Shown: piece after piece, positions 1 through 64,000 of the stretch | Numbering within the stretch: the first letter of the stretch is position 1 | Layout of the letters: every line of letters starts with the position of its first letter | From: Gemmatimonas aurantiaca T-27 | Lineage (GTDB): Bacteria; Gemmatimonadota; Gemmatimonadetes; Gemmatimonadales; Gemmatimonadaceae | Direction of reading: 5' to 3' | Assembly: GCF_000010305.1 (NCBI RefSeq) | Contig: NC_012489.1 | Coordinates: forward strand, 930,001-994,000 | DNA: 64,000 nt | Translations under genes and position numbers: made by a program | Notes under the pieces: model-generated | Database searches by the model: none | The model's input: the letters and a program-made list of their open reading frames with translations, nothing else | Told to the model about the DNA's origin: nothing

Positions 1-878
1 GTGCTGCCGTGACTGGCGTATCCGTGGCAGGTGCCCAGGGTACCGGTCAGACGGTGGGAGCGACGAAGGGGCACAGCCGCGAGGCGGTACGTCTCATGGT
101 GCGCCCCCGCGTCGGCGACACGCTCTGGATGCAAATCGAGCAGTCGGTCGAACTCCGCCCTCGTCGCGGGACCAATCCTCGCAGCAGCGGCACGACACCC
201 GACTACGGGCCGCGCGCCGACCGTCCACCTGGGCAGGTCACGCGGCTGTCGCTGTTCGCGCACTCGCTCGTCGAGGCCAGCGATCTGTCCGAGACCGTCT
301 TGCTGGCGACCAGTGATTCCATGACACTGGCTTTTGGGGCCGGCGGGGAGTTCGGTGCGCCGCGGCGGCAGACCATCAGCGACGATGCCCGGCAGGTCCG
401 TGTCCGCGTTCGGCCTGACGGTTCCATGCGTATCCACGATCCACCACCCACCGCCGTCTCCCTGGGGGCCACGCTGGCATCGGTGCCAGGGTTGCTTCCG
501 GAGGCACCCATCAGCGTCGGCAGTGAATGGACCCGGGAGATGACACTCCCCACTCTGCCGGTGGGTGGCTTTCGTGCGGCCGGGGTCGTGCAGGTGCGAT
601 TGCGTCTCGACTCGCTGGCCCGCAACGGTCGGGACGCCTGGGTGTCGTTGTCCGGCGTGTTGCGCCGCAGTGGTGCCGCTTCCGATTGGCCCCCGGGCGC
701 GTCGGTGGTCACGGCCGGTACCATCAGTGGATTCATGCAGGTGGATCGGCAGCGGGCCTGGATCGTGAAGGCCTATACCGAGCTGGAAGTGTCGAGCGAC
801 CTGGCGCCGGGAACCGGGGTCACGGGACCCGCGCGGACACTCGATATGCGCATCGTGCAGCAAGTGCGTGTGTGGTAG
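1..878 (+). CDS. Secreted protein of unknown function, 5'-truncated by the window edge
   Basis: The frame is open to the first base, and the first residues (AAVTGVSVAGAQG) look like the hydrophobic end and cleavage region of a signal peptide. The true start therefore probably lies before the window, and the GTG at 9 is only the first start-like codon inside it. About 290 residues are visible, mostly beta-type sequence (for example VGDTLWMQIEQSVE and SGFMQVDRQRAWIVKAYTELEV) without cysteines or membrane segments. I do not recognise a family with confidence. The gene ends 38 bases before sbcD on the same strand. Confidence 0.6.
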   Translation, partial: AAVTGVSVAGAQGTGQTVGATKGHSREAVRLMVRPRVGDTLWMQIEQSVELRPRRGTNPRSSGTTPDYGPRADRPPGQVTRLSLFAHSLVEASDLSETVLLATSDSMTLAFGAGGEFGAPRRQTISDDARQVRVRVRPDGSMRIHDPPPTAVSLGATLASVPGLLPEAPISVGSEWTREMTLPTLPVGGFRAAGVVQVRLRLDSLARNGRDAWVSLSGVLRRSGAASDWPPGASVVTAGTISGFMQVDRQRAWIVKAYTELEVSSDLAPGTGVTGPARTLDMRIVQQVRVW

Positions 879-916
879 GCGTCATCCGTCCGAGCGCATG
901 CCGTTAGCTTAGGCGC

Positions 917-2110
917 ATGCGCCTTGTGCACCTCGCCGATCTTCATCTGGGGTTTCGCCAGTATCAGCGTTTGACCGCTGCTGGTGTGAACCAGCGCGAA
1001 GCCGATGTCGAGAGCACCATTCAACGCGCGGCTGCCCAGATCACCGCGCTGGCGCCCGATGTGATCGTGATTGGTGGCGATGTGTTTCACACGGTCAGGC
1101 CGTCCAATCCCGCCATCCTGCATGCGTTCCGGGTTCTGCTGGAATGGCGGACGCAACTGCCGCACACAAAGATCGTGATGGTGGCCGGCAATCACGATGC
1201 GCCACGCACCTCGGAAACGGGCTGCATTCTGGGACTGTTTCGCGAGATCGGTGTGCACGTGGCCGACGCCGACGCCGAGCAGTTCACGTTCCCGGAATTG
1301 TCGCTCGCGGTGCTGGCCGTGCCCGACGTGCCGGGCATCGTGCGACCCTCGCTCGTGCCACCCGAAGGTTTTCGCCATCGGGTGTTGCTGATGCACGGCG
1401 AAGTGGCCGGCATGCTCCCTGCCCACATGGCGAGTCCGGAACGGGCCGCCCTCGAGATCCCGATCGACGCCCTGCATGTCGATCAATGGTCGTACATCGC
1501 GCTTGGACACTACCACGTCTACCGCGAAGTCGCGCCACGCGCCTACTACAGCGGCTCCATCGACTACACCAGCAGCAATCCCTGGGGAGAGCTGCAGGAA
1601 GAGCGCGAACATCGCGTGCCCGGCAAGGGGTTCATCGAACATGACCTTGTCTCCGGCGCGCATCGGTTTCATCCGGTGATGCCCGCCCGGGCGCTTCGCG
1701 ATCTGACACCGATCGATGCCACCGGCATGAGCGCTGCCGATCTGGATGGGGCGATCCGGGCCCGCGTGGAAACCGCTCCGGGCGGGATCGATCAGTGTGT
1801 GGTGCGACTCACGGTACACAATGCCCCGCGCCACATCGTCCGTGAGCTCGATCATGCGGCGCTGCGGGAGTTCCGGAAGCGCGCCATGCACTTTCAACTC
1901 GATACGCATCGCCCCACGCCCATCGCGCATCGCGTGGCGGGCGGCGCCGCGATACGTCGGGCCACGCTGGCCGATGTGGTCGCCGATCGACTGCGTGAAC
2001 GCGTGTTGACCTCCGGCATTGAACGGGACGCGCTGGTGTCGCTCGGCTTGCACTATCTGCAGCAGGCGGAACAAGCGGCGATGGCGGCCCTGCCAACGGT
2101 GGACGGCTGA
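917..2110 (+). CDS. sbcD: Exonuclease SbcD (Mre11-type metallophosphatase)
   Basis: This is the nuclease subunit of the SbcCD complex, which opens hairpins and trims blocked DNA ends during repair. All metallophosphoesterase motifs are present in order: LADLHLG at residues 6-12, a GGDVFH motif near residue 53, GNHDAP near 93, LMHGE near 158 and LGHYHV near 195, which together bind two metal ions. The 397-residue length is normal. It lies 3 bases upstream of sbcC, so the two are co-transcribed and probably made in fixed ratio. There is no clear Shine-Dalgarno before the ATG. A TAGCTT element at 905-910 sits 6 bases upstream, so the mRNA may be leaderless. Confidence 0.95.
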   Translation: MRLVHLADLHLGFRQYQRLTAAGVNQREADVESTIQRAAAQITALAPDVIVIGGDVFHTVRPSNPAILHAFRVLLEWRTQLPHTKIVMVAGNHDAPRTSETGCILGLFREIGVHVADADAEQFTFPELSLAVLAVPDVPGIVRPSLVPPEGFRHRVLLMHGEVAGMLPAHMASPERAALEIPIDALHVDQWSYIALGHYHVYREVAPRAYYSGSIDYTSSNPWGELQEEREHRVPGKGFIEHDLVSGAHRFHPVMPARALRDLTPIDATGMSAADLDGAIRARVETAPGGIDQCVVRLTVHNAPRHIVRELDHAALREFRKRAMHFQLDTHRPTPIAHRVAGGAAIRRATLADVVADRLRERVLTSGIERDALVSLGLHYLQQAEQAAMAALPTVDG

Positions 2111-2113
2111 TCC

Positions 2114-4516
2114 GTGCGCCTCCATTCGCTGCATCTCGTCAATTTTCGTCAGCACGCCGACACACGCATCGACTTTGCTCTGGGACTGACCGGCATCATC
2201 GGTCCGAACGGTTCCGGCAAGAGCACCATTCTCGAGGCCATTGCCTGGTCACTCTATGGCAACAGCGCCGCGCGTGGCAACAAGGACTCCATCCGGCGTC
2301 TGAGTGTGGAGGATGTCCGGGCACCGGTCCGTGTGGAGCTCGTGTTCGAGCTGGCAGGGCATCGGTATCGTGTCGCGCGCTCGCTCTCCGGGGCCGAGTG
2401 TTTCCTCGACGACGCCGAACAGCCCATCGCGAGTACCGTGACGGGGGTGTCCGAGTTCATGCAGCGCCGACTCGGCATGACGCGCAGCGAGTTCTTTCAC
2501 ACCTACTTCACGGGGCAAAAAGAACTCGACGTCATGAGCGCGTTGGGGCCGGCGGAGCGCGCGCGGTTTCTTTCGCGGGTCCTCGGGTACGATCGCATCA
2601 GCGGTGCGCAGGAGTTTGTGCGCGAGCGTCGCCGGACACTGGCCGCCGAGATCAACGGGCTCCGACAGGGCATGTCCGATCCGGAGGCCATCTGGCGCGC
2701 GGTCAGTGATGCCGAAGCGCGCCTCGCCATGGCGACCGTGCGTGCGAGCGAAGCCGAACAACAGCGGCAGGTCGCCGTGGCCCTGTTGGAGACCCTCGTG
2801 CCGCAGTGGCGTGATGTGCAGGCGCAGCGTGAACGACTGCAGTTGCTGCAAGCGGAGTGTCGTGTCACCGAAGGGGAGTTGCTGGCGCGTGTGCGCGATG
2901 CGGAGCGACTGACCCGTGAGCTCGACAGCGTGGCGCAGGCCCAACGCACGCTCGAGCCACTGCGTGCCGAAGCGGCGGACCTGCGTGAAGTGCCGCAGGC
3001 GCTCGAAGCGATGGAACAGCTAGCGGCGGCCGACGTGCGACGCCAGGGCTGGCTGGAGCGGGTTCAGCAGACGGCGGACGAAGATGCACGACTGGCCGAA
3101 CGGGCCGCGCGTCTCGAGCAGGCTCCCACGCTCGAACAGGATGCGTTGGCGCATCTGGGGACACTGCGCGAGCAGTTGGCCGATGTCGAACGCCTCGTCG
3201 ATGAACAGCGCACGGCGTGGGCGCGCGATCGCCAGGAGGCCGAGACACGACTCGAAGCGCTCCGCACGCAGTACACGGAGCTGTCAGACCAACGGACCAC
3301 CCTTGAAGGATTGGGCGCCGAAAGTCCGTGTCCCACCTGCGGTCGGCCGCTTGGTGAGAGCTTCCAGGGTGTGCTCGATACCGTGTGCGATCAGTTGGAG
3401 ACCGTGCGCCTCGACGGCAACTACTATCGGCAGCGCGTGGCGCAGCTCTCGACTTTGCCGGCCAGTGTGGAAGCGCAGGAAGAGGCGCGCCGACAGCTAC
3501 AGGCCGATGTCCAGAATGGTGATCGGCGATTGCAGCGCATACAGGCCGCTATCGCCGAGTCGGGTGCGCTCGGCGTGCAACGGGCGAAGCTCGCCGAACG
3601 CCTGACCGAAGCCACCAAGGCACTCTCCGAGTTGCCAACGGGATATGAGGCCGCGCGCCACAGTGCCCTGAAGCGTGACCTCGCGCGTGCGCAGGAGCTG
3701 GAAACGCGCATGGCCCGCATCGGGGCGCAGATCGAGCGGGAGCCGGAGCTTCGCTCGGATCAGCGGCGCTCGATGACGACGCAGGAACAGTTGCGTGGAC
3801 GCCTGAAGGAGCTCGAACAGCAGTTGACGGCTGTGGCGGCGGGTGACACCGACTTCGCCAGCATGCGCGAAGGATATGAACGGGCCGAAGCCACGGCACG
3901 GCAAGCCGAACTCGATGCGTTGTCCGCGCGTGGAGAGTCGGAGCGTGCCCGTGCGTCACTCGATAGTGCGGAGCAGGGACGTCGTGAGCTGGCCCGTCGA
4001 CAGGAAGCACTGGAAGGACTCGAACGGGACCGACGGTTGCATGATGAGCTGGACCGGGCTTTCACCGATATCCGCACGGATCTCAATGTGCAGTTGCGCC
4101 CGGAGCTTGCAGACATTGCATCGGGATTTCTCGCCGAGCTGACCGATGGTCGCTACAAGTCGCTGGAGTTCGACGAGGACTATCGCCTGCTGGTGCTCGA
4201 AGACGAGGTGCGCAAGCCGGTGATTTCCGGCGGCGAGGAGGACCTCTGCAACCTGGTGTTGCGCCTCGCGATCTCCCAGATGATCGCCGACCGGACGGGA
4301 CAGGCGTTCTCGTTGCTCATTCTCGACGAAGTTTTCGGATCACTCGACGAAAACCGTCGCACCAATGTGGTGGAGTTACTGCGGCACCTGCACGACCGGT
4401 TTGAGCAGGTCATCGTCATCACCCATATCGAACAGGTGCGTGACGGACTCGATCAGGTCGTGCAGGTGCAATTCGATGAAGCGCGCCGCGTCAGTGTGAC
4501 GACCGCGGCGCGTTGA
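2114..4516 (+). CDS. sbcC: SbcC, Rad50-type ATPase of the SbcCD nuclease
   Basis: This is the SMC-like ATPase partner of SbcD. Walker A is GPNGSGKST at residues 30-38. A long charged coiled coil runs from about 170 to 650 and is interrupted by the zinc hook CPTCGRPL (C406 and C409), where two complexes join. The ABC signature ISGGEED lies near residue 704, and Walker B is LLILDEVFGSLDE with D738 and E739. The 800-residue length is shorter than E. coli SbcC but usual for many bacteria. The start is GTG, 3 bases after the sbcD stop. The convergent PEP-CTERM gene ends 3 bases beyond the sbcC stop. Confidence 0.95.
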   Translation: MRLHSLHLVNFRQHADTRIDFALGLTGIIGPNGSGKSTILEAIAWSLYGNSAARGNKDSIRRLSVEDVRAPVRVELVFELAGHRYRVARSLSGAECFLDDAEQPIASTVTGVSEFMQRRLGMTRSEFFHTYFTGQKELDVMSALGPAERARFLSRVLGYDRISGAQEFVRERRRTLAAEINGLRQGMSDPEAIWRAVSDAEARLAMATVRASEAEQQRQVAVALLETLVPQWRDVQAQRERLQLLQAECRVTEGELLARVRDAERLTRELDSVAQAQRTLEPLRAEAADLREVPQALEAMEQLAAADVRRQGWLERVQQTADEDARLAERAARLEQAPTLEQDALAHLGTLREQLADVERLVDEQRTAWARDRQEAETRLEALRTQYTELSDQRTTLEGLGAESPCPTCGRPLGESFQGVLDTVCDQLETVRLDGNYYRQRVAQLSTLPASVEAQEEARRQLQADVQNGDRRLQRIQAAIAESGALGVQRAKLAERLTEATKALSELPTGYEAARHSALKRDLARAQELETRMARIGAQIEREPELRSDQRRSMTTQEQLRGRLKELEQQLTAVAAGDTDFASMREGYERAEATARQAELDALSARGESERARASLDSAEQGRRELARRQEALEGLERDRRLHDELDRAFTDIRTDLNVQLRPELADIASGFLAELTDGRYKSLEFDEDYRLLVLEDEVRKPVISGGEEDLCNLVLRLAISQMIADRTGQAFSLLILDEVFGSLDENRRTNVVELLRHLHDRFEQVIVITHIEQVRDGLDQVVQVQFDEARRVSVTTAAR

Positions 4517-4519
4517 GAC

Positions 4520-5380
4520 TCAGGAGTTCTTGCGGCGACGCGCGGCGGCCCACAGGCCCGCGAGGCCAGCGGCCATCAGGGCGTAGGTGCTCGGCTCCGG
4601 CACCGTGGTGTTGGAACCGCCCGGCGTGGTGATCTGGAACATGATGTCGTTGTAGTCCCAGTCGCTCTTGTACGTCGTGGGGGTGCTCCACGTCTCGCAC
4701 TGGTTCTTCTTGTTCTTCTTGTACTTGAGGCAGGTCTTCGCTTCCGTGAAGTCCCGCGTGTCCTCGAGGCCGAGGATGTAGTGGGAATCCGTCCCGTAGT
4801 TCAGCGTGCTGCCGGAGAACGTGCCGCCGTTGTCGAACGCGAAGAGCGCGAACTGCTTGTCGCTGCTGTTGTTGGAGTAGGCGATGCTGCCGTCCACCAA
4901 CTGGACCCACAGGCCCCACACCGATTCGAACGTGACCGTCACGCCGCCGCTGAGGTCCGTGAGATTCAGGTCCGTACGCGTCACGCCGCTGGGGCTCGAC
5001 GTGTAATATCCCCACGACGTGTTCTGGCCTGCGATATCGCCGCCGAACTTGGCGCCGGGGAGCAGCGAGAACGTGTAGGTGCCCTCGGCAAACGCAAACT
5101 TCTGGCTGCCACCGCTGCCGTTGTTCAGGTAGTGGGTCGGATTGTCGCCGTTGTACGGAAGCCAGCCACTCGGGCGCTGGTTCTGGCAGGCGTTGCCGGC
5201 CGAACCCGCCGTGCCGTTCAGGACGTAACCGACGTTGCAGCGCTTGCCATCGGTGGACTGCTGATCCCAGAACTGGCCACCGTTGTTGGCCGGTGTGACG
5301 TTGCTGCTCCAGGACTGGGCAGACGCCAGCGCGGGTGACATGATGAAGGTGGCTGCGACAGCCAGACGAACGAGACGCAT
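4520..5380 (-). CDS. PEP-CTERM sorting domain protein
   Basis: This is an exported protein of 286 residues. It starts with a signal peptide (MRLVRLAVAATFIMSPALASAQ) and ends with a PEP-CTERM tail: VPEPSTYALMAAGL, a hydrophobic helix, then RRRKNS. In this family the tail is recognised by an exosortase and the protein is processed at the inner membrane for surface or extracellular-matrix use. The middle is rich in Asn, Gly, Ser, Thr and Tyr. It has several cysteines and a repeated Lys/Asn stretch (KYKKNKKNQCETW). The ATG at 5380 was chosen over the longer frame because it begins the signal peptide and has GGAG upstream. No exosortase gene is in the window. Confidence 0.88.
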   Translation of the reverse strand: MRLVRLAVAATFIMSPALASAQSWSSNVTPANNGGQFWDQQSTDGKRCNVGYVLNGTAGSAGNACQNQRPSGWLPYNGDNPTHYLNNGSGGSQKFAFAEGTYTFSLLPGAKFGGDIAGQNTSWGYYTSSPSGVTRTDLNLTDLSGGVTVTFESVWGLWVQLVDGSIAYSNNSSDKQFALFAFDNGGTFSGSTLNYGTDSHYILGLEDTRDFTEAKTCLKYKKNKKNQCETWSTPTTYKSDWDYNDIMFQITTPGGSNTTVPEPSTYALMAAGLAGLWAAARRRKNS

Positions 5381-5577
5381 TGGAACTCCAAGGAGGGTGT
5401 ACCGGTTGTGGCAAGCAAGTGGCATGCCATATGGCCGGGTTCGGCTGCGTCCTCGCAAGTCGTTGAGGGGAAACCAGTTGGCTTTTGGTCTTATGGTCGA
5501 GCTCGTGGAGCTGTTGTGCAAATCCCTCACGCGACGTTCACGTTCACTACGGCATTTTGCATGACTGCCCAGAAACC

Positions 5578-6558
5578 ATGACCAGCGTCAGTCCCGGTTC
5601 TCCACGTCCCTCACGTGCCGTCCGAGGTCCGGACGTCGCGACCATCGACGACATTCCGCAGCTCAATGAGGTGTTCGCCGAGGCGTTCACGGAGCGCTAC
5701 CGGAAGGACGGGATGGCGGGGGTCCGGGTGCCGCCTCTGAGCCAGGCCATCTGGCGTTACGCGATCGAGGACGCCGGTGACGGTGCCCTGTGCTGGCGCG
5801 ACGGAACGGGGCGCATCATCGCGTTCAACATGGTCCATCAGTCCGGAAGCGAAGGCTGGATGGGACCACTGTGTGTCTCCCCGGGCCACCAGGGTTCCGG
5901 ACTGGGCAAGATCATGGTGCAGACCGGCATGCAGTGGCTTCGGCAGCGCGCCGCGTCGGTGATCGGTCTCGAGACGATGCCACGCACCATGGAGAACATC
6001 GGCTTCTATTCCAATCTCGGGTTTGTGCCGGGACACCTCACGGTCACGTTGACGTTGGACGCGACCTCCTCCGACGTGACGCCGCAACTGCTTTCGCGAT
6101 GTGCCTCGCAGCAGAAGCCGGCGGTGATGGAGGCCTGTCTCGCGCTGACCACGCAGGTCATGCCGGGCTATGACTTCACCCGGGAGATTGAGCTCACTGA
6201 CCGGCATGCCATTGGCGATACACTCATTCTCGGTCCGCTCGAAGCGCCACACGGTTTTGCGCTCTGTCATTCGGCGCCTCTGGTGGAAGGGCGCACGCGG
6301 GACGAACTCCGGGTCTTGAAACTGGTGGTGTCGCGTCAGGCGCACCTACCGCCATTGATCGGGGCACTCACCGATCTGGCCCGCCGCACCGGCACCCGCC
6401 GGGTGGCTATTCGTCTGCAGGGCGACTACACGGAGGCGTATCGCACCCTGATTGCGTTGGGCGCACGCGTGCGCTGGACCGACTTGCGCATGAGTGTCTT
6501 CGGGTGGAGCGAACTGCCTCCCGCCGAAGGCATGGTGCTGTCGAACTGGGAAATCTGA
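5578..6558 (+). CDS. Tandem GNAT-fold acetyltransferase
   Basis: This protein of 326 residues carries a GNAT N-acetyltransferase domain in its first half. The acetyl-CoA binding motif is HQGSGLGK inside the segment that begins VSPGHQGSG, preceded by the usual strand GPLCVSP. The second half (from about residue 180) looks like a second, degenerate GNAT unit, with conserved strands but no clear pyrophosphate-binding loop. The substrate cannot be told from sequence. The ATG at 5578 was preferred to the frame opening at 5485 because the upstream residues are low-complexity and Cys/Trp-rich, and homology-like sequence begins after it. Confidence 0.82.
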   Translation: MTSVSPGSPRPSRAVRGPDVATIDDIPQLNEVFAEAFTERYRKDGMAGVRVPPLSQAIWRYAIEDAGDGALCWRDGTGRIIAFNMVHQSGSEGWMGPLCVSPGHQGSGLGKIMVQTGMQWLRQRAASVIGLETMPRTMENIGFYSNLGFVPGHLTVTLTLDATSSDVTPQLLSRCASQQKPAVMEACLALTTQVMPGYDFTREIELTDRHAIGDTLILGPLEAPHGFALCHSAPLVEGRTRDELRVLKLVVSRQAHLPPLIGALTDLARRTGTRRVAIRLQGDYTEAYRTLIALGARVRWTDLRMSVFGWSELPPAEGMVLSNWEI

Positions 6559-6593
6559 CGCCGCGTGGGTGTGCCGGACTACGGCTTGCCGAG

Positions 6594-6767
6594 CTACGGC
6601 TTGCCGCTGCGTGGACCGCTTGGTGTGTCGCGCACGACGATGCGCCAGATGATGACGAAGACACCCGCCGTCAACAGCAGATGTACGACACCCGGGGCAT
6701 CCGTGGCGAGCGTCAGCCCGCCCCAGGCGAGCAGCATCGCGATTCCAGCGGCAAGGTAGAGATCCAT
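6594..6767 (-). CDS. Small membrane protein, DUF5670/lmo0937-like
   Basis: This is a 57-residue protein with two hydrophobic segments (DLYLAAGIAMLLAWGGLTLA and VVHLLLTAGVFVIIWRIVV) and a basic tail. The pattern of two helices with HLLL and an aliphatic second helix resembles the small lmo0937/DUF5670 membrane proteins. The frame extends to 6977, but the upstream part is Arg/Pro-rich and not membrane-like, so the ATG at 6767 was chosen. AGGA lies very close to that ATG, so the start signal is weak. Function unknown. It converges with the acetyltransferase gene. Confidence 0.6.
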   Translation of the reverse strand: MDLYLAAGIAMLLAWGGLTLATDAPGVVHLLLTAGVFVIIWRIVVRDTPSGPRSGKP

Positions 6768-6942
6768 TCCTGAAATGTACTCGCCTGGAGGCACATTTCC
6801 ATGGATGGATCGGGCGCCACCATCGGGGGTATCTGTCACACGTCCGGCTCTCCTTGGATGAGGACGGCGTTGCAGGAAACCGCGAGGGGACTGCATTGCG
6901 CCGGGTGTGTGCCGCCGGTAAGTTTTTGCAGCGTATAGCGGG

Positions 6943-7097
6943 GCGGAGAGACTTACTTCTTGAGCCGATAAGCTCATTGAGAGGGCTCGACAAACGGTGT
7001 GAACGTCATGCCCCAGTGCGGGGAAGGCGGAAGCGCGGTGAGGGTCTCATCCTTTCTACTGGGCTTCAGGAACCCCTCTTCGTTCCCGTGTTTTTCG
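6943..7097 (+). ncRNA. Candidate structured RNA or leader ahead of the pterin genes
   Basis: No convincing gene covers 6768-7235. Part of it can fold. GAGAC at 6948-6952 pairs with GTCTC at 7044-7048. TTGAGCC at 6960-6966 pairs with GGCTCGA at 6984-6990, or alternatively GAGC with GCTC around CGATAA. CCCC at 7011-7014 pairs with GGGG at 7020-7023. A terminator follows at 7098-7131. The 10-mer TGAGCCGATA also occurs in gamma-proteobacterial 6S RNA, but the rest does not clearly match 6S. It could be a small RNA, or a leader or attenuator for the queD-like gene at 7236. I matched no known riboswitch class. Confidence 0.3.
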
Positions 7098-7131
7098 AGG
7101 GCCCCGTCCATGTGGCGGGGCCTTCGTTTTT
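7098..7131 (+). terminator. Rho-independent terminator or attenuator
   Basis: A 9-pair stem (AGGGCCCCG with CGGGGCCTT, including one G-T pair) closes a 9-base loop and is followed by CGTTTTTG. It lies 104 bases before the PTPS gene and after a foldable stretch, so it either ends a small RNA or attenuates the pterin operon. Confidence 0.7.
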
Positions 7132-7235
7132 GTGGCAGGATCGGTCGCACCGTTCGCCTGGTGCCGGGACGTTGCGAGCACTTCCCGTGGGACGGCCACA
7201 CGGGAACTCCACCCTCCTTCCGTCGGTTGAACGGC

Positions 7236-7649
7236 ATGCCCATCGTCACGGTGACGCGTCGTCTGCGCTTCAATGCGGCACACCGCGTCCACAATCCCGC
7301 ACTGTCCGACGCCGACAACACCCGGCTGTTCGGCAAGTGCAACAATCCGAACTGGCACGGACACAACTACACGCTCGATGTCTCCGTGCGTGGGCCGGTG
7401 GCCGAGGACACCGGGTACGTGATCGACCTGGGCGCCCTGCGCGCCATCGTCGAACGCGAGGTGCTCTCGCAGACCGATCATCGCAACTTCAACATCGACG
7501 TCCCCTACATGCAGGGCATCAATCCGACGACGGAGAACATTGTCGTCGCGATGTGGCAGGTGCTCGGGCCCGCGATTGCCCCGGCCACCCTGCAGCGTCT
7601 GCGTCTCTGGGAGACGGAGAACAACTATGTCGACTACTCGGGAGAATGA
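7236..7649 (+). CDS. 6-pyruvoyltetrahydropterin synthase / QueD family
   Basis: A zinc enzyme of 137 residues that acts on 7,8-dihydroneopterin triphosphate, the product of FolE. Zinc ligands are H16, H41 and H43, and the probable catalytic cysteine is C35 in [13 protein letters not shown]. That motif, with [16 protein letters not shown] and [12 protein letters not shown], is closer to animal-type PTPS than to E. coli QueD as I recall them. The product could be 6-pyruvoyl-tetrahydropterin (biopterin route) or 6-carboxy-tetrahydropterin (queuosine route). The ATG at 7236 was chosen because the longer frame from 6999 has an unrelated, Arg/Cys-rich N-terminus. It overlaps folE if folE starts at 7627. 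Confidence 0.88.
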
Positions 7650-8295
7650 GCACGTGATGCGACGTGAACTCAACGTGGGTGGTGGTGCACATGGCGCCGA
7701 TCCGGACGAATTGCCGATGGCGGGCGAACGGTCGTCCGAGTACGAGACGATGGTCCGCCGGCAACTCGAGCTGATCGGCGAAGATCCGACACGGGATGGC
7801 CTGCTCAAGACACCGGGGCGGGTGGCACGCTCCATGGCATGGTTGACCCGCGGTTACGACCTCGATCCACGCAGCGTCATCGGCGACGCACTGTTCGCCG
7901 AAGACCATGAAAACATGGTGATGGTCCGTGACATCGAGATGTACTCCATGTGTGAACACCACATGCTGCCGTTTTTTGGCAAGGTGCACATCGCCTACAT
8001 CCCGAACGGCAAGATTGTCGGCTTGAGCAAGCTGCCACGCGTGGTGGAGGTGTTTGCCCGTCGCCTGCAGGTGCAGGAGCGTCTGGGCGAGCAGATTGCG
8101 AACGCCATCGTCGACGTGCTGCAGCCGAAGGGTGTGGGTGTGGTCATCGAGGCGGTGCACCTGTGCATGATGATGCGCGGCGTGGAGAAGCAAAATTCGC
8201 GCACCATCACGTCGTCACTGCGTGGACTGTTCCGTGATGATGCGAAGACCCGCAGTGAGTTTCTGCGGCTCGCCTACGCCACGCCCGGCTTCTGA
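7627..8295 (+). CDS. folE: GTP cyclohydrolase I
   Basis: It converts GTP to 7,8-dihydroneopterin triphosphate, the first step to folate, biopterin and queuosine. The protein of 222 residues has the family hallmarks: [17 protein letters not shown], the zinc and active-site segment [30 protein letters not shown], and the second zinc cysteine in HLCMMMRG. The ATG at 7627 has GGAG 7 bases upstream and overlaps the PTPS gene by 23 bases. ATG at 7657, just after the PTPS stop, is an alternative start (212 residues). The tight coupling suggests one pterin operon with the genes on either side. Confidence 0.95.
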
Positions 8296-8305
8296 TCGCA
8301 CGCCC

Positions 8306-9067
8306 ATGTCATCCACCTCTCCCTCTTTCGCGTCGACATCGGCCGAAGCCCCGCTACGCGGACGGCGCGCGCTGGTCACCGGCGCCTCGCGCGGCATCGG
8401 GCGTGCCGTGGCGCTGACCCTGGGGCGTGCCGGCGCGACAGTGCACGTGCTGGCGCGTACGGCGTCATCGCTCGAGGTGGTCGCGGGCGAGATCCTAGCC
8501 GCGCAGGGAAGGGCACAGGTCCACCCGTGTGATCTCACGGATGGCATGGCCGTCATCGCCCTGTTGGCGGAATGGGAAGCGCGTGGTGAGGTGCCCGATA
8601 TCCTGGTCAGCAATGCGGGCATCTTTCCACTGCTGCCCGTACAGGACACGTCGCCCGAACTGTTCGAGCAAACGCTGCAGGCGAATCTCGGTGCACCGTT
8701 TCGCCTGGTGCATGCCCTGTTGCCCCGTATGCGGGCGCAGGGCGCCGGTGACATCGTGACCGTCGGCTCGGTGGCCGATCGCCACATCTTCGGCGGCAAT
8801 GGCGCTTACTCGGCGTCCAAATTTGGCGCACGTGCCCTGCACGAAGTGTTGCGCGCGGAGTTGGTCGGCACCGGTGTGCGCTGCACGCTGGTGTCACCGG
8901 CCGCGACCGACACTCCCATCTGGGATCCCATCGATCCCGACAACACGCCGGGTTTTCCACCACGTGCCGCCATGTTGCGGCCGCACGACGTGGCCGACGC
9001 CGTGTTGTGGGCGATCACTCGTCCGCCGCATGTGAATATCGACGAACTCCGCCTCAGTCGGTCCTGA
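8306..9067 (+). CDS. Short-chain dehydrogenase/reductase, possible sepiapterin reductase
   Basis: A classical SDR of 253 residues that uses NAD(P)H. The cofactor motif is TGASRGIG at residues 25-32, with NAG in SNAGIF. The catalytic set is S155, Y168 and K172 (YSASK). The start at 8306 lies 10 bases after folE. An SDR following GTP cyclohydrolase I and a PTPS-type enzyme is the order of enzymes needed to make tetrahydrobiopterin, where sepiapterin reductase is an SDR. That role is inferred from context. A general 3-ketoacyl or sugar reductase role cannot be excluded from sequence. Confidence 0.85.
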   Translation: MSSTSPSFASTSAEAPLRGRRALVTGASRGIGRAVALTLGRAGATVHVLARTASSLEVVAGEILAAQGRAQVHPCDLTDGMAVIALLAEWEARGEVPDILVSNAGIFPLLPVQDTSPELFEQTLQANLGAPFRLVHALLPRMRAQGAGDIVTVGSVADRHIFGGNGAYSASKFGARALHEVLRAELVGTGVRCTLVSPAATDTPIWDPIDPDNTPGFPPRAAMLRPHDVADAVLWAITRPPHVNIDELRLSRS

Positions 9068-9083
9068 GAGTCATAGCGTCATC

Positions 9084-9773
9084 ATGCAACGCGACCTGCT
9101 CGACGCGCTCCGCTGTCCCGCGCCACACGAGGAATCGTGGTTGGTGGCCATGGTGCATCGCGCCGATGGCGCCACGCTGATAGAGGCCGATCTGGCATGC
9201 CCCGTGTGTGGGGCCGAGTACGCGGTGACTCAGGGGGAAGCCTGGTTCCACGCTGCGCAGGACCGTGTGCTGTCCACAATGCCCGCGAATGCCTCAACCA
9301 CTCCGCTGCCCGACGTTGAACGTCTGGCCGCGCAACTTGGCGTGATGGGTGGACTGGCTCCGGTGCTGTTGGCGGGGGGCTATGCGGCGGTCGCCGCAGA
9401 CTACGCCGCACTGACCGGCGCGCCGGTGGTGGCTGTGCCCACCGCGTCCGCGTCCGCTCCGCTCGCGATTCGCGCTGTAGACGTCTCCGTGTTGCATGTT
9501 GGTCTGCAACTGCCATTGGGAGCCAGTACCTTGGCGGCAGCGGCCTGCGATGTCGCCCATCTGGTCCCTGACGACGCCGCGAGGCTGCTGGCCAGCATTG
9601 CCCGGGCGGTACGCGCGGGCGGCCGAATCGTCGCGCCGGTCTCTCAGGAGCTGCCGGCCGTGCTCATGGGCACCGTACGGACATTGGCCCGTGATGAGCG
9701 CGAATGGGTGGCCGAGATGACGGCCAAGTCGAGCGGATTGGTGGCACTGCGGCGGTCACCACCGCCCGTGTAG
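9084..9773 (+). CDS. Trm112-like zinc-ribbon protein with a degenerate Rossmann-like C-terminus
   Basis: The protein of 229 residues opens like the Trm112/UPF0434 family (MQRDLLDALRCPAPHEESW, then ACPVCGAEYAVTQGEAWF), with Cys residues in CP and CPVC placed for a small zinc ribbon. The rest resembles the last strands of a SAM-dependent methyltransferase (ALLAS-type helix, then AVRAGGRIVAP), but a glycine-rich SAM loop is not evident. The biochemical role is unknown. It starts 16 bases after the SDR stop and is probably in the same transcript. Confidence 0.6.
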   Translation: MQRDLLDALRCPAPHEESWLVAMVHRADGATLIEADLACPVCGAEYAVTQGEAWFHAAQDRVLSTMPANASTTPLPDVERLAAQLGVMGGLAPVLLAGGYAAVAADYAALTGAPVVAVPTASASAPLAIRAVDVSVLHVGLQLPLGASTLAAAACDVAHLVPDDAARLLASIARAVRAGGRIVAPVSQELPAVLMGTVRTLARDEREWVAEMTAKSSGLVALRRSPPPV

Positions 9774-9823
9774 CGTCCACGGATACCCGTCACGGATACC
9801 CGTGGACGCGGAGCGCTGCCGTC

Positions 9824-11655
9824 TCAGTGCGCTTCGACGTACAAGCTGTCGATCAGGTCCTTGTACGTCTTGTCGATCACGCGCCGCTTCACGCTGAGCT
9901 TGGGTGTGAGTTCACCCCGTTCAATGGTGAAGTCGTGCTCGAGCAACGCGATCTTCTTGGGGGCCTCGAAGCTGGCCAGGCCGGAGAGCTGTCCCTTGAC
10001 CTCTTTTTCCATCTTCGCGTGGATGGTCGGCATCTGCAACAGCTCGGCGCGTGAAGTCCACACGATGTTCTGGCTGGCGGCCCACTTCTCGAGCTGATCC
10101 CAGTTGGGCACGATCAGCACGATCAGGAACTTGCGCTTGTCGCCGATCATGACGGCCTGCGACACGTACTTGTTCGTCTTGATCGTGTTTTCGATCGGCT
10201 GGGGCGCGACGTTCTTGCCGCCGGCCGTGACGATGATGTCCTTCTTGCGATCGGTGATGCTGAGGTAGCCCTCATTCAGCACGCCGATGTCGCCCGTGTG
10301 AAACCAGCCATCACCATCGATGGCTTCCGCCGTCGCCGTGGGATTGTTGAAATACCCCTGCATGATGTGCGGACCGCGCGACAGGATTTCGCCGTCCGGA
10401 GCGATCATGACTTCCACGCCGGCAATGGGCTTGCCCACGGTGCCGAGTCGGTAGGCAGACAGGGCGTTGCAGGCGATGACCGGAGACGTTTCCGTCAGTC
10501 CGTATCCTTCGAGAATCACCAGTCCGGCCGCGTAGAAAAATTTCGCGATTCCGGTGAGAGGGGCGCGCCGCCAGATACGAAGTAGCGAAGGTTGCCACCG
10601 GTGCGCTCGCGCAACTTCGAGAACACGAGTTTCTGCGCAATGCCGTACTGGAACGCCAACAGGCCACCGGGCTCCCGGCCCGCGAACTTTTCATCGGCCC
10701 ACCGTTCCCCGGTGCGGCGTGCCCAGAAAAAGATGCGCTTCTTGAGCCCACCACCACTCACGGCGTTCTCCAGAACGCGCGCATAAATCTTCTCGTACAG
10801 TCGTGGCACCGACATCATGAGCGATGGCTTCATCTCGCTCATGTTGACGGGCACGGTGTCGATGGACTCGGCGTAGGCGATGCGACAGCCGGTGGCGAAC
10901 AGGTAATAGTCGCCCGTGCGCTCGAAGATGTGACTGAGCGGCAGGAAGCTCAGCGCGAGGTCGGAAGTGCCGACATTCAGCACCTGCCTCACACCTTCCA
11001 CGTTCGAGTGAATGTTGTCATGCGTGAGCATGACACCCTTCGGATTGCCCGTCGTGCCCGACGTGTAGATCAGGGTGAGCAGTTTGTCCGGGGCCACTGC
11101 CAGCGCGGCTTCCTTGAACGTGGTCGCCCGCTCCGGTGAATCGTTGGCGGCGCCCATGGCCTCGAGCTCGGCGAGCGTCATGTCACAGCCATGTTCCTTC
11201 GTGGCCGCAAAGCCGATCACCCACTGCACGCCCGGGATCTGCGCGCGAATGGACTGGATCTTCCGGGCCTGTTCCGGCGTGGACACGAACAGCACCCGCG
11301 CGCCCGAATCGTTGATCAGGTAGGGGATCTGCTCGGACGGCAGCGTCGCATAGATCGGCACATCGGTGAACGAACTGCAGGCGCAGGCATAGTCCACGAT
11401 CAGCCATTCGGGGCGGTTTTCCGAGAGCAACGCCACGCGTTCTTCGGCCACCACCCCAAGGTGAGCGAGTCCGAGCGCGGTACGACGTACACGCTCGAGG
11501 ATCGTGCGATGGCTCAGAGGCTCCCAGACGCCATTGACCTTGTACAGGACGGCGTCGGTGCGATCAAATCGTTCGACTGCATCGAAAAACAGTCGATTGA
11601 TCGTGCCGGGGGCGGGGCGGGGACCCCCCGAAGCGAATTGGGTGGGTGAGGACAT
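9824..11655 (-). pseudogene. Long-chain fatty-acid-CoA ligase, frameshifted
   Basis: Two adjoining frames make up one AMP-forming acyl-CoA synthetase of about 610 residues. The first (10516-11655) carries the P-loop YTSGTTGNPKG and stops after SGGAPLSPES. The second (9824-10519) resumes with EGYGLTETSPVI, HTGDIG and DRKKDIIVTAGGKN. Joining needs one extra base near 10549: inserting one A (GGAAATCGCG for GGAATCGCG) restores PEIAKFFYAAGLVILEGYG, the expected family sequence. The enzyme would activate fatty acids for beta-oxidation or lipid synthesis. Because everything else is intact, this is either a very recent mutation or a sequencing error in a short A run. Confidence 0.85.
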
Positions 11656-11738
11656 ACTTGAGAAACTGGCCCCGGGATTCCCAGCGCGGGAGCCCTTGAC
11701 GGCTTTTCGCTACCTGAGCGTTGCGGCTCGGGTGGTGC

Positions 11739-12581
11739 TCAGTGCACCACCCGCGTGACCAGTCGCAGTGGGCTGCCCGGCACGGCCTTGCCGCGGTACT
11801 GCACGGTCGCCTGCACCACCAACGAGTCGGCGGTACCGCTGTCAGGCAGAAACCGATTCTTGCGAACCATCACTTTCCGGGTCGCGTCGGAGTCGCCGGT
11901 CGTGTCGACCACCGAGGCATTCCGCTCATCGACCGCGAGATAGGCGACGGCGGAGGTGTCATTGGTGGGGTTTGCCGGATGCAGCAATGTGTAGCGCACG
12001 ATCCAGCCTTTCACGGCGGTTGGGGTGGTGCCCGTTTTGTTGTGGCGCACCAATACCGAGAAATCGCCTGTGAGCACCTTCTGTGCCGAGTCGCCGGCCT
12101 CGAACTTCAGGTCTCCCGGCGCCGAGCCGGTCACGGTATCGGGGGGCAGTGTGACAAAGAGGGTACCGAGAATCTGCAGACTCGATCCTGCACGGGCGGC
12201 CACACGACCTGTGGAAACGGTCGTGATCTTGCGCGCGAAGACCGTGCCGCTCGTGGAGTCGATAACGAGCGACGAATCGCGATTGTAGTCGGCATACAGG
12301 TAGGTCACCGGCGCGCCGACGATTTCCTCGCCCGCCGAATTGCGCACGATGGCGCGAAGGGGGGCTATCACCCCCGCTTCGTTGCGCAGCGAATCGCCAA
12401 CGACGACCGCCGGATAGGGGAGCCGCGCGAACTCGAGAGCGGCCGGTACATCGGGGCCCGATCCCACATCCGCGCACGCGGTAGCGATAGTTGCGACGAT
12501 CGCCACGGTGCTGCCGATGATCCTGCGTCGCACTCGCTGCGCTGCGTGTCCTGCGTCGATTGAAGCCGTGTCCTGCGTCAC
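11739..12581 (-). CDS. Putative lipoprotein with Ig-like domain
   Basis: A protein of 280 residues. The hydrophobic segment IIGSTVAIVATIATAC ends in a cysteine that fits a loose lipobox, so it is probably an anchored lipoprotein. The remainder is Thr/Val/Asp-rich and beta-type, with a segment (VVGDSLRNEAGVIAPLRAIVRNSAGEEIVGAPVTY, in part) typical of bacterial Ig-like repeats. The GTG at 12581, with GAGG upstream, was chosen because no ATG fits and the frame to 12749 overlaps parA. It follows parA by 31 bases and probably shares its transcript. Function unknown. Confidence 0.65.
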   Translation of the reverse strand: MTQDTASIDAGHAAQRVRRRIIGSTVAIVATIATACADVGSGPDVPAALEFARLPYPAVVVGDSLRNEAGVIAPLRAIVRNSAGEEIVGAPVTYLYADYNRDSSLVIDSTSGTVFARKITTVSTGRVAARAGSSLQILGTLFVTLPPDTVTGSAPGDLKFEAGDSAQKVLTGDFSVLVRHNKTGTTPTAVKGWIVRYTLLHPANPTNDTSAVAYLAVDERNASVVDTTGDSDATRKVMVRKNRFLPDSGTADSLVVQATVQYRGKAVPGSPLRLVTRVVH

Positions 12582-12612
12582 TTCCCGTCCTCGTGCCCCC
12601 GATGGGCACCCG

Positions 12613-13380
12613 TCACGTGAATCGTTCAGCGAGTCGCGTGGCAATGTTGATGTACGCCTGACTGGCCGGATCGGCGGGATTCCGCAGCACCACCGGCTGG
12701 CCGGCAGCGAAGGCCTCAGCCGTAGCCGGTGTCCGGGGTACCGGCACATCGAAAATCAGATGCTGCGGCAAATGCTCGCGCACATAGTGTACGACGCGCT
12801 CGGTCGCTGGGTTCCCCTCTTCGTGCATCGTGAGGAGAATGCCTTCCAGCGTGAGCTCATCATTCTCGGCGATCACGTCCTGGATTGCACGCAGGATCTG
12901 CGGTGTGGTCTGCAGAGCCAGGGGTTCGCACTGCAGCGGTACCACGACATGCTGGCTGGCGGCCAGCACCCGGCGTGTGATGGCCCCGAGTCCGGGCGGA
13001 GTGTCCACCACCACCACGTGGCATCGTTCGCGGGCCATGGCGAGCAGGTCGCCCAGCAGACTGGTCTCACCGACCGCACGCTGGAAGGCCGTATGGTCGG
13101 CGGTGTCGCTCACCGAACCGGCCAGGATCACGCGCAGCCACGGCATCGCCGTCGGCAGGATGACTTCGCGCAGCGACCGTTCGCCGCGGAGATAGTCATC
13201 GAAGCCCACCGTGGGATGACCACGGCGCAGTCCCACTCCGTAGCGCACCGCGCCCTGCGGATCGGCATCGACCAGCAGGGTCTTGAGACCGCGGCGTGCG
13301 AAGGCCACGGCAAGATTCACCGCGGTGGTGGTCTTACCGACCCCACCTTTCTGGCTGACGATGGAGAGGACGCGCCCCAT
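12613..13380 (-). CDS. ParA family ATPase
   Basis: A deviant-Walker ATPase of 255 residues. The P-loop is QKGGVGKTT at residues 10-18 with the signature lysine. Switch regions VDADPQG and VDTPPG follow. This family positions DNA, plasmids or protein clusters by ATP-dependent binding to the nucleoid. There is no parB beside it. It sits between a TPR gene (2 bases upstream) and a lipoprotein gene, so it may serve as an orphan positioning ATPase rather than the main chromosome-partition protein. Confidence 0.9.
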
Positions 13381-13382
13381 GT

Positions 13383-13916
13383 TCAGTACTCGTCCCGTCG
13401 GGGCTCATCGGCAGGCGCCTGCCAGTGATCGCCCGCCTCGTGTCCGTCTTGCGCCCCCTCGGTGGCATAACCGTCCTGCTCCGCTTGTTGCATCGAGGCG
13501 TTCTGCAACTGCATCAGTGTCCGCTCGGCGTGCTCACGGAACTTGCTCGCCTGTGGATCGTCGGCGTTGCTGGTGCGCAGGTACGATTCCAGATGCATGC
13601 CCGCGTGTACGGTGTCGCTGCGCTTGAGCAGCAGGAATGCGAGACCGTAGTGCGCGCCGGCCAGATTGGGGTCGAGCTGCAGGGCGCGTCGGTACGTGCG
13701 AATCGCTTCCTCGGGTTGCCCCGTTTTGGAGAAGGCGATCGCGATGTTCTGCAGGACGCGCAAGTCGTCGGGACGCTCGCGCAGCGCGAGTCGGTAGGAC
13801 GTGAGCGCGTTGCCGTAGTCCCCACGCGCTTCGAGATCGAGCGCCTCTTTCAGGAAGTCGGTCTTCCCTGAATGGGGTGCCGACGAACCGCCCACGAGGC
13901 GGCGCCACCAAGTCAT
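13383..13916 (-). CDS. TPR-repeat protein upstream of parA
   Basis: A soluble protein of 177 residues with at least two tetratricopeptide repeats ([20 protein letters not shown] and the following [20 protein letters not shown]), then a Gln/Glu-rich acidic tail. TPRs hold protein partners. The ATG at 13916 begins [10 protein letters not shown]; upstream sequence in the same frame is the antisense of the neighbouring gene's leader and was excluded. It ends 2 bases before the parA start, so the pair is probably translationally coupled and may act together. Confidence 0.75.
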
Positions 13917-14031
13917 GCGCTCGCAGGGTTTCGGAGGAAAGAAGGAGGCGATGACCGCACGGTGGCAATCCTCACCGAACACGTGCCAAGCTATCGCCCC
14001 GCAAGCATCGCTACAAGTTGGTGATGGTACG

Positions 14032-14060
14032 TTGTTGCGCGTGCGTGCGGGGGCTACACT
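14032..14060 (+). promoter_or_regulatory. Probable sigma-70-type promoter of the phosphoribosyltransferase gene
   Basis: TTGTTG at 14032-14037 and TACACT at 14055-14060 are 17 bases apart. The ATG follows 25 bases downstream with AGAGGAG before it. Confidence 0.5.
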
Positions 14061-14085
14061 CCAAAGATCCTCAGAGGAGCCGCCA

Positions 14086-14625
14086 ATGCCTGAACCGCAG
14101 CCGTACGCCCCCGATCCCAGCAAAGGGGTGCTGATCGTCGACTGGCCGCTGTTTGGCGAGTTGGCCCGTGCATTGGCCGTGCGCGTGGCGCGCGAGTGGA
14201 TGCCCGATCTCGTGGTGGGGATCGCCACGGCCGGTGTGGTGCCTGGGGCGGCTGTCGCCGCCATCCTCGACCGTCCGTTCCATTCCATTCTGATCTCGCG
14301 ACGCTACAGCGCCGATCAGGTCCGCGAAACGCCCGCCGTATTTGGTGCGGCGCCTGCCGAAGTGCGCGGACGTCGTGTGCTGGTGGTCGACGAGACCTGT
14401 GATTCCGGGCAGACACTGCGCCTCGCCGTAGGCGCGGTGGTCAATGGGGGCGCGCGTGAAGTGCGCTCGGCCGTGAGCTTCCGCACAGGCGCGTACGCGC
14501 CCGACTACCACGCGCTGGCTACGCAGGCCATGATCGTGCTGCCATGGGATCGGGAGATTCTGATTGACGGCGACCTGCGTCCCAACCCGAAATACGAAGG
14601 GCTGCTTCCGCAGCCCGTGGTCTGA
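14086..14625 (+). CDS. Phosphoribosyltransferase family protein
   Basis: A type I phosphoribosyltransferase of 179 residues. The PRPP-binding loop is VLVVDETCDSGQT, preceded by a hydrophobic strand and followed by SAVSFRTG. The N-terminal half has the VGIATAGVVPGA loop. The sequence is most like purine or xanthine phosphoribosyltransferases (salvage of guanine, xanthine or hypoxanthine), but the base specificity cannot be fixed. The ATG at 14086 has AGAGGAG 5 bases upstream, which decides the start over the frame from 13915. It is divergent from the TPR-parA operon. Confidence 0.85.
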   Translation: MPEPQPYAPDPSKGVLIVDWPLFGELARALAVRVAREWMPDLVVGIATAGVVPGAAVAAILDRPFHSILISRRYSADQVRETPAVFGAAPAEVRGRRVLVVDETCDSGQTLRLAVGAVVNGGAREVRSAVSFRTGAYAPDYHALATQAMIVLPWDREILIDGDLRPNPKYEGLLPQPVV

Positions 14626-14653
14626 CCCCAGTCACGCGGACGGGCGCCGGAAC

Positions 14654-15229
14654 TCAGGCGCTGGCGGCGGCCCGTTCGTAGGGAATGCCGCGTTCCATGG
14701 CTTCCCAGACGTACTCCAGCACATCCACCGACCCGAGCAGGAAACGGCTCCGACCCGGAGCCATGTCGGGAGGTGCCACTTCGAGCACTGAAATGGGGGC
14801 GGCCGCGAGTCGCCCGAAAAAGCCGGCGAACAGCCCGGTGGTGATCAGGCATCCGCCTTCCAGCTCCCCTGCTTCGCTCCAGTCGGACACGTCGAGGGCC
14901 ATCACCGCCTCGCTCAACGGCACCAACTCCGCACGCCCCCACCCCTGCTGATGCAGAAATGCTTCCAGCAGCCAGGGAAACCGTTCGTCGGCAAGATCAG
15001 CGGCAGGGGCTTCACCCTGCTCCTGCAACCAGGTCGCGAAGTGATCAAAAAGCGCCTGGCCGGCCGCATACCCGGCGTCGCGGATCGCGTCAATCGACGC
15101 GGCGGCGCCGTCAACTGCACGATCACCCTGAGGATGATGCACGGCCTGCTGGAGTCCCGTGAAAAACTCCACGGGAACGGTCACGGTGCGTGAGGCCACC
15201 GGCAACGGGGCGGAGATCGAGGTGCTCAT
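14654..15229 (-). CDS. V4R-like ligand-binding domain protein
   Basis: A soluble protein of 191 residues. Features like GYAAGQALFDHFATWL and the C-terminal GCLITTGLFAGFFG with SRFLLGS resemble the 4-vinyl reductase (V4R) fold, a small-molecule-binding domain seen in regulators and in heterodisulfide or chlorophyll enzymes. I cannot name a ligand. Start at ATG 15229; a GTG at 15262 is also possible. It lies between the convergent phosphoribosyltransferase gene and ligA, which is upstream on the same strand. Confidence 0.5.
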   Translation of the reverse strand: MSTSISAPLPVASRTVTVPVEFFTGLQQAVHHPQGDRAVDGAAASIDAIRDAGYAAGQALFDHFATWLQEQGEAPAADLADERFPWLLEAFLHQQGWGRAELVPLSEAVMALDVSDWSEAGELEGGCLITTGLFAGFFGRLAAAPISVLEVAPPDMAPGRSRFLLGSVDVLEYVWEAMERGIPYERAAASA

Positions 15230-15316
15230 GTTCCGGTGACGCTCGCCCACGGGCCCCGTCACGTCAAGCGGGGGGAGAGGACCGCCGGTGTGACGGAACC
15301 GGCCACGGGTGTATGG

Positions 15317-17395
<2,079 letters not shown>

Positions 17396-17445
17396 CTACC
17401 ATTCCCTGAGTGGAAACTCATCATCGAACTGAGGAGGATCGCGAG

Positions 17446-17736
17446 ATGGATGATTCGAGAGATGACGAAACGCGTCGTGTGGCGCGCACGTTTGGACTGG
17501 GTCTGCTGATCGGTGCCGCCATCGGTGCTGGTGCGGCCCTGTTGTTGGCTCCGGCGACGGGGCAAGCCACGCGTCGGCAGCTTCGGCGCGGTGCACGAAA
17601 GCTCTACGAGCGCGGTGAAGATTCCCTCCACGACCTGATGGAAGATTCCGACCGCAAGGCCCGACGGTTCGCGCAGCGCGGCTTCAAGCGGGGGCGCAAG
17701 CTGGTGGCCGACGCGCGCGATACGGTCGGCTGGTAA
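17446..17736 (+). CDS. YtxH-family small membrane protein
   Basis: A protein of 96 residues. A short charged N-terminus is followed by one Gly/Ala-rich membrane helix (GLGLLIGAAIGAGAALLLAP), then TGQATRRQLRRGARK and a basic, amphipathic tail. This layout is that of YtxH proteins, which are often stress-induced and of unknown mechanism. ATG at 17446 was chosen because GAGGAGG lies 6-8 bases before it. It is divergent from ligA. Confidence 0.85.
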   Translation: MDDSRDDETRRVARTFGLGLLIGAAIGAGAALLLAPATGQATRRQLRRGARKLYERGEDSLHDLMEDSDRKARRFAQRGFKRGRKLVADARDTVGW

Positions 17737-17784
17737 CACGCGGCCCGATACCCTACGCCCCGACGGACGACTCAGACAGCCCTG

Positions 17785-18636
17785 CTACTTGAGGGCCTTG
17801 AGTTCGTCCTCGGCGGCGCGGCGGTACCGGTCGTCATTGGCATCCATGGGCGGCGACTTGAGCGCGGCCTGATACGCCGCACGGGCATCGTCGGTGCGGC
17901 CCATGTCGCGATAAATGCGCGCCTGGTCGAGACGGTGAATGAGCCGTTGCGGATCGTGCGCCACCGACTCCTCCATGTACCGCGCGGCCTCGGCCCAACT
18001 GGCCGTTCCCATCACCTTGCCTCCCATGAAGGTCTTGGCGAACGCGCGGGCGATACCGTTCAGGCGCATCACTTCCGCGTTCCACACGCCCATGATGTGC
18101 AGCGCGCCCGGGTGTTTTGGATCGCGCGCCAGCGCCTCCATCGCGTGGTCCCGCACACTGACCGCGTATTTCACGCGATCGCGCGAACTCGCCGACATCG
18201 CGGTCCGTCCGATCGCACGCGACATGTGGAAGTGCACGTCGGCCTGTTCCGGATGCATGGCCAGTGCCTGACGTGCATACCGATCGGCGCGCTCGTAGCG
18301 TGCCGCCTGTGTCTTGCGGTCCGGCTCGAACTCGCCGAGATCCACCAACTCACGGGATGCCCGCCAGAGGGCGTCGAAGGAGAGTGAATCCCGCTGCAGA
18401 GCTTGCTCGTACAGCGCCAACGCCTGTGCGGGGTGCCGTGCGACGCTGGCCTTGTCGCCGCGTGCGATGAGGTCGGCCACTTCCGCGTGTACCGATGTGG
18501 TCACACGGGCGTTGGGCGCCGCGGCCTGGGGCAATTGCGCGACCAGTGTACGTGGCGTGGTGGCGAGCGACAACACCATGGCCGGCACCAGTAGCCGCAG
18601 CGCGGAGGCAGGTGACACAATGGCGCGTGATACCAC
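17785..18636 (-). CDS. Exported TPR protein resembling RMDN proteins
   Basis: A protein of about 283 residues with an N-terminal hydrophobic segment (ASALRLLVPAMVLSLATT, then AQ) that looks like a signal peptide, followed by TPR-like helices. The region with HIMGVWNAEVMRLNGIARAF and the repeats around it recall eukaryotic regulator-of-microtubule-dynamics proteins, which are TPR proteins with bacterial relatives. No enzyme motif is visible. The start is uncertain: the frame opens at 18735 (GTG), overlapping the divergent deoA gene. GTG codons at 18714 and 18636 are alternatives, none with a good ribosome-binding site. I use 18636 because it gives a compact signal peptide. Confidence 0.6.
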   Translation of the reverse strand: MVSRAIVSPASALRLLVPAMVLSLATTPRTLVAQLPQAAAPNARVTTSVHAEVADLIARGDKASVARHPAQALALYEQALQRDSLSFDALWRASRELVDLGEFEPDRKTQAARYERADRYARQALAMHPEQADVHFHMSRAIGRTAMSASSRDRVKYAVSVRDHAMEALARDPKHPGALHIMGVWNAEVMRLNGIARAFAKTFMGGKVMGTASWAEAARYMEESVAHDPQRLIHRLDQARIYRDMGRTDDARAAYQAALKSPPMDANDDRYRRAAEDELKALK

Positions 18637-18719
18637 TGCCCGTCGTGCGGACGTGCGTGGGCTGACACCCGCACCGGTGCGTGCGGTGACGGTCGATTGG
18701 ATGTAGGTTGGCACCACGT

Positions 18720-20054
18720 ATGGAAGCTCGGACACTGATCGAACGGAAACGAGATGGCGGACGGATTGCTCCGTCCGAATGGCGCAGCCTCATGAAGGCC
18801 TATGCTGCGGGCGATGTGCCCGACTACCAGATGGCCGCACTGGCGATGGCCATCTTTTTTGTCGGACTCGATCGCGATGAGATCGTCGCGTTGACTGACG
18901 CCATGCTCACCAGTGGCGCAACGCTTGATCTCGATCACCTCCGCGTCGGCCGGGTGGACAAACACTCCACCGGCGGTGTGGGCGACAAGGTGTCGCTGGT
19001 CCTCGCCCCGCTGGCAGCGGCGTGCGGCGTGGCCGTGCCCATGATGTCCGGGCGTGGGCTCGGTCACACAGGCGGTACCCTCGACAAACTGGAATCGATC
19101 CCGGGATTCCGCACGGATCTTTCGCTGGCCGCCGCGACCACCCAGATCGAATCCCTCGGCTGTGCCCTGATCGGACAAACCCGCGAAATCGCGCCGGCTG
19201 ATCGCAAGCTGTATGCCCTGCGTGATGCGACGGGCACCGTGGAAAGCATTCCACTTATCGCGGCCAGTATCATGTCCAAGAAATTGGCCGAAGGTCTGAC
19301 AGGGCTTGTCCTCGACGTCAAACATGGCTCGGGGGCGTTTCTCCCCGAAGTGGAACGCGGACTCGAACTGGCGCGCACCATGATTGCGCTCGGTGCCGAT
19401 CACGGTTGTCCGGTGGTGGCGCTGCTGACGGCCATGGACCGGCCGCTCGGACGCGCCTGCGGCAATGCCATCGAGGTGGAGGAGTCCATCATGGCCCTGC
19501 GAGGGGAGGGACCGTCCGACTTGATGGCCGTCACGTATGCGCTGGGTGCCGAAATGCTGCTGCTCGGGGGCGCGGCGCGTTCCCGGGACGAAGCACGGCG
19601 ACGCATGGAGGTGGCCATTTCCAGCGGCAAGGCTGCCGAGCGATTCCAGCAGATCATCGAAGCTCAGGGTGGCAATCCGGCGGTGGTGGACGATCCGTCG
19701 CTGCTTCCGCAGGCTGCGGAGTGCGAGCTGTATCTGGCGCCTCGTGGTGGTGTGGTGGCGCAGGTCGAGCCCCGGGCCATCGGGCGTGGCATCACGGCGC
19801 TGGGCGGCGGGCGCACGCGGGTGGACGATATCGTGGACCCCGCCGTGGGATTTGTCATCACCGCGCGACCGGGCGACGTAGTGCGGGCCGGGGAGCCGCT
19901 CGCCACCATTTTTGCCCGAGACCCAGCCGGCATTGCCATCGGACGAGAGACGCTGGCGCGGGCCATTGTCGTGGCCGATGACGCGGAGCCACCACTTCCC
20001 CTCATCAGCCACCGGGTCACCGAAGCCGGGGAAGAGCGCTGGGTGGACGAATGA
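18720..20054 (+). CDS. deoA: Thymidine / pyrimidine-nucleoside phosphorylase
   Basis: It cleaves thymidine (or other pyrimidine nucleosides) with phosphate, feeding nucleoside salvage. At 444 residues it is full length. The phosphate-binding signature KHSTGGVGDK and the family signature SGRGLGHTGGTLDKLESIPG are both intact. DeoA and Pdp cannot be separated with certainty from sequence. A TAGGTT element at 18704-18709 ends 10 bases before the ATG, so the leader is probably very short. It is divergent from the TPR gene. Confidence 0.93.
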   Translation: MEARTLIERKRDGGRIAPSEWRSLMKAYAAGDVPDYQMAALAMAIFFVGLDRDEIVALTDAMLTSGATLDLDHLRVGRVDKHSTGGVGDKVSLVLAPLAAACGVAVPMMSGRGLGHTGGTLDKLESIPGFRTDLSLAAATTQIESLGCALIGQTREIAPADRKLYALRDATGTVESIPLIAASIMSKKLAEGLTGLVLDVKHGSGAFLPEVERGLELARTMIALGADHGCPVVALLTAMDRPLGRACGNAIEVEESIMALRGEGPSDLMAVTYALGAEMLLLGGAARSRDEARRRMEVAISSGKAAERFQQIIEAQGGNPAVVDDPSLLPQAAECELYLAPRGGVVAQVEPRAIGRGITALGGGRTRVDDIVDPAVGFVITARPGDVVRAGEPLATIFARDPAGIAIGRETLARAIVVADDAEPPLPLISHRVTEAGEERWVDE

Positions 20055-20136
20055 GGGTCGGGGTGCCTAGTTTTGGGGGTCAGCGGCTCACGCCGCGCCC
20101 GTCTTACCGGTGCTCTGCGCCCCAAGCCTTTACGCG

Positions 20137-20382
20137 ATGCTTGCTCCGTCCACGAATCGTCTTCTGAGCCTGGCCGCCGCTGCTGCGGTGCTGCCGTTGC
20201 TCGGCATCTATGCCCTGCTGCTGTACATCTCCACGCCCAGTGCGACGGGTGGTATGGAGCCGACGACGACGATGCTGTGCTACATCGCACTGACGATCAT
20301 CTTCGGTGCACTGATCACCGTGGCGCTCAACTTCTCGCGGCAGCTCACCCGCGAAGCCAAGGGCGAGTACCAGACGCCCTGA
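20137..20382 (+). CDS. Small membrane protein of unknown function
   Basis: A protein of 81 residues with two predicted membrane helices (LLSLAAAAAVLPLLGIYALLLYI and MLCYIALTIIFGALITVAL) and a short charged tail. ATG at 20137 was preferred to 20110. A strong hairpin terminator follows 22 bases after the stop, which supports a real transcript end here. I do not recognise a family. Confidence 0.6.
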   Translation: MLAPSTNRLLSLAAAAAVLPLLGIYALLLYISTPSATGGMEPTTTMLCYIALTIIFGALITVALNFSRQLTREAKGEYQTP

Positions 20383-20403
20383 GCGAACCGCTCCGATTTT
20401 CCT

Positions 20404-20446
20404 GATCCCGGTCGTCAGCCTCGCTGATGACCGGGATTCTTGTTTT
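20404..20446 (+). terminator. Rho-independent terminator after the small membrane protein gene
   Basis: A near-perfect inverted repeat (GATCCCGGTCGTCAGC and GCTGATGACCGGGATT) around a 3-base loop CTC is followed by CTTGTTTT. It separates the upstream gene from the antiporter. Confidence 0.85.
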
Positions 20447-20511
20447 GACGTGCGCGGGCACGATCTTGGGTGGTCCGTGTTACCGCGTAGTCTTCCCGCG
20501 CCTGAGCTCCT

Positions 20512-22590
20512 ATGCACGATGCGCACGCCTTTCTGGCGAACCTGACGCTCGTCCTCTGCGTCGGCGCGCTTACCACCTATCTGTTCCAGCGCATCCGGCA
20601 GCCGGTGGTGTTCGGCTACCTCGTCGCGGGCATGATCGTGGGGCCGCACGTCGGTGTGCCGTTGTTTGCCGACCTGTCGATGGTGACCACGCTGTCCGAG
20701 TTGGGCGTGATCATGCTGATGTTCGGCCTGGGACTCGAGTTCAGTCTGCGCAAATTGGTGCAGGTGGGGCCGACGGCGGGCGTGGTGGCGTTGGTGGATA
20801 CCAGCGTGATGCTGGTGTTCGGCTATGGCGCTGCCCAATTGCTCGGGTGGAGTACGCTGGAGAGTGTGTTCTGCGGCGCGATCGTGGCGATTTCCTCCAC
20901 GACCATCATCGTGAAGGCGTTCGCCGAACAAGGCGTGCGCGGCCGTTTCACCGAGTTGGTGTTCGGCATCCTCATCAGCGAAGACCTCATTGCCATCCTG
21001 TTGATCGCAGTATTGACCACCGTGGCCGCCGGTGGTGGCGTATCGGCGGGAGAGGTCGGCATCACGGCCGGCAAGCTGGTGCTCTTCCTGGTGGGATTTG
21101 TCGGCATCGGGTTGCTGGTGGTGCCGCGTCTGGTGCGCGCGATCGTGAGACTCGATCGGCCGGAAACCACATTGATCGTCAGTCTCGGGCTGTGCTTTGG
21201 TGGGGCACTGCTGGCGCTCGGCGCGGGGTATTCCGTGGCGCTCGGCGCGTTCATCATGGGATCCCTGGTTTCGGAGTCGGGCGAAGCGCGGCGCGTGGAA
21301 CATCTCATTGCCGGTGTGCGCGACATGTTCGGCGCGATCTTCTTCGTGTCGGTGGGCATGATGATCGATCCGCGTCTGGTGGCCGAGCATTGGGGCGCGG
21401 TGGTGCTGCTGTCGGTGGTGGTGATCGCCGGCAAACTGATCGCGGTGTCGACGGGCGCGTTCCTCATGGGCAACGACGTGCGTACCTCGACGCAGGCCGG
21501 CATGAGCCTCACGCAGATCGGTGAGTTTGCCTTCATCATCGCGGCGCTGGGACTGAGCAGTGGGGTGGTGCGGGAGTTCCTCTATCCGGTGGCCGTGGCC
21601 GTCTCCGCCATCACCACTCTCACGACACCGCTACTCATTCGCGCGTCGGGGCCATTTGCGTCGATGGTCGATCGCAATCTGCCGCGGCCGCTGCAGACGT
21701 TTGTTGGTCTGTACGGCAGTTGGATCGAGCGCTTGCGCGTCGCATCGGCAGATGCCGGGCTCGCGCCGCTCATTCGCCGCAAGGTGATCCTGCTGGCCGT
21801 GGATGCCCTGTTGCTGGCCGGTGTGGTGATCGGCGTGGCCTATGCGAAGGGGCCACTGGCGGGCTACGTGGAGCGCACGACGGCCTTCTCGCCGGGCGTC
21901 AGCACGGTGGTGCTGTATGGCATCGCGGCGATGGTGGCGGCCCCGTTGATTGTGGGCATTGTGCGAGTCTCGGCCGCTTTCGCGTCGTTGCTGGCGTATC
22001 GCGCGCTGCCACTCGCGGCCGGCAATCGTCTCGACTACGCCCAGGCACCGCGTCAGGTGCTCATGGCCACGCTGCAACTCGCGCTGGTGACGGTGAGTGG
22101 TCTGCTCGTGGTGGTCGTGACAGGTCCGTTCGTGCCACTGGGGCGAGGCGCCGTGGTACTCGCGCTGGTCGTGGGGTGGTTGGGGGTGGTGTTCTGGCGC
22201 AGTACGGCCAACCTGTACGGACACACGCGAGCTGGCGCAGAAGTGCTGATCGCGGCGTTGGCGAAGGGGATGGTCGCGCAGCAGGCCGACGCGCAGGAGA
22301 GTGGGCACGCACCAGCCCCGCGCGATCTCACGATGGTACATCGCATGCTGCCTGGGCTTGGTGATCCGGTGCCGGTGCTGCTGCTGGCAGAGAGCCCGGC
22401 GGTGGGACGTACCCTCGGCGAATTGCAACTGCGTTCGCTGACCGGCGCGGTGGTCCTCGCCATCACGCGTGGCGATGAGCAAGTGATGCTGCCGGTTGGC
22501 AGTGAGCGGTTGCTGGTTGGCGATGTTGTGGCGCTGGCCGGATCGAGTGAAGCCATCGATGCGGCGCGGTTGATGCTGCAGTTGGGGTGA
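20512..22590 (+). CDS. CPA2-family cation:proton antiporter (KefB-like)
   Basis: An inner-membrane protein of 692 residues. The first 400 residues are a Na+/H+ exchanger-type domain of about 12 helices, opening with LANLTLVLCVGALTTYLFQR and including QPVVFGYLVAGMIVGP and ISSTTIIVKAF. Further hydrophobic segments (about 420-560) follow, then a cytosolic RCK_C/TrkA-C domain at the end (LGELQLRSLTGAVVLAITRG, VGDVVALAGS). The nucleotide-binding RCK_N domain of typical KefB/KefC is not visible. It probably exchanges K+ or Na+ for protons; the ion is not certain. Confidence 0.9.
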   Translation: MHDAHAFLANLTLVLCVGALTTYLFQRIRQPVVFGYLVAGMIVGPHVGVPLFADLSMVTTLSELGVIMLMFGLGLEFSLRKLVQVGPTAGVVALVDTSVMLVFGYGAAQLLGWSTLESVFCGAIVAISSTTIIVKAFAEQGVRGRFTELVFGILISEDLIAILLIAVLTTVAAGGGVSAGEVGITAGKLVLFLVGFVGIGLLVVPRLVRAIVRLDRPETTLIVSLGLCFGGALLALGAGYSVALGAFIMGSLVSESGEARRVEHLIAGVRDMFGAIFFVSVGMMIDPRLVAEHWGAVVLLSVVVIAGKLIAVSTGAFLMGNDVRTSTQAGMSLTQIGEFAFIIAALGLSSGVVREFLYPVAVAVSAITTLTTPLLIRASGPFASMVDRNLPRPLQTFVGLYGSWIERLRVASADAGLAPLIRRKVILLAVDALLLAGVVIGVAYAKGPLAGYVERTTAFSPGVSTVVLYGIAAMVAAPLIVGIVRVSAAFASLLAYRALPLAAGNRLDYAQAPRQVLMATLQLALVTVSGLLVVVVTGPFVPLGRGAVVLALVVGWLGVVFWRSTANLYGHTRAGAEVLIAALAKGMVAQQADAQESGHAPAPRDLTMVHRMLPGLGDPVPVLLLAESPAVGRTLGELQLRSLTGAVVLAITRGDEQVMLPVGSERLLVGDVVALAGSSEAIDAARLMLQLG

Positions 22591-22824
22591 TCAACGTTCC
22601 TGACGCAGCGTCTGCCCGGAGCGCTTCAACTCTTCCTCGAGCATACGCATGCCTTTGGGACCCATGCCGTGCATGGCGGCCAAGTCGGCCTTGCTGTGTT
22701 GCGCGAGTTGCGCCATGGACGTGATTCCCGCGGTCGACAGCGCGCGCAATGCCGGTCCCGAGAGGCCTGCGGGAAAAGCGGTGGCGTTGGGGTGGGTCTT
22801 CTCGCGTTCTGCGGAATTGGGCAT
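22591..22824 (-). CDS. Helix-hairpin-helix / RNA polymerase alpha-CTD-like small protein
   Basis: A protein of 77 residues with the pattern LSGPALRALSTAGITSMAQL ... LAAMHGMGPKGMRMLEEEL. This matches the helix-hairpin-helix fold shared by RNA polymerase alpha C-terminal domains and small HhH proteins, which bind DNA non-specifically. No partner is evident. Its stop abuts the antiporter stop on the other strand. Confidence 0.75.
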   Translation of the reverse strand: MPNSAEREKTHPNATAFPAGLSGPALRALSTAGITSMAQLAQHSKADLAAMHGMGPKGMRMLEEELKRSGQTLRQER

Positions 22825-22952
22825 GGAGATACGCTCGAGAATGCGCGGAGTGCTTGATGTGGGCGGTGGCGTGCGTCAATCGTTCCCATGCGCCCGCGCC
22901 GTAGTCGCCGAAGCAGCTTCACTACTACTTCACTCTGATCCCGACCGCAACG

Positions 22953-23807
22953 ATGTCGCCTGCCGGCCGTGCTGCTGATCTGTCGTCACTTCTGGCAGGT
23001 GTTCGTGTCGTCACCATCGCACAGAATGCGCCCGGACCGCTGGCGGTGCAGCGGCTCGCCCAACATGGCGCATCGGTGTGCAAGATCGAGCCGCCGGAGG
23101 GAGATCCGTTGCTGACGATTTCACCGTCGTGGCACGCGGAAATGCATGTCGGCGTCACCATCGAGCGCCTCGATCTCAAGACATCGGAAGGCCAGGCGGC
23201 GCTGCGTGAACACCTGGCCACAGCCCAGGTGTTCATCACCAGCCAGCGACCAGCGGCGCTCACGCGACTGGGACTCGACCCGCGCACATTGCTGCAGAGG
23301 TATCCCACGCTTCGTGTGTTGCGCATTGTGGGAAGCCTCGACGCACCGGATGACGCGGGACACGATCTCACCTATCAGGCAGCAGCGGGGTTGATCGGTG
23401 CGGCCATGCCACTGGCACTGGTTGCCGATGTGATGACGTCGGAACGTGCGTACGCGGGCGTGCTGGCCTTGCTGCGTATGGACGAAGGCCATCTGATGGA
23501 CATCGGCATGGTGGAAAGTCTTGCGCCGATGCAGGCCACCCTTCGTCACGGGCTGACGGTACCCAACGGCATACTCGGTGGCGGACTGCCGCGCTACATG
23601 CTGTACGAATGCCGGGAAGGGCAGGTGGCCGTGGCGGCGCTTGAGCCACACTTCGCGGCGCGTCTGCGGGATGAGCTGGGCACAGACGACCAGGCGATCA
23701 TGGCGGTGCGCTTTCTTGAGCGCACCGCCACGGCATGGGAGGAATGGGCGAAAGCGCGGGACCTGCCCATCGCGGCCGTCCGCGCTACCAATCCGACATG
23801 GGCTTGA
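22953..23807 (+). CDS. CaiB/BaiF family (class III) CoA-transferase, short form
   Basis: The N-terminus (LAGVRVVTIAQNAPGPLAVQRLAQHGASVCKIEPPEGD) and DLTYQAAAGLIGA are typical of class III CoA-transferases and alpha-methylacyl-CoA racemases. The aspartate in LVADVMTSERAYAGVLALL is a candidate for the catalytic residue. At 284 residues it is about 100 shorter than most members, and the middle region is reduced. It may be a racemase-like variant or a degraded copy. Its end overlaps the convergent CHRD gene by 23 bases. Confidence 0.75.
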   Translation: MSPAGRAADLSSLLAGVRVVTIAQNAPGPLAVQRLAQHGASVCKIEPPEGDPLLTISPSWHAEMHVGVTIERLDLKTSEGQAALREHLATAQVFITSQRPAALTRLGLDPRTLLQRYPTLRVLRIVGSLDAPDDAGHDLTYQAAAGLIGAAMPLALVADVMTSERAYAGVLALLRMDEGHLMDIGMVESLAPMQATLRHGLTVPNGILGGGLPRYMLYECREGQVAVAALEPHFAARLRDELGTDDQAIMAVRFLERTATAWEEWAKARDLPIAAVRATNPTWA

Positions 23808-24306
23808 GCCTGGTGCCGATGGAAATGCCTGCCGGAAGCTGTTGGATCGCCATGCCGATATAGGCATCACCACCGGCCAGCACTTTGGCGAATGCCTCCC
23901 GGACCGCTGGCAGGGAGTTCTGGTGCTTTCGCACAAATGATGGCGAGTAACTGCTCAACTTGTTCAGATTGACGTGCATGCGCTGAGTGCCGTCGGTGAC
24001 ACGCCGCTGTTCCGTCCAATCGGCGAAGCACATGACCGCATCGGCAAAAGCCGACTGCGTGGTCGGCGGCCCGTTCCAGAGGCAGATGGTCGCCGACGGC
24101 ATGTCCTGCCAGGTGAATTGCACTGCCAGGGAACTGTCGGCCATCGTCATGATGGCGTGAGCCGCCCCGGCCGACTCGTTCGCCGGGATCGCTTCCTGCC
24201 CAGTCAGGGTGCCGGACCAGGATTGCGCTGCGAGCGCGCCGGGCGTCATGCCACTCACGATCAGGAGCGTGGCGGTCAGTACGCCATGGATGCGGTGGTT
24301 GAGCAT
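23785..24306 (-). CDS. Secreted CHRD domain protein
   Basis: A protein of 173 residues. A signal peptide (MLNHRIHGVLTATLLIVSGM ... ALAAQ) is followed by WSGTLTGQEAIPANESAGAAHA, the start pattern of the CHRD domain, and by a central beta region with ATICLWNGPP. CHRD domains occur in extracellular proteins and their role in bacteria is unknown. ATG at 24306 was chosen; GAGGGTGA lies upstream. The frame opening at 24351 adds a non-signal leader. Confidence 0.8.
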   Translation of the reverse strand: MLNHRIHGVLTATLLIVSGMTPGALAAQSWSGTLTGQEAIPANESAGAAHAIMTMADSSLAVQFTWQDMPSATICLWNGPPTTQSAFADAVMCFADWTEQRRVTDGTQRMHVNLNKLSSYSPSFVRKHQNSLPAVREAFAKVLAGGDAYIGMAIQQLPAGISIGTRLKPMSDW

Positions 24307-24488
24307 CGGGTCACCCTCGGGAATGGGACCGAAGTCTGTGGGCGGCCGCACGATTGCCCGCCCACTTCCAATTCTACGTCGCGACCGGTGAGAAGGCTCC
24401 CGGTGCGAACGGGAAAAGATGCGGGCTCTGGTGTGAGGGGATTCGGCGCCGCGTTGCGCGTGTCGGATATCACCTTCTGCGCCGACTC

Positions 24489-27400
24489 ATGATCGAATCC
24501 ACTGCTCGCCTGTTGCGCCTGACCGTCATCTGCTCTCTCTGCGTGCTCAACGCGTGCGGTGGCGGTGACACATCGTCCGGCGGAACACCTACGGTGCCTG
24601 TCACGCCGACCACACCCAATCCTCCGGCGACGAATGTCCCGGCATCGGTTGCCATCGTGGCTGGTGATGCCCAGTCCGGTGAAACAGGAGCGCGTCTGCC
24701 CAATCCGTTGTCGGTACTGGTGCGCAACAACGCGGGGACGCCCATCGCAGGTGTCGCGGTGGAATTCAGCATCGATTCCGGCGGTGGTTCACTCAGCAGC
24801 ACGGCGGCCACCACGACCGCCGAAGGCATTGCCACCAGCGGCATGTGGACGCTTGGCGCGGTGGGCAACAATGTCGTCGTCGCGCGGGTAGCCTCGTTGC
24901 CGGTGGTGCGCTTTCACAGCATTGCTGTGGGGCCCGCAGTGCGCACACTGGTTGATCGCACGACCGTGCCGGCCAGCGGAGGCATCATCACCTATCGCAA
25001 GCCGGGCGACCCACTGGATGGCCTCACGGTCACGATCCCAGCGCAATCGTATGCCACGGCGACGGCGTGGACCATCACCGCCGATTCCGTGACACGTCCT
25101 ACGCTACCGGCTGGTTTTGTCCAGGTGGGGCCCACACTCACCGTGGACAATGGCGCCGCACACGCGGACAGCGTGATGTCGTTGTCGATGCCGACATCGG
25201 CTGGCGGTGATGACGCCGTGGCGCCGTTTTATTTCGATGCCGCGACCGGCTACCTCGAACCCATTCCCATCGTGGAGCGCAGTGCAGGCACCGTGGGACT
25301 CGCCACGCGGCACTTCTCACGGGACTTGCTGGCGCTGCCTGGTGTGGATCCAGGTGTCAGCGCCGCCCGCAGCGCGCTGATGGCCGGTGGTGTGGCGTTG
25401 CGCGCCTTCGGGGCCGTGAAGGTGGTGTGGATCAAGACACCACGTGCTCAGCTCGCGGGCACCTTCACGTCGGGTTTCACCGCTGGACAGGACAACTGGG
25501 AGTTCGAGAATCGCGGCCACTTTGCGGCCCCTCGCGGAAGCTGCGAAGGCATGAGCATCACCGCGCTGCACTACTGGTACTTCCTCAAGCGCAATGGTGC
25601 GCCATCGCTGTACCACCGTTTCGACAAGTCCCTCACCGATCTGCTCGACAACGTGCAGGGGCAGCGATACGCCGCGGCGGTGCAGGCCGACTACCTCGCC
25701 TATGCCTCCGCGCATGGCGATCAGGTCGAAAAACTCATCACGCAGGCGACACAACGCGGCACCAAGCTCGAAGAGCTCACGCCGAGCTGGATCGTGCTCA
25801 CACTCAAGCTGCTCAAGCAGCCGGTGCTGATTGGTCTGCTCTCCGGCAGCGGCGGCCACGCAGTCATTGCCACGGCGGCCACCTACGATCCGGGCACAGC
25901 GATCACCACCGTGACATTTGTCGATCCCAACCTCCCCACGCAGGCCCGCACGATGCGCTTTCAGGGAGGGACGCTGATGCCAGTGGCCCTCTCGACAAAA
26001 GCCAATGATCCCCAGATCTCGTTCACCCGTGCCTACGCGATCGCCGTCTCAGCCGAGCTGCCGCTGGCCGATATCTCCAAGCGATGGGCCGAATTCCAGA
26101 AGCAGCAGGCAGGAGCTGGTCTGTATCCCGCCAACTATCGCGCCGAGTATTTCAATCCGCTGACGGAAAGCTGGGAGCGTCTCACCGATACCGTGCGGAC
26201 CACCAGTGAGCGATTGCCACTTCGGCACATCTGCCCATCGTGCAAGGCGCCCACCCGCGGAGGAGTGGCCAACGAACATCCGCTCAAGCTCTGGGATGGT
26301 GGTGGAACGGCGGGTGTGCCGCAGAGCTACGTGGAGAACGAACCCGGCGTCGAGTCGTACTATGCCGAGCTCGAGGCCTATACCGACATCGATCCCACCC
26401 GCTCCTCACAACTCGACGCCAAGCGGTTCACGGTGGTCTACAGCCCTGTTGAACTGATTGCGCCAACCACCAGCGCGTTGGTGGGAACACCGGAAACCTG
26501 GCGCATCAATGCCGGCGCACTCGCCACCCCCGGCGTCACCTACACCTGGAAGACCAGTGATGGAGCGCCCGACGTCACCACAACCACCACGTCGTTCACT
26601 TTCACGCCGAAGCAGCCCGGTGAGACCACGATCTCGGTGCTGATGAAGGACGCCAACGGTGTGCTCATCGCCAAGCCTGCCAGTGTGCGCGTGGTCGGCC
26701 TTCGCCTCACCCTGACACCAGCGGCCGGCATCCTCTCGCGGAACACGCCGGTGACGTTTGTATTGTCGTCACCCGACTATCCCCTGTCGTCGCTCCGGAA
26801 CAAGCGGTTCTCGTGGTTCATGGCCACGCCGGATGGAGCCGTCGAGGAATACACCGATGTCCCCACACTGACTCGCACGTTCATCGGCCGCGGACCGGTG
26901 ACCGTCAACGTGCACGCCTACACCTTCGGTGTCGACTCCATCGATGTGCCGCTCGGCAAGGTGCTCGATCAGCAGTACACCGTCAGTGAGATCCTGCCCA
27001 CATGGAAATTCACATCATTCACGGTGCAGGTGGACAAATCGGGCCCCAATCCCTGGCTGAATAATCCGTCCATTGGCAGCACCACCCACTTCACGCGGCC
27101 GGAACAACTCTGGGTTGAGATCCAGAATGGTGTGAAGCGCGGTGGCTTTCTGTTTCTCGAGCGCGATTCGACGTTTGGCACGCAGAACCGTGCGGCTACG
27201 CTCAAACGACGTGGCATCTACTTCGTTGACACCGATCAGCCACTGCTTTCTGCCGACGATGTGGTGCGTTATCTCGACATGCCGCAGCTCGGGACCACGC
27301 TCAACACGAGCAGCCTCCCGCAGGTGCGCGCCAACTGGTTTGCCAATCCGGTCATGCCTTTCCGCGCAGCCGATGCTGCAGATCTGAGTGAGAGCTACAC

Positions 27401-27659
27401 CCTCAGCGGCACCATTGCCGGAGGGAGTCTGATCAGCACCACATGGAACTGGCAGTTCAGCACCTTCAAAGGAAATGGGCTGACATTGTGGTTCCCCTTC
27501 GAGACACGACAGATCCACGTGACGTTTGGTGCGACGACGGCCACGGGAACCATCACCGTGATCAGCCGCGATTTTGATCACTCGCTCGAGGTGTTGCCAC
27601 GTCCGGAAACCAAACGCTGGACGATCACCGCGCGGTTCACGGCCGAACGTGTGAAATAG
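24489..27659 (+). CDS. Large lipoprotein with Ig-like domains and a possible papain-like cysteine peptidase domain
   Basis: A protein of 1056 residues. The N-terminus ends in CVLNACGGG, a lipobox-type cysteine, followed by a Thr/Pro-rich linker. An Ig-like (invasin-type) domain follows (SVLVRNNAGTPIAGVAVEFSI). The middle holds GSCEGMSITALHYWYFL, then GGHAVIATA, then FVDPNLP. That Cys ... His ... Asp/Asn order is that of papain-like and C39-like peptidase folds. Further Ig-like beta regions fill the C-terminal half. ATG at 24489 gives the lipoprotein signal; the frame from 24354 does not. The substrate and whether it is active are unknown. Confidence 0.7.
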   Translation: MIESTARLLRLTVICSLCVLNACGGGDTSSGGTPTVPVTPTTPNPPATNVPASVAIVAGDAQSGETGARLPNPLSVLVRNNAGTPIAGVAVEFSIDSGGGSLSSTAATTTAEGIATSGMWTLGAVGNNVVVARVASLPVVRFHSIAVGPAVRTLVDRTTVPASGGIITYRKPGDPLDGLTVTIPAQSYATATAWTITADSVTRPTLPAGFVQVGPTLTVDNGAAHADSVMSLSMPTSAGGDDAVAPFYFDAATGYLEPIPIVERSAGTVGLATRHFSRDLLALPGVDPGVSAARSALMAGGVALRAFGAVKVVWIKTPRAQLAGTFTSGFTAGQDNWEFENRGHFAAPRGSCEGMSITALHYWYFLKRNGAPSLYHRFDKSLTDLLDNVQGQRYAAAVQADYLAYASAHGDQVEKLITQATQRGTKLEELTPSWIVLTLKLLKQPVLIGLLSGSGGHAVIATAATYDPGTAITTVTFVDPNLPTQARTMRFQGGTLMPVALSTKANDPQISFTRAYAIAVSAELPLADISKRWAEFQKQQAGAGLYPANYRAEYFNPLTESWERLTDTVRTTSERLPLRHICPSCKAPTRGGVANEHPLKLWDGGGTAGVPQSYVENEPGVESYYAELEAYTDIDPTRSSQLDAKRFTVVYSPVELIAPTTSALVGTPETWRINAGALATPGVTYTWKTSDGAPDVTTTTTSFTFTPKQPGETTISVLMKDANGVLIAKPASVRVVGLRLTLTPAAGILSRNTPVTFVLSSPDYPLSSLRNKRFSWFMATPDGAVEEYTDVPTLTRTFIGRGPVTVNVHAYTFGVDSIDVPLGKVLDQQYTVSEILPTWKFTSFTVQVDKSGPNPWLNNPSIGSTTHFTRPEQLWVEIQNGVKRGGFLFLERDSTFGTQNRAATLKRRGIYFVDTDQPLLSADDVVRYLDMPQLGTTLNTSSLPQVRANWFANPVMPFRAADAADLSESYTLSGTIAGGSLISTTWNWQFSTFKGNGLTLWFPFETRQIHVTFGATTATGTITVISRDFDHSLEVLPRPETKRWTITARFTAERVK

Positions 27660-27812
27660 TCGGGCTGGCTCGACGGCGGTTTGCTCCGGCGGCCAGGCCA
27701 GCAATGGTCTGGCCGCTCGTGTCTCGGCCCCCGCGATCCCATTTGAACCCTTTGGCACCAACCGGCATCCAATGCCGTAGGGGTGGCCGATCGGCTCACC
27801 GAGCCATGTGCC

Positions 27813-27841
27813 TTGACAGGCTTCAACTACAGGTGTAAAAC
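27813..27841 (+). promoter_or_regulatory. Promoter of the blaI-type operon
   Basis: A perfect TTGACA lies at 27813-27818. TAAAAC at 27836-27841, 17 bases on, is the likely -10 and overlaps both operator boxes, so repressor binding would block RNA polymerase. Confidence 0.6.
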
Positions 27842-27853
27842 TACACTTGTAGT
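27828..27853 (+). promoter_or_regulatory. Two BlaI/CopY-type operator boxes
   Basis: Two copies of TACA-NN-TGTA occur 4 bases apart: TACAGGTGTA at 27828-27837 and TACACTTGTA at 27842-27851. The second extends to a 14-base perfect dyad, ACTACACTTGTAGT, at 27840-27853. This is the core recognised by CopY/BlaI/MecI dimers. The BlaI-type gene starts at 27870. Confidence 0.75.
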
Positions 27854-27869
27854 AATAACCGGAGCCTTC

Positions 27870-28259
27870 ATGTCTGAGCAGCACAGTTTCACCGCCCTCC
27901 AACTGGCTATCCTGCGCGTCCTCTGGGAGCGCGGCGAAGCTACCGTCGTCGAGATCTGGGAAGCGCTGCATGAGGAGCGTGGTCTCGCCCAGACCACCCT
28001 CGCCACCATGCTGTCGCGCCTCGAAAAGCGTGGGGCCGTGAGTCATCGCACCAGCGCCCGGCAGTTCGTCTACCGTGCCGTGGTCAGCGAAGACGCCGCC
28101 CGCCACTCGATGGTCAGTGAGCTCACCACCCGGCTGTTCGAGGGTGATGTGCCGTCGCTGGTGAGTCATTTGCTCACTGCACAGGACATCAGCCCCGGTG
28201 ACCGTGAGCGGATCCGCGCCATGCTCGATGCTGCTGCCCCCAAGCCGGAGTCCCAGTAA
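27870..28259 (+). CDS. BlaI/MecI/CopY family transcriptional repressor
   Basis: A winged-helix repressor of 129 residues. FTALQLAILRVLWERGEATVVEIWEAL and TTLATMLSRLEKRGAVSHR are the recognition-helix pattern of the family, and the C-terminal helices form the dimer. In BlaI/MecI systems the repressor is cleaved or released when a membrane M56 peptidase senses a signal. ATG at 27870 follows CCGGAG and is preferred to 27783, which would read through the operators. The stop overlaps the ATG of the M56 gene by one base. Self-repression is likely given the operator boxes. Confidence 0.92.
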   Translation: MSEQHSFTALQLAILRVLWERGEATVVEIWEALHEERGLAQTTLATMLSRLEKRGAVSHRTSARQFVYRAVVSEDAARHSMVSELTTRLFEGDVPSLVSHLLTAQDISPGDRERIRAMLDAAAPKPESQ

Positions 28260-30241
28260 TGGAAGCGATGACGCGGACAGCCCTCGCGTGGCTGCTGACC
28301 TACGCCATTCACAGCACCGTACTGCTGGCTCTCGCCTGGTTGCTCTCGCGATGGGGGCGGCTGTCGATGCATACGCTCGACTTCATCTGGAAGCTCGCGC
28401 TCGTCGGTGGACTGCTCACGTCCACTCTGCAATTGGGCTTCAATGTGCGACCCTTCGGATCGTTCGCATTGGAAGGCGCACGCCTCCCCGTCGCATCGCT
28501 GGTGGACCGATCTTCGTCGATCGTTCCGGCGGCAGGATCGTCACACGAGCAGGCCAAAGAGCACGAGCCCGTCGTGAGCGGATCTACCGCCATGGCCCCT
28601 GCGACACCGCTTGTCGCCGCGGCGGCGACGCCGACTCCCGCAGGATCCCGTCGAGTCGGGATCGAACTGCTGCTCTTCGCGGCGTGGGCGGTGGTGGCAC
28701 TCGTGCTTTCGCTGGTGTACGTGGCTCGGCGTCTGATGTTGGTGGGTCGTCTCGCCAATCGGCAGCACATCACCGAGGGCAGCTTGCCGGTGATGCTCGA
28801 CGCGTTGCGTCGTGCGGTGGGGTTCCGTTCACATGTGGCGCTCACGTCGGTGAACACGATCTCGAGTCCGGTGGCACTTGGACTGCATGAGATCTGTGTG
28901 CCCGAGGCGGCGTTGACGGAGCTCACGTCGGACGAGCAACGTGGACTGCTCGCACACGAACTCGCACATCTTGCCCGCCGCGATCCAGTGTGGCTGGACG
29001 TGGCGTCCCTCATCGAGCGGGTGTTCTTCTTTCAGCCGCTCAATCGTCTGGCGCGCCAGGAAATCCAGCGCAACGCGGAGTTCCTGTGCGACGACTGGGC
29101 TGCCGAGCGCACCGGAAACGGCCTTCCACTGGCCCACTGCCTGGCCCGTGTGGCCGAGTGGATCGAGGCATCGCCGGTCGGAGTGCCGGTGGCGGGCATG
29201 GCAGAGCAGCGTTCACTGTTGGTGACACGCATTGCGCGCCTCATCGAAGGACGCCGTGCCGAAGGACGCCGCGCCAGCTCGCCCCTGTCGCGGGTGCTCA
29301 CCATCGCCACGGCCACGGTACTGCTTTCCGCGGTGGTGGCCGCAGCACCCGGCGTGCGGCGTACCCACGGACCTGTTTCATCGAGCGCCAGCATCGGGTC
29401 GACGACCGACGAGCCAACGGTGCGCCTCAGTGCCGCGCTGGACGAGGCCGACGAAGAGCGTCACCAGGATCGCCGCGAACCAACCGACGCCGATGATCCG
29501 GCCGTCATCACCGCGCTCATTGCCCGCCTCAAGGATGCTGATGCCAGCGTGCGCCGCGCCGCAGCGGGTTCACTGGGCAACCTGCGCAGCAAGGCCGCTG
29601 TGCCGGCGCTCATCGCGGCCATTGATGATGCGAACAAGGATGTCCGGGTGGCCGTCTGTGAAGCGCTCGGTCATATCGGGGATGCTCGTGCCGTGCCATC
29701 CCTGACACGGTTGCTCACCGATGCCTCACCGGAAGTTCGGCAGCACGCCCTCGATGCGCTCGACGATTTTGCCGAAGAGCTCACGGTGCAACAGATCCTT
29801 CCGAGCACGCAGGATGCTCGCGCAGAAACGCGCGCCAAGGCCGCTGAACTGCTCGGAGAAATCGGTGATCGTGATGCGATCCCCACGTTGCAGCGGTTGC
29901 TGAGCGATGCCTCCGAGGACGTACGATCGACTGCGCTGGAATCGCTGTGTGAACTCAAGGCCGTGTTGAGCGCCCCGCAAATTGCCGCGCTGTTGAGCGA
30001 TGCATCGGCCGATGTGCGGCACGCCGCGCTCGAATATGTGAAAGAACAGCCCACCCTCGGCAACGTAGCCACCATCCGGAAGATGGTGAGCGATGCCGAC
30101 GAGCATGTGCGGGAAGCGGCCATCGAAGCACTGGCCGAACTGCGCAGCCCGGAAGCGCGGACCGCGTTGCGTGAGGCGCTCAACTCCAGCGATCCCGCCG
30201 TACGTCGTCGGGCCGCCGAAGCCCTGGGAGAACGGCCATGA
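28259..30241 (+). CDS. BlaR1/M56-type membrane metallopeptidase with C-terminal HEAT repeats
   Basis: A protein of 660 residues. The N-terminus has membrane helices (LLTYAIHSTVLLALAWLLSR, and a second near FIWKLALVGGLLTS) and a third helix (IELLLFAAWAVVALVLSLVYVARRL). The peptidase motif is HELAH with H233, E234 and H237, and a distal glutamate is likely in NAEFLCDDWA. After another helix (VLTIATATVLLSAVVAAAP), residues of about 430-660 form HEAT-like repeats (VRRAAAGSLGNLRSKAAVPALIAAI and similar), which BlaR1 lacks. It lies directly behind the repressor and probably inactivates it in response to an external signal; the signal is unknown. Confidence 0.88.
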   Translation: MEAMTRTALAWLLTYAIHSTVLLALAWLLSRWGRLSMHTLDFIWKLALVGGLLTSTLQLGFNVRPFGSFALEGARLPVASLVDRSSSIVPAAGSSHEQAKEHEPVVSGSTAMAPATPLVAAAATPTPAGSRRVGIELLLFAAWAVVALVLSLVYVARRLMLVGRLANRQHITEGSLPVMLDALRRAVGFRSHVALTSVNTISSPVALGLHEICVPEAALTELTSDEQRGLLAHELAHLARRDPVWLDVASLIERVFFFQPLNRLARQEIQRNAEFLCDDWAAERTGNGLPLAHCLARVAEWIEASPVGVPVAGMAEQRSLLVTRIARLIEGRRAEGRRASSPLSRVLTIATATVLLSAVVAAAPGVRRTHGPVSSSASIGSTTDEPTVRLSAALDEADEERHQDRREPTDADDPAVITALIARLKDADASVRRAAAGSLGNLRSKAAVPALIAAIDDANKDVRVAVCEALGHIGDARAVPSLTRLLTDASPEVRQHALDALDDFAEELTVQQILPSTQDARAETRAKAAELLGEIGDRDAIPTLQRLLSDASEDVRSTALESLCELKAVLSAPQIAALLSDASADVRHAALEYVKEQPTLGNVATIRKMVSDADEHVREAAIEALAELRSPEARTALREALNSSDPAVRRRAAEALGERP

Positions 30242-31317
30242 GCCCGGTGCGCGTAGGACTTGCCGCCGCCGCGATTGCCGCGATGGGTTGGACCACGGTG
30301 AGCGCACTCGATCGTGTCACCATTCCGGCCAGCCTGCAGTCGTCTGGAATCGTGCGTGAGCAACACCCTGGGCCGGATTCACTGCGGGTCGCCTCGTTGC
30401 TCATCGCGCTCGACAAGGGAGACCCTCTCATCTGCGAAGTGTTTGCCGACCGTATGGGCAACTCCTGGTGGGGACGTGCCAGCCGAATCGGAGACTTTGG
30501 CGACGCGGCTGCCAACCAGCGTGCGGCGCAGGATTCGCTCAGTGGACGTATCGAACATGCGGGCACGATCCAACTGCTCACGGCCTCACTGTCTCATGGC
30601 AACCCGTGTGTGCGTCGTGTCGCCGCCCGATGGTTGGGGCGGAGCAGTGTGGCGACCTCGCGTCTGACTGGACTGCTGGATGATCCCTCCGCCACCGTGC
30701 GTGAGGCTGCCGCGTATGCCATTGGCTCCGGCGAGAAGCGCCAGACCCGGGTCGCGCTGGAAGCCATGTTGGCTCGGCGCGGAGGCGCGGAGGCGGCGAT
30801 GGCCGCCTGGGCGCTTGCCGAAGAAGATGATTCGGCGTCGGTGCCAGCGCTCCAGCGTGCTTTGCGTCATGCCGACGCGCCCGTGCGCCGCGCTGCGGCC
30901 TACGCGTTGGGTGAGATCGCGGATCTGCGTGCGCTGGATGCGCTCAGCGCAGCGCTGCGTGATGCCGACGCAGAGGTTCGTTATGCGTCGGCCCACGCCA
31001 TTGGTGAGCTGGATGATCTCGAGCATCCGCCAGCAGCGCTGCTGGAGGCGTGCCGGTCGAGCGACCGGAAGCTGGCCCGCATTGCCGCCATGACGGTCGC
31101 TGAACTGCACGATCCGGCTACGCTCGATGTGCTCATTGCGCTGGCCGATATGGACGACCGCGATGTACGTGTGCACGTGGCCGAAGCGCTTGGCGAGATC
31201 GGCTCGCTCAAGGCCAACGCGCCACTGCTGCGGATGCTGCAGGACCAGGACGCCGAAGTCCGGCGGGCCGCCGCCGAAGCGCTTGGTGAACTGCGCGAGA
31301 ACGGCTCGCGCGACTAA
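30238..31317 (+). CDS. Exported HEAT-repeat protein
   Basis: A protein of 359 residues. A short hydrophobic N-terminus (VGLAAAAIAAMGWTTVSA) suggests export or anchoring. Six or more HEAT-type repeats follow (VRRVAARWLGRSSV, VREAAAYAIGSG, VRRAAAYALGEIADLRALDAL, VRYASAHAIGELDD). They are related in pattern to the repeats at the end of the preceding M56 protein. The ATG overlaps the M56 stop by four bases (ATGA), so translation is coupled. It may be a partner of the M56 sensor. No enzymatic motif is seen. Confidence 0.85.
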   Translation: MSPVRVGLAAAAIAAMGWTTVSALDRVTIPASLQSSGIVREQHPGPDSLRVASLLIALDKGDPLICEVFADRMGNSWWGRASRIGDFGDAAANQRAAQDSLSGRIEHAGTIQLLTASLSHGNPCVRRVAARWLGRSSVATSRLTGLLDDPSATVREAAAYAIGSGEKRQTRVALEAMLARRGGAEAAMAAWALAEEDDSASVPALQRALRHADAPVRRAAAYALGEIADLRALDALSAALRDADAEVRYASAHAIGELDDLEHPPAALLEACRSSDRKLARIAAMTVAELHDPATLDVLIALADMDDRDVRVHVAEALGEIGSLKANAPLLRMLQDQDAEVRRAAAEALGELRENGSRD

Positions 31318-31385
31318 AGTAGACTGCACGAACTCTCCTACCGTTCTCTCCCGCGTTTCCGCGCGCGAAACTCTCCCTCCCGTTC

Positions 31386-34070
31386 ATGTCTGCATTGTTT
31401 CCCCGCGCGACGGTACTCGGCGTCGCGTTGATGCTCGTCGCGCTCGATCGTACGGATGCGCAGCCCGCACTTGGCAGTGGCACGCCGGGCAGCAGCAACT
31501 CCACGCCGTTCCAGCGACTCTTGGTGGGGGAGCCTGGTCGCGCGGAGGCCACCCGTACCACCGGGTCCATTCACCTCGACGGGCGGCTGGACGAGGCGGC
31601 CTGGCAGACGGCGCGTTATGTCAGCGGGTTGATTCAACGCGAGCCAGCGGAAGGATCTCCGGAGAGCGACTCGACGCTCGTGACTTTTGTGTACGACAAT
31701 CAGGCGTTGTACATCGGGGCACGCATGATGAGCAGCCATCCCGAGAGTATCCGGCCGCTGGTGGCCCGTCGCGACAAGGAAGGGAGTGCCGAGCAACTGA
31801 TTCTGTCATTTGATACGTTTGGCGATCGGCGTACCGCCTATACGTTTTCGGTGACCTCCGGTGGGGTGCGTGTCGATTACTACCACGGCTCGGATTTCGA
31901 GAACTCGCGTGACTACACTTTCGATCCGGTGTGGGAAGTGCGCACCACCGTTGATGCGAAGGGATGGACCGCCGAAATGCGCATCCCCTTCTCGCAGTTG
32001 CGCTTCAGTACAGCCGACGAACAGAACTGGGGCGTGAATATTGTGCGCCTGGTACCGGACCGGAACGAGTCCGACTACTGGATGCTGATCAAGCGCAACG
32101 AGACCGGATGGTCCTCACGCATGGGACAACTCACCGGCTTGCGTGGGTTGCGTGCGCGTCAGCGGCTCGAAGTGTTGCCGTATGTGGCGAGTGATACACG
32201 AGCCAAGAGCACCGTGAATCCCGCCAATCCGTACGACGCGAAGAACCGGAGCGAAGTCCGTGCTGGCGGTGACGTGAAAATCGGCCTCGGGCCCAATGCC
32301 ACACTGGAGGCTACCATCAATCCTGACTTCGGTCAGGTGGAAGCCGACCCGGCAGTGGTGAATCTGTCGGCATTCGAGGTGTTCTTCGATGAACGGCGAC
32401 CCTTCTTTACCGAAGGCACGCAGTTGCTGAACGCGCGTGGCAATTTCTATTCGCGCCGTATCGGTGCGCCGCCTCCACTCAACCCCGGCGGCACCTACGC
32501 CGACGTCCCGCACAACACCACCATTCTGGGCGCGGCGAAGGTGTCTGGGCGTTTGCCGTCCAAGTTGTCCTTCGCTGGGCTGACGGCCCTGAGCGCGCAG
32601 GAGAATGCGCGCGTCTTCAATGCCGCGCAACGCACCGAAACGACCGCCGAAGTCGCGCCTCGCACCTTGTACGGTGTGGGCGTCGTGCAGCAGGAATTCG
32701 GCAAGGATGGATCGACGGCCTATGCCATGTTCACAGCCGTGGAGCGAGATCTCACCAACGGCAGCCAGGCGGAGCGGGTGCTGGCCCAGCGGGCCTACAC
32801 GGGACTTGCGGATACACGGCTGCGATGGGCCGGCGGTGGGTATGACGCGAGTGCTTTCATCGGATTCAGTCACATCGCCGGTGACTCTCTGGCCATGCTC
32901 GCCCAACAGCGATCGAGTCGGCGGTTCTTCCAGCGCCCGGACGCAGGGTACGTGCGCGTGGATCCCAGTCTCACATCGATGAACGGCTATTTCGCCGGCA
33001 TCAATCACAGCAAGCTCAGTGGGTCATGGCTGTGGGATCTCGATTTCTCGGCAGAGTCGCCGGGGTATGAAATCAACGATGTCGGTCGTCTCGGTGGCAC
33101 CGATGACATCAGTCAGTCGTCCAATCTGCGGTATCGCCAGACGAAGCGTGGTCAGTACTTCCACAACTGGGATGTGGGCGTCTCGCAGTTCGCCGGTTGG
33201 AATTTCGGCGGTGTGACCACGTACAATGGCTTCGAACTGTATAGCAACCAGACGCTGAAGAACTTCCTGCGGTCCTGGGTGGAACTCGGGGTGAATCTTC
33301 CTGCGACATCCGATGACCTGACGCGTGGTGGTCCGCTGATGCAGGTCTATGGCAGTCAGTCGCTCGGCGCTGGCATTTCGAGTCGCTCCGGTGCCCGGAC
33401 GAGTTGGTCGGCGTCGGCCGGCGCCTCCACGTCGAAGGATGGCAGCTACACGTTTGACATGGACGGTGCACTCACCTTGCGTCCCGGTACACGCGTGGAA
33501 CTCTCACTGACACCATCGTTCAGTCAGAGTGAAAATGCGCGCCAGTATGTCGCGACCCGGGCCAACGGCACGGCGGCCACCTTTGGTTCACGCTACGTCT
33601 TTGCCCATGTGGACCAGGTGCAGTACAGCCTGCGCTTCCGTCTCAACTTTGCGCTCACACCAAACCTCACCTTCGAGACCTACGCCGAACCGTTTGCCGC
33701 CAGCGGACGGTATCATGAATACGGTGAACTCGGAGCCCGACTCGATCGTGACTTGCGCACCTACGGCACGAATGGCACGACCATCTCGGCACCCGACAGC
33801 ACCGGCACACGGGTCGTGACGGATGGCGCAACGACCTTCACGCTGGGCAACAGCGACTTCAACCTGCGCTCGTTCCGCAGCAATGCCGTGATGCGTTGGG
33901 AATGGCGGCCGGGGTGCACACTTTTTGTGGTGTGGCAACAAGACCGATCAGCGCAGCGCACCCGTGGTCTCACCGTACGACCCGGCGCGCTCTGGGATGC
34001 CCTGAGTGCCGATGGCACACAGGTGCTCGCGCTCAAGGCGAGTTACTGGCTGCCACTCTCATTCCGGTGA
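31386..34070 (+). CDS. DUF5916 outer-membrane protein with CBM9-like N-terminus
   Basis: A protein of 894 residues. A signal peptide is followed by SIHLDGRLDEAAWQTA, the start of a carbohydrate-binding CBM9-like domain, including YIGARM and SFDTFGDRRTAYTFSV. The long C-terminal region (VEADPAVVNLSAFEVFFDERRPFFTEG onward) is rich in alternating beta strands and ends with a Phe/Arg terminus, as in outer-membrane beta-barrels. Proteins of this layout are common in Bacteroidota and Gemmatimonadota, but their function is unknown. It begins 68 bases after the HEAT gene. Confidence 0.85.
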   Translation: MSALFPRATVLGVALMLVALDRTDAQPALGSGTPGSSNSTPFQRLLVGEPGRAEATRTTGSIHLDGRLDEAAWQTARYVSGLIQREPAEGSPESDSTLVTFVYDNQALYIGARMMSSHPESIRPLVARRDKEGSAEQLILSFDTFGDRRTAYTFSVTSGGVRVDYYHGSDFENSRDYTFDPVWEVRTTVDAKGWTAEMRIPFSQLRFSTADEQNWGVNIVRLVPDRNESDYWMLIKRNETGWSSRMGQLTGLRGLRARQRLEVLPYVASDTRAKSTVNPANPYDAKNRSEVRAGGDVKIGLGPNATLEATINPDFGQVEADPAVVNLSAFEVFFDERRPFFTEGTQLLNARGNFYSRRIGAPPPLNPGGTYADVPHNTTILGAAKVSGRLPSKLSFAGLTALSAQENARVFNAAQRTETTAEVAPRTLYGVGVVQQEFGKDGSTAYAMFTAVERDLTNGSQAERVLAQRAYTGLADTRLRWAGGGYDASAFIGFSHIAGDSLAMLAQQRSSRRFFQRPDAGYVRVDPSLTSMNGYFAGINHSKLSGSWLWDLDFSAESPGYEINDVGRLGGTDDISQSSNLRYRQTKRGQYFHNWDVGVSQFAGWNFGGVTTYNGFELYSNQTLKNFLRSWVELGVNLPATSDDLTRGGPLMQVYGSQSLGAGISSRSGARTSWSASAGASTSKDGSYTFDMDGALTLRPGTRVELSLTPSFSQSENARQYVATRANGTAATFGSRYVFAHVDQVQYSLRFRLNFALTPNLTFETYAEPFAASGRYHEYGELGARLDRDLRTYGTNGTTISAPDSTGTRVVTDGATTFTLGNSDFNLRSFRSNAVMRWEWRPGCTLFVVWQQDRSAQRTRGLTVRPGALWDALSADGTQVLALKASYWLPLSFR

Positions 34071-34073
34071 CAA

Positions 34074-34093
34074 GGGGGGCGTTCAGCGCCCCC
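34074..34093. terminator. Hairpin between two convergent genes, weak terminator candidate
   Basis: GGGGGCG and CGCCCCC form a 7-pair stem with loop TTCAG, just after the DUF5916 stop and overlapping the end of the convergent gene. There is no T-run, so its terminator role is doubtful. Confidence 0.4.
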
Positions 34094-34697
34094 ATTCCCA
34101 TCCCGCGTGAATCGACGCGTTGGGGCCGAACTTCTCGACCGTGTATGCGACGCCATGGAGGGACGGCGATCCCGAGACGACGTGGTTGCGGGTGAATGCT
34201 GCGGTGGGGTACACGTAGAAGTGCTTCCCAAACTTCGCGTAGTACCCACCGGACAACCCTACACTCAGTGGGCGAAAGCGCGTTTCGCCACCCAGTGATT
34301 CCGAGCGCAGTCGCCAGTTCTGGTTGAGTACCACAGCCGCCAGTGCCGGTCCACTGCGCATCGGTCCGCGGAAGCGATAGCCCACCCGCATGACCTGCAC
34401 CGAGGTCGATCGCGCCTGCCACTCCGCCACGTCGTTGTTCTTGTCGCCTTCCGTGAGGAAGCGCGGCACATCGTAACTGCCGGTGCCTACGGCAATCTGG
34501 AAGCCGTTGCGCAGGGTCAGATTCACGATACCGGAGTAACCTCCGATGAAAAACGAGATCGCGTCAGCTTCGGCGGCCACCGAGTACGCAGGCCGTTCGG
34601 TCTTGGTCTGGGCCCGTGCGGTCAACGGTGTAAACGACAGCAGCGTGAGTGCGCCCCAAAGGCGTCTGGCAGGCCGAAATGCGTGCGGGAATGACAT
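34083..34697 (-). CDS. Secreted or outer-membrane beta-barrel-like protein
   Basis: A protein of 204 residues. A signal peptide (MSFPHAFRPARRLWGALTLLSFTPLTARAQ) is followed by alternating beta-type sequence (GYRFRGPMRSGPALAAVVLN, SVGLSGGYYAKFGKHFYVYPTAAF) and a C-terminal aromatic residue near the end (EWGR). The pattern suggests a small outer-membrane barrel. ATG at 34697 has AAGGA 7 bases upstream; the frame extends to 35459 only as the antisense of the AraC gene. Confidence 0.7.
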   Translation of the reverse strand: MSFPHAFRPARRLWGALTLLSFTPLTARAQTKTERPAYSVAAEADAISFFIGGYSGIVNLTLRNGFQIAVGTGSYDVPRFLTEGDKNNDVAEWQARSTSVQVMRVGYRFRGPMRSGPALAAVVLNQNWRLRSESLGGETRFRPLSVGLSGGYYAKFGKHFYVYPTAAFTRNHVVSGSPSLHGVAYTVEKFGPNASIHAGWEWGR

Positions 34698-34841
34698 CGG
34701 ATGGTCCTTGGCTGATGGAGGTGTCCCCCGCTCCCGGCGGGTTGACGGAAGGCTAGGGTCGCACCGCGTGGCGGTCGTTGACCGGAGGCGCCATCTTCTT
34801 GTTCCATCCCGCCGTCCTGGGCGTGCACTCCCACCACGCGA

Positions 34842-35864
34842 ATGCCTGAAAGCACGCTTGCCGCGACCATCGTCGTGGACATGTTGCAGTACCTCGAGGC
34901 GCATGGGTCGCCTGCTGAGTCCATTGCACACCGCTGCGGTATCGACCTGCCGGTGCCACTGGAGACCGACGCCCGTGTGCCGGGCCGACAGGTGGAGCGT
35001 CTCTGGGCCGCCGCGGTGGAGGCTACTGGCGATGAACTGGTAGGGCTGCACATGGCCGAGGACTACAGCCCGGGAACGTTGGACATCCTGGGGTATGTCG
35101 TGCTGAGTTGCCGCACGATCGAAGAGGTACTCGATCGGTTGTCTCGCTATGTGCGGGTGCTGAATGACGGCTTGCGGGTGACCATCGTGCGTGAAGGGTC
35201 CGTCACGTACTGCAGGCCGTCGTTCATCACGTCCATCGACAACTACCTGCTGCGGCGGCCCACCGAAGCCATCGACGCCCTGTTCGGTGGTATCGCGCGC
35301 GAATTGCGTCGGCTGGCGTCCACACCGTTGACAGCGCAGGAAGTGTGGCTGCGACGGCCACGGCCCGGCAACGATGCTCGCGCACGCTATGAACGGGTGT
35401 TTGGTGCACCGGTGCGCTTCGGTATGTCCGAGGATCGATTCATCCTGCCCACATCGCATCTCGCCGAGCGTGTGCGATCAGCCAACCCGATGTTGTTGGC
35501 GACGTTCGAACAGCATGCCGACGCGCTGATCGCCGCTCTCGATCGTCCGGCATCGCGTTCGCATCAGGTCGCGCAGGTGTTGGTGCAGCGGCTCAAGGGC
35601 AGTGTACCACCACTCCGCGAAGTGGCGCGTGAACTCGCGATGAGTGATCGCAATCTGCAGCGCGCGCTGCGCAACGACGGCACCTCATATCAGAAGCTGC
35701 TCGACGATGTGCGCCGCGATCTTGCCCTGCGACATCTGTCGGCGCCCGGCACGTCGGCCAGTCAGGTGGGATTTCTGCTCGGCTTTTCCGAGCCCAGCGC
35801 ATTTCATCGTGCCTTTCGGCGGTGGACGGGGAAAGCGCCCGGCGCGTATCGGGCCACCACGTGA
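34842..35864 (+). CDS. AraC family transcriptional regulator
   Basis: A regulator of 340 residues. The N-terminal two-thirds match the arabinose-binding-domain type found in OruR and ArgR-like AraC proteins (LEAHGSPAESIAHRCGIDLP, GTLDILGYVVLSC, RLSRYVRVLNDGLRV). The C-terminal helix-turn-helix pair is clear: LREVARELAMSDRNLQRAL and ASQVGFLLGFSEPSAFHRAFRRWTG. Its target is not evident. It is divergent from the outer-membrane protein gene, with 144 bases between, and may control it. Confidence 0.9.
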   Translation: MPESTLAATIVVDMLQYLEAHGSPAESIAHRCGIDLPVPLETDARVPGRQVERLWAAAVEATGDELVGLHMAEDYSPGTLDILGYVVLSCRTIEEVLDRLSRYVRVLNDGLRVTIVREGSVTYCRPSFITSIDNYLLRRPTEAIDALFGGIARELRRLASTPLTAQEVWLRRPRPGNDARARYERVFGAPVRFGMSEDRFILPTSHLAERVRSANPMLLATFEQHADALIAALDRPASRSHQVAQVLVQRLKGSVPPLREVARELAMSDRNLQRALRNDGTSYQKLLDDVRRDLALRHLSAPGTSASQVGFLLGFSEPSAFHRAFRRWTGKAPGAYRATT

Positions 35865-35943
35865 AGCGGGTCTGCACGTACGCCTGGGCGATCGCCAAGA
35901 GGCTCACACTGCCCCTTGTGTTCGGATAGGGTCGATCATAATA

Positions 35944-35961
35944 TACAACCATATGGTTGTA
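35944..35961. promoter_or_regulatory. Perfect 18-base palindrome over the ArsR start codon
   Basis: TACAACCATATGGTTGTA is its own reverse complement and contains the ATG at 35953-35955. It is the likely operator for the ArsR-type protein it precedes. An A/T-rich -10-like element (CATAAT at 35937-35942) lies just upstream and no Shine-Dalgarno is present. Confidence 0.7.
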
Positions 35962-36306
35962 CGTTCTCGTCTCACCGACACCGAGCTGGACCGCCTGTTC
36001 CGGGCATTGGCTGATGCCACACGGCGCGACATCGTGGCGCACCTGTTCTCGGACGAGCCGGCCTCTGTCTCGACGCTGGCGTCGCGCTATGACATGTCCT
36101 TCGCCGCGGTGCAGAAGCATGTGGCCGTGCTCGAGGAGGCTGGCCTGGTGACCAAGCACTCGCAGGGGCGCGAACGCATTGTGCGCGCCAACCCGGAACG
36201 TCTCGCGCAGGCCCGCGCCTTGCTGATGCAACTGGAGCAGCTCTGGATGTCCCGCTTCAGTCTGCTCGACGCCATTCTCGCCGAACCTCGCCCACCCAAG
36301 GAGTAG
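35953..36306 (+). CDS. ArsR-family winged-helix repressor
   Basis: A repressor of 117 residues. ELDRLFRALADATRRDIVAHL and FAAVQKHVAVLEEAGLV are the family pattern. The first part of the recognition region includes YDMSFAAVQKHV. The metal-binding CxC of classical ArsR is absent, so it probably senses something other than arsenite or copper, or a protein partner. The ATG lies inside the palindrome at 35944-35961, without a ribosome-binding site, and the mRNA may be leaderless. The double-AHSA1 gene begins 2 bases after its stop; such repressor/AHSA1 pairs are common. Confidence 0.9.
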   Translation: MVVRSRLTDTELDRLFRALADATRRDIVAHLFSDEPASVSTLASRYDMSFAAVQKHVAVLEEAGLVTKHSQGRERIVRANPERLAQARALLMQLEQLWMSRFSLLDAILAEPRPPKE

Positions 36307-36308
36307 TC

Positions 36309-37283
36309 ATGCCGATCACCGAAGTGGTTTCGAACGCCAAGGACCTCACGCTGACGGTCATCGGCGACTATGCCGTGCCCGTGGAGCGCTTGTGGGATGC
36401 ACATGTGGATCCGCGCCAGCTCGAGCGCTTCTGGGGCCCTGTGGAGTGGCCAGCGACATTCATCCGTCACGAGGTGGCAGTAGGTGGAGAGTCGCAGTAC
36501 TACATGACGGGTCCCGATGGCACGAAGGCGCACGGGTGGTTTCGCTTTACCGCCGTGGAGCCGCTCAAGCGCTTCGCACTGATCGATGGGTTTGGTGATG
36601 CCACCGGTGCGCCCGATCCCGCGATGCCGACCATGGAGATGGTCTTCACGTTCCAGAGCACGGCCACCGGATCGCGCGTGCAGAACGTGACCACGTTTCC
36701 GAGCGTCGAGGCGATGGAGCAGTTGGTGAACATGGGCATGGTCGACGGTATCAAGTCGGCGATGAGTCAGACCGATGCGGTACTGGCCGATCTCGCGTCC
36801 TTTGCGGCGGGCCGGGCCACGGAAGCGCAGTTGCTCAGTGACACGCAGGTACGCGTGAGCCGTGTGATTCGCGGCAGTGCAGAGCAGGTGTGGCGCGCGC
36901 ATCACGACGCCGGGCTCCTGCAGCAATGGCTCACCGGGCCGGACGGATGGACCATGCCCGTGTGCCGTGTCGCCAACAAAGTCGGCGATCACTATCGCTA
37001 TGAGTGGGCGCAGGTCGACGGCACACAGCGCTTCGGTTTCGAAGGCGAGCTATTGGAACTGGCGGCGCCCTACCGTGCAGTCACCACCGAACGGATGGCC
37101 GACACCGAAGGTCCGTCCACGCGCAACGAACTCACGCTCACCCCGGTGGCTGGCGGTACCCTCATGAGTCTGGTCATCACCTATCCCACCAAGGAGCTGC
37201 GCGACATGATCCTCGGCACGGGCATGACGACCGGGATGGAGACGAGTTATGCGCGGCTCGAGAGTGTGCTGAAGGCGGCGTGA
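36309..37283 (+). CDS. Double AHSA1/SRPBCC domain protein
   Basis: A protein of 324 residues with two START-like AHSA1 domains in tandem. Domain one begins with VERLWDAHVDPRQLERFWGP and contains MEMVFTFQ. Domain two begins with AEQVWRAHHDAGLLQQWLTGPDGW and contains YEWAQVDGTQRFGFEGE. Such domains hold hydrophobic ligands in a deep cavity. It follows the ArsR gene by 2 bases and is therefore probably under its control. The ligand is unknown. Confidence 0.9.
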   Translation: MPITEVVSNAKDLTLTVIGDYAVPVERLWDAHVDPRQLERFWGPVEWPATFIRHEVAVGGESQYYMTGPDGTKAHGWFRFTAVEPLKRFALIDGFGDATGAPDPAMPTMEMVFTFQSTATGSRVQNVTTFPSVEAMEQLVNMGMVDGIKSAMSQTDAVLADLASFAAGRATEAQLLSDTQVRVSRVIRGSAEQVWRAHHDAGLLQQWLTGPDGWTMPVCRVANKVGDHYRYEWAQVDGTQRFGFEGELLELAAPYRAVTTERMADTEGPSTRNELTLTPVAGGTLMSLVITYPTKELRDMILGTGMTTGMETSYARLESVLKAA

Positions 37284-37293
37284 CTTCTGGAGG

Positions 37294-37326
37294 CGATGGA
37301 GGGTCTGCCTGCGACCCTCCATCGCG
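37294..37326. terminator. Hairpin between convergent genes
   Basis: GCGATGGAGGGTC and GACCCTCCATCGC form a 13-pair stem around a 7-base loop, between the AHSA1 gene and the convergent methyltransferase. It has no T-run but is strong, and may act for both strands. Confidence 0.5.
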
Positions 37327-37338
37327 ACACGCCGTCCG

Positions 37339-37989
37339 TCAGGTGGACGATGGCATATCGCTGGTCGCCAGCCACACCGTATGCCCACCGCATTCCGCAT
37401 CATGCCCGTTGAACGCCTGCACGGTGAAACGGTGATCACGCAGCAACGTCTCGTATTCCGCCGGGGAAAGGCTCGCGTGATACAGGGGCTCGTCGCCGTA
37501 GCTGCCGATCGCCTCGCCCTCGGCTGGTCCACTCGTGAACAGCAGCGGCGCACCCGCGTTCACGTGCGCGGCGAAACGCGGAAACATCTCACGCTGTTCG
37601 CCAATGCCCAGGTGAAAGAAACTGTCCCACGCCACGATCCCATCGAACCGGCGTCCCAGGGCCAGCGTGCGCATGTCGGCAACATGCCAGGTGCACTCGG
37701 GGAAACGCACGTGGCAGCGCGCAATCATGGACGGTGACGAATCCACGCCGACCACCGAGAAGCCGCGCTCGATGATGTAGCGCGCAATGGGTTCACCCAT
37801 GCCACACCCCACATCGAGCACCGTACCGCCGACAGGCACATGGCTCAGGAACTGATCCAGCCATGCGCGTTCCTGTAGAGAGCGTCCGCGATCGCGGTCG
37901 TAGATGTGCGCGTGTCGTTCGTAGAGGCCAACAACCGCGTCTTTCGGCAACAAGGCAGGTTTCTCCGGGATACGAACTCTCGTCATCAT
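37339..37989 (-). CDS. Class I SAM-dependent methyltransferase
   Basis: A protein of 216 residues. SAM-binding motif I is VLDVGCGMGEPIA, followed by VVGVDSSPSMIA (acidic end of strand 2) and WHVADMRTLALGRRFDGIVAWDSFFHLG. The N-terminal YERHAHIYDRDRG is common to this group. The substrate is not evident. Two neighbouring ATGs (37989 and 37986) are possible starts; the longer frame from 38040 overlaps the upstream gene. Confidence 0.85.
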   Translation of the reverse strand: MMTRVRIPEKPALLPKDAVVGLYERHAHIYDRDRGRSLQERAWLDQFLSHVPVGGTVLDVGCGMGEPIARYIIERGFSVVGVDSSPSMIARCHVRFPECTWHVADMRTLALGRRFDGIVAWDSFFHLGIGEQREMFPRFAAHVNAGAPLLFTSGPAEGEAIGSYGDEPLYHASLSPAEYETLLRDHRFTVQAFNGHDAECGGHTVWLATSDMPSST

Positions 37990-38033
37990 GCATCCGTGGT
38001 GGGATGCTGTGTGCTCCCCTCTCGGGGAATGCA

Positions 38034-38627
38034 CTACCAATTGAATCGCACCAGCACGGGCAGGAAGAATCGTGTGGATTCAATCGGTTGAGCCAACCAC
38101 TCGTAGCGTACCTCAATGTCAATGCGCCGTGATACGGGGACAATCGTTCCGGCCTGTATCCCCACCGTATTTCGGACGCCACGCCGCGCGCCGGGATCAT
38201 TCAGCGACGGCCCCTGCACGGGACGAGAGAGCACCTGATACCCGCTCAACGCCAGCACGGCACGTGGGCCAAGCTGCCAGGCGCGCCACTCTGCTCCGAT
38301 CGCTTCGCTCGCCACGGTGACGCGGGGGGCGTAGTAGTCACATGGCCCATCGGGGTTGCAGAGTCGTCCTTCATGTTCGAAAGGCGACCCGAAATGTGCA
38401 ATCCCCAGCGTCAGACGAGGCGACACGCGAGTGTTCGGCTTTCGGACAAGTACTTCACCGAACATGCCGACACGACGTTCGCTATCGGCACCGATACCGC
38501 GCCATGTCGGCGCCACGCCCACGCCGAATCGTGCGAGATGTTCACTGGCCTGATCCTGCGCCAGAAGTGAACGGGAGGCCGTGGACAGTACCAGTGCGGC
38601 ACAGGCGGCTCGGAACAATACGTGCAT
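38034..38627 (-). CDS. Secreted, outer-membrane-like protein of unknown function
   Basis: A protein of 197 residues. A signal peptide (MHVLFRAACAALVLSTASRSLLAQ) leads into beta-type sequence (RLTLGIAHFGSPFEHEG, AVLALSGYQVLSRPV) ending FFLPVLVRFNW, with an aromatic C-terminus as in outer-membrane proteins. It carries a cysteine pair (CNPDGPC) in the middle. ATG at 38627 begins the signal peptide. It ends 44 bases before the methyltransferase start and may share a transcript. No family is recognised. Confidence 0.65.
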   Translation of the reverse strand: MHVLFRAACAALVLSTASRSLLAQDQASEHLARFGVGVAPTWRGIGADSERRVGMFGEVLVRKPNTRVSPRLTLGIAHFGSPFEHEGRLCNPDGPCDYYAPRVTVASEAIGAEWRAWQLGPRAVLALSGYQVLSRPVQGPSLNDPGARRGVRNTVGIQAGTIVPVSRRIDIEVRYEWLAQPIESTRFFLPVLVRFNW

Positions 38628-38789
38628 CCTGGAGCGTCTCCATGTGGCAATGGCGTGAAGTGTGCGACTCCACCCCTTGGAGAGGCGTTCCTCGAACGCC
38701 CCCACGGACATATATCAATGACCGGGAGGCTTGCGGCAAGGCCCATGCAGGAAGCGATACTGCGCGCCTCATTCTGACCAGGAGTTGCG

Positions 38790-40289
38790 ATGATCAGTCA
38801 TTCGGTCGTGATCGCGGGCGGTGGACCAACCGGACTCATGCTCGCTGGAGAATTGGCGCTCGCAGGGGTTGACGTTGTGGTCGTCGAGCGCCGACCCAAT
38901 CAGGAACTCTCGGGGGCGCGTGCGCTCGGCATCTCGTCGCGCACCATCGAAGTGCTCGACCAGCGTGGTATCGCCGAGCGATTTCTATCCGCGGGACAAG
39001 CCGCGCAGGTCACCGGTTTTGGCGTCACGCGCCTCGATATCAGCGATTTCCCGACGCGCCACAACTACGGCCTCGCGCTGCGGCAAAAGCACATCGAACG
39101 CCTCCTGGCCGAATGGGTCACTGAACTCGGGGTGCCCATTCTCTACGGCCACGAGATCGCCGGCTTTGTGCAGGATGACAGCGGTGTCGACATCACACTC
39201 GCCGACGGACGATCACTACGCACGCCATATCTTGTGGGGTGCGACGGGGGACGGAGCATCGTCCGCAAGACCGCCGACATCGACTTCCCGGGGTGGGACG
39301 CCACCACCAGCAATCTCCTCGCCGAAGTGGAGATGACGGAGACGCCGCCCTACGGTGTACATCGCTCGGCGGCCGGTACCTACGCCTTCGGCCGCTCCGA
39401 GTATGAGATCAAGGATGGTGCGATCGTCTACAAGGAAATCGGGCCTATTGGGGTGATGGTCACTGAACCCAATGCCCATGCCACCACCGAACCCACGTTG
39501 GATGATCTCCGGACGTTGCTGACTGCCGCGTGCGGAACCGACTACGGCGTGCACAGTCCCACCTGGATCTCCCGCTTCACCGACATGACGCGGCAGGCCG
39601 CGACCTATCGCCGAGGGCGTGTGTTATTGGCGGGCGATGCCGCGCACATCCACTCACCAATCGGTGGCCAGGGACTCAGCGCCGGCGTGCAGGATGCGGT
39701 GAATCTCGGATGGAAGCTGGCGCAGGTGGTGAGGGGCACCTCACCGGACCGTCTGCTCGACACCTATCACGCTGAGCGCCACCCGGTTGGTGCACGGGTG
39801 CTCAAGACCACGATGGCGCAGGTGGCGCTGCATCGGGAGGACGATCGCACATTGGCCGTGCGGGATATCCTTGGCGACCTGCTCAGGATGGAGGAGCCAC
39901 GCAAACACATCGCTGGCATGATGTCGGGACTGGACATCCGATATGATCTGGGACCGGGACATCCACTGCTCGGTCGTCGCATGCCGGACCTGGACATCAT
40001 CACCACGAGCGGCCCGCGGCGTGTCTTCAGTTTCCTGCACGCGGCGCGGCCGGTGTTGCTCAACTTTGGTGCGCCACGCACGAGCGACCTCGCCGCGTGG
40101 GCGGACCGTGTGCCGTACGTGCACGCGACATACGACCGTGCGTGGATACTGCCGGTGCTGGGCGCGATCCCGGCGCCCACTGCCGTGTTGGTTCGCCCCG
40201 ATGGGTATGTCGCGTGGGTTGGCGACGGCGCGGAAGCGGGACTCACGGACGCACTGACCATGTGGTTCGGGGCGCCCGCAGAACACTAG
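38790..40289 (+). CDS. FAD-dependent aromatic-type monooxygenase
   Basis: A flavin monooxygenase of 499 residues of the PheA/TfdB class. It opens with the FAD motif VVIAGGGPTGLMLAGELALAG, then has GCDGGRSIVRK (the DG motif) and GRVLLAGDAAHIHSPIGGQG (the GD motif). The C-terminal ~110 residues resemble the thioredoxin-like domain of phenol hydroxylases. It hydroxylates an aromatic or polyketide-type compound with NAD(P)H and O2; a drug-modifying enzyme of the Rox type is possible. The start has AGGAG upstream. It stands alone between convergent and divergent genes. Confidence 0.88.
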   Translation: MISHSVVIAGGGPTGLMLAGELALAGVDVVVVERRPNQELSGARALGISSRTIEVLDQRGIAERFLSAGQAAQVTGFGVTRLDISDFPTRHNYGLALRQKHIERLLAEWVTELGVPILYGHEIAGFVQDDSGVDITLADGRSLRTPYLVGCDGGRSIVRKTADIDFPGWDATTSNLLAEVEMTETPPYGVHRSAAGTYAFGRSEYEIKDGAIVYKEIGPIGVMVTEPNAHATTEPTLDDLRTLLTAACGTDYGVHSPTWISRFTDMTRQAATYRRGRVLLAGDAAHIHSPIGGQGLSAGVQDAVNLGWKLAQVVRGTSPDRLLDTYHAERHPVGARVLKTTMAQVALHREDDRTLAVRDILGDLLRMEEPRKHIAGMMSGLDIRYDLGPGHPLLGRRMPDLDIITTSGPRRVFSFLHAARPVLLNFGAPRTSDLAAWADRVPYVHATYDRAWILPVLGAIPAPTAVLVRPDGYVAWVGDGAEAGLTDALTMWFGAPAEH

Positions 40290-40307
40290 GGGAAACACGG
40301 GATGGTC

Positions 40308-40347
40308 AACCTGCGGGGGCGGCACCAGCACCCCGCCCCCACAGGTT
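40308..40347. terminator. Long hairpin between convergent genes
   Basis: AACCTG pairs with CAGGTT and GGGGGCGG with CCGCCCCC, with one mismatch between them and a loop of about ten bases. It is placed symmetrically after the monooxygenase stop and near the receptor stop. It has no T-run. Confidence 0.5.
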
Positions 40348-40357
40348 CACGACGCCA

Positions 40358-42187
40358 TCAGGCGACGGCGCGCGTAGTGTCCCGTACGGTGCGCGAACTC
40401 CACTGATGCCGATTCTCACCACCCCTCGGTGGCTGGTTGGCATCAAGGCGGAAGGCGCTGATCTGCTGCTGCAGGATACCCGACTGCTCGTCCAGCGACT
40501 GACTGGCCGCCGACAACTCTTCGGCCAGTGCGGCGTTCTGCTGGTTGGCCCCATCCATGGTGGACACCGCCCCATTCACCTGCTCGATGCCCGCGGATTG
40601 TTCCTGAGCGGCCGCGCTGATGTGTTCGATGAATCCGGTCACATGCTCCACCGCCGTGACGATGCCGCTCAACGCTTCGGCGGTTTCGCCAACGACTCGG
40701 CCTCCATCGCGGACTCTCAGCATGGTTTCGTCGATGAGATCTCCGATCTCCTTGGCGGCATTGGCCGAACGCAAGGCCAACTGGCGCACTTCGCCGGCGA
40801 CGACGGCAAATCCCCGTCCATGATCGCCAGCGCGCGCCGCTTCGACCGCGGCATTGAGCGACAGCAGGTTGGTCTGAAACGCGAGTTCGTCGATGACACG
40901 GGTAATGTCGCCGATGCGCTTGCCACTCTCACTGATGGCGGTCATGGCCGCCATGGCTTCGGCCATCAACTGCCCACTCTGCTGCGCTGCTGCGCGCGTC
41001 TGGCGGCCTACGTCTTCTGCTGCTTTGGCACGATCGGCGTTTTGCCGCACGCTCGCCGTCATCTCTTCCATGGCCGCAGCCGTCTCTTCGAGTGCACTCA
41101 CCTGTGCATTGGTGCGATTCGCCAGGTCGACGGTGCCATCGGCCAGTTGCGTCACCGATTCCTTCATGGACCACGCGACCGCATTCACTTCGCTCAATGT
41201 GTCGGCCAGCGATGCCGCGGCGCGGTTGAGACCGGACGCCATGCGTTCCAGTTCACCCTGATAGTGCTCACTCACGCGACCGGTGAGATCACCGCTCGCC
41301 ATGCCGTTGAGGACATCACCGGCTTCACGCACCAGGGCGGCGAGTGCGTGCTCCCGTTCGACTTCTGCGGTTACATCCGTACAGGCCTTGATCACCCCGG
41401 TGACCAGACCCTTCGCGTCCCGGAGCGGTGTGTACGCACCCTGAATCCAGATCGTCGCACCATCCTTGCGAACACGCGGATAGCGGCCGGAGAATGCCTC
41501 GCCGGCACGAAGCCGCTTCCAGAAGTTCGCATACTCGATGGTGGCCGCAAACGCCGGATCGCAGAACATGCGATGATGATGTCCGATGATCTGCACCGCT
41601 TCGTACTGCATCGCTCGCAGAAAGTTGTCGTTGGCATGCTGTACCATGCCTTCGAGCGAGAACTCGATGATGGCCTGCGTCGCGTTCATCGCCTCGAGCT
41701 GTGAGGCCGTCGCGGCCAACTGCCGGCGTTCCTCGGTGACATCGGTGGCGAACTTGATGATGCGTGTGACACGTCCGAACCGGCGCATCGGCGTGTACGA
41801 TGCCTGCAGGAACACGTCGCTGCCGTCTTTGTGTCGACGGGGGTACACACCACGATCGGTCTTGCCCGAACGAAGCTGCGCCCAGAAGTCGGCGTAGGCG
41901 ACCGAAGCCGCGTACGCGGGATCGCACAGCACACGATGATTCTGACCAAGGACCTCCTTTCGGGTGTATCCCAGGCTTTGGCACAGATGGTCACTGATCT
42001 CGACGATTCGGCCGGAGGGTGAGAACTCCACCCAGCCCTGCACATTTTCAATTGCCGCCAATTTCGTTGCCGCTGATGACCCGCGCCGGAACCCGAAAAA
42101 ATGCACCTGATCCTCGATCCGTTGGAGAGAGCAGCCGTCGTCGGATGCCCACTGCGAGGGGTGTGGTTGGTTCCAGCGACGCCTCAC
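40358..42187 (-). CDS. Soluble methyl-accepting chemotaxis protein with two PAS domains
   Basis: A protein of 609 residues with no membrane helix. Two PAS domains lie at about 40-150 (GWVEFSPSGRIVEISDHLCQSLGY) and 165-275 (IIEFSLEGMVQHANDNFLRAM), each ending with a PAC-like segment. The signalling domain has the conserved hairpin LNAAVEAARAGDHGRGFAVVAGEVRQLA, which meets CheA and CheW. The PAS pair may sense oxygen or redox. The start is GTG at 42187, with GGAGGTGA 6 bases before. A sigma-28-like promoter lies upstream. No CheR-docking pentapeptide is seen at the C-terminus. Confidence 0.93.
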   Translation of the reverse strand: MRRRWNQPHPSQWASDDGCSLQRIEDQVHFFGFRRGSSAATKLAAIENVQGWVEFSPSGRIVEISDHLCQSLGYTRKEVLGQNHRVLCDPAYAASVAYADFWAQLRSGKTDRGVYPRRHKDGSDVFLQASYTPMRRFGRVTRIIKFATDVTEERRQLAATASQLEAMNATQAIIEFSLEGMVQHANDNFLRAMQYEAVQIIGHHHRMFCDPAFAATIEYANFWKRLRAGEAFSGRYPRVRKDGATIWIQGAYTPLRDAKGLVTGVIKACTDVTAEVEREHALAALVREAGDVLNGMASGDLTGRVSEHYQGELERMASGLNRAAASLADTLSEVNAVAWSMKESVTQLADGTVDLANRTNAQVSALEETAAAMEEMTASVRQNADRAKAAEDVGRQTRAAAQQSGQLMAEAMAAMTAISESGKRIGDITRVIDELAFQTNLLSLNAAVEAARAGDHGRGFAVVAGEVRQLALRSANAAKEIGDLIDETMLRVRDGGRVVGETAEALSGIVTAVEHVTGFIEHISAAAQEQSAGIEQVNGAVSTMDGANQQNAALAEELSAASQSLDEQSGILQQQISAFRLDANQPPRGGENRHQWSSRTVRDTTRAVA

Positions 42188-42232
42188 GTCGCCTCACCTC
42201 CGAAAAGGCCTGACCTCTACGCAGTACTTTGG

Positions 42233-42259
42233 GTATCGGCGCAATGGTTGCGCACTTGA
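42233..42259 (-). promoter_or_regulatory. Sigma-28 (FliA)-like promoter of the chemotaxis receptor
   Basis: On the minus strand TCAAGTGC, an 11-base spacer and GCCGATAC match the flagellar consensus TAAAGTTT-N11-GCCGATAA: 7 of 8 in the -10, 5 of 8 in the -35, and exact spacing. The expected transcript start is some 38 bases before the receptor GTG. Confidence 0.65.
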
Positions 42260-42403
42260 GCAATGCGCATGACAATCACCGGCAGAGCAATAGGCGGTGA
42301 TGTATGCCACTCAAGTGGTGTCGGTGGCGTACCGATACTTCCGCGCCGGCGGTACGTCGTGACCGGATCGCTCCAGCCGGCGAGTCGTCAGCGCGCCGGG
42401 TGC

Positions 42404-42766
42404 CTAGGGCGTCGCGCTCTGTTTGAGCCGCGCGGTGAATTCGTAGTCGCCACCCGGTAGTGGGATCTGGGCACGCAGTGTGTCATAGCCGACGCGGCTC
42501 GTGACCAGCTCGGTCGCCCCGACCCCCAACCCGCCCAGCACATAGTTGCCATTCGAACCCGACGTGGTCGAGACGCCATTGGTGGTGACTCGTGCGCCCA
42601 CCAACCCCTCACCTGAAATCGCGTCGATGACGCGGCCGCGCAGGTGCGTGGACTGTTGGGCGGTTGGTGCGGGCACATGCACGTACGTCACCTTGGGATC
42701 GCCGCAGGCAACCAGCAGGCCGGCGACGGGCGCAGCGGCCAGGAAAAGGATGGGTGTCCTGCGCAT
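42404..42766 (-). CDS. Small lipoprotein with carboxypeptidase-regulatory-like domain
   Basis: A protein of 120 residues. The signal peptide ends LLVACGDP, a lipobox. A single carboxypeptidase regulatory-like (transthyretin-type) domain follows (LRGRVIDAISGEGLVGARVTTNGVSTTSGSNGNYVLGGLGVG). Such domains serve as binding or structural modules on the cell surface. ATG at 42766, with GGAG 7 bases upstream. It lies between gyrB and the receptor gene; its downstream end is 144 bases from the sigma-28-like promoter. Confidence 0.78.
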   Translation of the reverse strand: MRRTPILFLAAAPVAGLLVACGDPKVTYVHVPAPTAQQSTHLRGRVIDAISGEGLVGARVTTNGVSTTSGSNGNYVLGGLGVGATELVTSRVGYDTLRAQIPLPGGDYEFTARLKQSATP

Positions 42767-42836
42767 TGTGACTCCAGGAGAGGGGGCATCCTCAAAATGA
42801 TGCGGTTCGTCATCTCCAGCAAGCAATTCGGCCCTG

Positions 42837-42871
42837 CCTGCCACCGCCGGTATGTGTCGCGCGGTGGCAGG
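42837..42871 (-). terminator. Hairpin downstream of gyrB
   Basis: CCTGCCACCGC and GCGGTGGCAGG form an 11-pair stem with a 13-base loop 15 bases past the gyrB stop. There is no T-run, so it may be a weak or factor-dependent terminator. Confidence 0.45.
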
Positions 42872-42885
42872 AGATCATGCCCGGG

Positions 42886-44949
<2,064 letters not shown>

Positions 44950-44995
44950 TCAGTTGCAAGTTGTTGTCATTCAACAGCTTGCGCGGTCGCTCCGA

Positions 44996-45307
44996 TCAGC
45001 GGCGCAGCATGAGCCGCAGCTTGACCACCGGCGCACGCGACGGATCCCGGTTCAGCGACCGCAGCAATTCGGGCTCGAGCAGCGTCAGCTCCTGCATCCA
45101 CCCATGAGTCTTCACCATCACGACCAGCGTGCCGTCCTGTTGCAACAGCAGCGGCTCCGTCACGCTCGCGATCTGCGGGCCCACCAGTTGGGGCCACTCG
45201 GGAATGACCGAGACCTGTGCCAGCCGGTCGGTGAGCCCCGCCTTCTGGAGCACCGACGCCACGACATCGCTCATCGCGGTCGGTTTGCGTGGCGGCTTTT
45301 CACTCAT
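44996..45307 (-). CDS. DUF721/DciA-family protein
   Basis: A protein of 103 residues. The pattern LTDRLAQVSVIPEWPQLVGPQIASVTEPLLLQQDGTLVVMVKTHGWMQEL is that of the DUF721 domain of DciA, which interacts with the replicative helicase DnaB in bacteria lacking DnaC. The ATG overlaps the recF stop by four bases (ATGA). It is placed between recF and gyrB, a common neighbourhood for this family near replication genes. Confidence 0.88.
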   Translation of the reverse strand: MSEKPPRKPTAMSDVVASVLQKAGLTDRLAQVSVIPEWPQLVGPQIASVTEPLLLQQDGTLVVMVKTHGWMQELTLLEPELLRSLNRDPSRAPVVKLRLMLRR

Positions 45308-46434
45308 GACAACACCCCGTCCCGCATCGTGCGGCGGGCGAGTCGTGTGTAGGCTGCGGGGATGTCCTGTTCGCGTGGGACGGCCAGCAGGACCTGCGAT
45401 GCACCGGCCGCATCGAGCAGATCGAGCACCCGTGCCGCACGTCCGAGATCGAGCTCGGCGAATGGATCGTCGAGCAGCAACAGGGGCGAATAGCCCAGCG
45501 CGTCACGGAGCGTGATGAGTTCGAGCAGGCGCAAGGCGATCGCCGCACTGCGCTGCTGGCCTGCTGATCCGAAGGTGCGAAGTTCTCGGCCACCCAGCGT
45601 CAACTGGAGATCGTCGCGCTGTGGTCCGACCAGAGTCACGCCACGTCGCAATTCCGCGGAGCGCTGCTGGGTGAAAGCCCGTGTCAGCGCGTCCTGTTGC
45701 ATCAGGGGATCGGTGAGTGCGTCGCTGCGTGTGTCACCGCCGACGCTCACGTAGCGCAGCAAGGCTTCCTGCCGTTCGCCGATGGCGGCGCACAGCTCGG
45801 CGTAGTATCCGGCCTGTGCCCGCACAAACGCGTGGCGCGCGGCGACAATCACGCCACCATGTTCGGCCAGGGCGGGTTCCCAGACACTCACACGGGCTTC
45901 CTGCTCCTGTGCCCGCACCGCGCTACGCTGCGCGGCCTTGAGCACCGCGTTGCGACGGAGCAGGGCGCTGCGATATCCCTGCAGCGCCACCAGATACGCG
46001 GGCGACGACAAAGCCAGCATCACGTCCAGATATCGACGGCGCTCGCCTGGGCCACTGGCGACCAGGGCCACATCGGCCGGAGAGAACTCCACCGACGGCA
46101 GTGCGCCGAGCGCAGACGTCAGTCGTGGCTGTTCCACGCCATCGAGCGTGGCGCGTTTGCGCTTGCTGCTGCGCTCATAGCCCACACTCACGGTGTGCCA
46201 CGCCGCTGGTGCGTGCAGTGTGGCCCGGACGTGAAACGCCGGTGCACCAAAACGAATGACATCGGCGTCCCGGGCACCACGAAACGATCGCAACAGGCCG
46301 AGATAGGCCACGGCTTCGAGCAGATTGGTCTTGCCATGGCCATTCTCGCCAATCACCACGAGCCCGCCCGTGGGCACCTCGAGATCGAGACTGTGAAAAT
46401 TGCGATACTCGCGGACGGCGAGCTGCGCGAGCAC
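45304..46434 (-). CDS. recF: DNA replication and repair protein RecF
   Basis: An SMC-like ATPase of 376 residues that helps load RecA at gaps. Walker A is GENGHGKTNLLEA near residue 33, the family signature follows as SFRGARDADVI, the ABC-type signature is FGSAGQQRSAAIALRL, and Walker B is PLLLLDDPFAELD. It has the short coiled-coil insertion expected. It is followed by dciA and gyrB on the same strand; dnaA and dnaN are not in the window. Confidence 0.95.
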   Translation of the reverse strand: MLAQLAVREYRNFHSLDLEVPTGGLVVIGENGHGKTNLLEAVAYLGLLRSFRGARDADVIRFGAPAFHVRATLHAPAAWHTVSVGYERSSKRKRATLDGVEQPRLTSALGALPSVEFSPADVALVASGPGERRRYLDVMLALSSPAYLVALQGYRSALLRRNAVLKAAQRSAVRAQEQEARVSVWEPALAEHGGVIVAARHAFVRAQAGYYAELCAAIGERQEALLRYVSVGGDTRSDALTDPLMQQDALTRAFTQQRSAELRRGVTLVGPQRDDLQLTLGGRELRTFGSAGQQRSAAIALRLLELITLRDALGYSPLLLLDDPFAELDLGRAARVLDLLDAAGASQVLLAVPREQDIPAAYTRLARRTMRDGVLS

Positions 46435-46471
46435 GAGCGGGTGATTCGGTGAGAGTGGTCGTACCGCGGGA

Positions 46472-47251
46472 TCAGCGGCCCGTGAACACGGGCGCGCGCT
46501 TCTCGAGGAAGGCCTTCATGCCCTCGCGCATATCGCTCGTGGCCGAGAGCAGGCCGAAGAAATCCGACTCGATCAGGCAGCCTTCTTCAAGCGTGGCATC
46601 CTGTCCACGATTGAGTGCTTCGATGCAGCCGGCGAGTGCCAACGGTGCGTTGGCAATCATCGACTGCAAGAGGGCGCGCACCGTGTCGATCAAGGCATCG
46701 GGCGCCACGACCTGGTCCACCAGGCCAAGCCGGTACGCTTCGGCGGCGTCGATCATTTCGCCGGTGAGCAGCAAACGCAGCGCGGGGCCACGACCCACCA
46801 GGCGCGGCAGGCGCTGTGTGCCACCATACCCCGGCACAATGCCGAGCTTCACTTCGGGCTGGCCCAGCTTGGCCTTCTCGCTGGCGATGCGCATGTGACA
46901 TGACATCGCCAGCTCACAGCCGCCACCCAGTGCGAAGCCGTTGATCGCGGCGATGGTGGGCTTGGGGCTCGTCTCGAAGCGCCGGAAGATCACCTGGCCG
47001 GCCCGCGCGCGCTGCAGCGCTTCCAGCGGCGACTGGCTTTCCAGTTCGGAGATATCGGCACCGGCCACAAACGCCCGTCCGGCGCCCGTCAACAGCACGG
47101 CGCCCACGTCCTCACGAGCATTGGCTTCATCGATGGCACGCCCGAGTTCCGCGATGGTCGCGTCGTTGAGGGCATTGAGCTTGTCGGGACGATTCACGGT
47201 GATCGTCGCGATGCGGTCGGCGACGTCAAACTGCAGGAACTGGTAGGACAT
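46472..47251 (-). CDS. Enoyl-CoA hydratase/isomerase family protein
   Basis: A crotonase-fold enzyme of 259 residues. The oxyanion loop is AFVAGADISEL, the second is GFALGGGCELAMSC, and the downstream glutamate is in GQPEVKLGIVPGYGGTQRLPRLVG. Both catalytic glutamates expected for a hydratase (GGGCELA and PEVKLG) are in place. It is likely to act in fatty-acid beta-oxidation. It lies upstream of recF with 37 bases between, an unexpected neighbour that may simply share a transcript. Confidence 0.93.
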   Translation of the reverse strand: MSYQFLQFDVADRIATITVNRPDKLNALNDATIAELGRAIDEANAREDVGAVLLTGAGRAFVAGADISELESQSPLEALQRARAGQVIFRRFETSPKPTIAAINGFALGGGCELAMSCHMRIASEKAKLGQPEVKLGIVPGYGGTQRLPRLVGRGPALRLLLTGEMIDAAEAYRLGLVDQVVAPDALIDTVRALLQSMIANAPLALAGCIEALNRGQDATLEEGCLIESDFFGLLSATSDMREGMKAFLEKRAPVFTGR

Positions 47252-47358
47252 GGTCGGCGCGGAGGGAGAGGATGGGGACAGTGCAATGTAAGGCGATGGT
47301 GGGTCGCGGGGGGCGGTTCACGCCCAACCCACCTCGGCGACCCATCACCAGCTAAGTT

Positions 47359-48393
47359 ATGCCCGTGCCGCCTCTTCCTCTCCATGTGCCCGCCGTCGGG
47401 TGGTCGCCCGACTTGCGCGCGCTGCGCATTCTCGATCAGCGCCTGTTGCCTGGTGCCCAAGAAGTGCGCGATCTGGTGCAGCTCGAGGAGATCGTCGAGG
47501 CCATCCGCACGTTGGCGGTACGTGGTGCTCCGGCGATCGGGGTGGCTGCCGCCATCGGACTGGTCGTCGCTCTCGAGGTCGACAGTGGCGGGCAGGAGAC
47601 CCGAGCGCGGGCGCTGCTGGCCGACTACGCCGCCCGTTTGCAACGGGCGCGTCCCACCGCCGTGAACCTTGGCTGGGCCATCGATCGTCTGGTGCGTACC
47701 GCACACCGCACCGCGGTGGGCTCCATGCTGGCGGCCCTGCGCGCCGAAGCCGAGGCCATCCGCGCCGAAGATGTGGCCATGTGCGAGGCCATTGGACAAC
47801 ATGGCCTGGCCGTCGTGCCCGATGGCGCGCGCGTGCTCACACACTGCAACGCCGGTGCGCTCGCCACGGCGGGGATCGGCACGGCGCTCGCGCCGCTCTA
47901 TATGGCGCATGCCCGGGGACGCGCACTCACCGTCTACGCTGATGAAACGCGGCCGCTTCGTCAGGGCGCTCGGCTTACGGCGTGGGAGCTTTCGCGGGCC
48001 GGCATTTCGGTGTCCGTCTTGCCCGATGGTGCGGCGGCCTCGCTGCTATCGCAGGGGTTGGTGGATCTGGTGATCGTCGGCGCCGACCGCATTGCCGCCA
48101 ATGGCGACGTGGCGAACAAGGTCGGCACCTACGGCGTCGCACTTGCTGCCGCCGCCCATCACGTGCCGTTCTACGTGGCGGCACCTGGCAGCACGATCGA
48201 TCCGCATACCGCCACTGGTCGTGACATCGTCATTGAACATCGGGATGCCGATGAACTGGGAGAGTTGCCGCCCGGTGTGCCGGCATGGAACCCGGCCTTC
48301 GATGTCACGCCACGAGCGTTGATCCGGGGCTATATCACCGATCGCGGGTTTGTCGAACCGCCATTCACTCTCGCCGACTACGCCGGGCGCTGA
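47359..48393 (+). CDS. mtnA: S-methyl-5-thioribose-1-phosphate isomerase
   Basis: It converts methylthioribose-1-phosphate to methylthioribulose-1-phosphate in methionine salvage. The 344-residue protein has RGAPAIGVAAAIGL, LTHCNAGALATAGIGTALAPLY with the catalytic cysteine, and VGADRIAANGDVANKVGTYGVA with the catalytic aspartate. TAAGTT at 47353-47358 abuts the ATG, so the start may be leaderless or lie at the GTG at 47365. It is divergent from the hydratase gene. No other methionine-salvage gene is in the window. Confidence 0.95.
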   Translation: MPVPPLPLHVPAVGWSPDLRALRILDQRLLPGAQEVRDLVQLEEIVEAIRTLAVRGAPAIGVAAAIGLVVALEVDSGGQETRARALLADYAARLQRARPTAVNLGWAIDRLVRTAHRTAVGSMLAALRAEAEAIRAEDVAMCEAIGQHGLAVVPDGARVLTHCNAGALATAGIGTALAPLYMAHARGRALTVYADETRPLRQGARLTAWELSRAGISVSVLPDGAAASLLSQGLVDLVIVGADRIAANGDVANKVGTYGVALAAAAHHVPFYVAAPGSTIDPHTATGRDIVIEHRDADELGELPPGVPAWNPAFDVTPRALIRGYITDRGFVEPPFTLADYAGR

Positions 48394-48462
48394 TCCGCGC
48401 CAGCACTCCGTTCGTCATCCTCCCAACGTCTCGCGCATCGTCTGCGCGAAAGGAGTCTCCGC

Positions 48463-49977
48463 ATGACTTGCGTACTGGCCATCGATCAGGGCACCACCGG
48501 CACCACCTGCCTCGTCATTGCGCACGATGGACGGGTGATCGGCCGAGCATATCGCGAGATCACGCAGTTTTATCCGGCTCCGGGCTGGGTGGAGCACGAT
48601 GCGCACGAGATTCTCGAGCGCACGCTTGCCGCAGCGCGTGAAGCGATCGCTGAAGCGCAGTTGACGGCCAACATGGTGCCGGCAGCGATCGGTATCACCA
48701 ATCAGCGTGAAACGATCGTGCTCTGGGAGCGCGCCACGGGACGCGCGGTGCACAAGGCCATCGTGTGGCAGGACCGCCGCACCGCGCAGCGCTGCGCCGA
48801 GCTGGCACCGCAGGCGGCCATGATCGGCGAGCGCACGGGTCTGGTCACCGATCCGTATTTCAGCGCCACCAAGCTCGAATGGTTGTTGGCGCAGAACGAT
48901 CATCGCACGCGCGCCGAGCGCGGGGAGCTGGCGGCGGGGACCATCGACAGTTGGCTCATCTGGCATCTCTCGGGCGGGACCGCGCATGTCACCGATCACA
49001 CCAATGCGTCGCGCACGATGTTGTATGACATCGGCTCCCGGGCGTGGTCGCCCGAGCTGTGTGCGCTGTTCGGTGTGCCGGCATCACTGTTGCCGACGAT
49101 TGTGGCGTCGAGTGGTGAGGTGGCTCGCTCCACCCAGGCCACGTTGGGCGCGACCATTCCCATTACCGGTATTGCCGGTGACCAGCAGGCCGCGCTGTTC
49201 GGCCAAGGCGGCTGGGCGGCTGGCGACGGCAAGAATACCTATGGAACGGGCGCGTTTCTGCTATTGAACACGGGGGCCTACCGTCCGGCACCCGGCAGCG
49301 GGTTGCTCACCACCATCGCCTGCGACGAACGCGGTGCTCCGGTGTTTGCGCTCGAAGCTTCGATTTTCATTGCCGGTGCGGCCGTACAATGGTTGCGTGA
49401 TGGGCTGGGCATCATCGAGACCAGCGCCGAAACCGAAGCGCTGGCCCGCGGCCTGGCGAGCAACGACGGCGTCTACTTTGTGCCCGCTCTGGTGGGGTTG
49501 GGCGCCCCCGATTGGGAGCCCAACGCTCGTGGCACCATTGTGGGCCTCACCCGTGGCACCACCCGGGCGCATATGGCCCGCGCGGCGCTCGAAGCCATGG
49601 CCTACGCGACCCGCGACGTGCTCGGCAGCATGGGCAGCCAGGGCGGGGTCGCGTTCGACCGTCTCCGGGTGGACGGCGGAGCCAGCGCCAACGATTGGCT
49701 GATGCAATTCCAGTCGGACGTGCTGGGCGTGCCCATCGAGCGGCCTGATCTGGTCGAGACCACGGCATTGGGGGCCGCTGGGTTGGCCGGTCTGGCGGTC
49801 GGGATCTGGAAAGACGGGGCGGAATTCCTCGCCAGCCGACATTTCACCCGATTTACTCCCGACAAAGTCGGAACGGTATCGGCTGCTTCGGCGTACGCAG
49901 GGTGGCGACGTGCGATCCGGGCGGCGCTGGGGTGGGCCCGAGACACCGAACGGGATGCCGGGACGAGCGGGCGCTAA
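48463..49977 (+). CDS. glpK: Glycerol kinase
   Basis: It phosphorylates glycerol with ATP in the cytoplasm. At 504 residues it is full length. The N-terminus AIDQGTTGTTCLVI, the substrate segment WQDRRT and the FGGY-family body (TGIAGDQQAALFGQG, KNTYGTGAFLLLNTG, VDGGASANDWLMQFQSDVLG) are all in place. The ATG follows AAAGGAG (48449-48455). It starts 69 bases after mtnA and may be co-transcribed. glpF and glpD are not present here. Confidence 0.96.
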   Translation: MTCVLAIDQGTTGTTCLVIAHDGRVIGRAYREITQFYPAPGWVEHDAHEILERTLAAAREAIAEAQLTANMVPAAIGITNQRETIVLWERATGRAVHKAIVWQDRRTAQRCAELAPQAAMIGERTGLVTDPYFSATKLEWLLAQNDHRTRAERGELAAGTIDSWLIWHLSGGTAHVTDHTNASRTMLYDIGSRAWSPELCALFGVPASLLPTIVASSGEVARSTQATLGATIPITGIAGDQQAALFGQGGWAAGDGKNTYGTGAFLLLNTGAYRPAPGSGLLTTIACDERGAPVFALEASIFIAGAAVQWLRDGLGIIETSAETEALARGLASNDGVYFVPALVGLGAPDWEPNARGTIVGLTRGTTRAHMARAALEAMAYATRDVLGSMGSQGGVAFDRLRVDGGASANDWLMQFQSDVLGVPIERPDLVETTALGAAGLAGLAVGIWKDGAEFLASRHFTRFTPDKVGTVSAASAYAGWRRAIRAALGWARDTERDAGTSGR

Positions 49978-50103
49978 AAGCGGCTGATTCCCCGAAGCTT
50001 TCCCGGCAACGGCTGTGAGGCGCCCGCCACCGTCGCTATCTTCCGGATATCCCACCGGGGTGCTCCATCGGGAGTACCCATCCGGTCCTACAGGACGAGT
50101 CCC

Positions 50104-50559
50104 GTGAAAGCTCGCAATAAGTTCCTGCTCGGCGGCGTATTGGTGCTTGGCACCGCCGGTTATCTGATGGCCAGCTCGATCGACGAGACGGCCACCTATT
50201 ACCTCACGCCCTCGGAACTCGCTGGCAAGGTGACGGCCAACCCACGGTTCGTACAGAACGGCGTGAAGGTGGGCGCGCGGGTGGTGAGCGGCACGATCGT
50301 TCGCCAGCCTGGCGGGCGTGAGCTGACGTTCAAGATGACCGACGGCGCCCATACCTATGATGTGCACTATCGCGGGCTGATCCCCGACACGTTCACCGAT
50401 GGCGTGGATGTGGTGGTGGAAGGGCGTCTCGACGCCACTGGCACGTTCCAGGCCACCACGTTGCTGGCCAAGTGCGCCTCGCGCTATGAAAACGCTCCCG
50501 AGAAGTACCAGCAGACGCCCGGCTATCAGCAGGGTACTGCAGCCACCCCCCGCGCGTAA
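50104..50559 (+). CDS. ccmE: Cytochrome c-type biogenesis protein CcmE, CxxxY type
   Basis: The periplasmic heme chaperone of system I cytochrome c maturation, 151 residues, with one N-terminal anchor (FLLGGVLVLGTAGYLMA). The OB-fold core is visible (VGARVVSGTI, YDVHYRGLIPDTF). The usual heme-binding histidine (HxxxY) is replaced by cysteine: C124 and Y128 in LAKCASRYE, the CxxxY variant known from some other bacteria and archaea. The start is GTG. A TATCTT element at 50037-50042 is a candidate -10. It heads the ccm operon. Confidence 0.92.
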   Translation: MKARNKFLLGGVLVLGTAGYLMASSIDETATYYLTPSELAGKVTANPRFVQNGVKVGARVVSGTIVRQPGGRELTFKMTDGAHTYDVHYRGLIPDTFTDGVDVVVEGRLDATGTFQATTLLAKCASRYENAPEKYQQTPGYQQGTAATPRA

Positions 50560-50592
50560 TACTCGCGCGCCTGCGCGCGTGCGCGAGGCTCC

Positions 50593-52632
50593 ATGATTCT
50601 CGTCGGTGAATTGTCGCTCTGGGTCGCCCTGTTGATGGCGGCCTGGACGACGACGGTTTCTTTCTCGGGCGGGCTGCAGGGCCGCTCCGATCTGGTGAAG
50701 AGCGGTGAGCGGGCGATGTATGCCACGTTCGGCTTTACGCTCCTGTCCTCGATAGGTCTGTGGACGGCGCTGTTCACCCACGACTTCTCCATCAAGTTCG
50801 TCGCGTCGTATACCAGCGCGAACCTGCCGAAGGCATACCTGTTTACGGCCTTCTGGGCCGGCCAGGCCGGCTCACTGCTCTTCTGGGGACTCATTCTCAC
50901 GATGTACTGCGCGATTGCCGTGTTCAGCAATCGCCGCAGCAATCGTGCGATGATGCCGTATGTGACCGGTACGCTGGGCGTGGTGTCGCTGTTCTTCCTG
51001 ATGGCGACGGCGTTTGGTGCCAACCCCTACGAGCGCCTCGACTGGGTGCCGGCCGATGGGCGTGGCATGAACCCGCAGTTGCAGAATCCGGGCATGGCGG
51101 CGCATCCGCCGATGCTCTATCTGGGCTACATCGCCACCGCCGTGCCGTTCGCATTTGCCGTCGGCGCGCTGATCACCCGTCAGCTTGATGCGCAGTGGTT
51201 GGGTGCTGTGCGACGGTGGGCGCTCGTGTCGTGGTTTTTCCTGACCATCGGCATCGTGCTGGGCATGTGGTGGGCGTATGTGGAGCTGGGCTGGTCGGGT
51301 TATTGGGCGTGGGATGCGGTGGAGAACTCCTCGTTCCTGCCATGGCTCACCGTGACCGCGTTCCTGCACAGCATCATGATCCAGGAAAAGCGCGGCATGC
51401 TGCGCAAATGGAACGTGACGCTGGTGGTGCTGTCATTCCTGCTGACCATTCTGGGCACCTTCATCACGCGTTCGGGCATCATCGAGAGCGTGCATGCGTT
51501 TGCGCAGTCGTCGGTGGGCAACTGGTTCCTGGGCTTCCTGATCGTGGTCACCGCGCTGACGGCCTGGCTGGTGAGCACGCGCCTGAACGATCTGCAGGCC
51601 AATGCCGAATTGGAGAGCATGGTCAGCCGTGAGGCGGCCTTTCTCTACAACAACCTGGTGTTGATCGGCATCTGCTTCGCCACGCTGTGGGGCACGATCT
51701 TCCCGATCCTCAGCGAATGGGTGAAGGGCGACAAGATCACGGTGGGGCCACCGTTCTTCAACGCGGTGAACGGCCCGCTGGGATTGTTGCTGCTCGCGCT
51801 GACCGGTATCGGACCGCTGATCGCCTGGCGCCGTGCGTCCGTGAGCAACCTGCGCCGTCAATTCACCTGGCCGGTGGGCTTCGGTGTGGCGGTGTTTGTC
51901 ACGCTGATCGCGCTGGGGATGCGGGACGCCTATGCCCTCATCTCGTATCTGCTGGCTGGCTTCGTGTTTGGCACGATCATCCAGGAGTTCGTGAAAGGCA
52001 TTGGCGCCCGTCGCAAGATGTATGGCGAAGGACTGGTGTCGGCCTCGCTGCGCCTGGTGGCGCGCAATCGCCGGCGCTACGGCGGCTACATCGTGCACTT
52101 CGGTGTGGTGGTGATCTTCTGCGGGTTTGCCGGCTTGATGTTCAAGCGTGACGTGACGGCTGTGCTCAAGACGGGCGAGTCGGTGAAGGCGACCGATCCG
52201 TACGGCCACGAGTGGACCTTCACGAGCCAGGGCATCTCGCGCTTCGAACAGTTGAACCGCAATGTCGTGGCGATCACGTTCGACATGACACGCGACGGCA
52301 AGCGCATGGGCCTGCTCTCGAGCGAAAAGCGGCAGCACGTGAACTCGATGGGTGAGCCCACGTTCGAGCCGTCCACGGAAGTCGGCATTCTGGAATCGCC
52401 CAAGCAGGACGTGTATCTGGTGTTCACCGGCGCGGTGGACGCTGACACGGCCGCCGTGCACATCCACTTCAACCCGCTGGTATGGTGGGTGTGGTTCGGT
52501 GGCATCGTGATGGCGTTTGGCGGGGTGATCGTGATGTGGCCGCAGGCGCAGCGCGCCGAACGGGAGAGCGGATACATGGCGCAGATCCCGATGGGGCGTG
52601 AACGCGAAACGATGAGCGGAGCGGGCGTATGA
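50593..52632 (+). CDS. ccmF: Heme lyase CcmF
   Basis: An inner-membrane protein of 679 residues with many helices that joins heme to apocytochrome c. The tryptophan-rich WWD-type segment is YWAWDAVENSSFLPW, flanked by conserved histidines, and other family pieces are visible (HDFSIKFVASYTS, FWAGQAGSLLFWGL, HPPMLYLGYIA). A periplasmic C-terminal domain precedes the last helix. It starts 33 bases after ccmE; its stop overlaps the ccmH start by four bases. Confidence 0.95.
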   Translation: MILVGELSLWVALLMAAWTTTVSFSGGLQGRSDLVKSGERAMYATFGFTLLSSIGLWTALFTHDFSIKFVASYTSANLPKAYLFTAFWAGQAGSLLFWGLILTMYCAIAVFSNRRSNRAMMPYVTGTLGVVSLFFLMATAFGANPYERLDWVPADGRGMNPQLQNPGMAAHPPMLYLGYIATAVPFAFAVGALITRQLDAQWLGAVRRWALVSWFFLTIGIVLGMWWAYVELGWSGYWAWDAVENSSFLPWLTVTAFLHSIMIQEKRGMLRKWNVTLVVLSFLLTILGTFITRSGIIESVHAFAQSSVGNWFLGFLIVVTALTAWLVSTRLNDLQANAELESMVSREAAFLYNNLVLIGICFATLWGTIFPILSEWVKGDKITVGPPFFNAVNGPLGLLLLALTGIGPLIAWRRASVSNLRRQFTWPVGFGVAVFVTLIALGMRDAYALISYLLAGFVFGTIIQEFVKGIGARRKMYGEGLVSASLRLVARNRRRYGGYIVHFGVVVIFCGFAGLMFKRDVTAVLKTGESVKATDPYGHEWTFTSQGISRFEQLNRNVVAITFDMTRDGKRMGLLSSEKRQHVNSMGEPTFEPSTEVGILESPKQDVYLVFTGAVDADTAAVHIHFNPLVWWVWFGGIVMAFGGVIVMWPQAQRAERESGYMAQIPMGRERETMSGAGV

Positions 52633-53285
52633 ACACCGCTGCGCATTCGCGGCGGGTGTTTCTGCGTCAATCGTCAGGAATGATCGCCGGTGTGGGTTCG
52701 GCGATGGTGCTGGCGGCACGTCCCGTGCTGGCACAGGCCGGGGCGGGGCAACCCACGCCCACGTCGGCCAGTGGCGAAGAGATGTCGGCGGGGGCGTACA
52801 AGCCCGTGTTGCGTCCGGCGAAGCCGAACGCCAAGCCGTCGATGGATGCGAAGCAGATCGATGAATTCGAGCGCAAACTGGCCTGTCCATGCCCGTGCAC
52901 GCTCGATGTGTACATGTGTCGCACCACCATGTTCTCGTGTGGTATCTCGCCGGCGGTGCATGGCGATGTGCAGCGGCTCGTGGAAGGCGGCTACAGCGCT
53001 GACGAAATCATGAACGCGATGATGGATACGTATGGTGACTTCATCCTGAACGCGCCGCGCAAACAGGGCTTCAACCTGCTGGCCTGGTTTGCGCCGTTTG
53101 TGGCACTGGCGGCTGGAGCGGTGGCCATTGGAGCCCTGCTGCGTGGTTGGCGCATGAATGCGGTGAAGGCGGCCGCCGTGACCAAGGCGGAGTCCGCCGC
53201 CATGACCACTGCTCAACGGACAGATCTCGAAGCGACGCCGGAAGAGCTCGAACGTTTGCAGGCCGCGTTGCGGGAGGATCGATGA
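52629..53285 (+). CDS. ccmH: CcmH/CycL-type thiol-reductase-like maturation protein
   Basis: A protein of 218 residues. RRVFLRQSSGMIAG at the N-terminus looks like a Tat-type signal, unusual for CcmH. The family cysteine motif is replaced by ACPCPCTLDVYMC with a further Cys soon after (TTMFSC), richer than the usual LRCxxC. It has the following helix region (RLVEGGYSADEIMNAMMDTYGDFIL) and a C-terminal membrane helix. In system I it reduces the apocytochrome heme-binding cysteines. It is coupled to ccmF before and to the CcmI-like gene after by 4-base overlaps. Confidence 0.85.
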   Translation: MNTAAHSRRVFLRQSSGMIAGVGSAMVLAARPVLAQAGAGQPTPTSASGEEMSAGAYKPVLRPAKPNAKPSMDAKQIDEFERKLACPCPCTLDVYMCRTTMFSCGISPAVHGDVQRLVEGGYSADEIMNAMMDTYGDFILNAPRKQGFNLLAWFAPFVALAAGAVAIGALLRGWRMNAVKAAAVTKAESAAMTTAQRTDLEATPEELERLQAALREDR

Positions 53286-53842
53286 TGGCGTTGCCTGATG
53301 GTGCCATGCCACTCGTCGTGGGCACCGCCCTGGCGTTGGGCGCATTGACCATGGTGCTGGCGCCACTGATTTCGGGTGTCCAGACCGAGGAGCCCGTGCG
53401 TGGTCCGGTCGCGCTCGACGCGGATGATGAGCCCGCGTCGCACGTGGACGCGTTGCGTGAGATCGAATTCGATCGCGCGACCGGCAAGCTGAGCGACGCG
53501 GACTATGCGGACCTCAAGGCGCGATATACGAAGTTGGCGCTCGAGGAGTTGCGGGCTGGTGACCGGGCTGTAGATCTGTCGGGTAGGATGGCAGACGGGC
53601 GGACGGCGAATGCCGTGCTGACCGCGTCAGCGACAAGCCCGGATCCCGTCGAGGCGGCCATTGGACGGGCGCGGGCCAACCAGAGGAGCTGTCAATCATG
53701 CGGGCCTCGAAGCGAACCCGATGCGATCTATTGCTCGGACTGTGGCCGGTATCTCCCCGGAGCGTGCGGGAGCTGCGGCGAGACGGTCGATCTGAAGGGC
53801 GCGCGTTTCTGCAACGCCTGCGGAGCGTCGCTGGCAGCGTGA
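53282..53842 (+). CDS. CcmI-like protein with double zinc ribbon
   Basis: A protein of 186 residues. The N-terminal helix (PLVVGTALALGALTMVLAPLISG) and the coiled piece (ALREIEFDRATGKLSDADYADLKARYTKLA) are as in the N-terminal half of CcmI/CycH. The TPR part is missing and the C-terminus instead carries paired zinc ribbons (CQSCG ... CSDCGRY, CGSCGE ... CNACG). This combination is common in Gemmatimonadota-like genomes in my recollection, but its role is not known. ATG at 53282 overlaps the ccmH stop (ATGA). Confidence 0.8.
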   Translation: MMALPDGAMPLVVGTALALGALTMVLAPLISGVQTEEPVRGPVALDADDEPASHVDALREIEFDRATGKLSDADYADLKARYTKLALEELRAGDRAVDLSGRMADGRTANAVLTASATSPDPVEAAIGRARANQRSCQSCGPRSEPDAIYCSDCGRYLPGACGSCGETVDLKGARFCNACGASLAA

Positions 53843-54651
53843 CGCTCGGGACTGGTGTGGTGGCGCTCGCTCTTGCGGCGGACACCACGCCAGCCTTTGC
53901 CAAAACCACGGACCTGACACCACGCGCCTGCGTCGTACCGTCGGACACGACTTCGGACGTTGGCCGCCTCTGGCAGGCGGTGCGCATGACGTTGCTCGAT
54001 GCACGCACCGCAGACGGGCAGTCGGATATCGCGCTCTTTGAGCGCACGGTTTCCCGTGATGGCAAGAAGGTGAAAGACGCGACGAGCCGAAATACCACGC
54101 TCCCCGCACGGCGTCCGTTCAGCAGTCGCACGCAGCAGGAAATCGCGACCGGCGGATATCTCGTGGACACCGACCAGGAGAGTGCGTACTACGCGCCGGA
54201 CATGGACATCCTGCTGTCGGACACCTTTCTCCAGTCGCATTGTTTTTCCGTGGAGAAGGGGCCTCGTGATGCGCCACAGTTGACCGGACTGGCATTTCGC
54301 CCGGAGCGCAATCAGCCCAACGTGTCGGACATCGAGGGCACGTTCTGGATTGATCCTGCATTGCAGGGGCCGGTGCGCCTCGAGTTTCGGTACACCAATG
54401 TCTCTGCGGCCTTTCGTTCGGCGCGCGTGGGTGGTGAACTGCTGTTTGCCCGCGTAGAGGGCGGACAGTGGCTGTTGTCGGGGTGGGAAATCCGCATGCC
54501 CCTCGGCGTCGTGAACTCGAGACGGGTGATGTCGGACGGTGGTGGTACCCGCACCCAGAAGGTCTATACCATCGATGAGCTCAAGTCTTTCGGCGGCACG
54601 GTGAAGGCCTACGTGGAAGGAGCCAAGACGATCACGTTGCCCACGAGGTAG
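53839..54651 (+). CDS. Exported protein of unknown function at the end of the ccm operon
   Basis: A protein of about 270 residues. GTG at 53839 overlaps the preceding stop (GTGA), giving a hydrophobic, alanine-rich N-terminus (VTLGTGVVALALAADTTPAFA) that resembles a signal peptide but lacks a basic n-region. The body (HCFSVEKGP ... LTGLAFRPERNQPNVSDIEGTFWIDPALQGPVRLEFRYTNV) recalls the C-terminal parts of carboxypeptidase-regulatory-domain proteins, but that N-terminal domain is absent. An alternative start at 53698 would overlap the CcmI-like gene by 145 bases and gives a basic, non-signal leader. Confidence 0.65.
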   Translation: MTLGTGVVALALAADTTPAFAKTTDLTPRACVVPSDTTSDVGRLWQAVRMTLLDARTADGQSDIALFERTVSRDGKKVKDATSRNTTLPARRPFSSRTQQEIATGGYLVDTDQESAYYAPDMDILLSDTFLQSHCFSVEKGPRDAPQLTGLAFRPERNQPNVSDIEGTFWIDPALQGPVRLEFRYTNVSAAFRSARVGGELLFARVEGGQWLLSGWEIRMPLGVVNSRRVMSDGGGTRTQKVYTIDELKSFGGTVKAYVEGAKTITLPTR

Positions 54652-54667
54652 CGGGAGATGGTGCCCG

Positions 54668-55435
54668 TCAGCGCGGCGCGAAGTGATCGACGCTGGCACA
54701 ACCCTGCCGCACCGGGCATTGGCCGCACTTTGGTGATCGCGCGGTGCACACGAGGGCGCCGAGCTCCATGATGGCCTGATTGTGCAACCAGGTGGCCTTG
54801 CCGGTGCGTGGTAGCACATCTTCGGCAATGCGCCACAAGCGCTTGAGGCCTGGTCCGGACTTGGGCGCGGCATCGGGCGCAAACACCCGATGCAACACAC
54901 GGGCGACGTTGGTATCCACCAGCGCCGCCCGTTTTTCATACGCGAAGGACGCCACCGCGCCGGCCGTATAGGCACCAATGCCGGGCAAGGTGCGCAGCTC
55001 CACCGGATCGTGTGGAATCACGCCGGCGCGATCGGTTGTCACTTCCCGGGCGAGTTTGTGCAGGTTTCGCGCGCGGGCGTAGTAGCCGAGTCCCGCCCAC
55101 GCTTCCATGACGCGCGCCGGCCTCGCCGAGGCGAGCGCGGGCAGATCGGGGAAACGATCGAGAAACCGGGCGTAAAAATCGAGCACCCGTGACACCTGCG
55201 TCTGCTGCAGCATCAACTCGGAAATGAGGATGCGGTACGGATCCCGGGTGCGACGCCATGGCAGGTCGCGGCAATGCCGGCGATACCAACGGTGCAGCCG
55301 ACGCCGGAAAACGGCTGCGGTTTGCGGGCTCACTTCAGCAGTGATCGCCGGGGCAGGCTTCGCGGCGACCTTCAACGCGGGTTTGGTGGTCGCCGACGGC
55401 GCGGCGCGCTTGCTGCGAGGCGGCATGGTGCGCAC
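54668..55435 (-). CDS. mutY: A/G-specific adenine glycosylase MutY, without the C-terminal domain
   Basis: It removes adenine mispaired with 8-oxoguanine. The 255-residue protein has LPWRRTRDPYRILISELMLQQTQV with the catalytic glutamate, LPGIGAYTAGAVASFAY (helix-hairpin-helix) and the catalytic aspartate in ALVDTNVARVL. The [4Fe-4S] cluster ligands follow as C-x6-C-x2-C-x5-C near ALVCTARSPKCGQCPVRQGC. The C-terminal NUDIX-like domain that helps bind 8-oxoG in full-length MutY (about 350 residues) is missing. It has a low-complexity Lys/Ala/Pro N-terminus. Confidence 0.88.
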   Translation of the reverse strand: MRTMPPRSKRAAPSATTKPALKVAAKPAPAITAEVSPQTAAVFRRRLHRWYRRHCRDLPWRRTRDPYRILISELMLQQTQVSRVLDFYARFLDRFPDLPALASARPARVMEAWAGLGYYARARNLHKLAREVTTDRAGVIPHDPVELRTLPGIGAYTAGAVASFAYEKRAALVDTNVARVLHRVFAPDAAPKSGPGLKRLWRIAEDVLPRTGKATWLHNQAIMELGALVCTARSPKCGQCPVRQGCASVDHFAPR

Positions 55436-55494
55436 AAGCTATCAGGCGCCGCAAGCCGGCAACACCGTCCAGCCGCGCGCGCGGTCACCCGCCG

Positions 55495-57216
55495 TCAAGC
55501 GCGTTCGATGCCTTCCAGCCGCCTACGTGCCAGTGACAACGGCAGCACCGTGCCGGCCACGCACAATGCCAGTGCCACGCCGAAGGGCAGCAACATGTCT
55601 GTGGCGTTGTGAGCCCATCCGAAGTGTTCGGCGACCACAAAACGCGCTGCCGGACGACCGGTGAGGTACGCGATGGCGCCGATCAACACGATGGCCGTCA
55701 TCATGAACAGCAGTCCGCCAAAGGAGGTCGGAATCTGCGCGGCGTTTTCCGTATCGAAGCGCGGATACCAGGTGCCGTACCCGAGGGCCAGTGCCGTGAG
55801 CGGGAACACCAGGCCCGTGATGGCGGCGAGGGACACGAGATGCACAAATGGTCGCACGCCCAACATCAGATTGGTGCAACCCACGAGTACCAGTGCCAGC
55901 ACCAGCAGCGGCAATGCGCCCACCCAGAACTTGGCCCACAACAGATCTTTCATCGGGAGTGGGCTCGAACGCAGCAGCCACAGCACACGCCCTTCGAGGC
56001 TCACACTGGGAAATACGAAACGCGCCGCAATCGAGGCCAACACAAATCCCGCCAGCGCGAGATTGAGGAAGGGAATCACATTGCGCAGCAAGGTCGTGAT
56101 GCCGGCGCCGTTGAGCGGGAGGTAGCGGACATTGGCCACGTACACCACCAGCAGCACCCCCAGCAGAACCAGTTGCGACCATTGGGTGCTGTCGCGCATG
56201 AAGACCCGCAGTTCCTTGAGTACCAGCTCCCGCCGTACGGGGCCGATCGACGTGAGCAGACGATCGAGCAATGGACGGCGCACACTGGAGCGGCTGCGCT
56301 GATTGGCGCCTTCCTGCGCCATGCTGTACGCGCGGCGCCATCCCCGGGCATACAGGAAGTGACCGATCGCCGTGAACGCCGACACCAGGACCCAGAGGCG
56401 CAGCAGCGGCTGCCAGGCCGCCTTGCCGTTCAGAAAGTTGATGAGTGCTTCGCTGACCCACTCACTGGGCATCCAGGGCGACGATGGTGTATCGAGGGCG
56501 GCGATGAACTGCATGAAGTTGGCAAACCCTTCCGGTCGTGCGAGTTGCTCCGGCCGTGCGGCACGCAACATCACCACCAGCCCCGCCACTGCAAGCGCGG
56601 TGATCACACTCAGCAGGTCGCGCGTGCGACGGGCCGGGAAGACATTCACCAGCAACAGCGTGGCCGCAGATCCCAAGGCGGCCGGAATGAACAGAAACGG
56701 CGTGATGGTGATCAGCGCGAACAGCACGAACCCTACGCCGCCACTGTAGGCGACCCCATACGCCGCCAGAATGGGCACGAGCAACAGTGCCACCATCCAA
56801 CTCGAGTGCAGTGCGGTTTCGAACAGGCGCGCCCGATAGAGCGCACCCGCCCGCACCGGTGCCGCAGCGAGTTGATCGAGGTCGCGTGCCAGAAAGAAGT
56901 TCGACAGCGCGGCGATCGTATTCGAGAGCAACAGGATGGTCCCGAACGACAGCAAGATCATCGCCAGCAACTTCGACGCGAGCAGCGTGCCGATGTCTTC
57001 GGCACTTCGGAAATACCGCAGCAAGCGCAGCGCGAGGGCAAACGCACCAGCCCAGAAGCCGAAACCCAACAGGCTCACCACCACCAGTCGGCGCAGGTCC
57101 CCCCGCTCGTGACGCTTCGCGCGATGACGCGCCATCTGCCACTTGGGAGCAAGCAGACGCCATGCGCTTCCCGTACCGGCATACGTGGCCGTTTCTGCGG
57201 CCGCCATATCAGGCAT
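55495..57216 (-). CDS. ABC exporter permease
   Basis: An inner-membrane protein of 573 residues with about 12 hydrophobic segments (LVVVSLLGFGFWAGAFALAL, LLAMILLSFGTILLLSNTIA, VLFALITITPFLFIPAALG and others). It follows the ATPase gene at 57209 and overlaps it by 8 bases, and no substrate-binding protein is nearby, so an export role is likely. Substrate unknown. The start may also be ATG at 57207. Confidence 0.8.
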   Translation of the reverse strand: MPDMAAAETATYAGTGSAWRLLAPKWQMARHRAKRHERGDLRRLVVVSLLGFGFWAGAFALALRLLRYFRSAEDIGTLLASKLLAMILLSFGTILLLSNTIAALSNFFLARDLDQLAAAPVRAGALYRARLFETALHSSWMVALLLVPILAAYGVAYSGGVGFVLFALITITPFLFIPAALGSAATLLLVNVFPARRTRDLLSVITALAVAGLVVMLRAARPEQLARPEGFANFMQFIAALDTPSSPWMPSEWVSEALINFLNGKAAWQPLLRLWVLVSAFTAIGHFLYARGWRRAYSMAQEGANQRSRSSVRRPLLDRLLTSIGPVRRELVLKELRVFMRDSTQWSQLVLLGVLLVVYVANVRYLPLNGAGITTLLRNVIPFLNLALAGFVLASIAARFVFPSVSLEGRVLWLLRSSPLPMKDLLWAKFWVGALPLLVLALVLVGCTNLMLGVRPFVHLVSLAAITGLVFPLTALALGYGTWYPRFDTENAAQIPTSFGGLLFMMTAIVLIGAIAYLTGRPAARFVVAEHFGWAHNATDMLLPFGVALALCVAGTVLPLSLARRRLEGIERA

Positions 57217-57964
57217 CGAGCACTTCCATCAGGTCGCGTGCGGCGCCATCACCGGTCAGACGCAGGAAGATGTCTTCCAGCGCATCATCGTTACCAGAGG
57301 CCTGCTGCAGGTCGTGCATCGTGCCACAGGCGACCAATTCCCCCCGCTGCATGATGCCGATGCGATCGCACATGCCTTCGGCTACTTCCAGCGTGTGTGT
57401 GGACATCATCACGGTGTGGCCACGCCGGGTGTACTCGCGGAACAGATCCTTGAGGATCTTCGACGACTTGGGGTCGAGTCCGACCATGGGTTCGTCCACC
57501 ACGATCACTTTCGGGCGATGCACGAACGCGCTCGCGATGATGAGTTTCTGTCGCATGCCGTGGCTGTAGCTCTCCACGAGTTCATCGCGCCACGGTTCGA
57601 GATCGAACAGCGCCAGCAATTCCTCACCTCGCCGATCCACCTCCGGGCCTTCCTGACCGTACAACCCGGCCGAGAAGCGCAGGAACTCCATGCCCGTGAG
57701 CTTCTCGTAGATGAATGGGCGATCGGGGATGAACCCGAGCGCACGTTTCGCCGCGAGTGGGGCGTCGCGCAGGTCGTGCCCGGCGATGCGGATGATGCCG
57801 GCCGTGGGCTGCAGGATCCCGGCGATCATGCGCATGGTGGTCGTCTTGCCGGCCCCGTTGGGGCCAAGAAAGCCGAAGAGCTCTCCGGCAGGCACGACAA
57901 GGTCTAGGGAGCGGACGGCGGTGAAGGAGCCGTACCGCTTGCTGAGCGACGTGATCTCGATCAT
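57209..57964 (-). CDS. ABC transporter ATP-binding protein
   Basis: A protein of 251 residues. Walker A is FLGPNGAGKTTT, the signature is SYSHGMRQKLIIASA, and Walker B is VIVVDEPMVGLDP, with the switch histidine in MMSTHTLE. It energises the permease encoded by the overlapping downstream gene. ATG at 57964 was chosen because the family N-terminus (MIEITSLSKRYG) begins there. Confidence 0.93.
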   Translation of the reverse strand: MIEITSLSKRYGSFTAVRSLDLVVPAGELFGFLGPNGAGKTTTMRMIAGILQPTAGIIRIAGHDLRDAPLAAKRALGFIPDRPFIYEKLTGMEFLRFSAGLYGQEGPEVDRRGEELLALFDLEPWRDELVESYSHGMRQKLIIASAFVHRPKVIVVDEPMVGLDPKSSKILKDLFREYTRRGHTVMMSTHTLEVAEGMCDRIGIMQRGELVACGTMHDLQQASGNDDALEDIFLRLTGDGAARDLMEVLDA

Positions 57965-57990
57965 GCCTGTCAGACGATCACGCACTCCCC

Positions 57991-58353
57991 CTACGCAACT
58001 TCCTCGCGCACCCACTGCAGATAGGCCGGCAATCCGTCGCTCGTCTCGAGCACCAACAGTTCGGGCACGTCGTATGGATGCTGTGACAGCATGTGCTCAC
58101 GCAGCAACGGCACCCGGCGCGCGGTGGTCTTGAGCAGCGCGATCGTCTCCGCACTCTCTTCGATCGTACCCTGCCAGCGATACACCGACGTGGCCCCGGG
58201 CAGCAACGACACACAGGCGACCAGGCGCGCTTCGAGCAGCCCTCGGGCGAAGGCCCGGGCGTCCAGGTCCGGAGGCAGGGCGGCGAGCGCCACGACCACG
58301 GGATCGGAGGCGTCTGCCGCGTCGGGCAGGGAGGAGGAGACCGGTGTTGTCAT
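57991..58353 (-). CDS. cutA: CutA-type divalent cation tolerance protein
   Basis: A protein of 120 residues. [29 protein letters not shown] and the following ETIALLKTT and [11 protein letters not shown] are the CutA1 family pattern. Members form very stable trimers and are linked to copper or divalent metal tolerance, with uncertain mechanism. Start at ATG 58353. It lies upstream of the ABC genes on the same strand and is divergent from uvrA. Confidence 0.92.
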
Positions 58354-58479
58354 GAGCCGTTGCGGAGGGGGAGTTCGAACGGGTGGTACCAGGGAAGCGA
58401 CACGGTCGCGGCAACATGACCGGATCGTCCCACGGGGCGGGGTTGTTTCCGTCCGGTGGTTCCCGCACCTTCCAAGACT

Positions 58480-61398
58480 ATGTCCGAATCGGTAAAACCG
58501 GGGCCGGGCGTGAAGCCCTCTGAAGCGCTCATCGTGCGTGGTGCGCGTGAGCACAATTTGCGCAACATCAGCGTGACGATCCCACGCGACAAGCTCACGG
58601 TCGTGACCGGGCTGTCGGGATCGGGCAAGTCGTCGCTGGCTTTTGACACGATCTACGCCGAAGGGCAGCGACGGTATGTCGAGTCGCTCTCGGCCTATGC
58701 GCGGCAGTTCCTCGGGTTGATGGAAAAGCCCGATGTCGACGCCATCGAAGGATTGTCGCCGGCCATCTCCATCGAGCAGAAGTCGGCGGGACACAATCCC
58801 CGGTCGACGGTGGGGACGGTCACGGAGATCTACGACTATCTCCGTCTGCTGTATGCGCGTGGTGGCACACCACATTGCCCGAATTGCGGGCGCGCCGTAC
58901 AGCGTCAGAGTCCGGTGCAGATCGCCGAGCTGATTCTTGCTTGGCCCGAAGGCACCCGCATCGAGATTCGTGCGCCGCTGGTGCAGGAACGGAAGGGGGA
59001 GTTCCGCGAGCTCTTCGAGAATGCCCGCAAGCAGGGGTTCGTGCGCGCAGTGGTCGACGGCGAGTTGATCGAACTGGCCGATCCGCCAAAGCTCAACCGG
59101 CGTCTCAATCACTCCATCTCGGTGGTGGTCGATCGTCTGGTGGTTCGGCCCGATGATCGTGGGCGCATCACCGACTCCGTCGAGACGGCACTGCGTCTGG
59201 CCGAAGGGCTGGCCGAAGTCGTGCGCCATGACGACGAGGAGCCAACCACGGAGATGTTCTCGGAGCGCTACGGCTGCCCGGTGTGTGGCATCTCCATGCC
59301 CGAACTCGAGCCGCGGCATTTTTCGTTCAACTCTCCGTTCGGGGCCTGTGAAACGTGCAGTGGTCTGGGCACGACCCGCAGCGTGAGCGAAGATCTCATC
59401 CTCGGCGATGCCTCGATCTCGATTCTCGAGGGTGTGGTGCTCCCCTGGGGCGAGCCCGATGGGTATCTGCGCAAGGTGATCCTGCCCGGCCTGGCCAAGC
59501 TGCTCGCATTCGATCTCAACGCACCGTGGGGCAAGTTGTCGGCCACGGTACGCCAACAGTTGCTGTATGGCATGGATGACGCCCCGCCGCGTGCGCGAAA
59601 GGGTGTGAAGAAGGCGGCCAAGGGCGCTGCGGCAAAGACCGCTGCCAAGTCGGCTGCAAAAGCAACGGCGGACAGCACCTGGGAAGGCATCGTGGCGCAC
59701 GTGCAGCGCCGCTATGACGAAAGCAGTTCCGATGGCGTGCGCCTCGAGCTCGAAGCGTTCATGGTGGCCGCAGCGTGCCCGTCATGTCTGGGACGCCGTC
59801 TGCGTCCCGAATCGCTGGCTGTCACCATCCACGGCCGCAATCTGGGTGAAGTCGTGGAACAGAGCGTGGTGGATGCCCTCGCGTTCTTCGATGATGTGCC
59901 TGTGCGCAGTGCCGGACATCCGGGGCTCGATCCGGGCATCGCTGGCCCGATTCTCAAGGAAGTGCGCGAACGTCTGCGCTTTCTCGTGGATGTGGGGCTC
60001 GACTATCTCACGCTCAACCGCAGCGCCGAGTCGCTGTCGGGTGGTGAGGCACAGCGTATTCGGCTGGCCACACAGATTGGCTCACGTCTGGTCGGCGTGT
60101 TGTACATCCTCGATGAGCCCAGCATCGGGCTGCATCAGCGTGACAACGGACGGTTGCTCACCACGCTCAAGCAGCTTCGCGATCTCGGCAACACCGTGAT
60201 CGTGGTGGAGCATGATGAAGAAACCATCCGCGACGCCGACTACCTGATCGATCTCGGACCGGGCGCCGGGAAACACGGTGGGGAAGTGATCGCGGCCGGT
60301 TCGGTGCAGGACATCATGACGAATCCGGCATCGATCACGGGCGCCTATCTCACGGGTGCGCGCAAGGTGGACGTACCCACGAAGCGTCGTCCGCGTGATC
60401 CGGCGCGCACGCTGACGGTGCACGGGGCGCGCGAGCACAATCTCAAGGATGTCACCGCGGAGTTCCCGCTCGGCATGTTCGTGGCCGTGACGGGAGTGTC
60501 GGGTTCTGGCAAGTCGACCCTGGTCACCGACATCCTGCAGAAAGCCCTGTCGCGGCACTTCTATCGGGCGCGTGTGATTCCCGGGGCGCATACGCGCATC
60601 ACCGGACTCGAGCACCTCGACAAGATCATCGACATCGACCAGAGCCCCATCGGTCGCACGCCACGCTCCAACCCGGCCACGTACACCGGGGTGTTCACGC
60701 CGGTGCGTGAACTGTTTGCCGAGTTGCCGGAAGCCAAGATCCGCGGCTACGGACCGGGACGCTTCTCGTTCAACGTGAAGGGCGGCCGGTGTGAAGCGTG
60801 TCAGGGCGACGGTCTGGTGAAGATCGAGATGCATTTCCTGCCCGATGTCTTCGTGCCGTGTGATGTCTGCAAAGGCAAGCGCTTCAACCGCGAGACACTC
60901 GAGGTGCGGTTCCGCGGCCTCAGCATCTCCGAAATTCTCGATCTCACCGTCGAAGACGCCTGTGGCGTGTTCGAACATCAGCCACGCATCGTGCAGAAGC
61001 TCGAAACACTGCGTGACGTGGGGCTGGGGTACATCCATCTCGGGCAGAGCGCGACCACGCTGTCCGGTGGTGAAGCGCAGCGCGTGAAGCTGGCCACCGA
61101 ATTGTCCAAGCGGGACACGGGACGCACGCTGTACATCCTCGACGAGCCCACCACCGGTCTGCATTTCGAAGACGTGCGGGTGTTGCTCGGTGTCATGCAC
61201 AAGCTCGTCGATCGTGGCAACACCATTCTGGTGATCGAGCACAATCTCGATGTCATCAAGACCGCCGACTGGATCGTCGATCTCGGGCCGGAAGGCGGCG
61301 TGCGGGGTGGCACCATCGTGGCCCAGGGCACGCCGGAAGTGGTGGCCAAGGTGCGTGAAAGCCACACGGGGCACTACCTGCGACCATTGCTGCGTTGA
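58480..61398 (+). CDS. uvrA: Excinuclease ABC subunit UvrA
   Basis: The damage-recognition ATPase of nucleotide excision repair, 972 residues. There are two ABC modules: Walker [16 protein letters not shown] and [14 protein letters not shown], two LSGGEAQR signatures, and Walker [13 protein letters not shown] and [12 protein letters not shown]. Zinc-binding Cys clusters are CPNCGRA, CPVCGIS ... CETCSG and CEACQGDG ... CDVCKG. A lysine/alanine-rich insertion (residues 373-400) is unusual. ATG at 58480 is used; an in-frame GTG at 58456 is possible. It is divergent from cutA. Confidence 0.97.
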
Positions 61399-61467
61399 GG
61401 GGTAGCGGGGTAGGCTTCGTGTGTACACACGGTCTGCCCCGCTCGTTCACTTCCCACCCCGCGTTCC

Positions 61468-62136
61468 GTGGTCTCCCTCCTCGATATCATCGGTCCCGTC
61501 ATGGTCGGACCGAGCTCCAGTCACACCGCCGGCGCGTGTCGTCTGGGGTTGTTGGCCCGCTGCCTGGTGGGTGGCACCCCCGAGCGCGCACTCATCGAGT
61601 TGCACGGTTCGTTCGCCCGCACGGGTGAGGGCCACGGCACCGACAAAGCGATCGTGGGTGGGTTGATGGGATTCCGGCCCGACGATGAGCGCCTGCGGAC
61701 GGCGCTCGAAATCATGGATCGTGAAGGGCTCGACTATCGCTTCGAAAAGACCACCCTGGGCGACGACGCCCATCCGAACACGGTGCGCATCACGCTCGAG
61801 CGCGGCGATCGCAAATCGCAGATGCTCGGTGCATCGCTGGGCGCTGGTCGTGTGCTCGTGACCGAGATCGATGGGTATCCCGTGGAGGTGCCGGGCAACA
61901 GCGACACGATCGTGCTGGTGGCCGAAGACGTGAAGGGATCGATTGCCCGCATCGCCGGCCTGCTCGCCGATGCCCAACTCAACATCGCCACGCTCAAGCT
62001 CACGCGGAAAGAGCGTGGTGGGGATGCGTTCATGGTCATCGAAGTGGATGAACGCCCCAACGAAGAAGTGCGCGACGCCATTCGGGCACTCGGCTGGGTG
62101 AAGTGGGCGTTTCGTCTCGACAAGGTGAGCGCATGA
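61468..62136 (+). CDS. sdaAB: L-serine ammonia-lyase, beta subunit
   Basis: The small chain of a two-chain, iron-sulfur L-serine dehydratase (serine to pyruvate and ammonia). It has the SDH beta pattern DIIGPVMVGPSSSHTAGACRLG and GHGTDKAIVGGLMGFRPDD, and a C-terminal ACT domain (DTIVLVAEDVKGSIARIAGLLADAQLNIA). The start is GTG at 61468. It precedes the alpha chain by 41 bases on the same strand, the order of a Bacillus-type two-chain enzyme. Confidence 0.93.
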   Translation: MVSLLDIIGPVMVGPSSSHTAGACRLGLLARCLVGGTPERALIELHGSFARTGEGHGTDKAIVGGLMGFRPDDERLRTALEIMDREGLDYRFEKTTLGDDAHPNTVRITLERGDRKSQMLGASLGAGRVLVTEIDGYPVEVPGNSDTIVLVAEDVKGSIARIAGLLADAQLNIATLKLTRKERGGDAFMVIEVDERPNEEVRDAIRALGWVKWAFRLDKVSA

Positions 62137-62177
62137 GCGCGCACCACGCATGGATCCTGTTCGGCGAGGGCCGCTAG

Positions 62178-63062
62178 ATGTACCGCAGCCTGGCTACGGC
62201 CATTCACGATGCTGAAGCGCGTGGTGTGACACTGTCCACCGTCGCACTCGAAGTGGAAGCGAAGGATCAGGGACGCCCCGTTGGTGAGATCCGTGATGCC
62301 TTGCGGCGCGCGCTCGTGGTGATGCGCGAAGCCGTGGATCGTGGGCTCGTCGGTGATCTCAAGTCCTCGTCGGGCTTGGTGGGTGGTGATGCCGCCAAAC
62401 TGCGTACGGGCCCGGATGGACCACTCAGTGGCACGCCATTCCGTGATGTGTTGGCGCGTGCACTGGCCGTGCAGGAAGTGAATGCCGCCATGGGTGTGAT
62501 CGTGGCAGCGCCGACGGCCGGTGGGGCCGGTGTATTGCCGGCGGTGCTCACCGGCCTGGCGTCGGCGCGTGGCATCGACGACGAACGACTGATTGATGCG
62601 CTGGCCACGGCCGGGCTGATTGGCGCCGTGGTGGCGGATCGGGCGTCGTTGTCGGGGGCCGAAGGTGGATGTCAGGCCGAAACGGGGGCTGCCGCGGGCA
62701 TGGCGGCCGGTGCGGCTGTGGAGATGCTGGGCGGCACACCGCGGCAGGTGGGACATGCGACGGCGCTTGCACAGCAAGGCACCCTGGGCCTCGTGTGTGA
62801 TCCACTCGGTGGACTGGTGGAGTTGCCCTGTGTCTTCCGGAACGCCACCGGTGCCGCCATCGCATTGGCCGCGATCGAGATGGCCATGGCCGGTATCGAG
62901 TTTGCGATTCCGGCCGATGAAGTCATCGATACGATGGGCGAGATCGGTGCGAGCATGGACGTGCGCTATCGCGAGACCGCCGGTGGTGGACTGGCTGCCA
63001 CACCCACCGGGCGTCGGCTGGCGAAGGAACGCCTCTACGATCTCAAGCGCGCCGGCGGCTGA
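62178..63062 (+). CDS. sdaAA: L-serine ammonia-lyase, iron-sulfur alpha subunit
   Basis: The catalytic chain, 294 residues. Family features are SSGLVGGDAAKL, AAMGVIVAAPTAGGAGVLPAVL, and three cysteines that can hold the [4Fe-4S] cluster, in EGGCQAE, GLVCDPLGG and LPCVFRNATG. The end GEIGASMDVRYRETAGGGLAATPTG is typical. It works with the preceding beta chain in serine breakdown. The following gene starts 1 base after its stop. Confidence 0.95.
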   Translation: MYRSLATAIHDAEARGVTLSTVALEVEAKDQGRPVGEIRDALRRALVVMREAVDRGLVGDLKSSSGLVGGDAAKLRTGPDGPLSGTPFRDVLARALAVQEVNAAMGVIVAAPTAGGAGVLPAVLTGLASARGIDDERLIDALATAGLIGAVVADRASLSGAEGGCQAETGAAAGMAAGAAVEMLGGTPRQVGHATALAQQGTLGLVCDPLGGLVELPCVFRNATGAAIALAAIEMAMAGIEFAIPADEVIDTMGEIGASMDVRYRETAGGGLAATPTGRRLAKERLYDLKRAGG

Positions 63063-63063
63063 G

Positions 63064-64000
63064 GTGACGCGTCGCGTCATGGCGCTGCTGGTGGGAGTAT
63101 TGGGCATCGCCGTGGTGTCGCTGAGCGCCTGTGACGGCATCGGTCGTGTGCGCACCACGTGGGTGGCCGATGGCGACACCATCATGCGCGAAACGGTGCG
63201 GGTGGGCCGTCTCACGGAACAGGATTTGCGCGAAGCGTCAGGGCTCTTCCCGTCACAGCGGGAGGCCGGCGTCTTCTGGTTTCTCAATGACAGCGGCAAC
63301 GACGAACGGCTGTTTGCCGCCGACAGTACCGGACGGGCACTCGGCACCGTGCGGGTAACCGGCCCCCGCAATCAGGACTGGGAAGCGCTCTCGGGCGGTC
63401 CTTGCCCTCAGGGCCACTGTCTGTATATCGCTGACACCGGCGACAACATGGCACTGCGTCCGGTGGTGCAGTTGCTGCGTGTCGTCGAACCGTCCACCAA
63501 CGATCGCGAGATCCCGATCGCGCAGACGGTGGTGGTGCGTTACGCTGACGGTGCGGTTGATGTAGAGGCGATGTATGTCGCACCTGACACCAGTGTGTGG
63601 CTGATCACGAAACGGCCCGCGGTGGATACGGCCGGTGCATTCCGGCCCGTGCGGGTGTATCGGATTCCACCGGAGGCGTGGGGGAGTACGGAGCCGGTCA
63701 CCGTGTCGGTGATCGATTCGCTGCCGGTGGTACCGGTACGACGTTCCTCACGCGACTGGGTGACCGATGCGAACCTTTCCGCACCTGACAGCCTGGGGCG
63801 TCGCCGGTTGGTGCTGTTGAGCTACGGTGCGGTCCATGTCTTCGAGGCCGATGGAGCCTCCGGGCGCCCTGGAGCCAAGGTGGCCCGCTGCTCGTTGCCC
63901 ATCCACGAGCGGAGCTCGGAAGGGGTCACCTGGCTGCCTGATGGCCGGCTCCTGCTGGTGAACGAGGGGCGCGGCGGGGTCATGTACGCGGGCGCCTGCC
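63064..64000 (+). CDS. Lipoprotein with propeller-like repeats, 3'-truncated by the window edge
   Basis: An open frame of 312 residues runs from GTG 63064 to the end of the window without a stop. The N-terminus ends VVSLSACDGIG, a lipobox-type cysteine. It continues with EASGLFPSQREAGVFWFLNDSG, RLFAADSTG, QDWEALSGGPC and LYIADTGDN, which repeat a beta-propeller-type pattern (xxWxLNDSG, LYIADTGDN) seen in actinobacterial and related hypothetical proteins. It is probably an exported, lipid-anchored beta-propeller of unknown function. The GTG is one base after the sdaAA stop, so co-transcription is likely. Confidence 0.75.
   Translation, partial: MTRRVMALLVGVLGIAVVSLSACDGIGRVRTTWVADGDTIMRETVRVGRLTEQDLREASGLFPSQREAGVFWFLNDSGNDERLFAADSTGRALGTVRVTGPRNQDWEALSGGPCPQGHCLYIADTGDNMALRPVVQLLRVVEPSTNDREIPIAQTVVVRYADGAVDVEAMYVAPDTSVWLITKRPAVDTAGAFRPVRVYRIPPEAWGSTEPVTVSVIDSLPVVPVRRSSRDWVTDANLSAPDSLGRRRLVLLSYGAVHVFEADGASGRPGAKVARCSLPIHERSSEGVTWLPDGRLLLVNEGRGGVMYAGAC

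Follow-up and report, generated by a model that had tools for sequence, protein, structure and literature searches.

What does a BlaI-type repressor and M56 protease pair respond to when the protease carries no penicillin-binding sensor? The question is raised by three genes in the window analyzed here, a stretch of 64 kb comprising bases 930001-994000 of a genome that is a single contig of 4,636,964 bp. They stand in the order blaI, M56-HEAT, HEAT, all on the + strand, and a reading of the sequence bears out the initial annotation in that successive open reading frames overlap by 1 base (TAATG) and by 4 bases (ATGA). We favor, at a probability of roughly 60%, BlaR1-like proteolytic derepression in which the trigger is an envelope protein held by the HEAT ectodomain and the secreted HEAT protein serves as a partner or regulates by feedback.

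Setting and conservation of the module

The closest homologues come from Gemmatimonadaceae MAGs. All three proteins exceed the Pfam gathering scores of their families, Penicillinase_R for the first, Peptidase_M56 and HEAT for the second, and HEAT for the third. Among the neighboring genes scanned with Pfam there was no beta-lactamase or transpeptidase, in agreement with the earlier remark that no beta-lactamase or mecA-like gene is adjacent. Just upstream, at window positions 24354-27659, lies the gene of a large protein that looks secreted and matches Big_1 and PKD; a similar protein is likewise encoded upstream of the module at locus L024.

Close relatives of the M56 protein were found in 59 of 298 genomes in a search of the phylum at E 1e-20. 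For comparison we used 24 loci, made up of the fetched phylum regions and L024-L027, the window included; nearly all are from Gemmatimonadota, with one from a Myxococcaceae MAG and one Planctomycetota relative (L026). Peptidase_M56 is present in 24/24 of the proteins and HEAT in 23/24, the Planctomycetota protein being the exception. L026 is also the only locus without a downstream open reading frame at the position of the HEAT gene; in the others this frame mostly overlaps the M56 gene by 4 bases. The Planctomycetota MAG of L026 has sixteen M56 matches in one genome, and the M56 C-termini at L090, L092, and L088 (Planctomycetota MAG) appear by eye as propeller-like repeats, TPR-like, and long coiled segments.

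A HEAT solenoid in the place of the penicillin-binding domain

28259..30241, + strand: M56 metalloprotease of 660 aa, resembling BlaR1 and ending in a HEAT solenoid (Pfam, homologues, model)
28955..28969, + strand: zinc motif HELAH (aa 233-237); no homologue departs from HExxH
29078..29092, + strand: gluzincin motif ExxxD (E274-D278), invariant in homologues
29492..30235, + strand: HEAT solenoid (aa 412-659), predicted periplasmic (pLDDT mostly 92-98; HEAT_2; topology)

The sensor matches Peptidase_M56 (2.3e-19) and HEAT_2 (1e-46). With HEAT_2 scores of 157.6 bits for the sensor and 120.9 for the separate HEAT protein, against a gathering score of 27.7, and with a solenoid fold, both belong to the HEAT family. 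The motifs H233ExxH and E274xxxD are invariant in all 24 M56 sequences and make up the gluzincin signature of BlaR1/MecR1 sensors; the corresponding motifs of Staphylococcus aureus BlaR1 are H201EXXH and E242XXXD (PMC9834060). The M56 part also matches the BlaR1 structure 8exs (E 1e-4). In an AlphaFold2 model, long helices span residues 2-32, 37-60, 130-164, and 342-362, where BlaR1 has its four transmembrane helices, and the flanking charges (positive-inside bias) predict a protease that faces inward and a HEAT domain that faces outward. The predicted topology is thus that of BlaR1, four helices with both termini out. Because the gluzincin motifs and this predicted topology match BlaR1, the HEAT domain of the sensor should be periplasmic.

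No transpeptidase-type, penicillin-binding domain was found at the C-terminus of the sensor, where only HEAT-like families match, and its blaR1_generic score is 33.7 bits against a cut-off of 400. Pfam, homologues, and model therefore agree with the initial annotation that a HEAT domain stands in place of the BlaR1 sensor, and the presence of HEAT repeats in 23 of the 24 homologous M56 proteins argues against an assembly artefact. That the sensor detects something other than beta-lactams follows from its sequence as a reasonable expectation, with the ligand and protein binding by the HEAT domain as suppositions.

In fold searches, the solenoid models of both the sensor and the HEAT protein resemble artificial alphaRep binders; in the search with the sensor, the listed matches were filled by the HEAT part and were uninformative on the protease core. 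An alphaRep-like solenoid is a generic protein-binding HEAT fold, and since HEAT folds bind many kinds of partner, it does not name the ligand.

A specific family of apparently exported HEAT proteins

30238..31317, + strand: HEAT protein of 359 aa with a signal-like N-terminus, apparently exported (HEAT_2, 2.8e-35)
30433-30435, + strand: conserved Cys66 (partner alignment)
30607-30609, + strand: conserved Cys124 (partner alignment)

Judged from its alignment, the third gene product is a member of a specific family and not a generic HEAT protein. Most members have a signal-like N-terminus, and the family has a cap, GPDSARVA...DPxxCEL...NPCVRR, that holds Cys66 and Cys124. The two cap cysteines are found in 21/21 type A partners and in 19/21 and 18/21 type B partners. 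A disulfide may join them, as so conserved a cysteine pair would fit an exported protein with such a bond; in the model of the partner (P0003), the N-terminal cap has low confidence. The HEAT gene adjoins the M56 gene where the M56 protein itself has HEAT repeats, and no adjacent HEAT partner gene was seen in the HEAT-less M56 loci examined.

These observations bear on an alternative that we consider possible though unlikely, in which a small ligand or a piece of the cell wall is bound by the HEAT domain itself, and the secreted HEAT protein acts as an ordinary effector with no feedback role. The BlaR1 ectodomain does sense a small molecule (PMC9834060), and the HEAT gene of the second module described below has an operator of its own, as an effector would. 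However, HEAT and alphaRep-like solenoids are classical protein binders, and the finding of the HEAT partner only with HEAT-bearing sensors favors direct cooperation between the two.

Repressor and operator

27870..28259, + strand: BlaI/MecI-type repressor, 129 aa, no cysteine (Penicillinase_R, E 1e-30)
27813..27818, + strand: -35 element TTGACA (sequence reading; TTGAC conserved in homologous loci)
27836..27841, + strand: putative -10 element TAAAAC, 17 bp behind the -35 and overlapping box 1 (sequence reading)
27828..27837, + strand: operator box 1, TACAGGTGTA (exact match; footprint across loci)
27842..27851, + strand: operator box 2, TACACTTGTA (exact match; footprint across loci)

The repressor is a clear Penicillinase_R protein (106.9 bits against a gathering score of 22.6) and matches the MecI structure 1okr (E 1e-8). 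The scissile N101-F102 bond of MecI aligns to H100-L101, so that the module repressor has H-L instead of N-F; among its homologues L101 is invariant and H100 is conserved in at least 90%.

Both boxes are exact copies of TACANNTGTA, 14 bp apart, behind TTGACA; a consensus promoter scanner made no call at the putative -10. The chance expectation for such boxes in the 64-kb window is 0.06. Genome-wide there are 5 single TACANNTGTA sites, against 33 for a reversed control pattern. The initial annotation had proposed looking for the operator pair elsewhere, and the module pair proved to be its sole occurrence in the 4.64-Mb genome, even allowing 2 mismatches. We rejected a wider TACANNTGTA regulon: the three other single sites lack a second box, fall within or next to unrelated reading frames, and were put down to chance.

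Across the 24 loci the picture is consistent. At least one exact box occurs in 20/24 (shuffles: mean 0.04, maximum 1), and the best 24-base box pair averages 14.75/16, against 8.3 for shuffles. Two palindromes 14 bp apart are found in 24/24 loci, usually behind a -35 element, and TTGAC lies 10-15 bp upstream of box 1 in 22/24. Variation is concentrated in the central bases, the half-sites being almost unchanged, and certain base changes, as in TACGGCCGTA and TACGACCGTA, preserve the palindrome. Phylogenetic footprinting thus strongly supports the shared, self-regulated promoter with two operator boxes that had been proposed, and the boxes most probably form an autoregulatory operator overlapping the promoter. 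Putative palindromic TACA-TGTA operators at the gene's own promoter are also what one expects of a BlaI/MecI repressor.

With the BlaI-BlaR1 and MecI-MecR1 systems of Staphylococcus and Bacillus licheniformis, then, the module shares the repressor family, the TACA/TGTA promoter operators, the M56 gluzincin motifs, and four predicted transmembrane helices with the C-terminal domain outside. That the repressor and protease core and the operator type are the same could be taken to mean that the module, although it has no penicillin-binding domain of its own, reacts as BlaR1 does to beta-lactams, or to damage of the cell wall, by way of some indirect partner. Given a sensor that lacks the transpeptidase-type domain and the absence of any beta-lactamase or mecA-like gene nearby, we regard this as highly improbable. 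Copper regulation of the CopY kind is hardly credible and was rejected: CopY operators are TACANNTGTA (PMC7253601), CopY/CopR repressors share the superfamily and the 10-bp operator core, and CopY_TcrY gives a weak score (63 bits, below the cut-off of 122), but the module repressor contains no cysteine and hence no CXC metal motif, which makes copper sensing unlikely, each box fits 15/16 positions of RNYKACANNYGTMRNY, the operon contains no copper gene, and the repressor is paired with a membrane protease gene.

A second, diverged module in the same genome

A second series of BlaI, M56-HEAT, HEAT, and DUF5916 genes lies at about 1.1597-1.1665 Mb (locus L093, 1,158,000-1,165,500). Its repressor is only 27% identical to the window BlaI over the aligned part, and the module has no TACANNTGTA boxes. 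In some 20 related loci, one or two copies of another palindrome, GYTGAWWWWTCARC, stand before blaI instead, and most of these loci have it again between the M56-HEAT and HEAT genes, which makes the HEAT protein look like an output under regulation of its own. There are 4 occurrences of GYTGAWWWWTCARC genome-wide, against 0 for the reversed control: two before blaI, one near the start of the HEAT gene (L093), and one at 4,323,584. The last precedes the gene of a 239-aa protein (L154:1460-2243, about 4.3236 Mb), which has TTGAC together with operator boxes of the second-module kind upstream; the protein matches no Pfam family and is hydrophobic over a stretch close to the N-terminus. This gene is likely a distant target of the second BlaI.

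A single clade of HEAT-bearing M56 cores was rejected by an AU test (p-AU 9e-5), and the cysteine cap is common to the HEAT partners of both module types. As the M56 cores are not one clade and the partners share the cap, HEAT sensing has been joined to two protease-repressor lineages.

The same genome encodes two further M56 proteins beside BlaI genes, one ending in a TonB-receptor Plug domain (L094:1867-3396) and one in a TonB_C domain (L095:4096-5475). They share the BlaI/M56 gene pair with the module and differ in having other C-terminal domains, with neither a HEAT domain nor a HEAT partner gene.

DUF5916 genes behind the modules

31386..34070, + strand: DUF5916 protein, probably of the outer membrane; its gene may be the fourth of the operon (DUF5916, E 7.5e-59)

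A site scan found no terminator-like site before this gene, and it may be cotranscribed with the module. DUF5916 gives eight matches in the genome, two of them within one gene, for a total of seven genes. Of these, two come immediately after the M56-HEAT modules, one behind each and on the same strand, at 68 bases from the HEAT gene in the window and 15 bases in the second module. Given an estimated ~4000 genes, this is far above chance. A DUF5916 gene lies directly downstream on the same strand in the window, at L024 and L093, and at the type B loci L137, L138, L145, L146, and L147; elsewhere it is absent or convergent, and in most type A loci it is non-adjacent, so a core fourth gene was rejected as a general rule. 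Because adjacency is not universal, DUF5916 is probably a target in some lineages and no defining part of the module. A literature search found no description of DUF5916.

Model and implications

The module works like BlaI-BlaR1, the kind of switch by which Staphylococcus turns on its penicillin resistance, and yet is no BlaR1 system, lacking both the penicillin-binding sensor and the linked beta-lactam target gene; in their place stand a HEAT solenoid and a secreted HEAT partner. In the reading that we favor, signaling by a bound envelope protein, a BlaI dimer at rest would occupy the tandem pair of boxes, mask the promoter spacer and the -10, and repress its own operon. The M56 protein would cross the inner membrane four times, with the zinc protease in the cytoplasm and the HEAT solenoid in the periplasm. 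We imagine that an altered binding state of the solenoid would activate the protease, which would cleave BlaI, near H100-L101 as placed by the alignment with MecI. Once released, the operon would raise the amounts of the sensor and of the secreted HEAT protein, and probably that of DUF5916 as well. The HEAT protein may bind the sensor, its client, or both, closing a feedback loop. In the envelope-stress feedback of CpxA and CpxP, a regulated periplasmic protein is able to act back on the sensor. The likeness is an analogy only, as the proteins are unrelated and CpxA is a histidine kinase instead of a protease-repressor switch.

One can envision more specifically that the M56-HEAT protein and its two-cysteine partner form an undescribed Gemmatimonadota surveillance of the envelope, watching the folding or supply of an outer-membrane protein such as DUF5916, in two mutually insulated copies with different operators. 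We hold this to be speculative and rather doubtful.

A literature search found no description of M56-HEAT proteins or of their HEAT partner. The Plug and TonB_C proteins of the same genome show that M56 proteins exchange their C-terminal domains, and the principle is therefore not new. What is new here is the specific two-cysteine partner family, a second module with its own operator, DUF5916 after both modules, and the rejection of a single clade for the HEAT-bearing M56 cores.

The signal of the module is thus probably to be sought in the cell envelope and is unlikely to be penicillin. The protease-repressor switch of BlaR1 may, on this view, be a general chassis with an exchangeable outside sensor, and the module is a concrete and clearly delimited case in which to learn what sensors of this kind detect. 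Since one cell contains two modules whose operators differ, insulation and signal specificity could be tested directly.

Follow-up and report, generated by a model that had tools for sequence, protein, structure and literature searches.

The window analysed here is a 64-kb stretch, bases 930001–994000 of a genome that forms one contig of 4,636,964 bases. Its minus strand carries a chemotaxis receptor gene, preceded by a promoter-like element at 42259–42233 and, further upstream, by a small lipoprotein-like gene that reads toward the receptor; a second promoter-like element lies between the two on the opposite strand. The features of the locus are as follows:

40358–42106, minus strand: receptor gene, 582 aa when read from the start shared with the orthologs (ortholog alignment)
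40550–41014, minus strand: MCP signalling domain (PF00015), gapless against Tsr (domain search, alignment)
41216–41329, minus strand: HAMP-like linker (HAMP_2, under the Pfam cut-off; domain search)
41375–41674, minus strand: PAS domain 2, approximate limits from the model (domain search, structure model)
41741–42037, minus strand: PAS domain 1, approximate limits from the model (domain search, structure model)
42112–42115, minus strand: GAGG Shine-Dalgarno upstream of GTG 42106, also in both genus orthologs (sequence, orthologs)
42192–42201, minus strand: GGAGGTGAGG, Shine-Dalgarno-like, upstream of GTG 42187, the start assumed previously (sequence)
42226, minus strand: predicted transcription start, ~7 nt past the -10 (promoter geometry)
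42233–42240, minus strand: -10-like element GCCGATAC, genus consensus TCCGATACT (sequence, genus matrix)
42252–42259, minus strand: -35-like element TCAAGTGC, GCTCAAG with the upstream GC (sequence, Markov scan, genus matrix)
42311–42337, plus strand: second, divergent FliA-like site (TCAA, 17 bases, CCGATA), score 18.45 (motif scan, genus matrix)
42404–42766, minus strand: small lipoprotein-like gene (CarboxypepD_reg) upstream of the receptor (Pfam)

A reading made from the sequence alone had described the gene product as a soluble double-PAS chemotaxis receptor, and this description is confirmed, as two PAS domains and an MCP domain are present and a membrane segment is not. The assignment as soluble follows from the hydropathy profile, in which no 19-residue window of the receptor rises above 1.6 (the corresponding table of the genome's own receptors omits L037). 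The structure model of the PAS-PAS region (pLDDT 82.9) resembles DosP, MmoS, NifL and FixL in fold, all of them redox or oxygen sensors with tandem PAS domains. FAD-binding MmoS (3ewk), which unlike the protein described here is not a receptor, matches both PAS domains by sequence and by fold, and by fold they are matched equally by two haem proteins with tandem PAS domains, DosP and FixL; because FAD and haem proteins are matched alike, the fold does not discriminate between flavin and haem. E. coli Aer (PDB 31cj, 8dik) matches PAS domain 1 and the MCP tip by sequence. Aer has a single PAS domain and a membrane anchor, unlike the receptor. The signalling domain aligns without gaps to that of Tsr (6s1k, 1qu7, 3zx6), the alignment to 6s1k spanning residues 282–585 of the longest open frame (P0001), which places the receptor in the length class of Tsr, called 36H. 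Unlike Tsr, the receptor has neither a periplasmic sensor nor membrane segments, and it also lacks the NWETF-like tail motif. The length of the signalling core is common to the receptor and seven of the genome's other receptors. The idea that the receptor falls in a different length class from the others was rejected, since 8 of the 11 align gaplessly in the core. By eye, the receptor tip is nearer to proteobacterial Tsr than are the tips of the genome's other receptors.

The same PAS-PAS-MCP order is described for BdlA (PA1423) and McpS (PA1930) of P. aeruginosa in PMC8694187, so that the likeness is one of domain order. That paper states that BdlA and McpS have shorter MCP domains than other receptors, whereas the domain here is of full Tsr length and is accompanied by a HAMP-like linker; FAD is predicted for the PAS domains of both P. 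aeruginosa proteins (PMC8694187). The receptor was found in three of the 30 genomes of the genus (E 1e-70) and in two of 118 genomes of the family (E 1e-80), the closest ortholog with a named record being that of a Gemmatimonadaceae MAG (L061), and other relatives occur in Nitrospirota and Proteobacteria. The Tsr-like tip together with the patchy spread within the genus suggests that the gene at 40358–42106 was gained horizontally.

The open frame of the receptor extends upstream to GTG 42187, giving a protein of 609 aa in which GTG 42106 is residue 28. Alignment of the three orthologous proteins begins at GTG 42106, with no similarity upstream of it, and in all three a GAGG lies 2–6 bases upstream of the start. 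Since homology ends at GTG 42106, the upstream GTG is probably not the main start and translation probably begins at GTG 42106. The Shine-Dalgarno is better at 42187 than at 42106, and it is conceivable that both codons are used. Two earlier statements are thereby divided. The -10 does end 45 bases upstream of GTG 42187, and the strong ribosome binding site, GGAGGTGAG, is indeed present upstream of that codon, but both were referred to what is probably the wrong start, as the orthologs align from 42106. From the downstream start the leader would be ~120 nt, and the -10-to-start distance becomes 126, compared with 128 in one ortholog (G069). Rfam recognised no RNA family with a threshold of E 1, and the leader folds no better than shuffled sequences (z 0.48).

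The promoter motif reported on the minus strand was found as described: TCAAGTGC matches five of eight positions and GCCGATAC seven of eight in TAAAGTTT/GCCGATAA, with an 11-base spacer. This is the FliA consensus of E. coli, not that of the genus itself. At this spacing the window holds two sites that reach 12 or more of the 16 positions, where Markov sequence has 0.53 on average; of simulated 250-bp stretches, which model the region upstream of GTG 42187, 0.25% had one. Genome-wide, the unmodified E. coli consensus gave six matches when as many as three mismatches were allowed, none of them inside the flagellar clusters, and the reversed control also gave six. Because the two counts are equal, a match to the E. 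coli consensus carries little weight by itself in this genome; that consensus was dropped as a yardstick, and a local code was derived from flgL promoters instead.

FlgL is present in 26 of the 30 genomes of the genus, and the motif GCTMAAG-N15-TCCGATACT, with small variations, lies 87–100 bp upstream of the flgL ATG in 24 of the 25 upstream regions read (L170 was not read). A matrix was trained on the flgL promoters of 23 further genomes from the genus; the genome's own flgL (L145) was deliberately left out, and L156, which has no site, did not contribute. For each flgL, the sequence within 300 bp that best matched TMAA/CCGATA was taken as the site, so the -10 core of the matrix is partly chosen, but the flanking letters and the constant position at 87–100 bp were not part of the selection. 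Two features set the genus consensus apart from that of E. coli: a frequent C at position two of the -35, and a CT after GATA. The terminal C of GCCGATAC, an A-to-C mismatch to E. coli, is the genus consensus and is thus expected.

Applied to the genome that had been excluded from training, the matrix scores 22.8 at flgL, 17.4 at fliS, 16.4 at cheA, 13.3 at cheW, 11.4 at flgM and 10.1 at flagellin (gene names in this region are based on Pfam). These sites make up six of the eight best hits across the 80 kb of the flagellar region; the remaining hits score 11.3 (388379, minus) and 10.4 (345696, minus). The search for the motif before flagellar genes, proposed along with the original claim, thus has a positive outcome when made with the genus matrix. 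TMAA-N16/17-CCGATA occurs 17 times in the genome versus six in the reversed control, and two of the 17 are the site at 42259–42233 and its divergent neighbour. With a score of 15.24, the receptor's site ranks second in the window, the third-ranking site reaching 8.35, and sites scoring at least 15.24 occur 0.1 times per 64 kb in 30 second-order Markov windows. A good matrix score alone is no proof of a promoter, because high-scoring sites also lie inside unrelated genes.

Upstream of the receptor, the three orthologs have non-homologous genes and DNA that is not alignable by eye, yet a sigma-28-like site is conserved before all of them despite these differing surroundings. In G069 it reads TGAAG-N16-CCGATACC (TGAA-17-CCGATA), 128 bp before the start, with a strong score of 10.97. 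In G126 it reads GCTCAAGTGC...GACGATAAC (TCAAGTGC...ACGATAA), 81 bp before the start, with a weak score of 3.83; sites at that level are expected at 0.07 per strand of 400 bp. In G069 (L061) a GC-rich inverted repeat (CAGACGGCCG...CGGCCGTCTG), which may form a leader hairpin, was also seen between the promoter-like site and the start. The genome encodes 11 MCP domains, and sites scoring at least 14 precede four of the 11 receptors: the site described here, L036 (14.5), L038 (18.8, with the same GCTCAAGTGC) and L039 (16.9). At the other seven, the genus matrix found no clear site in place. Across 30 receptor loci of four congeners there are nine same-strand sites scoring at least 10 versus none on the opposite strand; eight of the nine lie within ~130 bp upstream of possible starts and one is internal. 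These congeners have 47 receptor matches, of which the 30 with loci were scanned, and several loci may stop short of the gene start.

The genome encodes FliA (above the TIGR02479 cut-off), FlgM (PF04316, 32.4 bits), flagellin, FliS, MotA, CheA and CheW, with three CheA-type kinases in all; the fliA and flagellar genes whose absence would have counted against the sequence-only reading are therefore present. The organism's motility, also claimed there, is what this gene content would predict, and flagella have been seen by electron microscopy in two congeners (PMC9862903). Taken with recognition of the site by the genus matrix, these genes support membership of the receptor in the flagellar regulon: the element at 42259–42233 is very probably a FliA (sigma-28) promoter, which would make the receptor gene a late one of class-3-like type within that regulon. 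Counting against this reading are the equal yield of the E. coli consensus and its reversed control, the low score of the G126 site, the seven receptors at which no clear site stands, the high-scoring sites within unrelated genes, and the occurrence of the receptor in three of 30 genus genomes. The two-element layout and spacing before receptor or late flagellar genes are shared with the E. coli class 3 promoters (tsr, trg, aer, flgM, fliC), and tsr, trg and aer are listed as predicted or shown FliA targets in PMC4183435; encoding both FliA and FlgM is likewise shared with the E. coli setting. We infer the FliA dependence, timing, array membership and cue of the receptor, and the causal chain from FliA release to receptor expression is modelled on E. 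coli. Completion of the hook-basal body and export of FlgM would free FliA, and RNA polymerase with FliA would then initiate near 42226. The mRNA, with its ~120-nt leader, would be translated mainly from GTG 42106 to give the 582-aa soluble PAS-PAS-(HAMP)-MCP receptor, which may enter cytoplasmic CheA/CheW arrays and signal an internal redox, oxygen or metabolic cue.

That the site is a functionless chance match is extremely unlikely. The E. coli consensus is no commoner than its control in this genome, as such a view would have it, but the simulations yield only 0.1 equally good sites per 64 kb while this one falls in the upstream region of the receptor, and the same-strand enrichment before congener receptors also argues against chance. 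It is also very unlikely that FliA polymerase binds here but makes only an additional contribution, with most receptor expression coming from another promoter, by a housekeeping sigma factor or by read-through from the lipoprotein gene. The genes upstream are co-directional, no terminator was found in a scan of 42050–42950, and high-scoring sites occur within unrelated genes of the genome; of the 52 FliA sites of E. coli, 30 lie within genes, and for most of those no RNA is detectable (PMC4183435). Against this, the same scan of 42050–42950 found no sigma-70-like site, and both orthologs retain a FliA-like site in spite of their different upstream genes.

A separate matter is which pathway the receptor serves. 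It is possible, if doubtful, that FliA merely times the expression of a receptor acting in a non-flagellar chemosensory pathway, in the manner of BdlA in biofilm dispersion. The three CheA-type kinases, the patchy distribution and a tip that appears by eye more Tsr-like than those of the other receptors would fit such a role, as would the precedent of P. aeruginosa, where McpS (PA1930) is said to affect chemotaxis negatively and BdlA to act in biofilm dispersal (PMC8694187). Arguing the other way, the core length is shared with seven of the genome's receptors, among which L036, L038 and L039 have FliA-like sites, and the cheA and cheW that adjoin the flagellar cluster have the same motif.

A receptor under a flagellar-type promoter is ordinary wiring of a known kind. 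What the locus adds is a patchy cytoplasmic double-PAS receptor under such a promoter in three different genomic surroundings, and a FliA promoter code, GCTMAAG-N15-TCCGATACT, obtained from sequence and usable to predict the flagellar regulon of a genus of Gemmatimonadaceae. This code may be undescribed so far, judging by a narrow literature search, which led only to a study on Priestia megaterium.

The divergent site at 42311–42337, unmentioned in the earlier reading, has the highest matrix score in the window, and none scoring at least 18.45 appeared in 30 second-order Markov windows. It stands back to back with the receptor's site, so that the two best FliA-like sites of the window lie within 105 bases end to end. 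The divergent site aims at the 3' end of the lipoprotein-like gene ~65 bp away, and since that gene is on the minus strand, a transcript from the site would be antisense to it. No convincing plus-strand frame, terminator or Rfam match was found behind it; the intergenic DNA lacks conservation across the genus, comparison giving only short pieces elsewhere (E 0.003–0.01), and no FliA-like site scoring at least 6 was seen near the orthologs of the lipoprotein gene in G134 and G118. The site might act as an antisense promoter, be a relic, or have no activity. In E. coli, two of 30 intragenic FliA sites yield detectable noncoding RNAs (PMC4183435). It is unlikely that, while the other site drives the receptor, the stronger divergent one drives a flagellum-timed non-coding RNA antisense to the lipoprotein gene and perhaps reaching toward the gyrB-like gene beyond; if this were true, the receptor promoter would at the same time put an envelope gene under a flagellar switch.

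Three further sites were noted elsewhere in the genome. One scoring 24.5 (L054 1501–1527, genome 1892764) lies within a gene that by eye resembles peptide chain release factor 2 and is probably a coding coincidence or an intragenic FliA site. Another, scoring 17.2 (L058, genome 3370810), is ~100 bp upstream of a candidate start codon for a membrane sensor-like protein, whose gene is a possible further member of the regulon. The third, scoring 14.4 (L059, genome 3838520), is six bases upstream of a candidate start codon and 3 kb from an MCP domain; the protein concerned is secreted-like or outer-membrane-like.
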